DNA from: Pirellulales bacterium | Lineage (GTDB): Bacteria; Planctomycetota; Planctomycetia; Pirellulales; JAEUIK01 | Assembly (NCBI GenBank): GCA_019745975.1 | Contig: JAIESQ010000042.1 | Span: forward strand, 1 to 42,353 | Direction of reading: 5' to 3' | DNA length: 42,353 nucleotides | In this document: positions 1 to 42,353 of the stretch, piece by piece | How the letters are laid out: the number at the start of each line of letters is the position of its first letter | How positions within the stretch are numbered: the first letter of the stretch is position 1 | The notes under the pieces: model-generated | Told to the model about the DNA's origin: nothing | Database searches by the model: none | Seen by the model: the letters and a program-made list of their open reading frames with translations, nothing else | Made by a program: the position numbers and the translations under genes

Positions 1-43
1 GAAAAATCATCCAACTGACCGAAAGCCTCTTAGCTCTGGCTGC

Positions 44-455
44 TTGATACAGCAACGGTTCTCAGAAAGTGCAGATGTTTATCAGGGGCGGTTCAAATCG
101 TTTCCAATTGCGGGCGATGAGCACTTGTTGACGGTTTTGCGGTATGTTGAGCGCAATCCGCTGCGCGCCCACCTCGTGGGGCGCGCAGAGAAGTGGAGAT
201 GGGGAAGTCTTTTCCAACGTGCGATGGGGCGAACTGAGCCGCTGCGTCGACTCGCTCGCTCGCTCGCCGGTTCCGCTGGGTGACGATTGGATCGAGCACG
301 TCAACCGTCCACAAACCGAAGCTGAATTGCTGGCCCTGAGGCAATGCGTTTCGCGAGGACAGCCATTCGGACCGCCCAACTGGTGTGCGAAAGTGGTCCG
401 CGATCTCGGACTGGAGAGGACAATGCGATCGCAGCATCGACCCCGACACGCCTAG
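44..455 (+). pseudogene. REP-associated tyrosine transposase (RAYT, Y1_Tnp family), decayed C-terminal part
   Basis: Two overlapping frames carry consecutive pieces of one RAYT transposase. Frame 2 gives VYQGRFKSFPI, then LRYVERNPLRAHLV and WRWGSL, the conserved middle of these proteins. Frame 3 continues with DDWIEHVNRPQTEAELLALR and the RRG/PFG-type C-terminus found in RAYTs, ending in TAG at 453-455. A frameshift around position 215-260 separates them. The residues before VYQGR do not resemble the family and the N-terminal HUH and catalytic Tyr region is not in the window, so the gene is broken or at best partial. RAYTs mobilise REP palindromes, and a REP copy begins 28 nt after the stop. 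The window edge prevents judging the 5' end. Confidence 0.8.
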
Positions 456-482
456 GAGCGTGCAAGAGCTATCGATGTCGAA

Positions 483-556
483 GGGGACGGGAGTCGTTTC
501 CGGGCAGCGGAGTTGCCTGATAGCAAAGTCATCGGCTGGAAACGACTCCCGTCCCC
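483..556. repeat. REP-like palindrome, copy A
   Basis: A 74-nt inverted repeat. The left arm GGGGACGGGAGTCGTTTCC (483-501) is the exact reverse complement of the right arm (538-556). The same element occurs at 1284-1357 (same length, similar loop) and 25787-25858. It lies directly behind a RAYT remnant, the usual partner of such repeats, and 28 nt before the start of the YcxB-like gene. It would form a long hairpin in RNA, but no T-run follows, so an intrinsic terminator role is not shown. Confidence 0.9.
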
Positions 557-584
557 GTTGGCGCGGCGACAAGAAAGATCAACC

Positions 585-1247
585 ATGCCTGAATCTGCGA
601 TGACCGGCAATCCGTTTGCGGCGCCCGAGGCGGGGCTGCCCACTGCGGCGGCTGGCGCTGCGCCGTCGTCGGCCGGCGCGACAACGGATGGGCAAGGAAG
701 CCACACCGTCGAATTCGAACTGCAAGTGGAGGATTTGGTTGCTTTCCAGATGCACCAATGGAAGACGAATCGTGCTCTGCGACGACAGCGACTCCTGCAA
801 CGGATTAGCGCGCCTTCGCTAGTGCTGATTGTCGGTGTTTTGGGCGCACTCATGGTCAAGGGTCCAACGAGGGTTGCATGGCTCGGCGGATTCGTCGGCT
901 TCGCAGGCTATGTCGTGTTCCTGATGCGCGATGCTCGCTTGCGCAACGCGATCGATCGCAATCTGCGGCGTCTTTGTGCTGATGGGAAGAATCGAAATCT
1001 GTTTGGCTGGCACCGCGTGACCATCGACGCGGCCGGCTATCATGAAAAGTCACAGTACTCGGAATCGTTCTTTCGCTGGCCGGCCATCGAGCGAGTGGAG
1101 ACCTCCCCGCAGCACGTGCTGATTTATCTTTCTTCCGCCTTCAGCATACTGATCCCCAAGCTGGCGTTTCGCGATCAAGGGCAGCTCGATGCGTTCGTCG
1201 AGGCGGCCCAGCGCTACCATCACGCGGCGGAACAAAGCGCCGCGTGA
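585..1247 (+). CDS. YcxB-like membrane protein
   Basis: A 220-residue protein. The first 45 residues are Ala/Gly/Pro-rich and low in complexity. Two hydrophobic segments follow (about residues 80-97 and 102-115), then a soluble C-terminal domain with the pattern VTIDAAGYHEKSQYSESFFRW...IYLSSAFSILIPKLAF, typical of the YcxB-like C-terminal domain. Members of that family are membrane proteins of unknown function. A longer reading from 513 begins inside REP copy A and is rejected; ATG 585 follows an AG-rich stretch (AAGAAAGA). The gene is bracketed by REP copies A and B, so REP insertion shaped this locus. Function unknown; family call by pattern only. Confidence 0.75.
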   Translation: MPESAMTGNPFAAPEAGLPTAAAGAAPSSAGATTDGQGSHTVEFELQVEDLVAFQMHQWKTNRALRRQRLLQRISAPSLVLIVGVLGALMVKGPTRVAWLGGFVGFAGYVVFLMRDARLRNAIDRNLRRLCADGKNRNLFGWHRVTIDAAGYHEKSQYSESFFRWPAIERVETSPQHVLIYLSSAFSILIPKLAFRDQGQLDAFVEAAQRYHHAAEQSAA

Positions 1248-1283
1248 AACGCGGCCACGAATCGAAAGGGACAACTCACCGAA

Positions 1284-1357
1284 GGGGACGGGAGTCGTTT
1301 CCGGGCAGCGGAGTAGCCCGACCGCCAAGTCGTCGGCCGGAAACGACTCCCGTCCCC
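1284..1357. repeat. REP-like palindrome, copy B
   Basis: A 74-nt inverted repeat with the same GGGGACGGGAGTCGTTTCC arm as copy A and a loop that is largely conserved (CGGGCAGCGGAGT..GCC). It lies 36 nt after the stop of the YcxB-like gene and about 160 nt before the sulfatase gene. The rest of the 1248-1519 spacer shows no gene. Confidence 0.9.
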
Positions 1358-1519
1358 CTGGCGCGATGCACGCTTGGCGCCGCCTGCCTCTTTCACGAAA
1401 TCGTCTGGCGTGGAGCTGTTCTGGCGGAACTTTCGCGCTCGACGCCGGTTCAACCTGACAGCCTGTCGGTACAATCGCGTGCGTGAATTCAATCCTTCGT
1501 CCGCCTGGGACTTTTCCGA

Positions 1520-2911
1520 ATGACGCTAACACGATGTCTCTTCGCGGCCATCGCCGCGGTTGGCCTGATGGTTCTCGCCGCGCCGCTTTCCGCTGCCGAG
1601 CGGCCCAACGTCATCCTGATCATGGCCGATGACCTCGGCTATGAAACGCTCGGCTGCAATGGCGGCACGTCCGCCCCCACACCGAATCTCGACAAGCTGG
1701 CCGCCGGCGGGGTGCGCTTCGATCACTGCTTTGTGCAACCGCTCTGTACGCCGACGCGAGTGCAGTTGATGACCGGCGCGTACAACGTGCGCAACTACAT
1801 CACGTTTGGCACGATGGACACGCGCCTGAGAACGTTCGGCAACCTGTTTCGCGACGCCGGCTATGCGACAGCGGTCGTCGGCAAATGGCAGTTGGGCAAG
1901 GAGCCTGACAATCCCAAGCACTTCGGCTTCGACGACTACTGCCTGTGGAACCACACGCGCCGCGTGCCGCGGTACGCCAACCCGGGGCTCGACTACGCCG
2001 GCCAGCCGCGCGATTTCACCAGCGGAGAGTATGGGCCGGATCTCGTGAACGATTGGGCGATCGACTATGTGACCCGGCATCGCGACACGCCGTTCTTTCT
2101 TTACTACCCGATGATGCTCACGCATGGTCCGTATCAGCCAACACCCGACAGCCCCGACTGGGACCCGCAGGCCAGCGGCGAGAAAGTGAACAACGCCGAC
2201 AAGCACTTTCCCGAGATGGTCACGTATATGGACAAGCTCGTCGGCCGGCTTGTCGACAAGCTCGACGAATTGAAGCTGCGCGAGCGGACGCTGGTGTTGT
2301 TCGTCGGCGACAACGGCACGGGGCGCGGCACGCGTTCGATGATGGGTTCGCGCGAAGTCATCGGCGGCAAGGGGACCACGACCGAGGCCGGCATGCACGT
2401 GCCCGCGATCGCCAGTTGGCCTGGCAAGGCTGCCGTGGGCAAAGTGTGCAGCGATTTGGTCGACAGCACCGATTTTCTGCCGACGATCTGCGAAGCGGCC
2501 GCCGTCGCCGTGCCAAGCGGCATGCCAATCGATGGGCGGAGTTTTCTGGCGCAAGTGCGTGGCGAGACGGGCCAGCCGCGCGAGTGGATCTACTCTTGGT
2601 ACTCGCCGCATGGCGAGCCGCCGCGCGAGTTCGCCTTCGATCAGCGGTGGAAGCTCTATCGCAGCGGCGAGGTTTACGACCTGCAGGCCGATCCGCGCGA
2701 GAAATCGCCCCTCGACCGCGCTCGTCTTTCCGCTGAGGCTAAGGAGGCAGTTCGCAACCTCGAAGCGGCGATTGCCGGCTTTGCCGACGCGCGGCCGGCC
2801 GATATTGCTTCGACTGCCAGCGAGGCCGAGGAGTCGAAGCTTGAGCGTCCGCGGAAGCGCGAGAAAGTCGAGCGGCGGGCGCGGCGCGCAGCCCGCGGCA
2901 AGGCTAACTAG
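1520..2911 (+). CDS. secreted sulfatase (type I, formylglycine-dependent)
   Basis: A 463-residue arylsulfatase-family enzyme predicted to hydrolyse sulfate esters outside the cytoplasm. An N-terminal signal peptide (about residues 1-26, ending LSAA) precedes the sulfatase fold. [14 protein letters not shown] holds the metal-binding Asp37-Asp38. LCTPTR holds the CxPxR signature with Cys76 as the residue converted to formylglycine. GKWQLG and [10 protein letters not shown] follow as conserved core motifs. The C-terminal tail (about the last 30 residues) is strongly basic ([19 protein letters not shown]), an odd addition that could bind a polyanion. Planctomycetes carry many sulfatases for marine or algal polysaccharides. 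The substrate cannot be told from sequence. No maturation enzyme or glycosidase is adjacent. Confidence 0.93.
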
Positions 2912-3003
2912 CTGGTCGCGTGCGGCCCCTTGAACCGCGCGGCGCGTGGCTCTACGATGCGCGGCTGTCTCGACTATTCCAGCCGCAAATTGATCGCGGT
3001 TTC

Positions 3004-3058
3004 GAGGGAATCTAAGCACTGCTGGGCAAGCCAGCAGTGGCACCCCCCGATTCCCTCG
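3004..3058. repeat. nested inverted repeat upstream of the fadJ-like gene
   Basis: The outer arms CGAGGGAATC (3004-3013) and GATTCCCTCG (3049-3058) enclose an inner hairpin CACTGCTGG (3017-3025) / CCAGCAGTG (3031-3039) with a 5-nt loop GGCAA-type. It ends 33 nt before the start codon at 3092, so in a transcript reading from upstream it would fold near the start of the gene. No T-run follows. Confidence 0.75.
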
Positions 3059-3091
3059 CGGTTGACCGCACCCAACCAGTGAGCCCTTGCC

Positions 3092-5257
3092 ATGCCGAAA
3101 GACACTGCCGCCACTCAACCCGTTGTCAAAAGCGAGAAGCTCGACGACATCGCCCTGATCACAATCGACTCGCCGCCCGTCAATTCGCTCAGCCAGCGCG
3201 TGGTGATGGGGCTGGCCGAAGCGGTCGCGGCCGCCAACTCCGATAACTCAGTCAAGGCGATCATTCTTCGCGGGGCTGGCGACAACTTTATCGCCGGCGC
3301 CGATATCGGCGAATTGGGCCAGGCCAGCGGTAAGCCGTCAGACTCGGCACTGGCCAACAGCCTGCAAAGCTGGCTCGATCAGTTGGAGGCCAACGCCAAG
3401 CCGGTCGTGATCGCCCTCGATGGCTTCGCGCTTGGCGGCGGGCTCGAAGTGGCGCTGGCCGGACAGTATCGCGTCGCCACAACGCGGTCGCGCGTCGGGC
3501 TGCCCGAGCTCAAGCTCGGCTTGTTGCCCGGCGCTGGTGGCACGCAGCGGTTGCCGCGCGTGCTGGCCGATAAGCTCGGCGCGATGGCCGGCCTGCAAAA
3601 AGGCTCGGAGATGATCCTGCAGAGCATCGAGCAGCCGGGGCCAAAAGCCTTGGAGCTGGGCATCGTGCAGGAAGTCGTCGAGCCCGAAAGCCTGCTCGAC
3701 GCGGCCAAGGCCGCCGCCAAGAAGCTCATCTCGGGAGCGCTCAAGCCCGTGCGCGCTTCGAAGCTCGGTGACAAGCTTCTCAGCAAGGAGGAGGCCGAGC
3801 AGTTCCGCCAGATGGGCTTGATGATGATGGGGGACAAGGTCCGCAACCTCGTCCATCCGCAGCACGCGCTCGACTGTATTCTGGCCGGCGCGAGTGAAGG
3901 CTACGCGGTCGGCATTCGCCGCGAGGCGGAGAACTTCGCCAAGTGCCTGGCCGCCCCGCAGGCAACCGGCTTGATTCACCTGTTCTTCGCCACGCGGGCC
4001 TGCGTCAAGGTGCCGGGCGTGACCGATCAGAACTTTCCGCCGCGCAAGTTCGAGCGCGCGGCGGTGCTCGGCGGCGGCACCATGGGGAGCGGCATCGCCA
4101 CGGCGCTGTTGGACGCCGGCATCTCGGTCGTCCTCAAGGAAATCAACGACGAAGCCGTGGCCGCCGGTCGCGGGCGGATCGAGAGCAACTTCGGCTCCCG
4201 GCTGAAGAAAGGCAAGCTCTCGCAAAAGAAGTACGACGAAGCGCTCGGTCGGCTGACGACGCAGACCAACTACAAGGGCTTCGATCAGTTGGATATCGTC
4301 ATCGAGGCGGTCGTCGAGAACATCGCGCTCAAGCAGCAGGTGTTCGCCGATCTGGAAAAGGCCACGCGCGCGGATTGCGTGTTGGCCTCGAATACGTCGA
4401 CGATCGACATCGAGCTGATCGGCCAGAATACCAAGGCCTTGCCGCGAATGCTGGGGACGCACTTCTTCTCGCCGGCGCACGTGATGCCGCTGGTCGAGCT
4501 GGTGCGCACCAAGCACACCTCGTCCGAGGTGCTGGGCGCGGTGATCGGTTTGTCGAAGAAGATCAAGAAGACGCCCGTCACGGTGGGCAATTGCGTCGGC
4601 TTTCTGGTGAACCGGATTTTCTTTCCTTATGGGCAGGCGGCGGGGCTGCTGGTCGACAACGGGGTCGATCCGTACCGCATCGACAAGGCGATCTTCGATT
4701 TCGGCATGCCGATGGGTCCGTTCCGCATGGGAGACCTGGCAGGCGTGGACGTGGCGAAGTTCGCCGGCAGCATCATGGCCGAGGCCTATCAAGATCGCAC
4801 GTACTACTCGACGCTCGTCGAACATCTGTTTGCCGCCAAGCGGTTCGGGCAGAAGACCGGCCGCGGCTACTATCAGTATCCCGACGGCAAGACGGAGCAG
4901 CCTGATCCGGGTTTGGCCGAGCTCGTGGCGGCCGCGCGCAAGGACGCCGGAAATCCGCCGGCGCTGGAGCTGACGGACAACGACATCGTCGAGTTCACGT
5001 TCTTTGGCGTGGTGAACGAGGCGTGCCGGTGCCTGGAAGAAGGGATCGCCATTCGCGCGTCGGATATCGACGTGGCGACCGTGATGGGGATGGGCTTCCC
5101 GCCGTATCGCGGCGGTTTGATGCACTGGGCCGATTCGCTCGGCTCACGGCATATCGCCAAGCGACTGACGGAGTGGAGTCGGCAGTTCGGCGCGATGTAC
5201 GAACCGTGCGACTACCTGCGCGAGCGAGCCGAGCGCGGAGAAAAACTCAGTGGCTGA
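3092..5257 (+). CDS. fadJ: bifunctional enoyl-CoA hydratase / 3-hydroxyacyl-CoA dehydrogenase (FadJ/FadB alpha-subunit type)
   Basis: A 721-residue cytosolic multifunctional beta-oxidation enzyme that hydrates 2-enoyl-CoA and then oxidises the 3-hydroxyacyl-CoA with NAD+. The N-terminal crotonase domain (about 10-290) has the oxyanion-hole segment GAGDNFIAGADI and both catalytic-Glu regions, GGGLEVALAG and LPELKLGLLPGAGGTQRLPR. The dehydrogenase NAD-binding domain follows, with GGGTMGSG at about 327-334 and the HFFSPAHVMPLVE catalytic-His motif at about 456. Two C-terminal 3HCDH domains complete it (NRIFFPYG..., then VNEACRCLEEGIA...GMGFPPYRGG). The length matches FadJ/FadB. It overlaps the next thiolase-like gene by 8 nt, which implies translational coupling. 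The symbol is by family resemblance; FadB versus FadJ cannot be separated here. Confidence 0.92.
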   Translation: MPKDTAATQPVVKSEKLDDIALITIDSPPVNSLSQRVVMGLAEAVAAANSDNSVKAIILRGAGDNFIAGADIGELGQASGKPSDSALANSLQSWLDQLEANAKPVVIALDGFALGGGLEVALAGQYRVATTRSRVGLPELKLGLLPGAGGTQRLPRVLADKLGAMAGLQKGSEMILQSIEQPGPKALELGIVQEVVEPESLLDAAKAAAKKLISGALKPVRASKLGDKLLSKEEAEQFRQMGLMMMGDKVRNLVHPQHALDCILAGASEGYAVGIRREAENFAKCLAAPQATGLIHLFFATRACVKVPGVTDQNFPPRKFERAAVLGGGTMGSGIATALLDAGISVVLKEINDEAVAAGRGRIESNFGSRLKKGKLSQKKYDEALGRLTTQTNYKGFDQLDIVIEAVVENIALKQQVFADLEKATRADCVLASNTSTIDIELIGQNTKALPRMLGTHFFSPAHVMPLVELVRTKHTSSEVLGAVIGLSKKIKKTPVTVGNCVGFLVNRIFFPYGQAAGLLVDNGVDPYRIDKAIFDFGMPMGPFRMGDLAGVDVAKFAGSIMAEAYQDRTYYSTLVEHLFAAKRFGQKTGRGYYQYPDGKTEQPDPGLAELVAAARKDAGNPPALELTDNDIVEFTFFGVVNEACRCLEEGIAIRASDIDVATVMGMGFPPYRGGLMHWADSLGSRHIAKRLTEWSRQFGAMYEPCDYLRERAERGEKLSG

Positions 5258-6785
5258 TGCGGCGGGGCGTGGTGCAGCCGGCTCCCAGCGCGCCGTGCCG
5301 GTGATCGTCGGGGTCGCGCAGCATACCAACCACCCGCAGAGCGTCGATGACTTCATCCCGCCGTTCGACTTCATGAGCGGGGTGGTGCGCGCCGCGGCCG
5401 AGGATGCCGGCGCGCCGGCGCTGGTGCGCGAGGCCGACTCGTTGCACGTTGTCAACATGCTGAGCTATTGGCCGCCTGACGCGCCGCGGGCGTTGGCCGA
5501 GGTGCTCGATATCCAGCCGGCAACGCTTGAGTACACGGCCATCAGCGGCAGCTTTCCGCAATGGCTGGTGAATCGGGCCTGCGATCGGCTGGCCGCTGGC
5601 GAAAGCCAGGTCAGCATTCTCACGGGCTGCGAAGTGGGGCGTTCGGCCACGCTGGCGTTTCGCGCGGGGCAAGGGCAGCAGTTCATTCCCGTGCCGGTCG
5701 AAATCGAAATGGTCGGCCGCGAGGAGCACGGCAGCCTGCCGGTCGAGCAGGATCACTTTGCCGATCATCCGACGCGCGTCTACCCGATGCTGGCCAGTGC
5801 GCTGCGTGTGGCCGAAGGTCAATCGCTGGCTGAGGAGCGGCGCGTGCTGGGCCGCTGGGGCGAAGCGTACAGCGCCGTCGCCGCGCGGAATCCGCACGCC
5901 TGGTTTCCAATCGCCCGCAGTGCCGAAGAGATTGTCACCGTCACGCCGAAGAACCGCCTGGTCGGTTTCCCGTATACGAAATACTTGAACGCGGTGATGG
6001 AAGTCGATCAGGCGGCGGCGGTCATTTTGACCACGACCGAACACGCCGCGCGGCTAGGCATCCCGCGCCAGCGCTGGGTTTATCCCTGGGCCGGACAGGA
6101 TGCCGCCGATATCTGGTACGTAAGCCAGCGTCCTGAGCTGGCCGACTCGCCGGCTATCCGCGCGATGGTCGACGACGTGCTCGCGCAGGCCGGCATCGGG
6201 CTGGATGACATTCATTTCTTCGATCTGTATAGCTGCTTCCATTGCATGGTGCGGATCGCCGAGCTGGCGTTGGGGATCGCGCGCGACGATCCGCGGCCGC
6301 GCACACTCACGGGCGGGTTACCGTACTTTGGCGGGGCGGGCTGCAATTACACGATGCACGCGATTGTCGAGGCCGTGGCCCGCTGCCGTGCGCAGCGCGA
6401 CGAATTTGGACTGGTGACCGCCAACGGTTGGTTCTGCACGAAGCACGCAGCCGGGCTGTATAGTGCCCGCGAGCCCGGTCGCCCGTGGCGGCGCACGCCG
6501 AGCGAGGAGTTTCGCCGACAGATCATCCAGCCCGAGCCGCTGGAGGTCGAGCTGGCGCCGCAGGGTGAATTGACGGTTGATGCTTACACGGTGTGGCACG
6601 ATCCCACTGGCGCGCCTGAGGTAGGGATTGTGTTGGGGCGCACGGCGGCGGGCCGACGGGGGTGGGCCCAAACGCGTCGCGAAGACAAAGCGCTGTTAAC
6701 TGCGATGATGCAAACAGAATTCGTCGGCCGCACGGGGCGCATCGCCGGACGCGACGGCGATGTGAACCTGATCGAGTTCGACTGA
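5250..6785 (+). CDS. thiolase-superfamily protein (acetyl-CoA acetyltransferase-like, non-classical)
   Basis: A 511-residue thiolase-fold protein of the SCP2-like/acetyl-CoA acetyltransferase group. The GTG start at 5250 lies inside the end of the fadJ-like gene and is preceded by GCGGAG. The N-terminus has PVIVGVAQ. Where classical thiolases carry the nucleophilic Cys, this protein reads AISGSFPQWLVNRA, so the usual Cys is missing. Later motifs are HFFDLYSCFHCMVRIAELALG and GGLPYFGGAGCNYTMHAIVE, the His and glycine-rich loops. After about residue 400 comes a C-terminal extra domain with VDAYTVWHD and a closing FVGRTGRI segment, as in two-domain members. Overlap with fadJ suggests it acts on acyl-CoAs from the same pathway. 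Whether it is a true thiolase is uncertain. Confidence 0.8.
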   Translation: MADAAGRGAAGSQRAVPVIVGVAQHTNHPQSVDDFIPPFDFMSGVVRAAAEDAGAPALVREADSLHVVNMLSYWPPDAPRALAEVLDIQPATLEYTAISGSFPQWLVNRACDRLAAGESQVSILTGCEVGRSATLAFRAGQGQQFIPVPVEIEMVGREEHGSLPVEQDHFADHPTRVYPMLASALRVAEGQSLAEERRVLGRWGEAYSAVAARNPHAWFPIARSAEEIVTVTPKNRLVGFPYTKYLNAVMEVDQAAAVILTTTEHAARLGIPRQRWVYPWAGQDAADIWYVSQRPELADSPAIRAMVDDVLAQAGIGLDDIHFFDLYSCFHCMVRIAELALGIARDDPRPRTLTGGLPYFGGAGCNYTMHAIVEAVARCRAQRDEFGLVTANGWFCTKHAAGLYSAREPGRPWRRTPSEEFRRQIIQPEPLEVELAPQGELTVDAYTVWHDPTGAPEVGIVLGRTAAGRRGWAQTRREDKALLTAMMQTEFVGRTGRIAGRDGDVNLIEFD

Positions 6786-6951
6786 GAATCGTCGGATCAC
6801 GCTACTCATCAATGGCCCAAGCAAGGCGCGCATCGTGACGGTGCGATACCTCCACGGCCTCGAAAGCGCGAGCGTCTCGCGTTAAACTCGGCTTACACGC
6901 TTTGCACGTGCGCTGCGACCTACCTCAGGGAACCGCGAGGACCCATCCTTC

Positions 6952-7719
6952 ATGCAGATTCTGCTGACCAACGACGACGGTATTTACGCGCCTGGACTCG
7001 AAGCTCTCGAATGGGAACTGCGCCGTCTGGGCGACGTTTGCGTCGTCTCCCCAGCGGTTGAACAAAGTGGCGTTGGCCATTCGATTACCTTTCTGAGCCC
7101 GCTCGTCTGCCAGGAGATCTTCGCAGGCGAACGACGTCGCGGCTGGGCCGTGGAGGGGAGCCCTGCCGATTGCGTGAAGATCGGCTTGTTCGAGTTCTGC
7201 CCGCAGCGTCCAAAACTGGTCGTCAGCGGCATCAATTCGGGCCTGAACGCCGGCATCAACGTGCTCTACTCGGGCACCGTGGCGGCCGCCATCGAGGGGG
7301 CCTTCTTCGAGATCACCAGCGTGGCCGTGTCGTTGGAGTACGATCCACATGCCGACTACGCTCGGGCGGCAAAGATCGCCGGCCGGCTGATCGAGCAACT
7401 CCTCGAACAGCAGGGCCCGCGGCCGCAACTGTATAACGTCAACATCCCGCTCGCCGCCCTGAAGTTGCCTGCTCCTGAAGTGCGGGTGGTGCCGATGGCG
7501 GTGGCGCGGTACGGCGAAAGTTTCGAAAAGCGGATCGATCCGCGCGGCCGCAGCTATTATTGGGCGACCAACGACCCGCCTGCACCAGCCACGCCTGAAG
7601 AAACCGATTTATCGGCGCTGCTCAAGGGCTACGTGACGGTCACGCCGTTGGATTACGACCTGACCAAGCGTGGGCATCTCAACGCGATGCGCTCGTGGCA
7701 ATTGACGGCACCTGATTGA
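6952..7719 (+). CDS. surE: 5'/3'-nucleotidase SurE
   Basis: A 255-residue metal-dependent nucleoside 5'/3'-monophosphate phosphatase. It starts with the hallmark MQILLTNDDGIYAPG, in which Asp8-Asp9 bind the divalent metal. SPAVEQSGVGHSIT provides the conserved Ser, and SGINSGLNAGINVLYSGTVAAA the conserved Asn and dimer motif. The length is normal for SurE. ATG 6952 has GAGGA about 10 nt upstream. It stands alone: the preceding 166 nt show no gene, and the next gene is convergent on the other strand. SurE is usually a cytosolic housekeeping enzyme tied to stationary-phase or stress survival. Confidence 0.96.
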   Translation: MQILLTNDDGIYAPGLEALEWELRRLGDVCVVSPAVEQSGVGHSITFLSPLVCQEIFAGERRRGWAVEGSPADCVKIGLFEFCPQRPKLVVSGINSGLNAGINVLYSGTVAAAIEGAFFEITSVAVSLEYDPHADYARAAKIAGRLIEQLLEQQGPRPQLYNVNIPLAALKLPAPEVRVVPMAVARYGESFEKRIDPRGRSYYWATNDPPAPATPEETDLSALLKGYVTVTPLDYDLTKRGHLNAMRSWQLTAPD

Positions 7720-7748
7720 CGGACAGTGAACCGCCGGGCCAAGCGCGT

Positions 7749-8291
7749 TCATCGCGGCGCGTCGGGATCGAGCAAATCGCGCGACGTGTAATCGGTCAAC
7801 AGCCAACGATCGCCGTCACGCCGCAGGCCGACGCTGAATTGGCGAATGAAGTGCTCGTAGGGCACTTCACCTTGCTTGTCGCGGGCATCGATGATCGCTT
7901 TGAAGTCCGCCCGCGCGGTCAGCGGATTGGCCCGCGCGTTGATCGACACTCTCAAATCGCGCACTTTGGCGCTGTTGATCACCACGCGCGGCATTCGGCT
8001 GGAGGCTTCGGTTCGCAAGATGGCTGCTTCGGGTGCCAGCCGCGCAAGCACTCCATTGAGGTCGTCGCGCGCGAGCGCATCGGCGATATCGTCGAAAGCT
8101 GCCTCGATTTCTTCTCGCTCGGTAACGACGAACCGTTCCAGCAGTAACCCGGCCGCGCCTACCAGCAACACGCCAACCATCGCTGCCAGCAGGACTCCCC
8201 GACCGGTACGCACCAGCGCGATCGCCAGGAGTGCCTCGAACAGCACGGTGACGGCGATCCAAAACAACGGGTTTTCGACAAGGGCGCTCAT
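7749..8291 (-). CDS. small membrane protein with C-terminal NTF2-like region
   Basis: A 180-residue protein with two N-terminal hydrophobic segments (about 8-27 and 32-50) and a soluble C-terminal part. The latter starts with an acidic helix (REEIEAAFDDIADALARDD) and ends RRDGDRWLLTDYTSRDLLDP. This layout resembles SnoaL/NTF2-like domains tethered to the membrane, but I recognise no catalytic motif. A TATACT sequence (8298-8303, minus strand) lies only 6 nt before the ATG, compatible with a leaderless transcript or coincidental. It is convergent with surE, with 29 nt between the stops. Function unknown. Confidence 0.75.
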   Translation of the reverse strand: MSALVENPLFWIAVTVLFEALLAIALVRTGRGVLLAAMVGVLLVGAAGLLLERFVVTEREEIEAAFDDIADALARDDLNGVLARLAPEAAILRTEASSRMPRVVINSAKVRDLRVSINARANPLTARADFKAIIDARDKQGEVPYEHFIRQFSVGLRRDGDRWLLTDYTSRDLLDPDAPR

Positions 8292-8343
8292 CCGCTCAGT
8301 ATAGCCACGCGGGCCGCTGGCACGCCTTGCCGGGCGCGGAAGC

Positions 8344-9606
8344 TCAGAACGCGACCGCGAGCCCCAACTGCACCAGCAGCCGGATCGATGAGGGGGTCAG
8401 TCCGTGACTATAGCTGCCGTAGACGCTTAACCGTCGCGCCACGTACCAGATGCCACCGACGCCCACCATCGAGCCATCCTTGAAGCGCGTGCCGGTCGCC
8501 GGCTCGTTGACGAACCCGTGCACGAACATTTCCACATTGTCGACGATCGGCCCTTGCAGCGAATACTCGAAATTGAACTGCATGACGCGACCATCGCCGG
8601 TCTTGGCGCCATAGGTGCCACCGATGTTCCATTCAAAGACAAAGTCGAACGGCAGCGAATGGTCGAAGTTCAACGAATAGCTCGGCTGGGTTTGCGGCGT
8701 CGACAAGTGCGGCGAACCCAAGTTGGTCTGAAACTCCATTTCCAGCCCCACGGCAGGGATGAAGTTGTCGCGGTCCTCCTCCCACCAATTGTGTTTGAAG
8801 CCGAAGATCAGCGGACTGAACCCGTGCAGCGTGTCGTGCAGACGGACATCGGTCGTGATGCCGCTCCCCTGCATGCGCAGCTCGACTCGGGAGAAGATGC
8901 CGACCCGCAGCAGAAACGGCACCAAATACGTTTTCACGGGGCTGTTGTGGTAGCGGCGATAGGTAAATGGGCTCGACTCCAGGTACACGACACCTACTGG
9001 CACCGCGTAAGCGCTGTTGGGGAAGTTGAAGCTGTCAGGCCCGGGCTCGCGAATGTTCGGTTCGGCGGTGCCGCGGAGCCACACGCCCGGAAGCGTCTCG
9101 AACTGGCGATTGAAACGGCGGATCGTGGCCAACCGGCGACGCCGGCTCATTTCGGTGTCGTCGGGCATTTCCCGCGAGCGCTCGACATCGAAGCCATCAA
9201 AAGCGAGCGAGCCATCGTCCGTCGCGCCGGGTTGCTCGCTCGCCAATTCACCGACAGTTGGCGGAGCAATTAACGCTGGCGAGTTCAGCGCGGCCGACGG
9301 TTGTCGCGCCAACGCTGCGCCGAACTGACTGTCGAATGGCGGCGTCGGTGACGGCGCAAGCGGCACCGCCAACACGACCGGCGGCAAATCAACCGGCGCC
9401 TCGAACGACGCCAACAGCACCTGCCGAGCGGAGGGCGCGATGTCGTCGGTCGTCGACTTTGGCGAGTCGCTCGCAAAGACCGACAATTCGCGACCAGCCA
9501 ACGCAGTCACCATGACGAGACAGACGACACAAGTCCACGAACGCGGTGCGCACCAGATGCCCAGCGCTGAGCAAAGCCGGCGATAGCGCGGGGTTCTATT
9601 CGGCAT
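8344..9606 (-). CDS. secreted outer-membrane beta-barrel protein, MetA-pathway/'transporter' type
   Basis: A 420-residue exported protein. The chosen ATG gives MPNRTPRYRR followed by a hydrophobic stretch (CVVCLVMVTALAG), a plausible signal peptide. An upstream ATG at 9645 and a TTG-type start at 9783 would add non-signal-like sequence. The middle (about 60-150) is low complexity. The C-terminal 250 residues alternate aromatic and polar residues in beta-strand style (GVVYLESSPFTYRRY, VGIFSRVELRMQGSGI, FNFEYSLQGPIVDNVEMFVHG, GGIWYVARRLSVYGSYSHGL) and end in Phe, as in outer-membrane barrels. It resembles the Phenol_MetA_deg/transporter family, whose members are poorly characterised. It is transcribed away from the antiporter region. 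Confidence 0.75.
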   Translation of the reverse strand: MPNRTPRYRRLCSALGIWCAPRSWTCVVCLVMVTALAGRELSVFASDSPKSTTDDIAPSARQVLLASFEAPVDLPPVVLAVPLAPSPTPPFDSQFGAALARQPSAALNSPALIAPPTVGELASEQPGATDDGSLAFDGFDVERSREMPDDTEMSRRRRLATIRRFNRQFETLPGVWLRGTAEPNIREPGPDSFNFPNSAYAVPVGVVYLESSPFTYRRYHNSPVKTYLVPFLLRVGIFSRVELRMQGSGITTDVRLHDTLHGFSPLIFGFKHNWWEEDRDNFIPAVGLEMEFQTNLGSPHLSTPQTQPSYSLNFDHSLPFDFVFEWNIGGTYGAKTGDGRVMQFNFEYSLQGPIVDNVEMFVHGFVNEPATGTRFKDGSMVGVGGIWYVARRLSVYGSYSHGLTPSSIRLLVQLGLAVAF

Positions 9607-10042
9607 CGGAAGACGACGAGTGACTGCGACTACAGTGAAGCGCATGCCCTGCGGACGACGAGCCGGCGTGGCCGGTCGCGCGCAATCAACTACATTGCGG
9701 CCACTCCGAGAGTTAACCGCTACAGTGACGAACGACGGGATCAAACGAATGTGAACGTGCAATGAGACGAGAGCTGCGCTCAACTTCGCCGGTCAGGACG
9801 CGCCGTTGTAAGTGACGCGGAGTCCGTGCCAGCACTGAGCGCAAGCCGCGTAACAGTAGTCAAATCCGACACGAACCGTCCAGATCAGGTACGTGACGCT
9901 CGCCGGCAACTCGGCAGTAGAAACCGACGACACGCCATTGCCGCGCCTCAAGCTACGGCGTCGTGGAAGGATGGGAAGGGCATGAGCAGTCTGGGAAGGT
10001 TGTGCCGCCTGGCACGGCGCGGCGCCAAGCCCTGATTACGCC
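9607..10042. other. gene-free region before the palindromic element
   Basis: Between the start of the beta-barrel gene on the minus strand and the MITE-like element I see no gene with coding character. It should hold the promoter of the minus-strand gene. Short open frames here lack recognisable motifs and start signals. Confidence 0.5.
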
Positions 10043-10226
10043 CTAGCCCGCATTTCTCACCAGCCATCTGCTACGCGGAGCCCAAGTCCTTGGATGGCGG
10101 CGTCGCCGGGTGCGTCTCGGTCCTCAACGTATGAGCCAATACGCTTCCGGTCGATCCACACCCTGCTTCTTGCCATCCAAGCACTTAACTCCGCTCGCGA
10201 CGAAGTTGGTGAGAAATGCGGGCTAG
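10043..10226. mobile_element. MITE-like palindromic element with 20-bp perfect terminal inverted repeats
   Basis: The left end CTAGCCCGCATTTCTCACCA (10043-10062) is the exact reverse complement of 10207-10226. The arms remain complementary inward: CGGAG pairs with CTCCG, and CTTGGATGGC (about 10090-10100) with GCCATCCAAG (about 10172-10181). The centre is CGTATGAGCCAATACG. The whole 184 bp is thus an imperfect palindrome with no coding capacity, the form of a miniature inverted-repeat element. No clear direct duplication flanks it unless the terminal CTAG itself is the duplicated target. It ends 9 bp before the antiporter start, so it probably replaced or supplies part of that gene's upstream region. 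Confidence 0.8.
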
Positions 10227-10234
10227 ATTTTGGC

Positions 10235-11341
10235 ATGAAGATGACCGCCGTCGCGCTCTCTGACCCGCTTGCCGTCGCTCCCCGCGGCAAGCGCTCCTGG
10301 AACCCTCTCAACGCGCTTCTGGTCCTCGTGCCCATCACGGCGTTCCTCGATTGGCGTGATGTTCAGCCGACGATCATGTTCTTCTTGTCAACAGTGGCCA
10401 TCGTGCCGCTGGCGGGCTTGATGGGCGAAGCGACAGAAAAAATCGCCGCCCGCGCCGGCACCACGCTGGGGGGCATGCTCAACGCATCGCTAGGGAACTC
10501 ACCTGAGATCATCATCTCGCTGTTTGCCTTGCACCGTGGCCTGCACGACGTGGTGAAAGCTTCGCTGACCGGGTCAATTTTGGCGAATTTGTTGTTTTCG
10601 CTCGGCATCGCGATGCTCGCCGGCGGCGTGCGCTACCAGCGGCAGCGCTTCAATCAACACACGGCGCGGATGAGTGCGGGCTTGTTGATGTTGGCGGCGA
10701 TCGGACTGGCGGTCCCGTCGATCTTTCATTTCACGAACAGTCAGCAAGAGCATGAAGTGAGCTTCGAGATCGCCCTTGTGCTCTTCGTGGTCTATCTGCT
10801 CAGTCTGTTTTTCACGCTGGTGACCCACCGGCAACTGTTTCAGGAGCCGGTGAGCGAAGAGGAGGGAACCGAGGAGCCCGCGAATTGTTGGGGCGCCGCC
10901 GCCATGCTGGCTGGCGCTACCGTGGCCGTGGCCTGGATGAGCGAAATCCTCACCCGCTCGATCGAGCCGGCCGCCACGGCCCTGGGGCTGACGCCCATCT
11001 TCGCTGGTGTGGTGCTGTTGGCTGTCGTGGGCAACGCGGCCGAATTGTTCAATGCCGTTCGCTTCGCGCGCATCAACAAGATGGATCTGTCATTCGGCAT
11101 TACGGTCGGCGCGAGCACGCAAGTGGCGCTGCTGGTTGCACCGGTCCTGCTCTTTTTGAGCTACCCGATCGGCCAGCCGATGGACTTGTTGTTCACGCCG
11201 TTTGAACTGGCCTCGGTCGCCCTGGCGGTCATCATCACCAACCAGTTGACCATCGACGGGGAGTGCAATTGGCTACAGGGCGCGATGCTCTTGGCGGTCT
11301 ATACCGTGCTGGCGATCGCCTTCTATCACGTGGCCGTCTAG
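10235..11341 (+). CDS. calcium/proton antiporter (CaCA superfamily, CAX type)
   Basis: A 368-residue integral membrane exchanger with about ten to eleven hydrophobic segments. It has two inverted alpha-repeat motifs: GEATEKIAARAGTTLGGMLN leading to ASLGNSPEIIISLFAL in the first half, and AVVGNAAELFNAVRFARINK leading to GITVGASTQVALLVAP in the second. The acidic residues in GNSPE and GNAAE match the cation-binding Glu of CAX proteins. An acidic loop (SEEEGTEEP) separates the halves. The frame is open to 10094, but that extension lies inside the palindromic element, so ATG 10235 (or 10241) is preferred. Its last 69 nt overlap the convergent 11273-11764 gene. The likely role is export of Ca2+ (or similar divalent cation) in exchange for H+. 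Confidence 0.88.
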   Translation: MKMTAVALSDPLAVAPRGKRSWNPLNALLVLVPITAFLDWRDVQPTIMFFLSTVAIVPLAGLMGEATEKIAARAGTTLGGMLNASLGNSPEIIISLFALHRGLHDVVKASLTGSILANLLFSLGIAMLAGGVRYQRQRFNQHTARMSAGLLMLAAIGLAVPSIFHFTNSQQEHEVSFEIALVLFVVYLLSLFFTLVTHRQLFQEPVSEEEGTEEPANCWGAAAMLAGATVAVAWMSEILTRSIEPAATALGLTPIFAGVVLLAVVGNAAELFNAVRFARINKMDLSFGITVGASTQVALLVAPVLLFLSYPIGQPMDLLFTPFELASVALAVIITNQLTIDGECNWLQGAMLLAVYTVLAIAFYHVAV

Positions 11342-11764
11342 TGCTGCAAAAGGAAGCCTGTCGACTCCAGGTCTCGCCTGCGGAAAACGTCGATTGAAAT
11401 CGCGCAAGAAGCGATCGACATAACGCAACCCTTCTTGGTAGGCACTAGGAAACCGCTGTTCGAACCAGCGCTCCACGGGGGCGAACGTTCGCGGCAGCAG
11501 GGCCGCGCTGCCGGTTACGATCAACGGCACGCCAATCATGCCCGGCAGAACCGCGCCTACGACGCCCAGCCCAACCAGCATCACGCCGAGTTCCGTGGGC
11601 AAGCGACGCAACTGCTCGCGCGTGGCGGCCGCGTCAAATGGCAGAACGTCGATCGTCGCGGTGACGCTCTCCCCGCACGGAATTGGCGGCACGCTGACCT
11701 TCGTCTGCAGCCCGGAGTTGTGGCTACCCGGCCGCAGCACTGTGGCTGTTGAATGCGAAAACAT
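11273..11764 (-). CDS. small membrane protein, PGPGW-like, last gene of the P-ATPase cluster
   Basis: A 163-residue protein with a polar N-terminal region, then a hydrophobic hairpin with LVGLGVVGAVLPGMIGVPLIVTGSAALL (shown in parts: GLGVVGAVLPGMIG, PLIVTGSAALL), followed by a charged amphipathic tail (PVERWFEQRFPSAYQEGLRY). The LPG...GxPL pattern between two short hydrophobic stretches resembles PGPGW and YbaN-type membrane modules. The ATG has AGAGAGG 5-6 nt upstream. It begins 22 nt after the pseudo-ATPase stop, so it is probably the distal gene of that operon. Its 3' end overlaps the antiporter gene on the other strand by 69 nt, and residues in the overlap look poor, so the true family C-terminus may be shorter. 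Function unknown. Confidence 0.7.
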   Translation of the reverse strand: MFSHSTATVLRPGSHNSGLQTKVSVPPIPCGESVTATIDVLPFDAAATREQLRRLPTELGVMLVGLGVVGAVLPGMIGVPLIVTGSAALLPRTFAPVERWFEQRFPSAYQEGLRYVDRFLRDFNRRFPQARPGVDRLPFAALDGHVIEGDRQHGIDRQEHRAL

Positions 11765-11786
11765 GATCGCCTCTCTCGGTCGTCAC

Positions 11787-13466
11787 TTAGGTCGCCAATG
11801 CGGCGGGTAGCACTTCGCCAGTAAGCGCCGTCGGCTGCATTTGCACGGCGTGGGTTAACATCTGGTTGTAGGTCGTTCGTACTTTCGCGGCGGCACGCTC
11901 GAGTTGTCGCTGCGCGGCTGGCACCTGCCACACCAGCGGTTGGCCCGTACTCATCCTCAAGCTCGCCCGATGGACGCCCCAGGTCGCCATGTTTGTTAGC
12001 AACACCACATGCAATCCCGTGAAGCCGCACAGGAAGGCCCCCGCGACACATCCGGCGTTTGCCAGCGCGGTCGTCCACAGAGCTCCCTGCTGGTGCCGAC
12101 GCCTTTGCCGGGCAACCTGCCAAAGCAACACGATTCCACCGGCGTCGCCGTCGAGCACCAAAGCGGTGGCATGGCTCTCCCCGGACGATTCGGCATCGCC
12201 TAACTGAATCGCCGCAGATATCGCTTGAGTCACGAGTCGGTCTGGCGTCGAACCCGTGATTAGGACTACGCGATGTCCTTGACGTTGCAACCGTTGCAAT
12301 TCGAATGCCGCTTCGCCGGCGCCTTCGGCGGCCAGCACGAAATCCGGTTGATAACGGCCCGATACTTCCAAGGCGATCAGTTCGTCGATGACACCCAAGA
12401 CTCCGACCCGAACGCCGAGTTCAGTTCTCAGACGCTCAAGTTGTTGGATCGCATGGCGATCAGCGGACCAGCGTCGGACCAGCTCCGCGTCGATGACGAC
12501 GACGTTGGCCGCGGCGATTCGTTCCAACGCGGTGGGTTCCAGAATCAAGGCGCCGGACTGTGCGCACTTGCCCGCCAGGCAAGCGAACTCGAGAGCGGCA
12601 GACCGCTTGGGAGTCGTCGCGTAGTCGGGACGCAGAATCGCGGCAGCCGTAGTCAGATCGGCCGCGGCCAGCCCGATTGCCGCGGTGGTTAACGTCGGCA
12701 AGGCCGCGCGGTCGGCGAACTTGCCGCCGCGCTCGGTCTGTGCTTCGCAAGCTGAGTCGATCGCTCGCTCGAGCCTGTCCGACAGGCGATCGTGGTTCGA
12801 CGCTTCGTCTCCGGCACAGCGGGCGCGAAGATGCTGCTTGGCCTGGTATCTGGCGCGGGCGATTCCGCCGGTGTACTGTCGGTCCCAGGCGCGCAGAAAC
12901 CAGGCCATCAATGCGGCAGTGAAGTAGTTGCCAGTGGCCACGGTCGAAGCCAGGATCACCGTGCTCACCAGCGGTGAGCCGACGCGACCGCGCGCCAATT
13001 GACTACAGGCCGTGGCGACCGTCGGTGCGAGTGCTCCGGCCAGCAAGAGTGCCGTCGGCGGGGCCGCCGCAATCGTGGCGAATTCGGTGAGTGCGCCAGT
13101 TGCCAGCGACAACTGCGTCAGGTCCCAACTGGGCACACCGACCTGTGGACAGGTCCCGGCTCGCAAGAGGACGCCGTCGAGCGCTGATTCGATTTGTTCC
13201 GAATTGATAAGCGCGTGATCAAAGCGGACGAGCACGCTTCCCGTGCGCGTGCTGGTGCCCACATGGTGCACACCTGGCAGCCGTAGCAGTTCGTCTACGA
13301 CCGCTTCGGCGAGTTCGATCGCGCCGCGCAACCTGGGATGGCGGAAGCGAATGCGGCCGGGGAGCGCATGTACGATGCGCCAGCCAACTTCGGCGCTTGG
13401 GCCGAGCAATTCCGTGGAATTGGCGGTGATGCCTGAATCCATCGATGTCGGTCGCACGGTAAGCAT
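11787..13466 (-). CDS. degenerate P-type ATPase-like protein with HMA_2 domain (pseudo-ATPase)
   Basis: A 559-residue protein collinear with the neighbouring P-type ATPase but missing catalytic parts. Residues about 28-105 form an HMA_2-type domain (HALPGRIRFRHPRLRG, TRTGSVLVRFDH). Paired hydrophobic segments follow (LLLAGALAPTVATA, TVATGNYFTAALMAWFL). FADRAALPTLTTAAIGLAAA matches ADKAVVPTLALGSLAIG of the ATPase. The DKTGT position reads IDAEL: Asp326 remains, Lys-Thr-Gly-Thr are lost. The actuator domain with TGES and the nucleotide-binding domain are absent. A P-domain remnant (GHRVVLITGS) and two final hydrophobic segments (LANAGCVAGAFLCGFTGLHV) are kept. It starts 8 nt after the small membrane gene's stop. 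The intact, long reading frame argues for a functional non-pumping subunit, not a decaying gene. That role is inference. Confidence 0.82.
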   Translation of the reverse strand: MLTVRPTSMDSGITANSTELLGPSAEVGWRIVHALPGRIRFRHPRLRGAIELAEAVVDELLRLPGVHHVGTSTRTGSVLVRFDHALINSEQIESALDGVLLRAGTCPQVGVPSWDLTQLSLATGALTEFATIAAAPPTALLLAGALAPTVATACSQLARGRVGSPLVSTVILASTVATGNYFTAALMAWFLRAWDRQYTGGIARARYQAKQHLRARCAGDEASNHDRLSDRLERAIDSACEAQTERGGKFADRAALPTLTTAAIGLAAADLTTAAAILRPDYATTPKRSAALEFACLAGKCAQSGALILEPTALERIAAANVVVIDAELVRRWSADRHAIQQLERLRTELGVRVGVLGVIDELIALEVSGRYQPDFVLAAEGAGEAAFELQRLQRQGHRVVLITGSTPDRLVTQAISAAIQLGDAESSGESHATALVLDGDAGGIVLLWQVARQRRRHQQGALWTTALANAGCVAGAFLCGFTGLHVVLLTNMATWGVHRASLRMSTGQPLVWQVPAAQRQLERAAAKVRTTYNQMLTHAVQMQPTALTGEVLPAALAT

Positions 13467-13474
13467 CGTCTGTT

Positions 13475-13675
13475 TCAGGCTGTTGACGCGGCGACGGCTA
13501 GTTCGCCGCCATCGACGAGCGCCTCGAGACTCACGACCAACGCCATTTCGTGATTACGCAAGATGCCGGCGATGCGATTGAGGTGTTGTCGCTTGCGCTT
13601 GACCTTGTAGCTCACGTAGGCGACCAACACGACGCCAAACACGCCGGCCATCATGCCCGTAACTTCTTCGCCCAT
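13475..13675 (-). CDS. small single-span membrane protein in the P-ATPase cluster
   Basis: A 66-residue protein. A hydrophobic segment (GMMAGVFGVVLVAYVSY, about residues 7-23) is followed by a basic stretch (KVKRKRQHLNR) and a helical tail (AGILRNHEMALVVSLEALVDGG). The basic stretch places the C-terminus in the cytoplasm. ATG 13675 has GGAG about 11 nt upstream; a TTG at 13684 is too close to that site. Spacing to the pseudo-ATPase gene is only 8 nt, so the two are almost certainly co-translated. I recognise no family. A regulatory or assembly subunit is plausible. Confidence 0.7.
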   Translation of the reverse strand: MGEEVTGMMAGVFGVVLVAYVSYKVKRKRQHLNRIAGILRNHEMALVVSLEALVDGGELAVAASTA

Positions 13676-13764
13676 GGTTAGCAAAGCTCCTCTCCCCTTG
13701 TGATTGTGCGCAATCGGCAGTCCCCGCGCGGCGCGCGTCAGCTCATGTCGTCAGCGACGCGTGG

Positions 13765-14289
13765 TTAGATGATGACTCCCTCGGCCAGCGTGGAGGTGGC
13801 CTCGGCGATGATTTCGATCGCCCCCTCGACCCCCTCCTTGCGCGCGGTGCGACGAACGATTTGCGTCACATGCTGCGCGGTTTGCTGGTCGCACACGATT
13901 TGCATCCCCCAGCGCAACAAGGCAATCGCCGAGTCGGCGTCCTTCATCACGCCAAGGTTGAGCCGAAAACCGTAGCCCTCCTTCGCGCGCACGCTGAATG
14001 CCTGGCGATCGACGACCAGGAAGATCGGATCGCTCCCGAGGTAGTGTGGGTGGGTCTTCAGAATGTTCCGCGATTGTTCGGCGCTGAGGATGTAGAGGTT
14101 TTGGCGCTCGAGGTACTGTCGAACTAGCTCGAGGTTTTCCTTGACCGCCGCGCCGATCGCGGTGTTCCAGCCCGAATCAATCAGGAAAACGTCGAAACGG
14201 CGATCCAGCGGAGAGCCATCCTCCGTCGGCGGGTCGTTCGCCGAATCGCACGGGATATCGAATTCGACGAAGGGGGTCTCGCCTTTCAT
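13765..14289 (-). CDS. protein of unknown function in the P-ATPase cluster
   Basis: A 174-residue soluble protein with no signal peptide or membrane segment. It has an acidic N-terminus. An alpha/beta-like core follows: DVFLIDSGWNTAIGAAVKEN, RQYLERQNLYILSAEQSR, DPIFLVVDRQAFS, GFRLNLGVMKDADSAIALLRW. The C-terminus is Ala/Glu-rich. The strand-helix pattern of VFLIDSGWN could suit a small regulatory or nucleotide-binding fold, but I see no known motif. The start is well supported: ATG 14289 has GGAGG 7 nt upstream. It lies 63 nt after the ATPase stop and 89 nt before the small membrane gene, inside the operon, so a role with the ATPase is likely. Confidence 0.75.
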   Translation of the reverse strand: MKGETPFVEFDIPCDSANDPPTEDGSPLDRRFDVFLIDSGWNTAIGAAVKENLELVRQYLERQNLYILSAEQSRNILKTHPHYLGSDPIFLVVDRQAFSVRAKEGYGFRLNLGVMKDADSAIALLRWGMQIVCDQQTAQHVTQIVRRTARKEGVEGAIEIIAEATSTLAEGVII

Positions 14290-14352
14290 CGCACTGCCTC
14301 CGCCATCTCGCTCGCAAAAAAAGTTCGTTGCTCGGTATGAGCTTGAGATCGC

Positions 14353-16974
14353 CTATGCCCTGGTCCCGACAATCGTGGCGCGATCAAAGTGCGGCGCCTG
14401 TCGTTGGCTCGGCACGATATCGGAAGAGGCCGCGGCGACGGTCGGGCTCACCGCCGCCTGTGTTGGCGCGATGTTCCCATTCCCAATGCCCTGGATGCTG
14501 CGGCGCAGTTCCTGCTCGTGTTCTTGCTGGGCTTGCGCCTCGGCAATGCGCCGCAGCGGCAACAGGCCATTGGCTAGCGCGGCCAGCGCCGCCACGTTGT
14601 TGGTGAGCACCGAAGCCATCACGCCGAACCCCAGGAAGAACGCTCCGCAAATGCAGGCGATGTTGGGCGCCAAGATCAATCCCCAACTGCGCCGCACGTT
14701 GCGATCCAGGTCGCGGGCGACGTCGAGCAGATCGAGCAGGCGGGCCAGACTCTCTTCCATGAAGACGATGTGCGCCGTGTCCGTGGCGATCGACGAGGCG
14801 CCGCGGAGCGAGATCGACACGTTGGCTTGCTTGAGCGCGATCGAATCGTTGATGCCGTCCCCCACAAAGCAGACTTTGCGCCCTTCCTGTTGCAGGCGCT
14901 CCACGTAAGAGGCCTTGTCAGCAGGCAGCACGCCCGCGAAATACTGGTCCATCCCCAGCGACTGCGCGAGCTTGCGGGTGGGGGCTTCGTGGTCGCCCGA
15001 AATGATCGCGATATGCTTGATGCCGCGCTCGCGCAACCCCAGCATGATTTCCTCAACCTCGGGCCGCTGGCTGGCTTGCAGCTCGAGCGCCCCTGCCAGG
15101 CGGTCGTCGACAGCCACCATCACCATGGTGTGCCCTTCGTGATGTGCTTCGGCCAAAGCCGCTTCGACCTTTGCTGGGATGGCGATGCCCTCCAGGCCCA
15201 TGAATCGCTTACTGCCGACGCGGATCTTGCGCCCCTCGATACCTACCGTGATGCCGTAACCGACGTGGTACTGCGACTCGTCGGCTGTCGGCATCGGTAG
15301 ACCGGTTTCCTTGAATTTCTCCAGGATCGCCTTGGCGATCGGGTGCGAGAACTTGTTCTCCGCCGCTGCGGCGTAGCGCAGGATGTCGGACTGCTTGAAG
15401 CTTCGGCAAGCGATCACGCGCCCGACTTCGGGCCGCTCGCGCGTCAGGGTGCCGGTCTTGTCGAAGAGCACCGTGTCGATTTCGTTGAGCAGTTCCAGGG
15501 CCCTGCCATCCTTGACCAGAATCCCCTTGTGAGCGCACAAGGCCAGCGAGGTGAGCATTGCCAACGGAGCCGCCATGCGAATGCCGGTGCCGAAGTCGCT
15601 GTTGAGCACGGCCATCGCGCCCGCCGGGCCAAGCGTGCCAATCGCCAGGCTCCCTAGCGCCAACGTCGGAACGACGGCCTTATCGGCAAGCCTCTCTCCC
15701 TTGTGCTGCGAGCTGAGCTTGTAGCCGGCCGAGTCGTTAAGGATGCGGCTGATCTTGGCCGTGGTGGTTTCACTCCCTGAAGTCTCGACACGGACAAAGA
15801 CTTTGCCGGCGACCATCACCGTCGAGGCGAAGACGCGGTCGCCGATGCCCTTTTCGGCCGGCGTTGATTCGCCCGTCAGGGCGTGCTGATCGATCATCGC
15901 CATTCCCTCGGCGACGGTTCCGTCGACTGGCACGACTTCGCCCGTGTTGACGACGATCACATCGCCGGCGACGAGCTTGTCGAGCGGAGTTTCAATTTCG
16001 ACGCCGTCGCGCCACAGCCACACATAGCGCGGCTGTTTTCCGAAGACGTTCAGAAGCATCTTTTTCGAGTCATCCTGGGTCTTCTGGACGAGCGACCGAC
16101 CGAAGGCCAGGCACCAGGTGAGCACCGAGCCGGCGAAGATCGAGCCTGTCGCTAGGCACCCGGTCACTACGATCGCGTCGAGCACGTCGACACCCAGACG
16201 GCGCTCGACGAACAGCACCTCACGGGCGTTCTTGAATGTGGTGATCGAGTTGTAGGCCAAGAGTGCGCCGGCCACCGGCATGAGCGGCGGCAGCGCAAAC
16301 TGCGCTCCGATCGACAGTGGCACGCCGACCGTGCTTAGCGCAAGGCTCAGGTCGGGTCGGTCGTAACCGGCGGGGTGGTCGACGTTGTGCAGTGCCGACT
16401 CGAGGATTTCGAGTACCTGCTCTTTGCGCAAAACCGACGGCTTGTAATTGACCAGCACGCTGCCCGTTGTGCTGCTGGTTTTGTACTGCTCGATCCCCAG
16501 CACGCTCATCAGTTCGCGCTCGACCGCCTGACAGACTTCCTTCTTGCGGTACAAGGCGGGATGCCGCAACCTCAGGCGGCCAGGCAACTCGTGACGAATC
16601 TGCCAGGCCGTGACCAACGGGCCATGGCGATAAATGCGAATCACTCCCTGCGGGCACGGTTTCAGGTGCGCGGCCGCCAACAGCGGCCGTGCTACCGCGT
16701 GCGCGTCGTCGAGATGGGCGGCGTTTCCCAACAAGCGCCCGCCGATTTCCGCGATTGCCTGGCGGCGAGTCACCGTATGTTCGCAATACCGCACATCGGC
16801 GACCGCCCGGCGCGGAGACGCCTTACCCGACGCGATCGTCACGCTGCGCACGGGCTGTGCGGCCAGCACGCGCTCGAGAAAGTCGCGGCACAGTTCGCCT
16901 TCTGGCTCGGCGAACAACCGCTGGCTGTGGAAACGGATGACGCCGTCGTGCGGGTAAGAAACCTGGATGTCCAT
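14353..16974 (-). CDS. HMA_2-containing P1B-like P-type ATPase with non-canonical ion site
   Basis: An 873-residue membrane cation pump. An N-terminal alpha/beta module (about 1-75) has no metal motif. An HMA_2 domain (about 118-195, ELPGRLRLRHP from Glu129, TTGSVLVNY) lacks CxxC. The actuator domain has TGES at 367-370. The phosphorylation site is D505 in DKTGTLT, HP at 544-545 marks the P1B N-domain, and GDGINDS is at 705-711. P1B pumps usually have CPC in the transmembrane segment before DKTGT. Here the same place reads SDFGTGIRMAAP (Asp460), with no Cys. The C-terminus adds about 70 polar residues. An upstream extension to 17643 crosses another gene in a different frame and is rejected. 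First or second gene of the cluster; substrate unknown. Confidence 0.92.
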   Translation of the reverse strand: MDIQVSYPHDGVIRFHSQRLFAEPEGELCRDFLERVLAAQPVRSVTIASGKASPRRAVADVRYCEHTVTRRQAIAEIGGRLLGNAAHLDDAHAVARPLLAAAHLKPCPQGVIRIYRHGPLVTAWQIRHELPGRLRLRHPALYRKKEVCQAVERELMSVLGIEQYKTSSTTGSVLVNYKPSVLRKEQVLEILESALHNVDHPAGYDRPDLSLALSTVGVPLSIGAQFALPPLMPVAGALLAYNSITTFKNAREVLFVERRLGVDVLDAIVVTGCLATGSIFAGSVLTWCLAFGRSLVQKTQDDSKKMLLNVFGKQPRYVWLWRDGVEIETPLDKLVAGDVIVVNTGEVVPVDGTVAEGMAMIDQHALTGESTPAEKGIGDRVFASTVMVAGKVFVRVETSGSETTTAKISRILNDSAGYKLSSQHKGERLADKAVVPTLALGSLAIGTLGPAGAMAVLNSDFGTGIRMAAPLAMLTSLALCAHKGILVKDGRALELLNEIDTVLFDKTGTLTRERPEVGRVIACRSFKQSDILRYAAAAENKFSHPIAKAILEKFKETGLPMPTADESQYHVGYGITVGIEGRKIRVGSKRFMGLEGIAIPAKVEAALAEAHHEGHTMVMVAVDDRLAGALELQASQRPEVEEIMLGLRERGIKHIAIISGDHEAPTRKLAQSLGMDQYFAGVLPADKASYVERLQQEGRKVCFVGDGINDSIALKQANVSISLRGASSIATDTAHIVFMEESLARLLDLLDVARDLDRNVRRSWGLILAPNIACICGAFFLGFGVMASVLTNNVAALAALANGLLPLRRIAEAQAQQEHEQELRRSIQGIGNGNIAPTQAAVSPTVAAASSDIVPSQRQAPHFDRATIVGTRA

Positions 16975-17047
16975 GGCAGGTGCGAGTCTCTCGGAGTTAG
17001 GTACCGGCTTATGGAGCGTCAATGTGGCGGACCGTCGAACGATGGCC

Positions 17048-17275
17048 TTAGGCGGCGTCGGACTTGACGCCGGCTTCGGCCAAGGTGTCTTGCAGCGACT
17101 CGACTTGTTCGGCAACCTTTTGCGCGATTCCGGCATACGAGTCGCCGAGCTGAGCGCCGACCGCGCCGAGCACGGGAGCCAGCGCATCGCGGATCTTGTT
17201 GAAATTGGCGCCGGCCAGCGCGCCGATCGCGATGCCGGCCGACAGATACAGGACTTCGTTGCGGGTGAGGGGCAT
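17048..17275 (-). CDS. small glycine-zipper membrane protein, possible P-ATPase partner
   Basis: A 75-residue protein. One N-terminal hydrophobic, Gly/Ala-rich span (VLYLSAGIAIGALAGANF, about 9-26) is followed by an amphipathic helical tail (IAQKVAEQVESLQDTLAEAG). ATG 17275 has a perfect AGGAGG seven nt upstream, the best ribosome binding site in the region; a longer reading to 17305 is rejected for that reason. It lies 73 nt ahead of the P-type ATPase. Mycobacterial P-ATPases CtpC, CtpG and CtpV are encoded next to small PacL (DUF1490) proteins of similar shape that scaffold the pump. This gene is analogous in size, shape and position; homology is not shown. It has no Cys or His cluster. Confidence 0.8.
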   Translation of the reverse strand: MPLTRNEVLYLSAGIAIGALAGANFNKIRDALAPVLGAVGAQLGDSYAGIAQKVAEQVESLQDTLAEAGVKSDAA

Positions 17276-17587
17276 GTCAAAACCTCCTGTTTGTGAGGGG
17301 AGCACCGCCAGGAGCGCTTCGGCACCGGCGCAGGGCGCTGGGGTGACGGCGCGCTCAAGGCAAGCCTAGGGACTGTCGCCCTGGGCTGGGGAAGTAGCCG
17401 GCTGGACAAACACGCTTGCCTGCGGCCGGCTGGCGAAGCCGGCGTCGCAGGCCCGGGCGGCGGTGGGTCTAGCGGGAGTGATTCACTGTCGAGCACACGT
17501 CGGGCGTGTGCACCAGCCGGCGAGCTGGAGATCGGACAAAGCCGACCGATATCTGGGAGGTATGGATGCTGGTCGTCGTGGCGACGA
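17276..17587. other. spacer between the two small head genes of the cluster
   Basis: No gene is visible. The stretch has several short GC-rich inverted repeats; the clearest is GTCGTCG (17572-17578) / CGACGAC (17582-17588), which overlaps the stop of the upstream minus-strand gene and could attenuate read-through although it lacks a T-run. The part next to 17275 holds the AGGAGG ribosome binding site and probably a promoter for the ATPase operon. Confidence 0.45.
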
Positions 17588-18001
17588 CTAGCCGCAAGCG
17601 ATGGCCTCGACCCCCTCCGCAATTGCTTCGCATTCTTCGGCACGGGCGGCCAACGACTCGCGGCGAGCGACCTTCTTCTGCTCGTAACGGGATCGCAGGT
17701 CCTTGACCATGTCGCCAGCGGCCGCCGCGCCGTCGTGCAGGCCGTTGCTCAGCGGGTTATTGGTCGGCAACAGGCTGGTGACAAACAACGTCGGGAAAGC
17801 AACGCCGTAGGAGAGGAAGTAGCAGCACGAGTAAGCAGCCTTCGACAGCGATACCTTTCCCTGCGGCACGATGCGCTGCACGGCCTTGGCGGCGTCCGAC
17901 GCGCCATCCTTCAGCGCCTCCGCGGCGCTCGACATGGCGGCGGCCACCTGCTGAAGCGGATCGTTCTTGGTATCGGTCGAGGCAGGATGTTCGGCAATCA
18001 C
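17588..18001 (-). CDS. small membrane-associated protein of unknown function
   Basis: A 137-residue protein. An Ala-rich helical N-terminus (QQVAAAMSSAAEALKDGASD) precedes a hydrophobic core (SLSKAAYSCCYFLSYGVAFP, then TLFVTSLLPTNNPLSNG) and a charged C-terminal helix (DLRSRYEQKKVARRESLAAR). The adjacent Cys pair in AYSCCYF sits within the hydrophobic part. The GTG start at 18001 is preceded by GGGGAG at 8 nt; the longer ATG reading from 18046 has no ribosome binding site. It is upstream of, and co-directional with, the P-ATPase cluster but separated by about 310 nt, so it may have its own transcript. I do not recognise the family. Confidence 0.72.
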   Translation of the reverse strand: MIAEHPASTDTKNDPLQQVAAAMSSAAEALKDGASDAAKAVQRIVPQGKVSLSKAAYSCCYFLSYGVAFPTLFVTSLLPTNNPLSNGLHDGAAAAGDMVKDLRSRYEQKKVARRESLAARAEECEAIAEGVEAIACG

Positions 18002-18329
18002 GGCATTCTCTCCCCGGATTCGGTTGCGGTAGGCGGGATTAACCAAGCTGCGTAATCTGCGGTGGGTTTAAGCGGCGGCACCGGAAGTTTGCCTCCGACT
18101 TCGGGCGATGTCAAAAGCCGACGTCGCGGAAATGTTATCAGGCCGGCACTTTGCGACCGTCTGATTGGCGTCGTCCGAGCAATCGGCACAACCGGAGCCA
18201 GCGGCAACCATCCCGATCACTGGCGACGATCCGCGTTGCTTCAACAACCGCCATGCGGCGCAGCTATCTAATAGAACCGGACCTGCGTCCGTTGTGTCGC
18301 GCTTGCGCTCGCATCTCTGGAAACGTTCG
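18002..18329. other. divergent intergenic region
   Basis: This region separates the minus-strand P-ATPase cluster from the plus-strand YbaN-fusion gene and should hold promoters for both. It contains the GGGGAG ribosome binding site for the GTG start at 18001. I see no strong sigma-70 box pair, no regulator operator that I can name and no RNA gene. An open frame from 18165 continues into the YbaN fusion but its extra 55 residues look non-coding. Confidence 0.45.
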
Positions 18330-19436
18330 ATGAAGTTCCTGCGACTGTTTACCGGTCCGCGCGAAGTTGCCATCGACGTGGCGGCATCGGGTCGCTCGCT
18401 GACGATCGAGCTTCCCGATTTCGATCGTCGCGTCGCCGACGGCACGCTCCGTCAATTGGTCGAACGGTTGTTTGGTGCGCCGTGCGTCGAAGCCGTTCTG
18501 GTCGGCCTGGCGCAGCGCAGCATCGTGGTCGAATTCGACCCGCGCCAGGCCGGGCCTTTCACCTCACTCGAGGAAATGACGACGGCGCTGCGTCAACCAA
18601 CGTCGCCGATCGACTCCTGGCCGGAAGCGGCCCTGCTCAACGGAAATGCTCGACGCGCGGCGCCGGCGCTGGCAACCGTGCGCAGCGACCTGGGATTGCG
18701 CACGCTGTCGTTGCGGCGCCTGGGGCGCGGCGCGCTTGAGGTCGAGCTCCCCTCGATACACAATCGGCGTCCCCTGACGCGGGCACTGGCCAGTGACGTC
18801 GAGCAGTTCGCTGGAGTGCGCAAGGCACACGGCATTGCACCACAGGCTCTGCTGCGCATCGCGCACGACGAAGCCGTGGTCTCCAAAGGGCGTTTGCTCA
18901 CGGCGGTCAATGAGCGACTTACCGCGCTACTCAACGGCCCTGAGTTGTCGAACACCGCGCCGCTCCTGGCCACCGGCGCCACTCGGATCACGTATCTCGC
19001 CGCGGGCATGGGGTGCCTGGCAATGAGCGGGCTGGGCCTGGTGATGCCAGGGCTGCCAACAGTGCCTTTCGTGCTGGCGACCAGCTACTTCTTCGTCCGT
19101 TCGTCGCCGCGGCTCGATCGCCGGCTGCGGCAATCACGGCTCTTTGGTCAGATGCTGCGCGACTGGGACGAGCATGGCGGAATTCGTCCGCGCGCTAAGA
19201 TCTCGGCGATTGCCTTCTCGTTGACGCTGTCGACGGTCATGGTGCTGGTGATTCAGCCCACGCTGGGAACCTTCTCGCTAATCGCGATCGGTACCGGAAT
19301 CGGCATTGCGCTGATTCTGCGGATCCCGACCGTGAATCTCCCCGACGACAGCGAGGCGCCGCGGTTGAGCTTGACCAATTTCGGCCAGCGCTTGCGGCTC
19401 TTGTTGCCGACGCCAGCGCCGGCAGGGACCGTCTGA
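18330..19436 (+). CDS. YbaN/DUF454 membrane protein fused to two HMA_2-like modules
   Basis: A 368-residue protein. Residues about 20-70 and 125-200 look like two Cys-less ferredoxin-fold modules. The first (GRSLTIELPDFDRRVADGTL...AQRSIVVEFDP) parallels the ATPase N-terminus. The second (ALEVELPSIHNRRPLTRALA...RIAHDEAVVSKGRLLTAVNE) parallels its HMA_2 domain. From about residue 220 comes a YbaN/DUF454 domain: GLGLVMPGLPTVPFVLATSY, RSSPRLDRRLRQSRLFGQML, DWDEHGGIRPRAK, then two more hydrophobic segments. ATG 18330 follows GGAA. It is divergent from the ATPase operon, and the shared architecture suggests one system. DUF454 proteins have no established function. Confidence 0.82.
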   Translation: MKFLRLFTGPREVAIDVAASGRSLTIELPDFDRRVADGTLRQLVERLFGAPCVEAVLVGLAQRSIVVEFDPRQAGPFTSLEEMTTALRQPTSPIDSWPEAALLNGNARRAAPALATVRSDLGLRTLSLRRLGRGALEVELPSIHNRRPLTRALASDVEQFAGVRKAHGIAPQALLRIAHDEAVVSKGRLLTAVNERLTALLNGPELSNTAPLLATGATRITYLAAGMGCLAMSGLGLVMPGLPTVPFVLATSYFFVRSSPRLDRRLRQSRLFGQMLRDWDEHGGIRPRAKISAIAFSLTLSTVMVLVIQPTLGTFSLIAIGTGIGIALILRIPTVNLPDDSEAPRLSLTNFGQRLRLLLPTPAPAGTV

Positions 19437-19702
19437 CGTCCGGGCCGCACAGTCCACAGCCAGCGATTAGATTTTGGGCCGCCGGCTAGCTAAATTCTTG
19501 CTCATGCGCCGCGGCGAAGGCTGCAGTCCGTAAGCAGCGCCGCGATCTAGCGCCGAGCAGTAGTGCAGCGTCCAACGTTTGACGAATGCGCCCCCACGCG
19601 TACGCTGCACTAGACAAGACTTGCGCCAAATCGCCGATGCGTTTGGCGTTGTTCCGCGTCAACCCAGCGAAGCTAGGCTGACGCTCCACTAGGGCTACGT
19701 TC

Positions 19703-20935
19703 ATGACCGCCGGCAGCAGTGACGACACTGGAATTCTCAGCGGGCTGCGCGTGGTCGAAGTCGCCAGCTTCATTTTCGGCCCAGTGGCTGCGACGATTAT
19801 GTCCGATTTCGGCGCCGCGGTTGTGAAGGTGGAGCCGCCGGGCATCGGCGATCCCTATCGAATTCTATGGCGCACTCCGCCAATGCCCGTCGCCGATGTC
19901 GACTACTGCTGGACACTCGACGCTCGCAACAAGCGCAGCATTTCGATCGACCTGAAGAAAGACGCCGGCCGACATATCGTGCTGCGAATGCTCGAAGGGG
20001 CCGACGTCTTCGTCACGAATTATCAGCCGTCGGTCCTTGCCCAACTGCGGCTGCGGCACGACGACCTCGCGCCGCTCTATCCACGATTGATCTACGCCCA
20101 CGCGACCGGTTACGGACTCGATGGCCCCGATGTCGAGCAGCCCGGCTTTGATATGACGGCCTATTGGGCTCGCTCCGGTTTGATGAGCGCGGTGGCACCG
20201 GCCGACTCGGAGCCGGCGCTCTCCGTGGCCGGCATGGGAGATCATCCCAGTGCCACGGCCCTGTTCGGCGGCATCATGCTGGCGCTTTATCGGCGCGAAC
20301 GCTCGGGTGAGGGGAGCTACGTCTCGACGTCGCTGATGGCCAATGGCGCCTGGGCTAATGGCTGCTTTTTACAAGCGACCATGTGCGGCGCGAAGCACTT
20401 CGTGCGGCAGTCGCATCTTACCGCGCTCAACGCCCTGGTGAATCACTACGTCTGCCGTTGCGGCCGGCGGTTCATCTTGTGCTGTCTGGCCCCCGCGCGC
20501 GATTGGCCGGCGCTCTGCCGCGCGGTGGGCGTTCCCGAGTTGGAGCAGGACCCGCGCTTTTGCGATGGCCCACAGCGGAAGGCGAACTCGCGCGAATTGA
20601 TTGCACTCTTAGACGAGTGCTTTGCCGCGCACGACTGGGATCATTGGAAACGCGTTTTTGCCGAACACGGCATCGTCTGGAGTCGCGTACCCGACGCCGA
20701 AGAAGTCATTCACGATGAGCAGATGATCGCCAATCGCGTGCTCGTGCCAGTGGAAGGCTCCGAAATTCCCAATCTGCGCACGGTGAGCAGTCCTATTGAA
20801 ATCCGCGATCAGCCGAAGTCGCCGCCGCGGCCGGCGCCGCACGTCGGCCAGCATACGCGCGAAGTGCTTGAGGAACTTGGCTATTCGTCCGGCGCGATTG
20901 ACTCGCTGGTGGCCGAAAAGGTCGTACAAGAGTAA
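19703..20935 (+). CDS. CaiB/BaiF family (class III) CoA transferase
   Basis: A 410-residue CoA transferase that moves CoA between carboxylic acids. The N-terminus GLRVVEVASFIFGPVAA and ATIMSDFGAAVVKVEPPGIG are typical of the family, as is the RNKRSISIDLKK segment. The catalytic Asp lies in QPGFDMTAYWARSGLMS at about residue 150. GGIMLALYRRERSGEGSYVS and the C-terminal DWDHWKRVFAEHGIVWSRVP complete the fold. ATG 19703 has AGGG about 9 nt upstream. It has no pathway neighbours: the gene before it belongs to the metal cluster and the gene after it is convergent. Substrate not predictable; related enzymes use formate/oxalate, carnitine or bile-acid CoA. Confidence 0.92.
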   Translation: MTAGSSDDTGILSGLRVVEVASFIFGPVAATIMSDFGAAVVKVEPPGIGDPYRILWRTPPMPVADVDYCWTLDARNKRSISIDLKKDAGRHIVLRMLEGADVFVTNYQPSVLAQLRLRHDDLAPLYPRLIYAHATGYGLDGPDVEQPGFDMTAYWARSGLMSAVAPADSEPALSVAGMGDHPSATALFGGIMLALYRRERSGEGSYVSTSLMANGAWANGCFLQATMCGAKHFVRQSHLTALNALVNHYVCRCGRRFILCCLAPARDWPALCRAVGVPELEQDPRFCDGPQRKANSRELIALLDECFAAHDWDHWKRVFAEHGIVWSRVPDAEEVIHDEQMIANRVLVPVEGSEIPNLRTVSSPIEIRDQPKSPPRPAPHVGQHTREVLEELGYSSGAIDSLVAEKVVQE

Positions 20936-20959
20936 AGCAACCAACCGCAGTTGCCGTTC

Positions 20960-21039
20960 GTTAGCCGCGGAGCTTGCTCCGCGCGCTAGCTCGTGAGACG
21001 TCGATCCCGCTAGCGCGCGGGATGAATCCCGCGGCTAAC
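20960..21039. repeat. long imperfect palindrome, GTTAGCCGCGG family
   Basis: An 80-nt element between convergent genes. It begins GTTAGCCGCGG and ends CCGCGGCTAAC. Inner hairpins are GGAGCTTGCTCC and GGGATGAATCCC, each beside a GCGCGCTAGC / GCTAGCGCGC pair. The symmetry is near complete over both arms. As it sits between the CoA transferase and the SDR gene, it could work as a bidirectional transcription barrier, although no T-runs are present. It differs in sequence from the REP at 483. Confidence 0.8.
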
Positions 21040-21059
21040 TGCCACGTGGCCATTTCGCG

Positions 21060-21992
21060 TCAGCCGGACGATCCTTCGCTGCGAAATTGCGGCAGCAAGT
21101 CCGGCAGCGCCGCCGCGAACGACTCGTAGCGCGGCGTCCAGCCCAGCTCGCGGTGGGCTTTGTCGGCGCGAACGCGAAAAGATGAGGTGAGCGCTTCCAC
21201 CAATGCCGGGCCCGCCAATAATTTCATCAGCCAGGCGGGCGCATTGCCCACCGGCGGCACGCCCAAGCCCGCGGCGACCGCATTGATGAAGTCGCGCCGC
21301 AGCATCGGGTGCTCGTCCGCCAGAAAATAGCACTCGCCAGGCCGGCCACGCTCGAGCGCCAGTGCAAATGCTTCGCCCACGTCGTCGACGTGCACCAGGC
21401 TCCAGAAGTTGTCTCCACGGCCGATCATGCGATAGCGCCCGCGCTGGAGCATTTTGGCCGTGGTCAGCAAAAAGCCGCCGGGCCCGTAAACAAATCCCGG
21501 GCTGACGATCATCGCTTTCAGCCCTCGATCGCGGTGCATTTCCAGCAACTCGGCTTCGCGTTCAGCGTGGCCGTGCGCTAGCAAACAAGGTCGCGCTGTC
21601 GCGGTCTCTTCGATCCACTCGCCGCCGTACTTCGCATGCGTCAGCGCGCCGCTGGTGTAGATGAAAGCCTTGCCTTGGTCGGCGCATGCGCCGGCTACTG
21701 CGGCCGTCATCTGCGCGTCGCTAACATGCATTTCGACGATTTTCACGCGCGAAAAGCGGCCCTTGGTGACGATTTGTGCCGCATGAATCACCGCGTCGAC
21801 TTCCGCGACCAGCGGCACGTAGGTGTCGGGCTGCCACATATCGCCACGAGCGATGGCCGCTCCGGCGCTCAGCAGATCGCGCGCCTTCTCGGGATCGCGG
21901 ACGAATGCCAGCACGCCATGGCCGTGGCGCAACAGCGCGAACGAAATCGCCCGACCGACAAAGCCCGTGGCGCCAGTGACAAGGACTCGCAT
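21060..21992 (-). CDS. NAD-dependent epimerase/dehydratase family (extended SDR) protein with altered catalytic site
   Basis: A 310-residue protein with the extended-SDR nucleotide-binding start MRVLVTGATGFVGRAI (GxxGxxG) and the VDAVIHAAQ strand. FIYTSGAL and IVSPGFVYGPGG are later conserved segments, and DNFWSLVHVDDVGEAFALAL matches the C-terminal half. The YxxxK catalytic pair, normally in a segment such as YGRSKAEAE, appears here as HGHAEREAE, so both Tyr and Lys seem to be replaced. It may therefore bind NAD(P) without standard SDR chemistry, like atypical SDRs. The ATG at 21992 gives the expected N-terminus. It is flanked by palindromes on both sides. Substrate unknown. Confidence 0.88.
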   Translation of the reverse strand: MRVLVTGATGFVGRAISFALLRHGHGVLAFVRDPEKARDLLSAGAAIARGDMWQPDTYVPLVAEVDAVIHAAQIVTKGRFSRVKIVEMHVSDAQMTAAVAGACADQGKAFIYTSGALTHAKYGGEWIEETATARPCLLAHGHAEREAELLEMHRDRGLKAMIVSPGFVYGPGGFLLTTAKMLQRGRYRMIGRGDNFWSLVHVDDVGEAFALALERGRPGECYFLADEHPMLRRDFINAVAAGLGVPPVGNAPAWLMKLLAGPALVEALTSSFRVRADKAHRELGWTPRYESFAAALPDLLPQFRSEGSSG

Positions 21993-22030
21993 CGAGTGTA
22001 TTCCGAACGTGAGACCGTGGTATCACCAAT

Positions 22031-22109
22031 GCAAAAGGGGACAGGCACCGAGCAAGAGCATCGCTCCATGATCCTCGCCGCAACCTGCTCGGAGCCAGTC
22101 CCCTTTTGC
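22031..22109. repeat. REP-like palindrome, GCAAAAGGGGAC family
   Basis: A 79-nt inverted repeat. The left arm 22031-22054 (starts GCAAAAGGGGACAGGCACCG) and the right arm 22086-22109 (ends CCAGTCCCCTTTTGC) match over 24 nt with two mismatches. It lies between the SDR gene and the end of the DUF1080 gene. Its sequence differs from the GGGGACGGGAGTCG family, so it probably belongs to another RAYT/REP lineage whose transposase is not in the window. Confidence 0.85.
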
Positions 22110-22114
22110 GGGCA

Positions 22115-22837
22115 TCAATCCAGCGTGCGAATCCGCGCGCGGCGAATCTCCACGCGCCCGCCACCACGGCTCAGCTCTTGAAAGCCGATATGCCCGCGAC
22201 GCGGCCGATCTTTAAGCGTCGGCGCTTCGCTGCCGTCGTGCCGCAGGGGACGCGCTATCTGTTCGTCCAGATTCAAATCCTGAATCAGCTCGCCGTTGAG
22301 CACGACTTTGATGCCCGGCCCCCGGCAGACAATTTCATACAGATTCCAATCCTCCGGCTTGAAGACTTGCACGCGCGGCGCGGCGGCGCGATAGAAACTC
22401 CCGGTCAACTCGCTCGGCTTCGGCGCCTGATCGGCCGGAAAGTACCGCGGGTCGACCATCTGCAGCTCAAGCCCATCAAAGGCCGGATCGCCCCGCATGG
22501 GCGAACGCAGGGCCACGCCGCCATTGCCGCGCGGGCCAAGCCGCCACTCGAACTCGAGTTCGAAGTCGCCGTACTCCGCTTCGCTCACCAGCCAGGTGCC
22601 GCGCGGCACGCTCCCCAGCAGCGTGTCGTCGACGAACTCCCAGCGTGCTTGTTGCGGCGCGGGCTTCTTGAGGTCCGACCATTCGGTGACCACCCAGCCT
22701 TTGGTCGGTTCGTCGCCAGCGAACAGCTCGATCCACTGGGACTCGGCCCTGGCAGCGACAACGAGCCCAAGCGCGGTCGACTGAATGACGAAGCAACGCA
22801 TCCAGAAACGTACTTGCGGCAAGAACTTCATCTCCAT
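22115..22837 (-). CDS. secreted DUF1080 protein (3-keto-disaccharide hydrolase-like)
   Basis: A 240-residue exported protein. The start MEMKFLPQVRFWMRCFVIQ and the following hydrophobic segment ending VVAARA form a signal peptide. A longer frame to 23077 adds Arg-rich non-signal sequence and is rejected. The mature part is a DUF1080 jelly roll: WIELFAGDEPTKGWVV, FVDDTLLGSVPRGTWLVSEA, YGDFELEFEWRLGPRGNGGV, FDGLELQMVDPRY, GSFYRAA, EDWNLYEIVCRGPGIKVVLN and a final GHIGFQEL. DUF1080 domains are abundant in planctomycetes, and some act on 3-keto sugars. The partner genes of that pathway (oxidoreductases) are not nearby. A substrate is not assigned. Confidence 0.9.
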   Translation of the reverse strand: MEMKFLPQVRFWMRCFVIQSTALGLVVAARAESQWIELFAGDEPTKGWVVTEWSDLKKPAPQQARWEFVDDTLLGSVPRGTWLVSEAEYGDFELEFEWRLGPRGNGGVALRSPMRGDPAFDGLELQMVDPRYFPADQAPKPSELTGSFYRAAAPRVQVFKPEDWNLYEIVCRGPGIKVVLNGELIQDLNLDEQIARPLRHDGSEAPTLKDRPRRGHIGFQELSRGGGRVEIRRARIRTLD

Positions 22838-23002
22838 GTGAAGCCGTCGACGAGTCGGGTAATTGATGGGCGCGGCATTATCCCCGCGACGCAGGGGGCA
22901 GGGCAATCGACGTCGCGTTGTCAACTTAGGCAGGCTTGCGGTATACTCAGCGCGAACTCGGTGGATTGCAGTACGTAAACCACTACCGCGTAGCGACATC
23001 GG

Positions 23003-23536
23003 TTGTCGCCGCCATCGCGTCCTGGGGAGGCTCGCATCAACTTTTACGCCCGAGTCGGCATTGGCCACGACACGCATCGCCTGGAGCCTGGCGGGCCGCT
23101 CGTGCTGGGCGGTTTACGGATCGAACACGACAAGCACTCGGTTGGGCACAGCGACGCCGACGTCTTGCTGCATGCCGTGACCGACGCGCTGTTGGGGGCC
23201 GCCGGGCTGGGGGACATCGGCGAGATGTTTCCCGATACCGATCCGGCCAACAAAGGCCGCGACTCGGCCGAAATGCTCCGCGCCGCCTGGCAACGCGTCC
23301 ACGACGCAGGCTGGAAGATCGCCAACCTCGACTGCATCGTATTCGCTCAACGACCTAAGATTACTCCGCATAAGGAAGCGATTCGCCAGCGCCTGGCCGA
23401 TCTCCTCCGACTGGAAGCCAAACGGATCAACTTGAAAGCCAAGACGGGCGAAAGCGTCGGGCCTGTCGGCCGCGAAGAAGCCGTCATGGCCGAGTGCGTC
23501 GTGCTCTTGGCCCACTCGCTATCGTTCCCGTATTGA
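23003..23536 (+). CDS. ispF: 2-C-methyl-D-erythritol 2,4-cyclodiphosphate synthase
   Basis: IspF of the MEP isoprenoid pathway, which converts CDP-methylerythritol 2-phosphate to the cyclic diphosphate. RVGIGHDTHRL holds the metal-binding Asp and His, GHSDADVLLHAVTDALLGAA the third His, and DIGEMFPDTDP, INLKAKTGESVGPVGREEAV complete the signature. The start is uncertain. TTG 23003 gives 177 residues but has no ribosome binding site. A strong GGGGAGG (23024-23030) stands 5 nt before ATC 23036, which would give NFYARVGIG and the normal family length (166 residues). No ATG or GTG lies between. It opens the ispF-cysS-ruvC-ruvA run, 55 nt before cysS. Confidence 0.95.
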   Translation: MSPPSRPGEARINFYARVGIGHDTHRLEPGGPLVLGGLRIEHDKHSVGHSDADVLLHAVTDALLGAAGLGDIGEMFPDTDPANKGRDSAEMLRAAWQRVHDAGWKIANLDCIVFAQRPKITPHKEAIRQRLADLLRLEAKRINLKAKTGESVGPVGREEAVMAECVVLLAHSLSFPY

Positions 23537-23591
23537 CGACAGCTCAACGCCTGACTGCACCAGAGAACTCCTCAGGACAACAAGCACGAAC

Positions 23592-25211
23592 ATGGCCACT
23601 TCCGCACCTGGCGCCGCCCCTCCGTCCACCGGTCAGCCGGCGACCACAAACCTGCGCGTCTACAGCACCCTCTCGCGCAGCAAAGAACCGTTCGAGCCGA
23701 TCGCCCCCGGCAAGGTCGGTATCTACTTGTGCGGTCCGACCGTATACAAACCCAGCCACATCGGACACCTCGTCGGGCCGGTGATCTTCGACGTCGTCAA
23801 GCGGTATCTCACCTACTCAGGCTATCAGGTCACGTGGGTGGTCAACATCACCGACATCGACGACAAGCTGATCCACGAAGCCGCCAAGCGGGGCATCGGC
23901 GTGCCGGAGCTCGCGCGCGAGATGACCGCCGACTACATGACGAATCTCGCGGCGCTGGGGATCGACACGATCGATCACTTTCCGCGCGCGACCGACAACA
24001 TTCCCGAGATCGTCGACTTCATTCAGGCATTGATCGATAAAGGCTTCGCCTACGCCGCGGCCGGCGACGTGTATTTCGACGTGGCGAAAGACTCCGCTTA
24101 CGGCAAGCTCAGCGGGCGCGACGTGGCCTCGATGCAAGGCGAGGGCGGCGAGATGGCCGACCGCAAGCACAGCGTCGCCGACTTCGCGCTCTGGAAAGGA
24201 GCCAAGCCCGGCGAGCCCTCGTGGGACAGCCCCTGGGGGCCGGGTCGCCCCGGCTGGCACATCGAGTGCTCGGCGATGAGTCGCCGCCTGCTGGGCGAAA
24301 CGTTCGACATTCACGGCGGCGGGCTCGACCTGATGTTTCCGCATCACGAGAACGAGATTGCGCAGAGCGAATGCTGCCATGGCCAGCCGCAAGCCAAATA
24401 CTGGATGCACAACGGGCTGATGCAAGCGGTCGACGAAGTGGGCAAAGTCGGCGGCCGCAATACGCGCGCGTCAGCCGCGGGATCCGTTGATGCCGCCGGC
24501 GAGCAAGCCGCGCAAGAGGCGGGCAAGATGGGCAAGTCAAAAGGCGCGAGCCCCTTTCGCGATCTGCTCAAGACGTTCTCGCCCGAGACAATCCGGTTGT
24601 TCATTCTGTCGAGCCATTACCGCTCCCCGATCTACTTCAGCGACGCGCGAATCGGCGAGGCTGCCAAGAGCCTGGAGACGTTCTATCGCTTCTTCCAGCG
24701 CTACGAGCGAGTTACCGGCAGAAGCTATTACCAGGTCCCGGCGCGCAACCAGCGCGGCAGTGAAGTGGCGTCGACCGGCGACACGCTCAAGTCAGTCGCC
24801 GAGCGTCGAGAGCGGTTCTTGGAAGCGATGGACGACGACTTCAACACCGGGGCCGCCGTAGCCGAGCTGTTTGAGTTGGTCCGCGCACTCAATCGCCTCG
24901 TCGACGAGCGCCACCTCGAAGACCCTGGCAAGAAAGACGCGGCGGCCCTGGCGACGCTGGACGAAGGGGTCGCCGTGCTGCGTGAGCTTGCGTCGCTGTT
25001 GAACTTGTTTCAGCAGCCCGTCGTCTCGGCGGCGGCCGCTGGCGCCAACGACGAGCTCGTGGCGGGCCTGATGGGGTTGGTGATCGAGCTGCGGGCCGAT
25101 GCCCGGGCCGCCAAGAACTTCGCCGTCGCCGACAAGATCCGCAACAAACTGGCCGAACTCAAGATCACGCTGGCCGACCGCCCCGGCGGAACCGATTGGA
25201 CGATCGGATAG
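23592..25211 (+). CDS. cysS: cysteinyl-tRNA synthetase
   Basis: A 539-residue class Ia synthetase that charges tRNA-Cys. It has CGPTVYKPSHIGHL (zinc Cys and HIGH motif), HIECSAMSRRLLGETFDIHG and GLDLMFPHHENEIAQSECCH (zinc site and adenylate pocket). The KMSKS loop reads KMGKSKG. A DALR-type C-terminal region includes DDDFNTGAAVAELFELVRAL. Between HNGLMQ and KMGKSKG is an insertion of about 30 residues (VDEVGKVGGRNTRASAAG...) rich in Ala and Gly that typical CysS lacks. There is also an Ala/Pro-rich 18-residue N-terminal tail. ATG 23592 follows ispF by 55 nt; ruvC begins 38 nt downstream. Confidence 0.95.
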   Translation: MATSAPGAAPPSTGQPATTNLRVYSTLSRSKEPFEPIAPGKVGIYLCGPTVYKPSHIGHLVGPVIFDVVKRYLTYSGYQVTWVVNITDIDDKLIHEAAKRGIGVPELAREMTADYMTNLAALGIDTIDHFPRATDNIPEIVDFIQALIDKGFAYAAAGDVYFDVAKDSAYGKLSGRDVASMQGEGGEMADRKHSVADFALWKGAKPGEPSWDSPWGPGRPGWHIECSAMSRRLLGETFDIHGGGLDLMFPHHENEIAQSECCHGQPQAKYWMHNGLMQAVDEVGKVGGRNTRASAAGSVDAAGEQAAQEAGKMGKSKGASPFRDLLKTFSPETIRLFILSSHYRSPIYFSDARIGEAAKSLETFYRFFQRYERVTGRSYYQVPARNQRGSEVASTGDTLKSVAERRERFLEAMDDDFNTGAAVAELFELVRALNRLVDERHLEDPGKKDAAALATLDEGVAVLRELASLLNLFQQPVVSAAAAGANDELVAGLMGLVIELRADARAAKNFAVADKIRNKLAELKITLADRPGGTDWTIG

Positions 25212-25249
25212 CCAACGAGCGATCGCGGCTTCTCAAGGATGAATCACGC

Positions 25250-25765
25250 GTGTCGAATCTGCCGCGAATCCTCGGGATCGACCCCGGCCTGAATATCACG
25301 GGCTATGCCGTGATCGAGGTCGCATCGGGCGGGCCGCGCATCTGCGAAGCGGGCGTCATTCGCGGTCGCAGCCATGGCACCCTCACCGAGCGCCTGGCCG
25401 AGCTCTACGCTGGCATCAGCGAAGTGCTCACCGGTTTCAAGCCGATGGTGGTTGCCCTCGAACAACTTTATTCGCACTATCAGCGGCCGCGCACGGCGAT
25501 CCTCATGGGGCACGCGCGCGGCGTGCTCTGCCTGGCCGCCACGCATGCCAATGTGCCGGTCAAGTCGTACAGTGCCACGCAGATCAAAAAAATCCTCACC
25601 GGCGCCGGCCGCGCCCCCAAGCAGCAGATGCAAGAAGCGATCCAGCGCGAGTTCGCTTTGGCCGTCGCGCCGGAGCCTCCCGATGTGGCCGACGCGCTGG
25701 CCATCGCCCTGTGTCACTACTACCTTCAGCCGGAGCTGGTGCAACTGGCTAAGCGCCGCGCGTAG
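25250..25765 (+). CDS. ruvC: crossover junction endodeoxyribonuclease RuvC
   Basis: A 171-residue Holliday-junction resolvase. It starts with [17 protein letters not shown] (first catalytic Asp). [20 protein letters not shown] carries the catalytic Glu and DNA-contact loop, [20 protein letters not shown] follows, and [14 protein letters not shown] holds the last two Asp residues. GTG 25250 is chosen because AAGGA lies about 10 nt upstream and the length equals the family norm. A TTG at 25196 overlapping cysS would add 18 unrelated residues. It works with RuvAB; ruvA follows but is separated by a REP element. ruvB is not in the window. Confidence 0.95.
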
Positions 25766-25786
25766 CAGGATCGAGTCGGACACAAC

Positions 25787-25858
25787 GGGGACGGGAGTCG
25801 TTTCTGGCTTGCCGTCCAGACAGTCGCTCGCGACAGACCAGAAACGACTCCCGTCCCC
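25787..25858. repeat. REP-like palindrome, copy C, between ruvC and ruvA
   Basis: A 72-nt inverted repeat with the arm GGGGACGGGAGTCGTTTC at 25787-25804 and its exact complement at 25841-25858. The arms match copies A and B at the left end of the window, while the loop differs, so this is a third, more diverged member. It fills most of the 128-nt ruvC-ruvA spacer, where these genes are often nearly adjacent. Confidence 0.9.
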
Positions 25859-25893
25859 CTCTATTCAACCATACGTTACGAAAGAACCTTTTC

Positions 25894-26523
25894 TTGATCA
25901 CCAAAGTCAGCGGCAAACTGTTGACCCTGTCGAACGACGTGCTCACGCTCGAAGTCGGCGCGTTCGAGTACGAAGTGCTCATCCCCGAATTCACCCGCCT
26001 GCAACTGCAATCGCAGCTCGGCCACGCGATCAGTTTGCACACGATCGAGTATCTCGAAGGCAACGCCATGCAGGGGCGCTTGATCCCGCGCCTCGTCGGC
26101 TTCTTCAGCGAGATCGAACGCGATTTCTTCGAGCTCTTCTGCTCGGTCGACGGGGTGGGCGTCAAGAAGGCGCTGCGGGCGATGGTCCGCCCCGTGCGCG
26201 AGGTGGCGATCGCGATCGAAGAGCAGGACGTCAAAAGCCTGGCGACGCTCCCCGGCATCGGCCCAGCCACGGCCGAACGGATCGTGGCCAAGCTGCGCCG
26301 CAAGGTGCCCCAGTTCGCGCTGATGGTCGCCCGCGACATGCCCTACGCGGCCATGGTCGAAAACGACGTCGTGGCCGAGGCCTTCCGCGCGCTGCGCACT
26401 CTGGGGCATTCGGAAGCCGACGCGCGCAAGCTGCTCGATACGGTCCTCGGCGGCAAGAAGAAGTTCGACGACGTGCAGGACGTGCTGCAAGCGATCTATC
26501 AGAAGAACCGCGAGGGAGGGTAG
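25894..26523 (+). CDS. ruvA: Holliday junction DNA helicase subunit RuvA
   Basis: A 209-residue junction-binding protein that recruits RuvB. The N-terminal OB-fold begins [20 protein letters not shown] (TTG start). The first helix-hairpin-helix region has [20 protein letters not shown] and the second [20 protein letters not shown]. The C-terminal RuvB-binding domain has [20 protein letters not shown]. Order and length are as in the family. The TTG start fits the canonical N-terminus; no better start exists between the REP element and this point. Co-transcription with ruvC would have to pass the REP hairpin. Confidence 0.95.
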
Positions 26524-26885
26524 TTTCCGCGCCGTGCTAGACGCCACCAAGCCCAGGGCATAGCCGCGAAAAGGTGCGTCTAGGTCGCGAATCAGGGTCG
26601 GCTTGCCCTGGGCCCGCCGCTCGTTAAATGGTCGTTCCTTGTCAGCTTGCTGCGTCGCAAGAACTTCTCACACGGCAGTCAGAATCACCCCGCGCGTCGC
26701 GTATCAAGCATTGAACGAGACGCCAGCGAGCCGGGTGCGTCGGGGCAGGGCCCGGCCAACAAGACGCCGTTGCTTTGAGCTGCGCACCGGCAAGCGCCGC
26801 CGGCCGACCGCTTCGCGCGGCAGTCGGGTGCCGGGGGGCAGGGCAGCCCCCGGCGTTGACGCATTTTGCAGTCGATTTCGCAGGG
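26524..26885. repeat. gene-free convergent spacer with GCCCAGGGCA inverted repeat
   Basis: This 362-nt stretch lies between the convergent ruvA and the secreted protein gene. Inverted arms GCCCAGGGCA (26551-26560) and TGCCCTGGGC (26604-26613) interleave with CTAGACGC (26537-26544) / GCGTCTAG (26576-26583). The GCCCAGGGCA core recurs in the palindrome at 31501-31566. I see no gene in the remaining 270 nt; short frames there lack any motif. Confidence 0.6.
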
Positions 26886-27881
26886 CTATCGCGAGCGTCG
26901 CTGCCCACTGCTCCGTCGCTGCGGCTGCCGCGCCACTTGCGCTTGCCGGGCCACGTACACCGTCGGATCGTCGATGATCCAGCCGGTCGACCAGTTGCCG
27001 TCGTTCTGGTTGAAGACGTCGAAGAACACGCTCTTGAGCTGTTTGCAGCGGAAGTTGTACGGATAGTGCGACGCCAGGTGGTCCGACTCCGTCAGGTCGT
27101 CGAGCCCCGGGTGTGCGTAGTAATGAATCCGGCCGTCGGGTGAGAACGACATCCCCATCGTCCACCAGCCGTCCTGCTCGACGTTCATCACCGTGTAATC
27201 TTGCCCGCTCTCTCTCGCGCGAACCGCGAGTGTGGTTCTGGCCGAGCGATTGCGGCGCTCGCTGCCAGGCGCGTAGTTGATGAAGATGCCCGGCCAGTAG
27301 GGCTCGCTATCCTTGCCATCGGCGGTTAACCCGCGGACCGTTGTGCGGAAGCCGAAGGTCGAGCCGTGGCGCGGCTCCCAATCTTCCCAAGGGGGCAGCC
27401 AAACGCGCACGACGGCGCTAGGTCCCTGCGAGACCGAGATCGCGTTGCTCCCCCGCGGCGACGCGTGCATGAACAAGTCGTCCTGCGCGCGCGGGCCACG
27501 AGTTTTATTCGGCACACCGGTCATGCGCGAAGCGAACAACAGTGCGCCGGTGCTGCCGGGCAACCCGTCGGGTGGAGTCGGCACGCGGCGAATCACGTCA
27601 GGGTGGCCGCGGTCGGGCCCTTCGTACCAGCGGCCATTCGCCGAATAGCCCGAGGGCTTGCGGCGATTGCCGTCGATGTCCTTGCTCCCCTTGGGATTGT
27701 TGAACGTGTAGCTCCACTCTTCGTCTTCGAAGTCGTCGCCGGCCCCGTCGACGATCGTGCCTGTGCCAGGAACGATGCGCTGCGCCATGGCCGGCGCGGC
27801 CGCTGCGCCCACGACGACCGCAGCGCTCGCCATTACAAACAGGTGCCGCGCCAATTGACCTGCGTGAAGATTCCGTCGCAT
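26886..27881 (-). CDS. secreted protein of unknown function
   Basis: A 331-residue exported protein. A basic N-terminus and hydrophobic segment (LFVMASAAVVVGAAAAPAMA, then Q) form a clear signal peptide. The mature part is rich in Trp, Gly and Pro, with WEPRHGSTFGFRTTVRGLT, YWPGIFINYAPGSERR, WWTMGMSFSPDGRIHYYAHP and STGWIIDDPTVYVARQ. The beta-rich pattern and the phrase SPDGRIHYYAHPG recall concanavalin-like sandwich domains, but I cannot name a family. The C-terminus is basic. ATG 27881 has GAGGGAG 8 nt upstream; an alternative TTG six nt earlier is too near that site. It is followed upstream by another secreted gene 58 nt away in the same direction, possibly one transcript. Confidence 0.8.
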   Translation of the reverse strand: MRRNLHAGQLARHLFVMASAAVVVGAAAAPAMAQRIVPGTGTIVDGAGDDFEDEEWSYTFNNPKGSKDIDGNRRKPSGYSANGRWYEGPDRGHPDVIRRVPTPPDGLPGSTGALLFASRMTGVPNKTRGPRAQDDLFMHASPRGSNAISVSQGPSAVVRVWLPPWEDWEPRHGSTFGFRTTVRGLTADGKDSEPYWPGIFINYAPGSERRNRSARTTLAVRARESGQDYTVMNVEQDGWWTMGMSFSPDGRIHYYAHPGLDDLTESDHLASHYPYNFRCKQLKSVFFDVFNQNDGNWSTGWIIDDPTVYVARQAQVARQPQRRSSGQRRSR

Positions 27882-27939
27882 GTCCAATGCTCCCTCAATC
27901 GCCAGCCGAGTAGGAATTGTTCGATATCGATCGATTCGT

Positions 27940-29316
27940 TTAGCGAGCGCGGAGTTCGGTCGGCGTCGCCGCGGTATCAGTCGCCGGCGGCAGAAACTCC
28001 AATCCGCGCACCAGCGCCACGTCGGCCTTGTTTAAGGCCTCGACCTCGTCGGGCTGCAGCGTAAAGGCCAGCACGACCTGCTGCCCGGTTGTGTTGGCGA
28101 CCAGGAAATAGTGCCATTCGATGGGCAGCTCGTCGGCCTGTCCCTGCGCGACTACCCACAGCACCTGCCGCTTTGGATCATCGCCATGCTGGCCGGCCCG
28201 CACGAATTGACCAAAGCTGTTGCCGAGCGCCTTCTTGATTTCTTCCTGGAAGCCGGTGAGCGCTGGCGCGGCATCTTGCTTTCCCAACGTCTTGGTCGAG
28301 ACGTTGCACTGAGCCAGCATGCCGCCGCGATCGAGCAGCCGCAGCACGAGCATGTTCGGCTGCTCGGAAATCACGTGCCAGCGGCGATCGTAGTTCAATC
28401 GATACTGCCCGGTCGGCGACTCATAAGAGAGTTGCAGGTCGGCCGGAGTGAGCGGATCGCGCGACAGCAAAGCCTTGCGCTTCACAAGCTGCGCTGAGCT
28501 CGACATCGGCTTGATCTGCAATTGCAGCCGGCTAACCGCGTCGATGCCGGGAGTGACCGGGCTGATCGACCGCTTCTCGTGAACGAGCATCGCCAGCCAG
28601 GTGATCCGGCGCGGACCGAACTCAAACTTGTATTTGGCCTTGATCTCGATTTCGGTCGAGACGCCGCCAACGGCGCCAAACAGATTGCCCGCCAGCTCGC
28701 ACCGCGCGGCCGAGGCGTCGGCTTCGCGAAGCACGCTGTGAACCTCGGCGCTCGTCACGGCGTCTATGCCCAAGAGTGCCGCGAGCAACTCGGGGGCGTG
28801 TGTCCACGATTCCTCGACCTTGACCGGCTGCTGGGGCAGAAGCCCGTCGACCAACAGGCTGTTACCCGGCGGCTCGATGAGGTCGAGTTCGTCCCGGGTT
28901 AAACGGCCCTCGACCGCAACACCAGCGGCAGCATTGGCTGCCCAATCGACCACGATCAGCCGTCGACGGTCATCCAATTGGATGGTCGACTGCTGCGATT
29001 TGACATGGAAAGCGGCTTCAGCCTTATGAAACCAGCGTGCACTCCGGCAATTGGCCAGGGGAGCGTCGGGCACCGCTAAGAGTTGCTCGTCATATTCCAG
29101 TGCACCAGAGGCTTTAAGGGGAACTTCCTCCGTTTGTTCCTGACCAGCGAGGTGGAGCTTCCCCTCAACTTCAAGGTTGGCCGTGACACGAGCACACTGG
29201 CCGGCGGACAGCCGCGGGCGCAGGTCAAACTCGGCGCCGTCGGCCGCTTCTGTGGTTGAGGAAACGAGCTGTCCTACCACCAGAACCGCAACGTAAATGA
29301 TAGACTTGACTTGCAT
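27940..29316 (-). CDS. secreted protein of unknown function
   Basis: A 458-residue exported protein with a short signal peptide (MQVKSIIYVAVLVVGQLVSS, then TTEA). The N-terminal half has beta-strand-like segments (ARVTANLEVEGKLHLAGQ, ALEYDEQLLAVPDAPL) and a DRRRLIVVDWAANA segment. The central part has VDGLLPQQPVKVEESWTHAP and FGPRRITWLAMLVHEKRSIS. The C-terminal third (YRLNYDRRWHVI, LVLRLLDRGGMLAQCNVSTK, WHYFLVANTTGQQVVLAFTL) resembles a small compact domain found in many planctomycete secreted proteins, but I have no firm name. No catalytic motif seen. Upstream is a long spacer facing the sigma-factor gene. Confidence 0.78.
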   Translation of the reverse strand: MQVKSIIYVAVLVVGQLVSSTTEAADGAEFDLRPRLSAGQCARVTANLEVEGKLHLAGQEQTEEVPLKASGALEYDEQLLAVPDAPLANCRSARWFHKAEAAFHVKSQQSTIQLDDRRRLIVVDWAANAAAGVAVEGRLTRDELDLIEPPGNSLLVDGLLPQQPVKVEESWTHAPELLAALLGIDAVTSAEVHSVLREADASAARCELAGNLFGAVGGVSTEIEIKAKYKFEFGPRRITWLAMLVHEKRSISPVTPGIDAVSRLQLQIKPMSSSAQLVKRKALLSRDPLTPADLQLSYESPTGQYRLNYDRRWHVISEQPNMLVLRLLDRGGMLAQCNVSTKTLGKQDAAPALTGFQEEIKKALGNSFGQFVRAGQHGDDPKRQVLWVVAQGQADELPIEWHYFLVANTTGQQVVLAFTLQPDEVEALNKADVALVRGLEFLPPATDTAATPTELRAR

Positions 29317-29822
29317 CTTGACTGCAGGGATGGGGTCCGCTGAGAAAATGGGGGCTCACAGCAAGCTGTAACGCGCGGGTAGCGCAGCACGAGGGCTCGC
29401 CAGCAGCCACAAAATCGTTACAACCGGCTTCATCGTCGTTTTCAGAGACGCGAGTTGAACCGAAAACTTTGCTGGTACTGGATTTGCCGTAAGGTCAGGA
29501 AAAATTCGCGAACTTTTGGTGCACCTCTGGACACTTAGTTGCGTAGTAGTAGACACAACCAGCCGCCCGGCAACCGTGGCGCGTTGCGTGACAGGGAACG
29601 CCGCAATCGTTACGATAGAACCGGCGGCCCACCGCGAAACGCTGTGCCGCTGTTAAAGCGAACTCCCGCAAACGGTTATGAGAAGGCAGGAGACGTAACA
29701 GGGGGATCAACCCAAAAGCCGCGTGCAGTGGGAAGCTGGCAGTCAAATCTGGAAAACTAGCCTTGTCGGCGCGAAGGACTCGCAGGGAACACCGCAAGGT
29801 CTGCCCGAGAAGAGGTCCTACG
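29317..29822. other. divergent intergenic region upstream of the sigma-factor gene
   Basis: About 506 nt without a supported gene. It contains the ribosome binding site for the sigma-factor gene (GAAGAGG, 7 nt before ATG 29823) and must hold promoters for the two divergent genes. It is less GC-rich than its surroundings near 29450-29530. No hairpin with a T-run, tRNA or named riboswitch is visible. Confidence 0.4.
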
Positions 29823-31487
29823 ATGCACACCGAGTATCGCCACACCGCAATTCGCGAGCTGCGTGACCAGCAGGTCCGGTTCGCGCCGCGCGAGAAGAAG
29901 ATCGAACAAGTCAACCGCGCCGAGAAGCTCTTGGCAGAGTTGGATCCGCAGCGGGTCTACACCTACGAGTATCTCTGCTATCGGATCACCGACTTCCGTC
30001 CGGAGGTTGCCCCACCAGTCAAGCTCGACGGCGATGCCGCGCGCCACGACCTGCGGCTGTTTGTCGAAGACTTGTCCGACGCGGCCGACGTCCCCTCGCA
30101 GGCGGCCGGCGAGCGCGTCTTAACGGTGGATGAGCTCAGCAAGCAGTTCAATGTGTCGACCAAAACGATCGCCCGCTGGCGCCAGCAAGGCCTGGTGAGC
30201 CGTCGCTTCGTGTTCGATGGCCGCAAGCGCGTCGGCTTCTTGCAAAGCTCGGTCGATCGGTTTGTGGCCGGCAACGAAGATCGCGTCAGCCGCGGCAGCC
30301 GCTTCAGCCAATTGAACGATGTCCAGCGCGACAACATCATTCGCCGGGCCCGCCGGCTGGTTCTGGCCGGTGGCTGCCCCGCCGAAGTCACCAAGCGACT
30401 CGCCAAGCGATTCGACCGCAGCGTGGAAACCATTCGTTACACCATCAAGCAGTTCGACCAGGAACATCCCGAATCGGCGGTGTTCCCCGAGAGCACCGGC
30501 GTGCTGAGCGAAGAGGCCAAGCAGAAGATCTATCAGCAGTACCGCCGCGGGGTCTCGGTCGAGGTCTTGAGCCGGCAGCACTGCCGCACGAAGACGAGCA
30601 TCTACCGCGTCATCAACGAGATGCATGCCCGGCAAGTGCTGGCGCTGCCGCTAGATTACATTCCCAGCCCCGAGTTCGAGCGCGCCAACGCCGACAAGAC
30701 GATCCTCGGCACCCCCATGCCGGCCGCACCCCAGGCGCGCGCCAGCCGCCAGCCGAGCGGCTTGCCGCCGTACCTGGCCAGCTTGTACGAGGTGCCGCTC
30801 TTGACGCGCGAGCAAGAGGCGTACCTGTTCCGCAAGCTCAACTACCTGAAATTCAAGGCCAACCGACTGCGCGCGGAGTTGGACCCCGCTCATCCACGCA
30901 GTGCGCTGATGGCCGAAATCGAACGCCACTACGGCGAGGCGGTGCAAACCAAGAACCAGATCATCCGCGCCAATCTGCGGCTGGTGGTTTCGATCGCCAA
31001 GCGGCATGTCGGCAGCACCGGCGATTTCTTCGAGCTGGTCAGCGACGGCAACATGTCGCTGATGCGGGCGGTGGAGAAGTTCGATTACACGCGCGGCAAC
31101 AAGTTCAGCACCTATGCCACGTGGGCAATCATGAAGAACTACGCCCGCACCATCCCCGACGAGCATCGCCAGCGGGACCGTTTCCGCACGAGCCACGACG
31201 AAATGTTCATCGCCACGCAGGACGTGCGCAGCGACGAGCTCGAGTTGGAAACAGCCCAAGCCCAACGTGAAGCCCAAGTCGGCCGCATCCTGGGTGTACT
31301 CGACGAACGCGAGCAAAAGATCATCGTCAGCCGCTTCGGCCTCGAGCAGGGGCATGAACCCCTTACGCTCAAGGAAGTTGGGGCTGAGATGGGCGTCACT
31401 AAGGAGCGCATCCGCCAGATCGAGGCCCGAGCGCTCAGCAAGCTGCGCAAGGCGGCCGAGGAAGAGAAGATCGACTGGCTCTTCTAA
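29823..31487 (+). CDS. sigma-70 family RNA polymerase sigma factor with multiple N-terminal HTH modules
   Basis: A 554-residue sigma factor. Residues about 100-146 form a MerR/excisionase-like helix-turn-helix (LTVDELSKQFNVSTKTIARW, KRVGFLQSSVDRFV). Further HTH-like segments lie at about 168-211 (AEVTKRLAKRFDRSVETIRY) and 228-267 (VEVLSRQHCRTKTSIYRVIN). Sigma region 1.2 is near 315-345 (PPYLASLYEVPLLTREQEAY), region 2 at about 378-450 (NLRLVVSIAKRHV, FDYTRGNKFSTYATWAIMKN), and region 4 at about 490-550 (TLKEVGAEMGVTKERIRQIE). ATG 29823 has GAAGAGG at 7 nt; an earlier open start at 29763 has none. Regions 2 and 4 are intact, so it should direct transcription. The N-terminal half suggests extra DNA or regulator contacts. 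Confidence 0.92.
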   Translation: MHTEYRHTAIRELRDQQVRFAPREKKIEQVNRAEKLLAELDPQRVYTYEYLCYRITDFRPEVAPPVKLDGDAARHDLRLFVEDLSDAADVPSQAAGERVLTVDELSKQFNVSTKTIARWRQQGLVSRRFVFDGRKRVGFLQSSVDRFVAGNEDRVSRGSRFSQLNDVQRDNIIRRARRLVLAGGCPAEVTKRLAKRFDRSVETIRYTIKQFDQEHPESAVFPESTGVLSEEAKQKIYQQYRRGVSVEVLSRQHCRTKTSIYRVINEMHARQVLALPLDYIPSPEFERANADKTILGTPMPAAPQARASRQPSGLPPYLASLYEVPLLTREQEAYLFRKLNYLKFKANRLRAELDPAHPRSALMAEIERHYGEAVQTKNQIIRANLRLVVSIAKRHVGSTGDFFELVSDGNMSLMRAVEKFDYTRGNKFSTYATWAIMKNYARTIPDEHRQRDRFRTSHDEMFIATQDVRSDELELETAQAQREAQVGRILGVLDEREQKIIVSRFGLEQGHEPLTLKEVGAEMGVTKERIRQIEARALSKLRKAAEEEKIDWLF

Positions 31488-31500
31488 CGATCGACGGCCC

Positions 31501-31566
31501 AAGCCCAGGGCAGACGGCCAGATGTCGGCAATCAAAGCGCGCCGAACGACCGTCTGCCCTGGGCTT
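31501..31566. terminator. perfect inverted repeat after the sigma-factor gene, possible terminator
   Basis: AAGCCCAGGGCAGACGG (31501-31517) pairs perfectly with CCGTCTGCCCTGGGCTT (31550-31566), 17 bp with a 32-nt loop. It lies 13 nt after the sigma-factor stop. There is no T-run, so it may be a dispersed repeat, not a true intrinsic terminator. The GCCCAGGGCA core is shared with the repeat at 26551-26613. Confidence 0.6.
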
Positions 31567-31620
31567 TAGCTTCCCGTGCTGCTAGCATTGCGTGGCGAGA
31601 TTGTTTTTCGCGCTCCCGGC

Positions 31621-31648
31621 TTGCAGGCCCCCGTGGCTTCATTATAGT
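31621..31648 (+). promoter_or_regulatory. candidate sigma-70 promoter of the tRNA-tuf block
   Basis: TTGCAG (31621-31626) and TATAGT (31643-31648) are separated by 16 nt. They lie in a locally AT-richer patch 31 nt upstream of tRNA-Thr(TGT), the first gene of the tRNA-tuf-secE-nusG block. Spacing and position fit a housekeeping promoter. Prediction by eye only. Confidence 0.45.
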
Positions 31649-31678
31649 TACATGTTTTTACGACGGACCTTAGGGTTC

Positions 31679-31751
31679 GCTAGCGTAGCTCAATTGGCAG
31701 AGCAGCTGATTTGTAATCAGCAGGTTGTGGGTTCAAGTCCCTCCGCTAGCT
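31679..31751 (+). tRNA. tRNA-Thr (anticodon TGT)
   Basis: The 73-nt cloverleaf has acceptor GCTAGCG/CGCTAGC with discriminator T. The D-arm is TAGCTCAATTGGCAGAGCA, the anticodon arm CTGATTTGTAATCAG with anticodon TGT, and the T-arm GTGGGTTCAAGTCCCTC. CCA is not encoded. First gene of the tRNA-tuf block. Confidence 0.95.
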
Positions 31752-31779
31752 GGTCCAACGAACGAGGGGGTCCCGCAGC

Positions 31780-31861
<82 letters not shown>

Positions 31862-32084
31862 TTGGCGTGCCGGCGCAGGGAACGGTTCGACGACGCCAAC
31901 CAAATCACGGACGCCAGACACAATCACGAATCCACGAACTTAAAACACACGAACCAAACACGTTAGGCACCGGGCCCGGAGATCAAAGCCACCAGCACCA
32001 GGCTTGCTAGGCCAACGCGCGTCGGAAACCGAAGCGCGGCCAGCCGCAAAACGAACGCGAGTTCCTTACCGCACGCCGAGCTTC

Positions 32085-32155
32085 GCGGGTGTAGCTCAAT
32101 GGTAGAGCAATAGCCTTCCAAGCTAAAGACGAGGGTTCGATTCCCTTCACCCGCT
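32085..32155 (+). tRNA. tRNA-Gly (anticodon TCC)
   Basis: The 71-nt cloverleaf has acceptor GCGGGTG/CACCCGC with discriminator T. The D-arm is TAGCTCAATGGTAGAGCA, the anticodon arm TAGCCTTCCAAGCTA with anticodon TCC, and the T-arm GAGGGTTCGATTCCCTT. CCA is not encoded. The 223-nt spacer before it shows no gene. Confidence 0.95.
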
Positions 32156-32357
32156 TTCGAGTCGGCCTTGGCCATCCGGTCCGTCGATGAGCGAGGACGC
32201 AAGGCGAGTCGAACCAGAACAGACTGCATCGGGATGGGACGGTCGGGCGCCGAACGAACACGAACAAACGAAAACTCCACTGGGCGAAAGCGCCCCCGCG
32301 CTGGCGCGGAACCTGCGGCGGCGACCGCCGGGCCGGCGCAGCGGTAGCTTGGCCAGC

Positions 32358-32430
<73 letters not shown>

Positions 32431-32505
32431 TTTTGTGGAACGCAATCGCCCGCTGAAAATCGGAAATTAACTTCGACGACAGTTCGATAGAACGCAGGGA
32501 GTGTC

Positions 32506-33705
32506 ATGGCCAAAGCAGTATTCGAACGCAAGAAACCACACGTCAACGTCGGCACGATCGGGCACATCGACCACGGCAAGACGACTTTGACCGGCGCGAT
32601 CCTCGCGGTCCAGGGCGCCAAGGGGATGGCCAAGCCCAAGGCCTATGCCGAAATCGCCAAGGGTGGCACCGTCCGCGATGAAACCAAGACCGTGACCATC
32701 GCCGTCAGCCACGTCGAATACGAGACACCCAACCGCCACTATGCCCACATCGACTGTCCGGGCCACGCCGACTTCATCAAGAACATGATCACCGGCGCCG
32801 CCCAGATGGACGGGGCGATTCTGGTGGTGTCGGCCGCCGACGGCCCGATGCCGCAAACCCGCGAACACATCCTGCTGGCCCGTCAAGTCGGCGTGCCGGC
32901 CTTGGTCGTGTTCCTCAACAAGTGCGACCTGGTCGACGATCCCGAGCTGTTGGAGCTTGTCGAGCTTGAGCTGCGTGAGCTGCTCACGCACTACGGCTTC
33001 CCGGGCGATGAGATTCCGATCATCCGCGGCGCTTCGAAGCCGGCCTATGACAAGCCGAGCGATCCCGAAGCCAGCAAGTGCATCACCGAGTTGATGGAGG
33101 CGATCGACGCGTATATTCCCGAGCCGGTTCGCGAGGTCGACAAGCCGTTCTTGATGGCCATCGAGGACGTCTTCTCGATCGAAGGCCGCGGTACCGTGGT
33201 CACCGGTCGCATCGAGCGCGGCGTGGTCAAGGTCGGCGACGAAATCGAGATCATCGGCTTGACCGCCCAGCCGCGGAAGACGGTCGTGACCGGCGTCGAA
33301 ATGTTCAACAAGAGCCTGGATCAGGGTCAGGCCGGGGACAACGTCGGCTGCCTGTTACGCGGTATCAAGCGCGAGGAAATCGAGCGTGGCCAGGTGTTGG
33401 CCAAGCCCGGCTCGATTACGCCGCACACCAAGTTCGAGGCCGAAGTCTACGTCTTGTCGAAGGAAGAAGGTGGCCGGCACACGCCGTTCTTTAGCGGCTA
33501 CCGCCCGCAGTTCTACTTCCGCACGACCGACGTCACCGGCTCGGCCAACCTCGCGGGCGATGCCGAAATGTGCATGCCGGGCGACAACGCCCGGTTGGCG
33601 GTGGAACTGATTTCGCCGATCGCCATGGACGACGGCGTGCGATTCGCGATTCGTGAGGGTGGCAAGACCGTGGGCTCGGGCGTGGTGACCAAGATCCTCG
33701 CGTAA
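32506..33705 (+). CDS. tuf: elongation factor Tu
   Basis: A 399-residue GTPase that carries aminoacyl-tRNA to the ribosome. The P-loop is GHIDHGKT (19-26), DCPGHADF at 83-90 with the catalytic His87, and NKCDL is the G4 box. Domain 2 has [15 protein letters not shown] and domain 3 [15 protein letters not shown]. Switch I is odd: bacterial EF-Tu normally has EKARGITI, while here it reads DETKTVTI (58-65), keeping only the Mg-binding Thr64 and Ile65. There is also an insertion ([11 protein letters not shown]) in domain 1. The gene lies between tRNA-Thr(GGT) and tRNA-Trp, as in the common tRNA-tuf-secE-nusG order. Confidence 0.98.
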
Positions 33706-33808
33706 GGCAGCCTAGGCAGAGCATGCTCGCGAGTCGAAGGACGCCGGTAGGAAACTCGTGTGTGGTCGGCTCCCATTGGGCTCGCAAGCCCGGCGCCGAC
33801 GACGCGTT

Positions 33809-33881
33809 AGGGGTGTAGCTCAATTGGCAGAGCGCTGGTCTCCAAAACCAGAGGTTGCGAGTTCGATTCCCGCCGCCCCTG
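33809..33881 (+). tRNA. tRNA-Trp (anticodon CCA)
   Basis: The 73-nt cloverleaf has acceptor AGGGGTG/CGCCCCT (one T-G pair) with discriminator G. The D-arm is TAGCTCAATTGGCAGAGCG, the anticodon arm CTGGTCTCCAAAACCAG with anticodon CCA, and the T-arm GCGAGTTCGATTCCCGC. It sits between tuf and secE, as in many bacteria. The CCA end is not encoded. Confidence 0.96.
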
Positions 33882-34136
33882 CCAGCTAGCGAAGGGATCG
33901 TGAATTGGTTTCGCGTTCCCGGAGCGATCGCCAGGCCCACACGTGGCATGGCGCTGATAACGAGCCGAAGACCAGCAAGTGTTTCGGCACCGATCGCCCG
34001 CCGAAAGGAACAGCGACGTCCTTTCGGCTGGCGGTCCGATAACTTCCTCGAACCGGATGCATACCGCTGCGGGCTTGGCACGACGCTTCTCGCGACAATT
34101 CCATCACCTTTAACTCCGCAAAGGTTCAGGGACGAC

Positions 34137-34562
34137 ATGGCCATGGCGAAGGATGACAGGCATCCGCTGGTGCGGGTGCTGTTCGAGGCCGGGCTCTACA
34201 AACGGAGTCAGGGGAGGTTTGCGCGCCAAATCACCTTCGGGGTGCTGGCCGGCGCAGTCGTGCTGGGCTGTTGGCGATTGAGCCTGCAGTTGGTGCAGTG
34301 GGGCCCGCTCTGGCAATACCTGACACCGATGGTGCTAGCCGTCGTTGGCGTCTGGATTTGCTTTCGCGTGATTAACATTCCGCAGTTCGCCGATTTCTTG
34401 ATCGCCGTCGAAGCGGAGATGAACAAAGTATCGTGGCCCACCCGCGATACCTTGTTTCGCAGCACGTTCGTCGTCATGTTCACGATTTTCGCCCTGGCAG
34501 CCATCTTGTTTCTGTACGACATCATTTGGAAGACTGCCTTGCAGGCGCTCGGGATTGGGTGA
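34137..34562 (+). CDS. secE: preprotein translocase subunit SecE
   Basis: A 141-residue subunit of the SecYEG channel in the inner membrane. The conserved C-terminal part, VEAEMNKVSWPTRDTLFRST followed by a hydrophobic segment (VVMFTIFALAAILFLYDIIW), is the SecE signature. Two extra hydrophobic segments precede it (ITFGVLAGAVVLGCWRL, LTPMVLAVVGVWICF), so this is a three-span, longer-than-minimal SecE as in E. coli. ATG 34137 is preceded by AGGGA; a longer frame from 33855 runs through tRNA-Trp and is rejected. The position before nusG confirms identity. Confidence 0.93.
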   Translation: MAMAKDDRHPLVRVLFEAGLYKRSQGRFARQITFGVLAGAVVLGCWRLSLQLVQWGPLWQYLTPMVLAVVGVWICFRVINIPQFADFLIAVEAEMNKVSWPTRDTLFRSTFVVMFTIFALAAILFLYDIIWKTALQALGIG

Positions 34563-34624
34563 CGACGGAGTCGGCGACTGACACGCCGCATTCCCTACCT
34601 GGACACTGAGATAGCGAGTTTTCG

Positions 34625-35635
34625 GTGATCGACGATCGCGACAGCACAGCCGAGCAGATGCCGCCCTTGGGCGAACCGGATGCTGCCTCATTCGAGGCTC
34701 AGTCGGCGAACACGGGTGCGTATGCTGCTGCGCCCAGCGATGCCCCCACTCCGCTCGAGGGTGACGACGCGTCGCCCCCCCAAACCCAGCCCCCCAAGGC
34801 AGCCGTCGACGCCGCCGGCGAGGGGATGGTCGCCGCCGAAGTTGCTCCGCAGGCCGCCGCAGAAGCCGGTGAACCCGTAACCGGCGGCATGCCCACGCCC
34901 GAGCCCGAGGCAATCGCCGAGTCGCCGGCGGAAGCCGAGCGACTGGCCTCGGAAGTGGCCGCCGCGCAACGTACACAGGAAGAAGCCGAGGCCGAGGTTG
35001 CCGCGCCGGCCGAGCCCGCCGCGTCTCCAGCGAAACGCAATGGTCGCTCGGCAGCCGCCAAGCAACCGGTCGCGGCCGACGAATCGGTCAGCGACGAACC
35101 GATCGACATGAAGTGGTACATCCTCAAGGTGCAGAGCAATCGCGAGGAGACGATCGCCGATGGGCTGCGCCGCCGCGCCGCCATCGCCGGCTTGGACAAG
35201 CACTTTGGCGAAGTGATCGTGCCGACCGAAATGGTCACCGAATTCAAGGGTGGCAAGAAGAAAGTCGTCAAGCGCAAGCTGTATCCTGGCTACATCGTCG
35301 TGAACATGCACATCAACGAGGACACCTGGTTCTTGGTGCGCGACACGCCCGGCATCGGCGATTTCACCGGCGCTGGCGGCAAACCGATCCCGATGCAGGA
35401 ACACGAGGTCTCGCGGCTGATCGCCAAGCAAGAAGAAAAAACCGAAGAGGCACCGAAGCTCAAGATCAGCTTCAAGCCGGGGGACCGCGTGAAGATCAAC
35501 GAAGGAACCTTCGAGAACTTCGAAGGCGACGTCGACAGTATCGATCAGACCAACGGTCGCGTGACCGTGATGATCAACATCTTCGGTCGCTCGACGCCAG
35601 TTGAACTCGAGTACTGGCAAGTTGAAAGCGTTTAA
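34625..35635 (+). CDS. nusG: transcription termination/antitermination protein NusG with long acidic N-terminal extension
   Basis: A 336-residue protein whose last 175 residues are a standard NusG. The NGN domain begins MKWYILKVQSNREETIADGL at residue 162. It continues KRKLYPGYIVVNM and DTWFLVRDTPGIGDFTG, then the KOW domain with FKPGDRVKINEGTFENFEGD and TVMINIFGRSTPVELE. The first 161 residues are Ala/Glu/Pro-rich, low complexity and acidic, without predicted fold. The GTG start at 34625 is the longest reading. ATG 35108 would give a classical NusG but lacks a ribosome binding site, whereas the frame stays open with coding-like composition. NusG binds RNA polymerase and links it to Rho or ribosomes. 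rplK follows 70 nt downstream. Confidence 0.9.
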   Translation: MIDDRDSTAEQMPPLGEPDAASFEAQSANTGAYAAAPSDAPTPLEGDDASPPQTQPPKAAVDAAGEGMVAAEVAPQAAAEAGEPVTGGMPTPEPEAIAESPAEAERLASEVAAAQRTQEEAEAEVAAPAEPAASPAKRNGRSAAAKQPVAADESVSDEPIDMKWYILKVQSNREETIADGLRRRAAIAGLDKHFGEVIVPTEMVTEFKGGKKKVVKRKLYPGYIVVNMHINEDTWFLVRDTPGIGDFTGAGGKPIPMQEHEVSRLIAKQEEKTEEAPKLKISFKPGDRVKINEGTFENFEGDVDSIDQTNGRVTVMINIFGRSTPVELEYWQVESV

Positions 35636-35705
35636 CGGTCGAGCCCGCCGCCGCTTTTGAAGATCAAAGCGACCGGCCGCATTTTCCAGAGCAAGCACAC
35701 CAACC

Positions 35706-36131
35706 ATGGCTAAGCAACTCGTTGCCGAAGTGAAGTTCCAGGTTCCCGGCGGGCAGGCCACGCCCGCGCCGCCGGTGGGCACGGCCTTGGGCCGGCACGG
35801 CATTAACCTCGGTCAGTTCGTGATGCAGTTCAACGAACGCACGCGCGACGCCGGGGGGATGCCGATCCCCGTCGTCGTGCGCGTGTTTAACGACCGCAGC
35901 TTCGATTTCGTCACCAAAAGCCCGCCGGCGGCTGCCCTGCTCAAGCAAGCGGCCGGCATCGCCAAGGGCTCGGGTGTGCCCAACAAGGAAAAGGTCGGCA
36001 AGGTGTCCCGCGCTCAGGTCGACGACATCGTTAAACAGAAGATTGCCGACCTCAATGCCCGCGATGTCGAGCACGCCCGGCGAATGATCGAAGGAACCGC
36101 CCGCAGCATGGGGCTGACCGTCGAAGGTTAA
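35706..36131 (+). CDS. rplK: 50S ribosomal protein L11
   Basis: The 141-residue L11 of the GTPase-associated centre. [20 protein letters not shown] is the conserved N-terminal signature; [20 protein letters not shown] follows. The C-terminal RNA-binding domain has [20 protein letters not shown] and [19 protein letters not shown]. Length is exactly the family norm. It lies 70 nt after nusG and 73 nt before rplA. Confidence 0.98.
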
Positions 36132-36204
36132 GCCGCGCGAGCGTGCGGCACGCAACCAACCAGCACGAGAAACCACGATCTACAACAGTCAATCAGGTAG
36201 CGCG

Positions 36205-36885
36205 ATGGCTAAGTCCAGCAAACGCATGCGCGGGCTGCTCAAGAAGGCTCCCGGTCAAGACACCCTGCCGCTTCCCGAGGCCGTGGCGCTGTTGAAGCAA
36301 TTCAACACCACGAAGTTCGACCAGACCGTCGAGATCGCGATTCGGCTGGGGGTCGACGCCAAGCAGGCCGATCAGATCGTCCGCGGCTCGGTCGTCTTGC
36401 CGCACGGCATCGGCAAGAGCCTGCGCGTGGTCGTCTTCGCCAAAGGCGATCTGGCCGATCAGGCCAAAGCTGCCGGCGCCGATACCGTGGGAGCCGACGA
36501 CCTGGCCAAGAAAATCAAGGATGGCTGGACCGAGTTCGACGTTTGCATTGCCGCTCCCGACATGATGGGCCTCGTCGGGCCATTGGGCAAAGTGCTCGGG
36601 CCGCGCGGGCTGATGCCGTCGCCGCGCGCCGGGACCGTCACGCCAGAAATCGGCAAAACCGTCAAAGAATACATGGCGGGCAAGGTCGAGTTCCGCAACG
36701 ACGCCGGCGGCATCGTCCACGCCGTGGCCGGCAAGCTCAGCTTCGAAGCCGACAAGCTGACCGACAACATCCGGGCGTTTATCGACCACGTCCTGCACCT
36801 CAAGCCGGCGACGGTCAAGGGGCAATACGTCAAGAGCATCGCCATCAAGGGAACCATGACGCCGTCGATCCGCATTCCGGCGTAA
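36205..36885 (+). CDS. rplA: 50S ribosomal protein L1
   Basis: The 226-residue L1 of the L1 stalk. [20 protein letters not shown] starts it; [40 protein letters not shown] and [20 protein letters not shown] are the family signature, with [20 protein letters not shown] near the end. L1 often represses its own rplKA transcript. The next gene in most bacteria is rplJ, but here a beta-helix protein gene starts 50 nt downstream. Confidence 0.98.
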
Positions 36886-36935
36886 CAACGGCACTGGGAA
36901 CAGGGGGCAGAAAGCCCGTGATCTTCAAACGCGCT

Positions 36936-39900
36936 ATGCCGACTCGCCGTTTCGGTCGGCAGTCTTCGCTGCGCGCGAAGCGGCTGCGGTTCGAGCCGCT
37001 CGAAGACCGCCGGCTGCTGACAGTCTTTACCGTCGGCAACACCGACAATTCAGGCCCTGGCTCGTTGGCCCAGGCCATCCTCGACGCTAACGCTGACACC
37101 AGCGGACCGCATGAAATCCGCTTCGCGATCGGCACCACCGGCAGCCAGCAGACGATCTCCCTGACCGATGCGCTGTCGCCCATCACCAGGGACGATGTGA
37201 CGATCAACGGCTTTAGCCAGGGGGGCGTCGGCAACACCCAGGTCCTGATTCAGGTTTCCTGGGGCGGATTGTCAACCACCATCGCCGATGGTCTCGTGAT
37301 CAACGCCTCGGGCTCCGTGGTCACCGGACTAGAGATCAGCGGTTTCAAAGGCGCAGGCGTCAAGATCGACGGTACCGCCAGCGGCGACGCCGACAACAAC
37401 ACGATCGCCGACAGCGTCATCACCGGCAACGGCGTCGGCGTCGTCATCCTTGGCGACGACGAGACCCGAGACACCGCCGACTTGTACTTGGAAGTGCTGG
37501 TTGCGCCCACGCTTTCCAATTACACGGTCAACAGCACCGCAACTGGCAACACGATCGGCGGCAACACGATCACGTGGAACTCTGCCCAAGGGGTGCTCAT
37601 CCAGCACGCCTCCGAGAATGTCGTCTCGAGCAACACGATCGGCGACAACGGCGCCGCAGGCGTCGAGATCGACGGCTTGGGAGGTACCACGGTCGAGACG
37701 TTCGCCGGCGATCCCGACCAGCCGGAGCTCGTCTCCTGGGAAACTTACGCAATTTCCAACAGCGCCACCGGCAACGTGGTCACCGGCAACTGGATCGGCA
37801 TCGACGCCGGCGACTCCGACATCGGCAACACTGGCGACGGCGTCCTCATCGACGGCGCCAGCCTGAACACGATCGGCGGCCTCGACACCGCCCAGCGCAA
37901 TTACATCTCGTTCAACTCGCAGAACGGCGTCCGCGTCACGGGCACAGCCAACTACCAGCCGCAGTCGATGCTGCTCTCCTCCTTCTCCGGCGGCACCGCC
38001 GGCACGTTCGCCCAGTGGCGCGACCGGCTGGACGCCATGCTGGCCGCCATCGCCGCCAACCTCGGCGGCGACGGCGGCGCCAGGCAGTCCTCGCTCGTGC
38101 CGGTCGAGACATCCACCCAGCAGTGGACCGGCGCCGTGGCGGTCCTCAACCGCATCCAGTCGAACTACATCGGCACGAACGAGGACGCCGACACGGCCGC
38201 CGGCAATCTCGCACATGGCGTGCTCGTCGAACAGGCGGCCCGGGTCACGATCATCGGCGCCGAAGAGATCGCGGCGACGCCGCCGGGCGGCAACACGATC
38301 GTCGCCAACGCCCTGGGGGGCGTCAAAATCGTCGGCACGCCGCTCTACAACCAGTTGCTCGTTGAGCCTCTGAACAACTACCTCCCCACCCCCAGCGACG
38401 AAGAACCGCAGGAGACTTACTCACTCTACAACGTGCAAGGCAACGAATCCTTCGAGATTAACGACCCCATCGCCGAGCTGGTCGCCACCTTGGTGGCTGG
38501 CAACTCGATCGGCATCACTGCCGACGACCTGCTCTTGGGCAATGGCGGCGACGGCGTGTTCGTCGAGAACTCCCATGCGCTGGTCGTCCAGAACACCATC
38601 TCCGGCAACGGCGACGCCCTAACCACGGCCCACGGCGTGCACGTCACTGGCACGCCCCGCGTCGCGCTCTTCGGCAGCATCATCTCGGCCAACCAGATCG
38701 GCACTCAGACCGACGGTACCGCCACACTCAACCTGGCCGGCCAGGTCGAGCAAGGCAACTGGGGGGATGGCGTGCTGCTGGAGTCAGGCGTGCAAGCCAG
38801 CGTCGTCGGCGCGATCCTGCCCGATCCCGGCGGCGATCCCGTCGAGGAGGAAAAGGCCGCGGCCGAGTTCCTCGGCAACGTCATCTCGGGCAACCGCGGC
38901 TGGGGGGTCCACGTCAGTGGGCTGGTCGTGCCGGGCCAAGAGCGCGGCATCTTCCACGCCGAGCGGCGCCGCGATCCGTTCCTGGTACCCGAGGAATTGC
39001 TCGTCGACCCCGAGTTCGAGAACTCGGCCGTCAAGCCGTACGGCACGTTGGCCAACTCCGTCGCCGGCAACTTCGTGGGCGTGGACGGCTCGGGCGCGGC
39101 GGCCGCCCCCAACGGCCAGGGCGGAGTGCTTGTCGACAACGCGGCCGCCGCCACCCTCGTCGGCGCCTGGAGCATCGACCTCGACCGCCAGTTCTACGGC
39201 AACGTGATCTCGGCCAACGGTGATCCTGGCAGCGGTGGGCCCGGCGTGCTGGTCACCGGACAGGGGACGTCCGTCACCGTCGTCGCCGGCAATCTGATTG
39301 GCCTCTCGGCCGACGGCCAGACGGCGCTGGGGAACGCCGGGCCGGGGGTCAAAGTCGCCGACGGGGCGCTGGCCACCAACATCGGTGGCGACACCTACGC
39401 CGCCAACCTGGGGAGCCGCAACTACATCGCCGGCAACACCGGGCCGGGGATCTTGATCGAGGATGCGTTCGATTTTCGGAGGGCGAACGTTACGACCGCG
39501 CCAGCTGGTCAGGAACTCGGTGACCCGAAAGGTGCCCTGAACAATCTCACGGACACCGCCGCCTGGAACGACGCGATCGGCCAGGGGGCCAACTACTACA
39601 TGACCGCCGTGGTCAGCAACTGGATTGGCCTGGGGGTGGCGATCACGTACGAAAACGGCCTGGCCACCGCGCACACGCCGATTCCGCTGGGCAATGGCGA
39701 CAATGCCGACGGCATCCTGATCGTCGACTCCTCCAACGTGCTGGTCGGCGGCGCCCATCCCGCCTGGACCCGCAACGTGATCTCGGCCAACGACGGTAAT
39801 GGCGTGAAGGTCACAGGCGACAAGTCGTTCCTGACGTTCGTCTATCAGGATTTCATCGGCACGGACGAGACGGGCGCCGCCGGCACCGACTTCGGCAACG

Positions 39901-42335
39901 GCGCCAATGGCGTGCTCATCGAATCCGGGGCGCACCACAACGCGATCAGCGGCACCGGGCTCGGCTTCAGCATCTTCCAAGCGACGCTCGATGCGGGGGT
40001 CGCCAGCGGCGGGCTGGGGGATTTCGATCCTACGGAAACGTACGCTGCGTGGAGCGCCGCCGACCTGGGGAACGTGATCTCCGGCAACCTTGGCTCGGGC
40101 GTGCGGATCAACGGCGCCGACTATAACCGGGTCGCGGGCGGCAACTTCATCGGCACGAATTTCGGCGCCACGGCGGCCGTGCCTAACGCCGGCAGTGGGG
40201 TCTTGATCACCGGCGGCGCCAGTTTCAACGAGATCACCCCCAGCGTGCGGACGGAATGGAAATACTTCGAAGGACAGGCAGATCCCCAAGCTTGGTTCGA
40301 TTTGGTCGTACAGGATATGATCTCGGGCAACCTGGGCCCGGGCGTCACCATCGAAGGGACCGGGACCAGCGGCAACTCGGTCCTCGGCGCGCTGATCGGC
40401 GTCGGTTACAGCACGGGCAACATGATCGGCCTGGGGAATGTTGGGCCGGGCGTCTTGATCCGCGATGGCGCTAGCGAGAATCTGATTGATGAGCTTGTCC
40501 AATCGCTGCTATACGAGCCGACATACTACGGCGAGGTTCTCCCAGGCGTCGCGTATCTGCGTCCCACGATCGTAGCCAACGGTACTTCGTCGGCTCCCCG
40601 CGCTGGCGTCGAGATGACCGGCGCCGGCACGAGCGGCAACCAGGTCAAGAACTCGTTGATCGGCACGAACGAGCTGGCCGCTACCAACCTCGGCAACACC
40701 GGCGACGGAGTGCTGATCGCGGCCAGCGCCAGCGAAAACCTGATCGGCGACGACGAGGCGGGCAACACGATCGCCGCCAACGCCGCCCGCGGCGTGGCCA
40801 TCCGCGGCAAGAACCAGGCCATCACCGCCTGGTCGCTCGACGAAAACGGTTACCTGCGCCTGACCCTGGCGGCCCTCGACGGCATCGCGGTCGACGGCAC
40901 GTACGCGATCAGCGGCCTGACGTTCTACGACGAACAGCTCAACTCGCAGGCGGTGACGACGGCGACCGTCGTCTCGATCAACGGCAGCACGATCGAGACC
41001 AACGTGCTCGTCACGCTCACCGGCACGTTGACGGCGAACCTGGACGCGGCCTACGTCGTGATGGAAGGGGCCAACGAGAACACGGTCCGCGACAACTGGA
41101 TCGGCACCAACCAGCAGCAAAGCGACCTGGGCAACGCCGCCGATGGCGTGCTGGTGACCGGCAGCGGCGCGCTCAACTGGATCACCGACAATCGGATCTT
41201 CTTTAACGGCGGGCATGGCGTGGCGCTGGCCGCCGGCGCCAATCAAAATATCGTGGGAACTAGGATCGAGAACGAAGTCACGCTCGGCGCCGCCAACGAT
41301 ATTTACAAGAACGGCGTCAACGGCGTGCTCATCACCGGCTCGACGTATAACATCCTCCGCGCCAATTCGATTACTGACAACGTCGCCAGCGGCGTGGTCC
41401 ACAGCGGGTCGCGGTTCAACGTGGTGGTGGGGGGCGAGATTTCGGCGAACAAGCAGAATGGCGTGGTCTTCACCAACGGCGCCGAAGGGAACGCCGTCAT
41501 CGGCAGCGACATTTTGAATAATGAAGCCCACGGCGTGCTCATCGCCAACGGCGCCGAGGGGAACGGCGTCGGCGTCTCCATCAATCTCGACGGCGCCGAA
41601 GGGGTGCCCATCGCCACCGACCCCACCGCCGCCAACACCATTCGCGGCAACTGGGGGAACCAGGTGCGGATCGCGGGGGAAAGCACCAAGTTCAACTTCG
41701 TCGCCGGCTATAATGACATCGAGGCCGTGGCCAACCAGGACGCGATCGTCATTGACGGCGCCGTGGCCAATGTCATCGGCAACGGGGGCGAAGGACAGGA
41801 CCCCGAGGGGGTGTACGTCGTCGGCGCCAACACGCCCGACTATCAGAACGGCAACCGCGTCAAGTACGGCGCGGGTAATCATGGCGTGGCGGTCTACGAG
41901 GGATCCAACGGCGCCGAGGGAAACGCCATCTTGGGGAACGCGTTTCTCGGAGACCTGCAAGACGCCATTTTCATCGACGGCTACTCCGGCGTCGTGCCGC
42001 CGACGATCGACGACGTGACGGTCACCGGCATCGGTCCGCTCACCTTTGACATCGACACTTCGCTGGCGTCGTTAAGTCCCGCGGCGGAAGACGAAGTGCG
42101 CGTCGATTACTATCTCGTCAACCCCAACAACCCGCTGGAGACGCATGTGCTGGGCTCAAAGGTGTTCACCAGCGGCAGCTCCGCGACGTTTCATGTGGAA
42201 GGTGTCACGCCGAGCGACACGGACTTGCAGGGCTGGTACGTGACCGCCACGGCCACGTACGACTTGCAAGGCGACAACGAGCTGCGCATCGAATCAGTCA
42301 CCTCGACCTTGCAGGTTTACGTAATCGGGTCGTGA
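36936..42335 (+). CDS. giant LEPR-XLL parallel beta-helix protein
   Basis: A 1799-residue protein. The N-terminus [20 protein letters not shown] followed by [11 protein letters not shown] is the LEPR-XLL sorting-type motif of planctomycete surface proteins. [20 protein letters not shown] follows, the usual lead-in. Most of the protein (about 80-1660) is an imperfect repeat with GNxIGTN..., GDGVLI, NVISGN and GSGVRI elements, the pattern of right-handed beta-helix repeats (PbH1). The last 120 residues ([20 protein letters not shown] onward) form a separate beta-sandwich-like region. There is no cysteine in the whole protein and no dockerin or PEP-type C-terminus. ATG 36936 is preferred; GTG 36918 is possible. 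The frame open upstream through rplA is non-coding there. Probably exported; binding or structural role unknown. Confidence 0.88.
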
Positions 42336-42353
42336 ATTCGTTTGCGGGCAGCG

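Follow-up and report, generated by a model that had tools for sequence, protein, structure and literature searches.

Catalytically dead P1B-ATPase paralogs form a conserved family encoded together with HMA_2 (P1B6-like) ATPases in planctomycetes

Background

The usual picture of a P-type ATPase is that of a pump operating by itself or together with subunits that are either small or unrelated to it. The locus analyzed here, located in a stretch of 42,353 nucleotides from a Pirellulales genome (hereinafter, the window), raises the question of whether such a pump might also work with a catalytically dead paralog of itself. Downstream of an intact HMA_2 ATPase (the pump), the window encodes a 559-aa homolog (the partner) for which the sequence-only reading of this DNA considered selection for a non-pumping partner or regulatory subunit to be the simplest explanation; two outcomes were to speak against it, namely, orthologs that are full-length ATPases or a dN/dS ratio near 1.

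Results

The gene cassette of the window

The partner belongs to a run of seven genes on the minus strand, from position 18001 down to 11273 of the window (Table 1). It starts 886 bases downstream of the pump, and the two genes are not adjacent as originally read, given that two small genes occupy the gap; the distances are 63, 89 and 8 nt from the pump through the genes for the 174-aa and 66-aa proteins to the partner.

Table 1. Features of the cassette and its flanks in the window; the counts of genomes with relatives (last column) are lower bounds because they come from single-query searches on partly cut loci
Coordinates	Strand	Length (aa)	Feature	Genomes with relatives (at least, of 48)
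10094..11341	plus		Gene for an Na_Ca_ex (calcium/cation) antiporter, convergent with the cassette; 16 of 66 loci have relatives close by	
11273..11764	minus	163	Weak similarity to DUF454; a single hydrophobic segment	37
11787..13466	minus	559	Partner, dead P1B-ATPase paralog (stop codon included)	
12477..12491	minus		Codons for D326-A-E-L-V, at the place of DKTGT in the window partner	
12624..12632	minus		Codons for R279-P280-D281, TM4 signature of the window partner (pump: N-S-D)	
13182..13379	minus		HMA_2 domain of the window partner, without CxxC	
13475..13675	minus	66	Small membrane protein, 8 nt ahead of the partner	13
13765..14289	minus	174	Soluble protein, encoded between the pump and partner genes; no CxxC, weak similarity to the thioredoxin-like fold	31
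14353..16974	minus	873	Pump, intact HMA_2 P1B6-like ATPase with TGES, DKTGT and GDGIND (stop codon included)	
17048..17275	minus	75	Protein ahead of the pump, PacL-like by layout only	23
17588..18001	minus	~137	First gene of the run, one hydrophobic segment; GTG start inferred	41
18165..19436	plus		Divergent gene, HMA_2-like N-terminal region and DUF454	13

The similarity of the 174-aa protein to the thioredoxin-like fold is weak (best Foldseek E-value 0.075, best Z-score 7.2). A Pfam scan of the 75-aa protein yields no match to DUF1490 (PacL) or DUF6110, proteins of this kind being short and diverged. The HMA_2-like region of the divergent DUF454 gene is related to the pump in a profile comparison (E-value 8e-9, probability of 96%), and BLASTP of this gene against the pump is not significant (best E-value 0.055). 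A PHROGs search matched nothing. Elsewhere in the window, a Phenol_MetA_deg-type protein is encoded at positions 8347-9783 on the minus strand, with similar frames in 11 of the 66 cassette loci (the member in L038 is without a Pfam match). Another recurrent neighbor is an EcsC-like gene (e.g., 6420-7658 in L045, 12012-13169 in L048, and 4873-5925 in L063, on which PF12787 was tested) that is found in 14 of the 66 loci, in 10 of them just after the partner and in the same orientation.

The window partner

The homology of the window partner to the pump is confirmed, far above chance. BLASTP aligns the two proteins in three collinear segments (partner residues 29-191 with pump residues 124-289, E=2e-19; 246-326 with 425-505, E=1e-7; 385-493 with 686-794, E=4e-8), in agreement with the in-order alignment made by eye in the sequence-only reading, and Pfam detects the HMA_2 domain, recognized in that reading as well, with E=1.7e-12 (48 bits compared to the cut-off of 30). 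At E<=0.001, the pump and the partner are the only HMA_2 proteins detected in the window genome. The AlphaFold model of the partner alone (pLDDT 83.6, pTM 0.75), one of the checks that had been suggested, corresponds to the P1B-ATPase fold minus the actuator domain: it matches solved P1B-ATPases with the best Z-score of 28.9 over 393 residues (4.1 A), and the search of PDB sequences with the partner profile yields E=5.9e-52. The window partner has the membrane core and the P domain of P1B-ATPases, which bears out the membrane segments and the P-domain remnant first seen by eye.

The replacement of DKTGT by DAELV is real: KTGT is lost, and D326, the counterpart of the phosphorylated aspartate in the alignment, is retained. 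The place of the nucleotide-binding domain is taken by ~60 residues in the partner (326-385) compared to ~180 in the pump (505-686). The actuator domain is missing as well from the window copy, which is not typical of the family: in an alignment of 37 full-length partners (hereinafter, A1), of which the window partner is the shortest, the actuator profile PF00122 (E1-E2_ATPase) is matched in 36 rows, with the window partner as the sole exception. Judged by DKTGT, TGE and GDGxND, none of which it contains, the window partner is predicted not to be an active P-type ATPase. Its frame is clean, it keeps 37 of the 52 covered partner-conserved columns, including I171, M187, W194, R279 and D281, and its third-position GC (0.708, with 0.81 in the pump) is the lowest but one of 11 window genes compared.

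Motif loss across the family

The motif alignment comprised 126 sequences, with frames shorter than 550 aa left out, exact copies (some contigs occur both in genome_contigs and among the other genomes) removed and near copies kept; the partner label was assigned by similarity score, independently of the motifs, whereas the pump label required DKTGT. Neither DKTGT nor, at the aligned place, TGE occurs in any of the 58 partner rows, and GDGxND is found in no partner frame, with half-motifs such as VGD surviving in some. As judged from this alignment, the partner has lost the motifs of phosphorylation, dephosphorylation and Mg binding. The orthologs are therefore not intact ATPases, though the window copy is shorter than most of them, and the first of the two adverse outcomes is not seen in these 58 rows. 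The partner has a TM4 signature of its own, R-x-D as opposed to N-x-D in the pump (arginine in 55, proline in 50 and aspartate in all 58 rows; asparagine, serine and aspartate in the pump); I171, M187 and W194 are further residues in which it differs from the pump.

In the pump lineage, DKTGT is present in 62 of 67 rows and absent from L049, L067 (DNTGT), L084, L088 (DKTST) and L090. The sequences of L049, L084 and L090 suggest additional cases of inactivation, and the DNTGT of L067 may be a sequence error. The genes in which DKTGT is lost or changed in L049 (5772-7805), L084 (712-3057), L090 (6449-8800) and L088 (7125-9527) lie beside genes of the 174-aa type and mostly also of the 66-aa type.

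Distribution and linkage to the pump

Dead P1B-ATPase paralogs such as the window protein constitute a conserved family, and they share an operon with an intact HMA_2 (P1B6-like) ATPase and several small proteins. Matches were obtained in 50 of the 397 genomes of the window's class, the window's own included; two weak single matches (G248, E-value 7e-5; G355, E-value 1.1e-4) were left out, so that 48 genomes were examined. The search for the same protein beside HMA_2 ATPases, proposed in the sequence-only reading, recovers a dead partner, mostly longer than the window copy, in 47 of these genomes; in the remaining one (G136), the pump reaches the contig end. An operon of up to seven genes recurs, with the partner usually located after the pump on the same strand. 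This is the case, within <=3 kb, for 40 of 53 pump-lineage genes, and eight more are cut by the contig or locus end (in this count, L066 and L072 were scored as non-DKTGT solely because contig ends cut their frames). The remaining five pump-lineage genes have no adjoining partner: four (L088, L089, L090 and L092) come from genomes that each have a pair elsewhere, and at the fifth, L079, a weakly matching fragment is located at the contig end. The counts show that the partner is co-inherited with the pump.

Outside the window, the partners are mostly 656-971 aa long (stop to stop) and keep the actuator domain, not TGE; HMA_2 is detected by Pfam at E<=0.001 in 23 of the 37 A1 partners. The window partner is a shortened member of this family. 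As a query, the 559-aa protein alone retrieved nothing from the plasmid collection or from genome_contigs; relatives were retrieved with the pump as the query (plasmids) and with the partner alignment (genome_contigs, scanned with a single peptide pattern that gave 40 loci, all with Planctomycetota titles except for L114). A phylum-wide search with the partner profile matched 169 of 199 genomes and is uninformative because this profile matches P-type ATPases in general. None of the six other genomes of the window's taxonomic family has the cassette, and in the trees, the pumps with which the window pump groups belong to different orders of the class rather than to its own, so that horizontal gain of the cassette is possible.

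Selection

The ratio omega (dN/dS), estimated with a simple counting method for the 32 most similar of 137 non-independent pairs, stays below 1 wherever it could be computed. In the 12 closest usable pairs of loci (pump identity 0.84-0.96), the partner omega is 0.12-0.37, with the median of 0.17, compared to 0.05-0.23 and 0.07 for the pump, and exceeds the pump value in 11 of the 12 pairs; in more distant pairs, it ranges from 0.14 to 0.66. One pair, L055/L056, is too close to be informative (0.49 for the partner and 0.93 for the pump at dS of 0.01), and the partner dS is saturated in two pairs. All these values come from related orthologs at other loci; the window copy, with its nearest relative only 32% identical, is outside the pairs compared. 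On these estimates, the partner family is under purifying selection, with a weaker constraint than that on the pump. The second adverse outcome, dN/dS near 1, is not observed for the family, which therefore is not decaying, and selection for a non-pumping partner gains support at the family level.

Phylogeny and occurrence outside Planctomycetota

In a careful tree of 41 rows, built after removal of the motif columns, 17 partners from Planctomycetota, an Acidobacteriales metagenome-assembled genome (MAG) and Methylobacterium make up one side of a branch with the support of 100/98. In a quick tree of 75 rows rooted with a CPC-type ATPase, such partners (42 rows, support 98) and the pumps found in the same organisms (25 rows, support 99) are sister groups. 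These topologies show the partner and the pump to share ancestry, as far as the sequences tell, through an old duplication. Together with the omega values, they rule out a decaying gene as an account of the family. The partner from the cyanobacterium Gloeothece branches with its own pump (100/98), and a single origin of all 18 partners is rejected (AU test, p=0.0024); apparently, there was a second, independent origin of the partner in Gloeothece, represented by one pair on a long branch. The long branches are those of Methylobacterium (4.1), Gloeothece (2.9) and the window (2.2). In the Acidobacteriales MAG (L114), the pump and the partner each group with the same Pirellulales relatives, which implies that the genes of the cassette move together; misbinning in this MAG could also account for the locus.

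The sample beyond Planctomycetota is small. The Methylobacterium partner (614 aa, annotated as hypothetical) and the Gloeothece partner (522 aa, annotated as HMA2 domain-containing) were found when the plasmid collection was searched with the pump, and both give nearly full-length matches to the partner profile (E=5.6e-31 and E=4e-20, respectively); used as queries, they retrieve no further full-length partner from the plasmids. Neither produces a Pfam match to the actuator domain, so this domain probably was lost more than once. The plasmids also carry HMA_2-type pumps whose neighbor is a short HMA2 protein that stands alone (in Priestia, Azospirillum and Vibrio) or, in Rhodococcus, a DUF1490 protein. 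The Gloeothece cluster also contains a YegS-type lipid kinase with a C-terminal HMA_2 domain (L138, 14965-16467, E=7e-9).

Class and cargo of the pump

In TM6, the pump has NN in 54 of 55 non-plasmid pump rows, with a gap in the remaining one, and HN in four plasmid pumps; the pump is called P1B6-like because it has NN in place of the HN expected there. Its TM4 contains a motif of the N-S-D-F-G-T-G type, with the aspartate present in 61 of 62 pumps, and no CPC, so that by this motif, it would not be a CPC-type P1B-ATPase. An Na_Ca_ex gene is seen downstream on the same strand in 11 loci, upstream on the same strand in three, and on the other strand in two (the window and L114), with none at the other 50 loci, many of which are short. 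In Methylobacterium, a CorA-family gene lies between the pump and the partner. Because TM4 has an aspartate rather than CPC, Na_Ca_ex is located beside many cassettes, and CorA is present in Methylobacterium, our guess, from motifs and neighbors, is that the pump probably transports a hard divalent cation.

Discussion

We consider it reasonably probable that the partner belongs to a putative P1B6-like divalent-cation pump complex as a subunit that does not cycle and has a structural or regulatory role. Points against this reading are the weaker constraint on the partner than on the pump, the missing actuator domain and the low third-position GC of the window copy, and the pump-lineage genes that stand without an adjoining partner. 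Under this scenario, the partner would sit in the membrane beside the pump, in a heteromeric complex, and the R-x-D signature of TM4 would put a built-in positive charge into its cation site. Some P-type ATPases have such a built-in lysine or arginine, which the arginine beside the TM4 aspartate of the partner recalls. The charge might hold the partner in one conformation in which it would position, stabilize or gate the active pump. Contacts could be made through the HMA_2 domains, without CxxC, of the pump, the partner and, by profile, the product of the divergent DUF454 gene, and also through the small membrane proteins, yielding a membrane platform; given the HMA_2 domains in these three proteins and in the Gloeothece lipid kinase, HMA_2 may be a docking module. 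A more specific version, for which the chances seem slightly short of even, is that of an obligate heteromer of a pump and a pseudopump that evolved at least twice, with the ion-site arginine of the dead half making it a fixed gate or scaffold. To our knowledge, a class of subunits that are dead paralogs has not been described for P-type ATPases.

The partner might also act alone, as a membrane sensor, a passive pathway or a metal buffer, with the shared operon reflecting merely a shared need. The conserved TM4 signature and the retained membrane core are compatible with this possibility, as are the second copies in the pump lineage without an adjoining partner (L088, L089, L090, L092), but it appears unlikely given that the partner, in 47 of 48 genomes, is nearly always directly downstream of a pump and that the pump and the partner of L114 are placed jointly in the trees. 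Alternatively, the partner could be a structural component of a ferrosome-like membrane organelle, iron-storing or otherwise, rather than a transport regulator as such. The P1B6-like pump and the small membrane proteins of the cassette recall the fez clusters, and PacL-type proteins may scaffold platforms, according to the accessible part of the source (PMC9374683); nevertheless, a Pfam scan of eight window proteins detects no DUF4405 match of the FezC type, and we regard this explanation as distinctly improbable.

For the window gene itself, decay of a second ATPase copy has to be weighed separately from the fate of the family. The gene product is the shortest of the 37 aligned partners and the only one among them that lacks an actuator match, its branch is long (2.2), and its third-position GC differs from that of the pump (0.71 versus 0.81). 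All these features could be expected of a decaying copy, which we nonetheless find very improbable: the frame is clean, the orthologs are under purifying selection, the dead clade predates the split from Methylobacterium, most of the covered partner-conserved columns (37 of 52) are kept, and two partners outside Planctomycetota likewise lack the actuator domain.

The interpretation of the partner as a non-cycling subunit of a pump complex can be compared with several known systems. Ferrosomes are made with a P1B6-type pump, FezB. The fez clusters with FezB resemble the cassette in combining a pump with small membrane proteins. FezA and FezB are named in the available portion of one paper (PMC12574912); FezC, in the corresponding portion of another source, is a DUF4405 cytochrome (PMC10979944) rather than a dead ATPase. 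Small PacL-like proteins, possible scaffolds, are encoded alongside P1B6 and P1B6-like pumps, and in particular, CtpC-PacL1 of mycobacteria resembles the cassette in that a heavy-metal-type ATPase is encoded with potentially scaffolding small membrane proteins; the sections of that source available to us mention no dead ATPase paralog (PMC9374683). The TM6 of the window pump, with NN at the place of the HN of four plasmid pumps, is another point of resemblance to the P1B6/PacL systems, but CtpC has CPC in TM4 as opposed to N-S-D in the window pump, and for the short, diverged 75-aa protein of the window, Pfam gives no DUF1490 or DUF6110 match. CtpH and CtpI (FUPA24) of mycobacteria are uncharacterized P-type ATPases that carry a large additional segment at the N terminus, in this respect similar to the pair described here, but, as far as the accessible text of the sources goes, each is a single long chain with the motifs in the C-terminal half (PMC3573892, PMC10654040). 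The stand-alone HMA2 proteins encoded on the Priestia, Azospirillum and Vibrio plasmids place an HMA_2 domain beside the same kind of pump, but they consist of only ~95-195 aa and lack the membrane and P-domain core of an ATPase. In KdpFABC, the P-type ATPase KdpB, chains of which are among the fold matches of the partner model, works in an obligate complex; KdpA, the partner of KdpB, is not known to be a paralogous dead ATPase. Searching the open-access literature, we found no description of a dead P-type ATPase partner.

Conclusions

Kinases use pseudoenzyme subunits, and if the proposed role of the partner is correct, the P-type ATPase superfamily would do so as well. The conserved pairs in planctomycetes and a few other bacteria suggest that a partner that does not pump is built into some pumps of this type. 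Methylobacterium radiotolerans carries the pair on a 36-kb plasmid, pMRAD05, which makes a direct genetic test possible. In planctomycetes, the pair points to an uncharacterized cation system.
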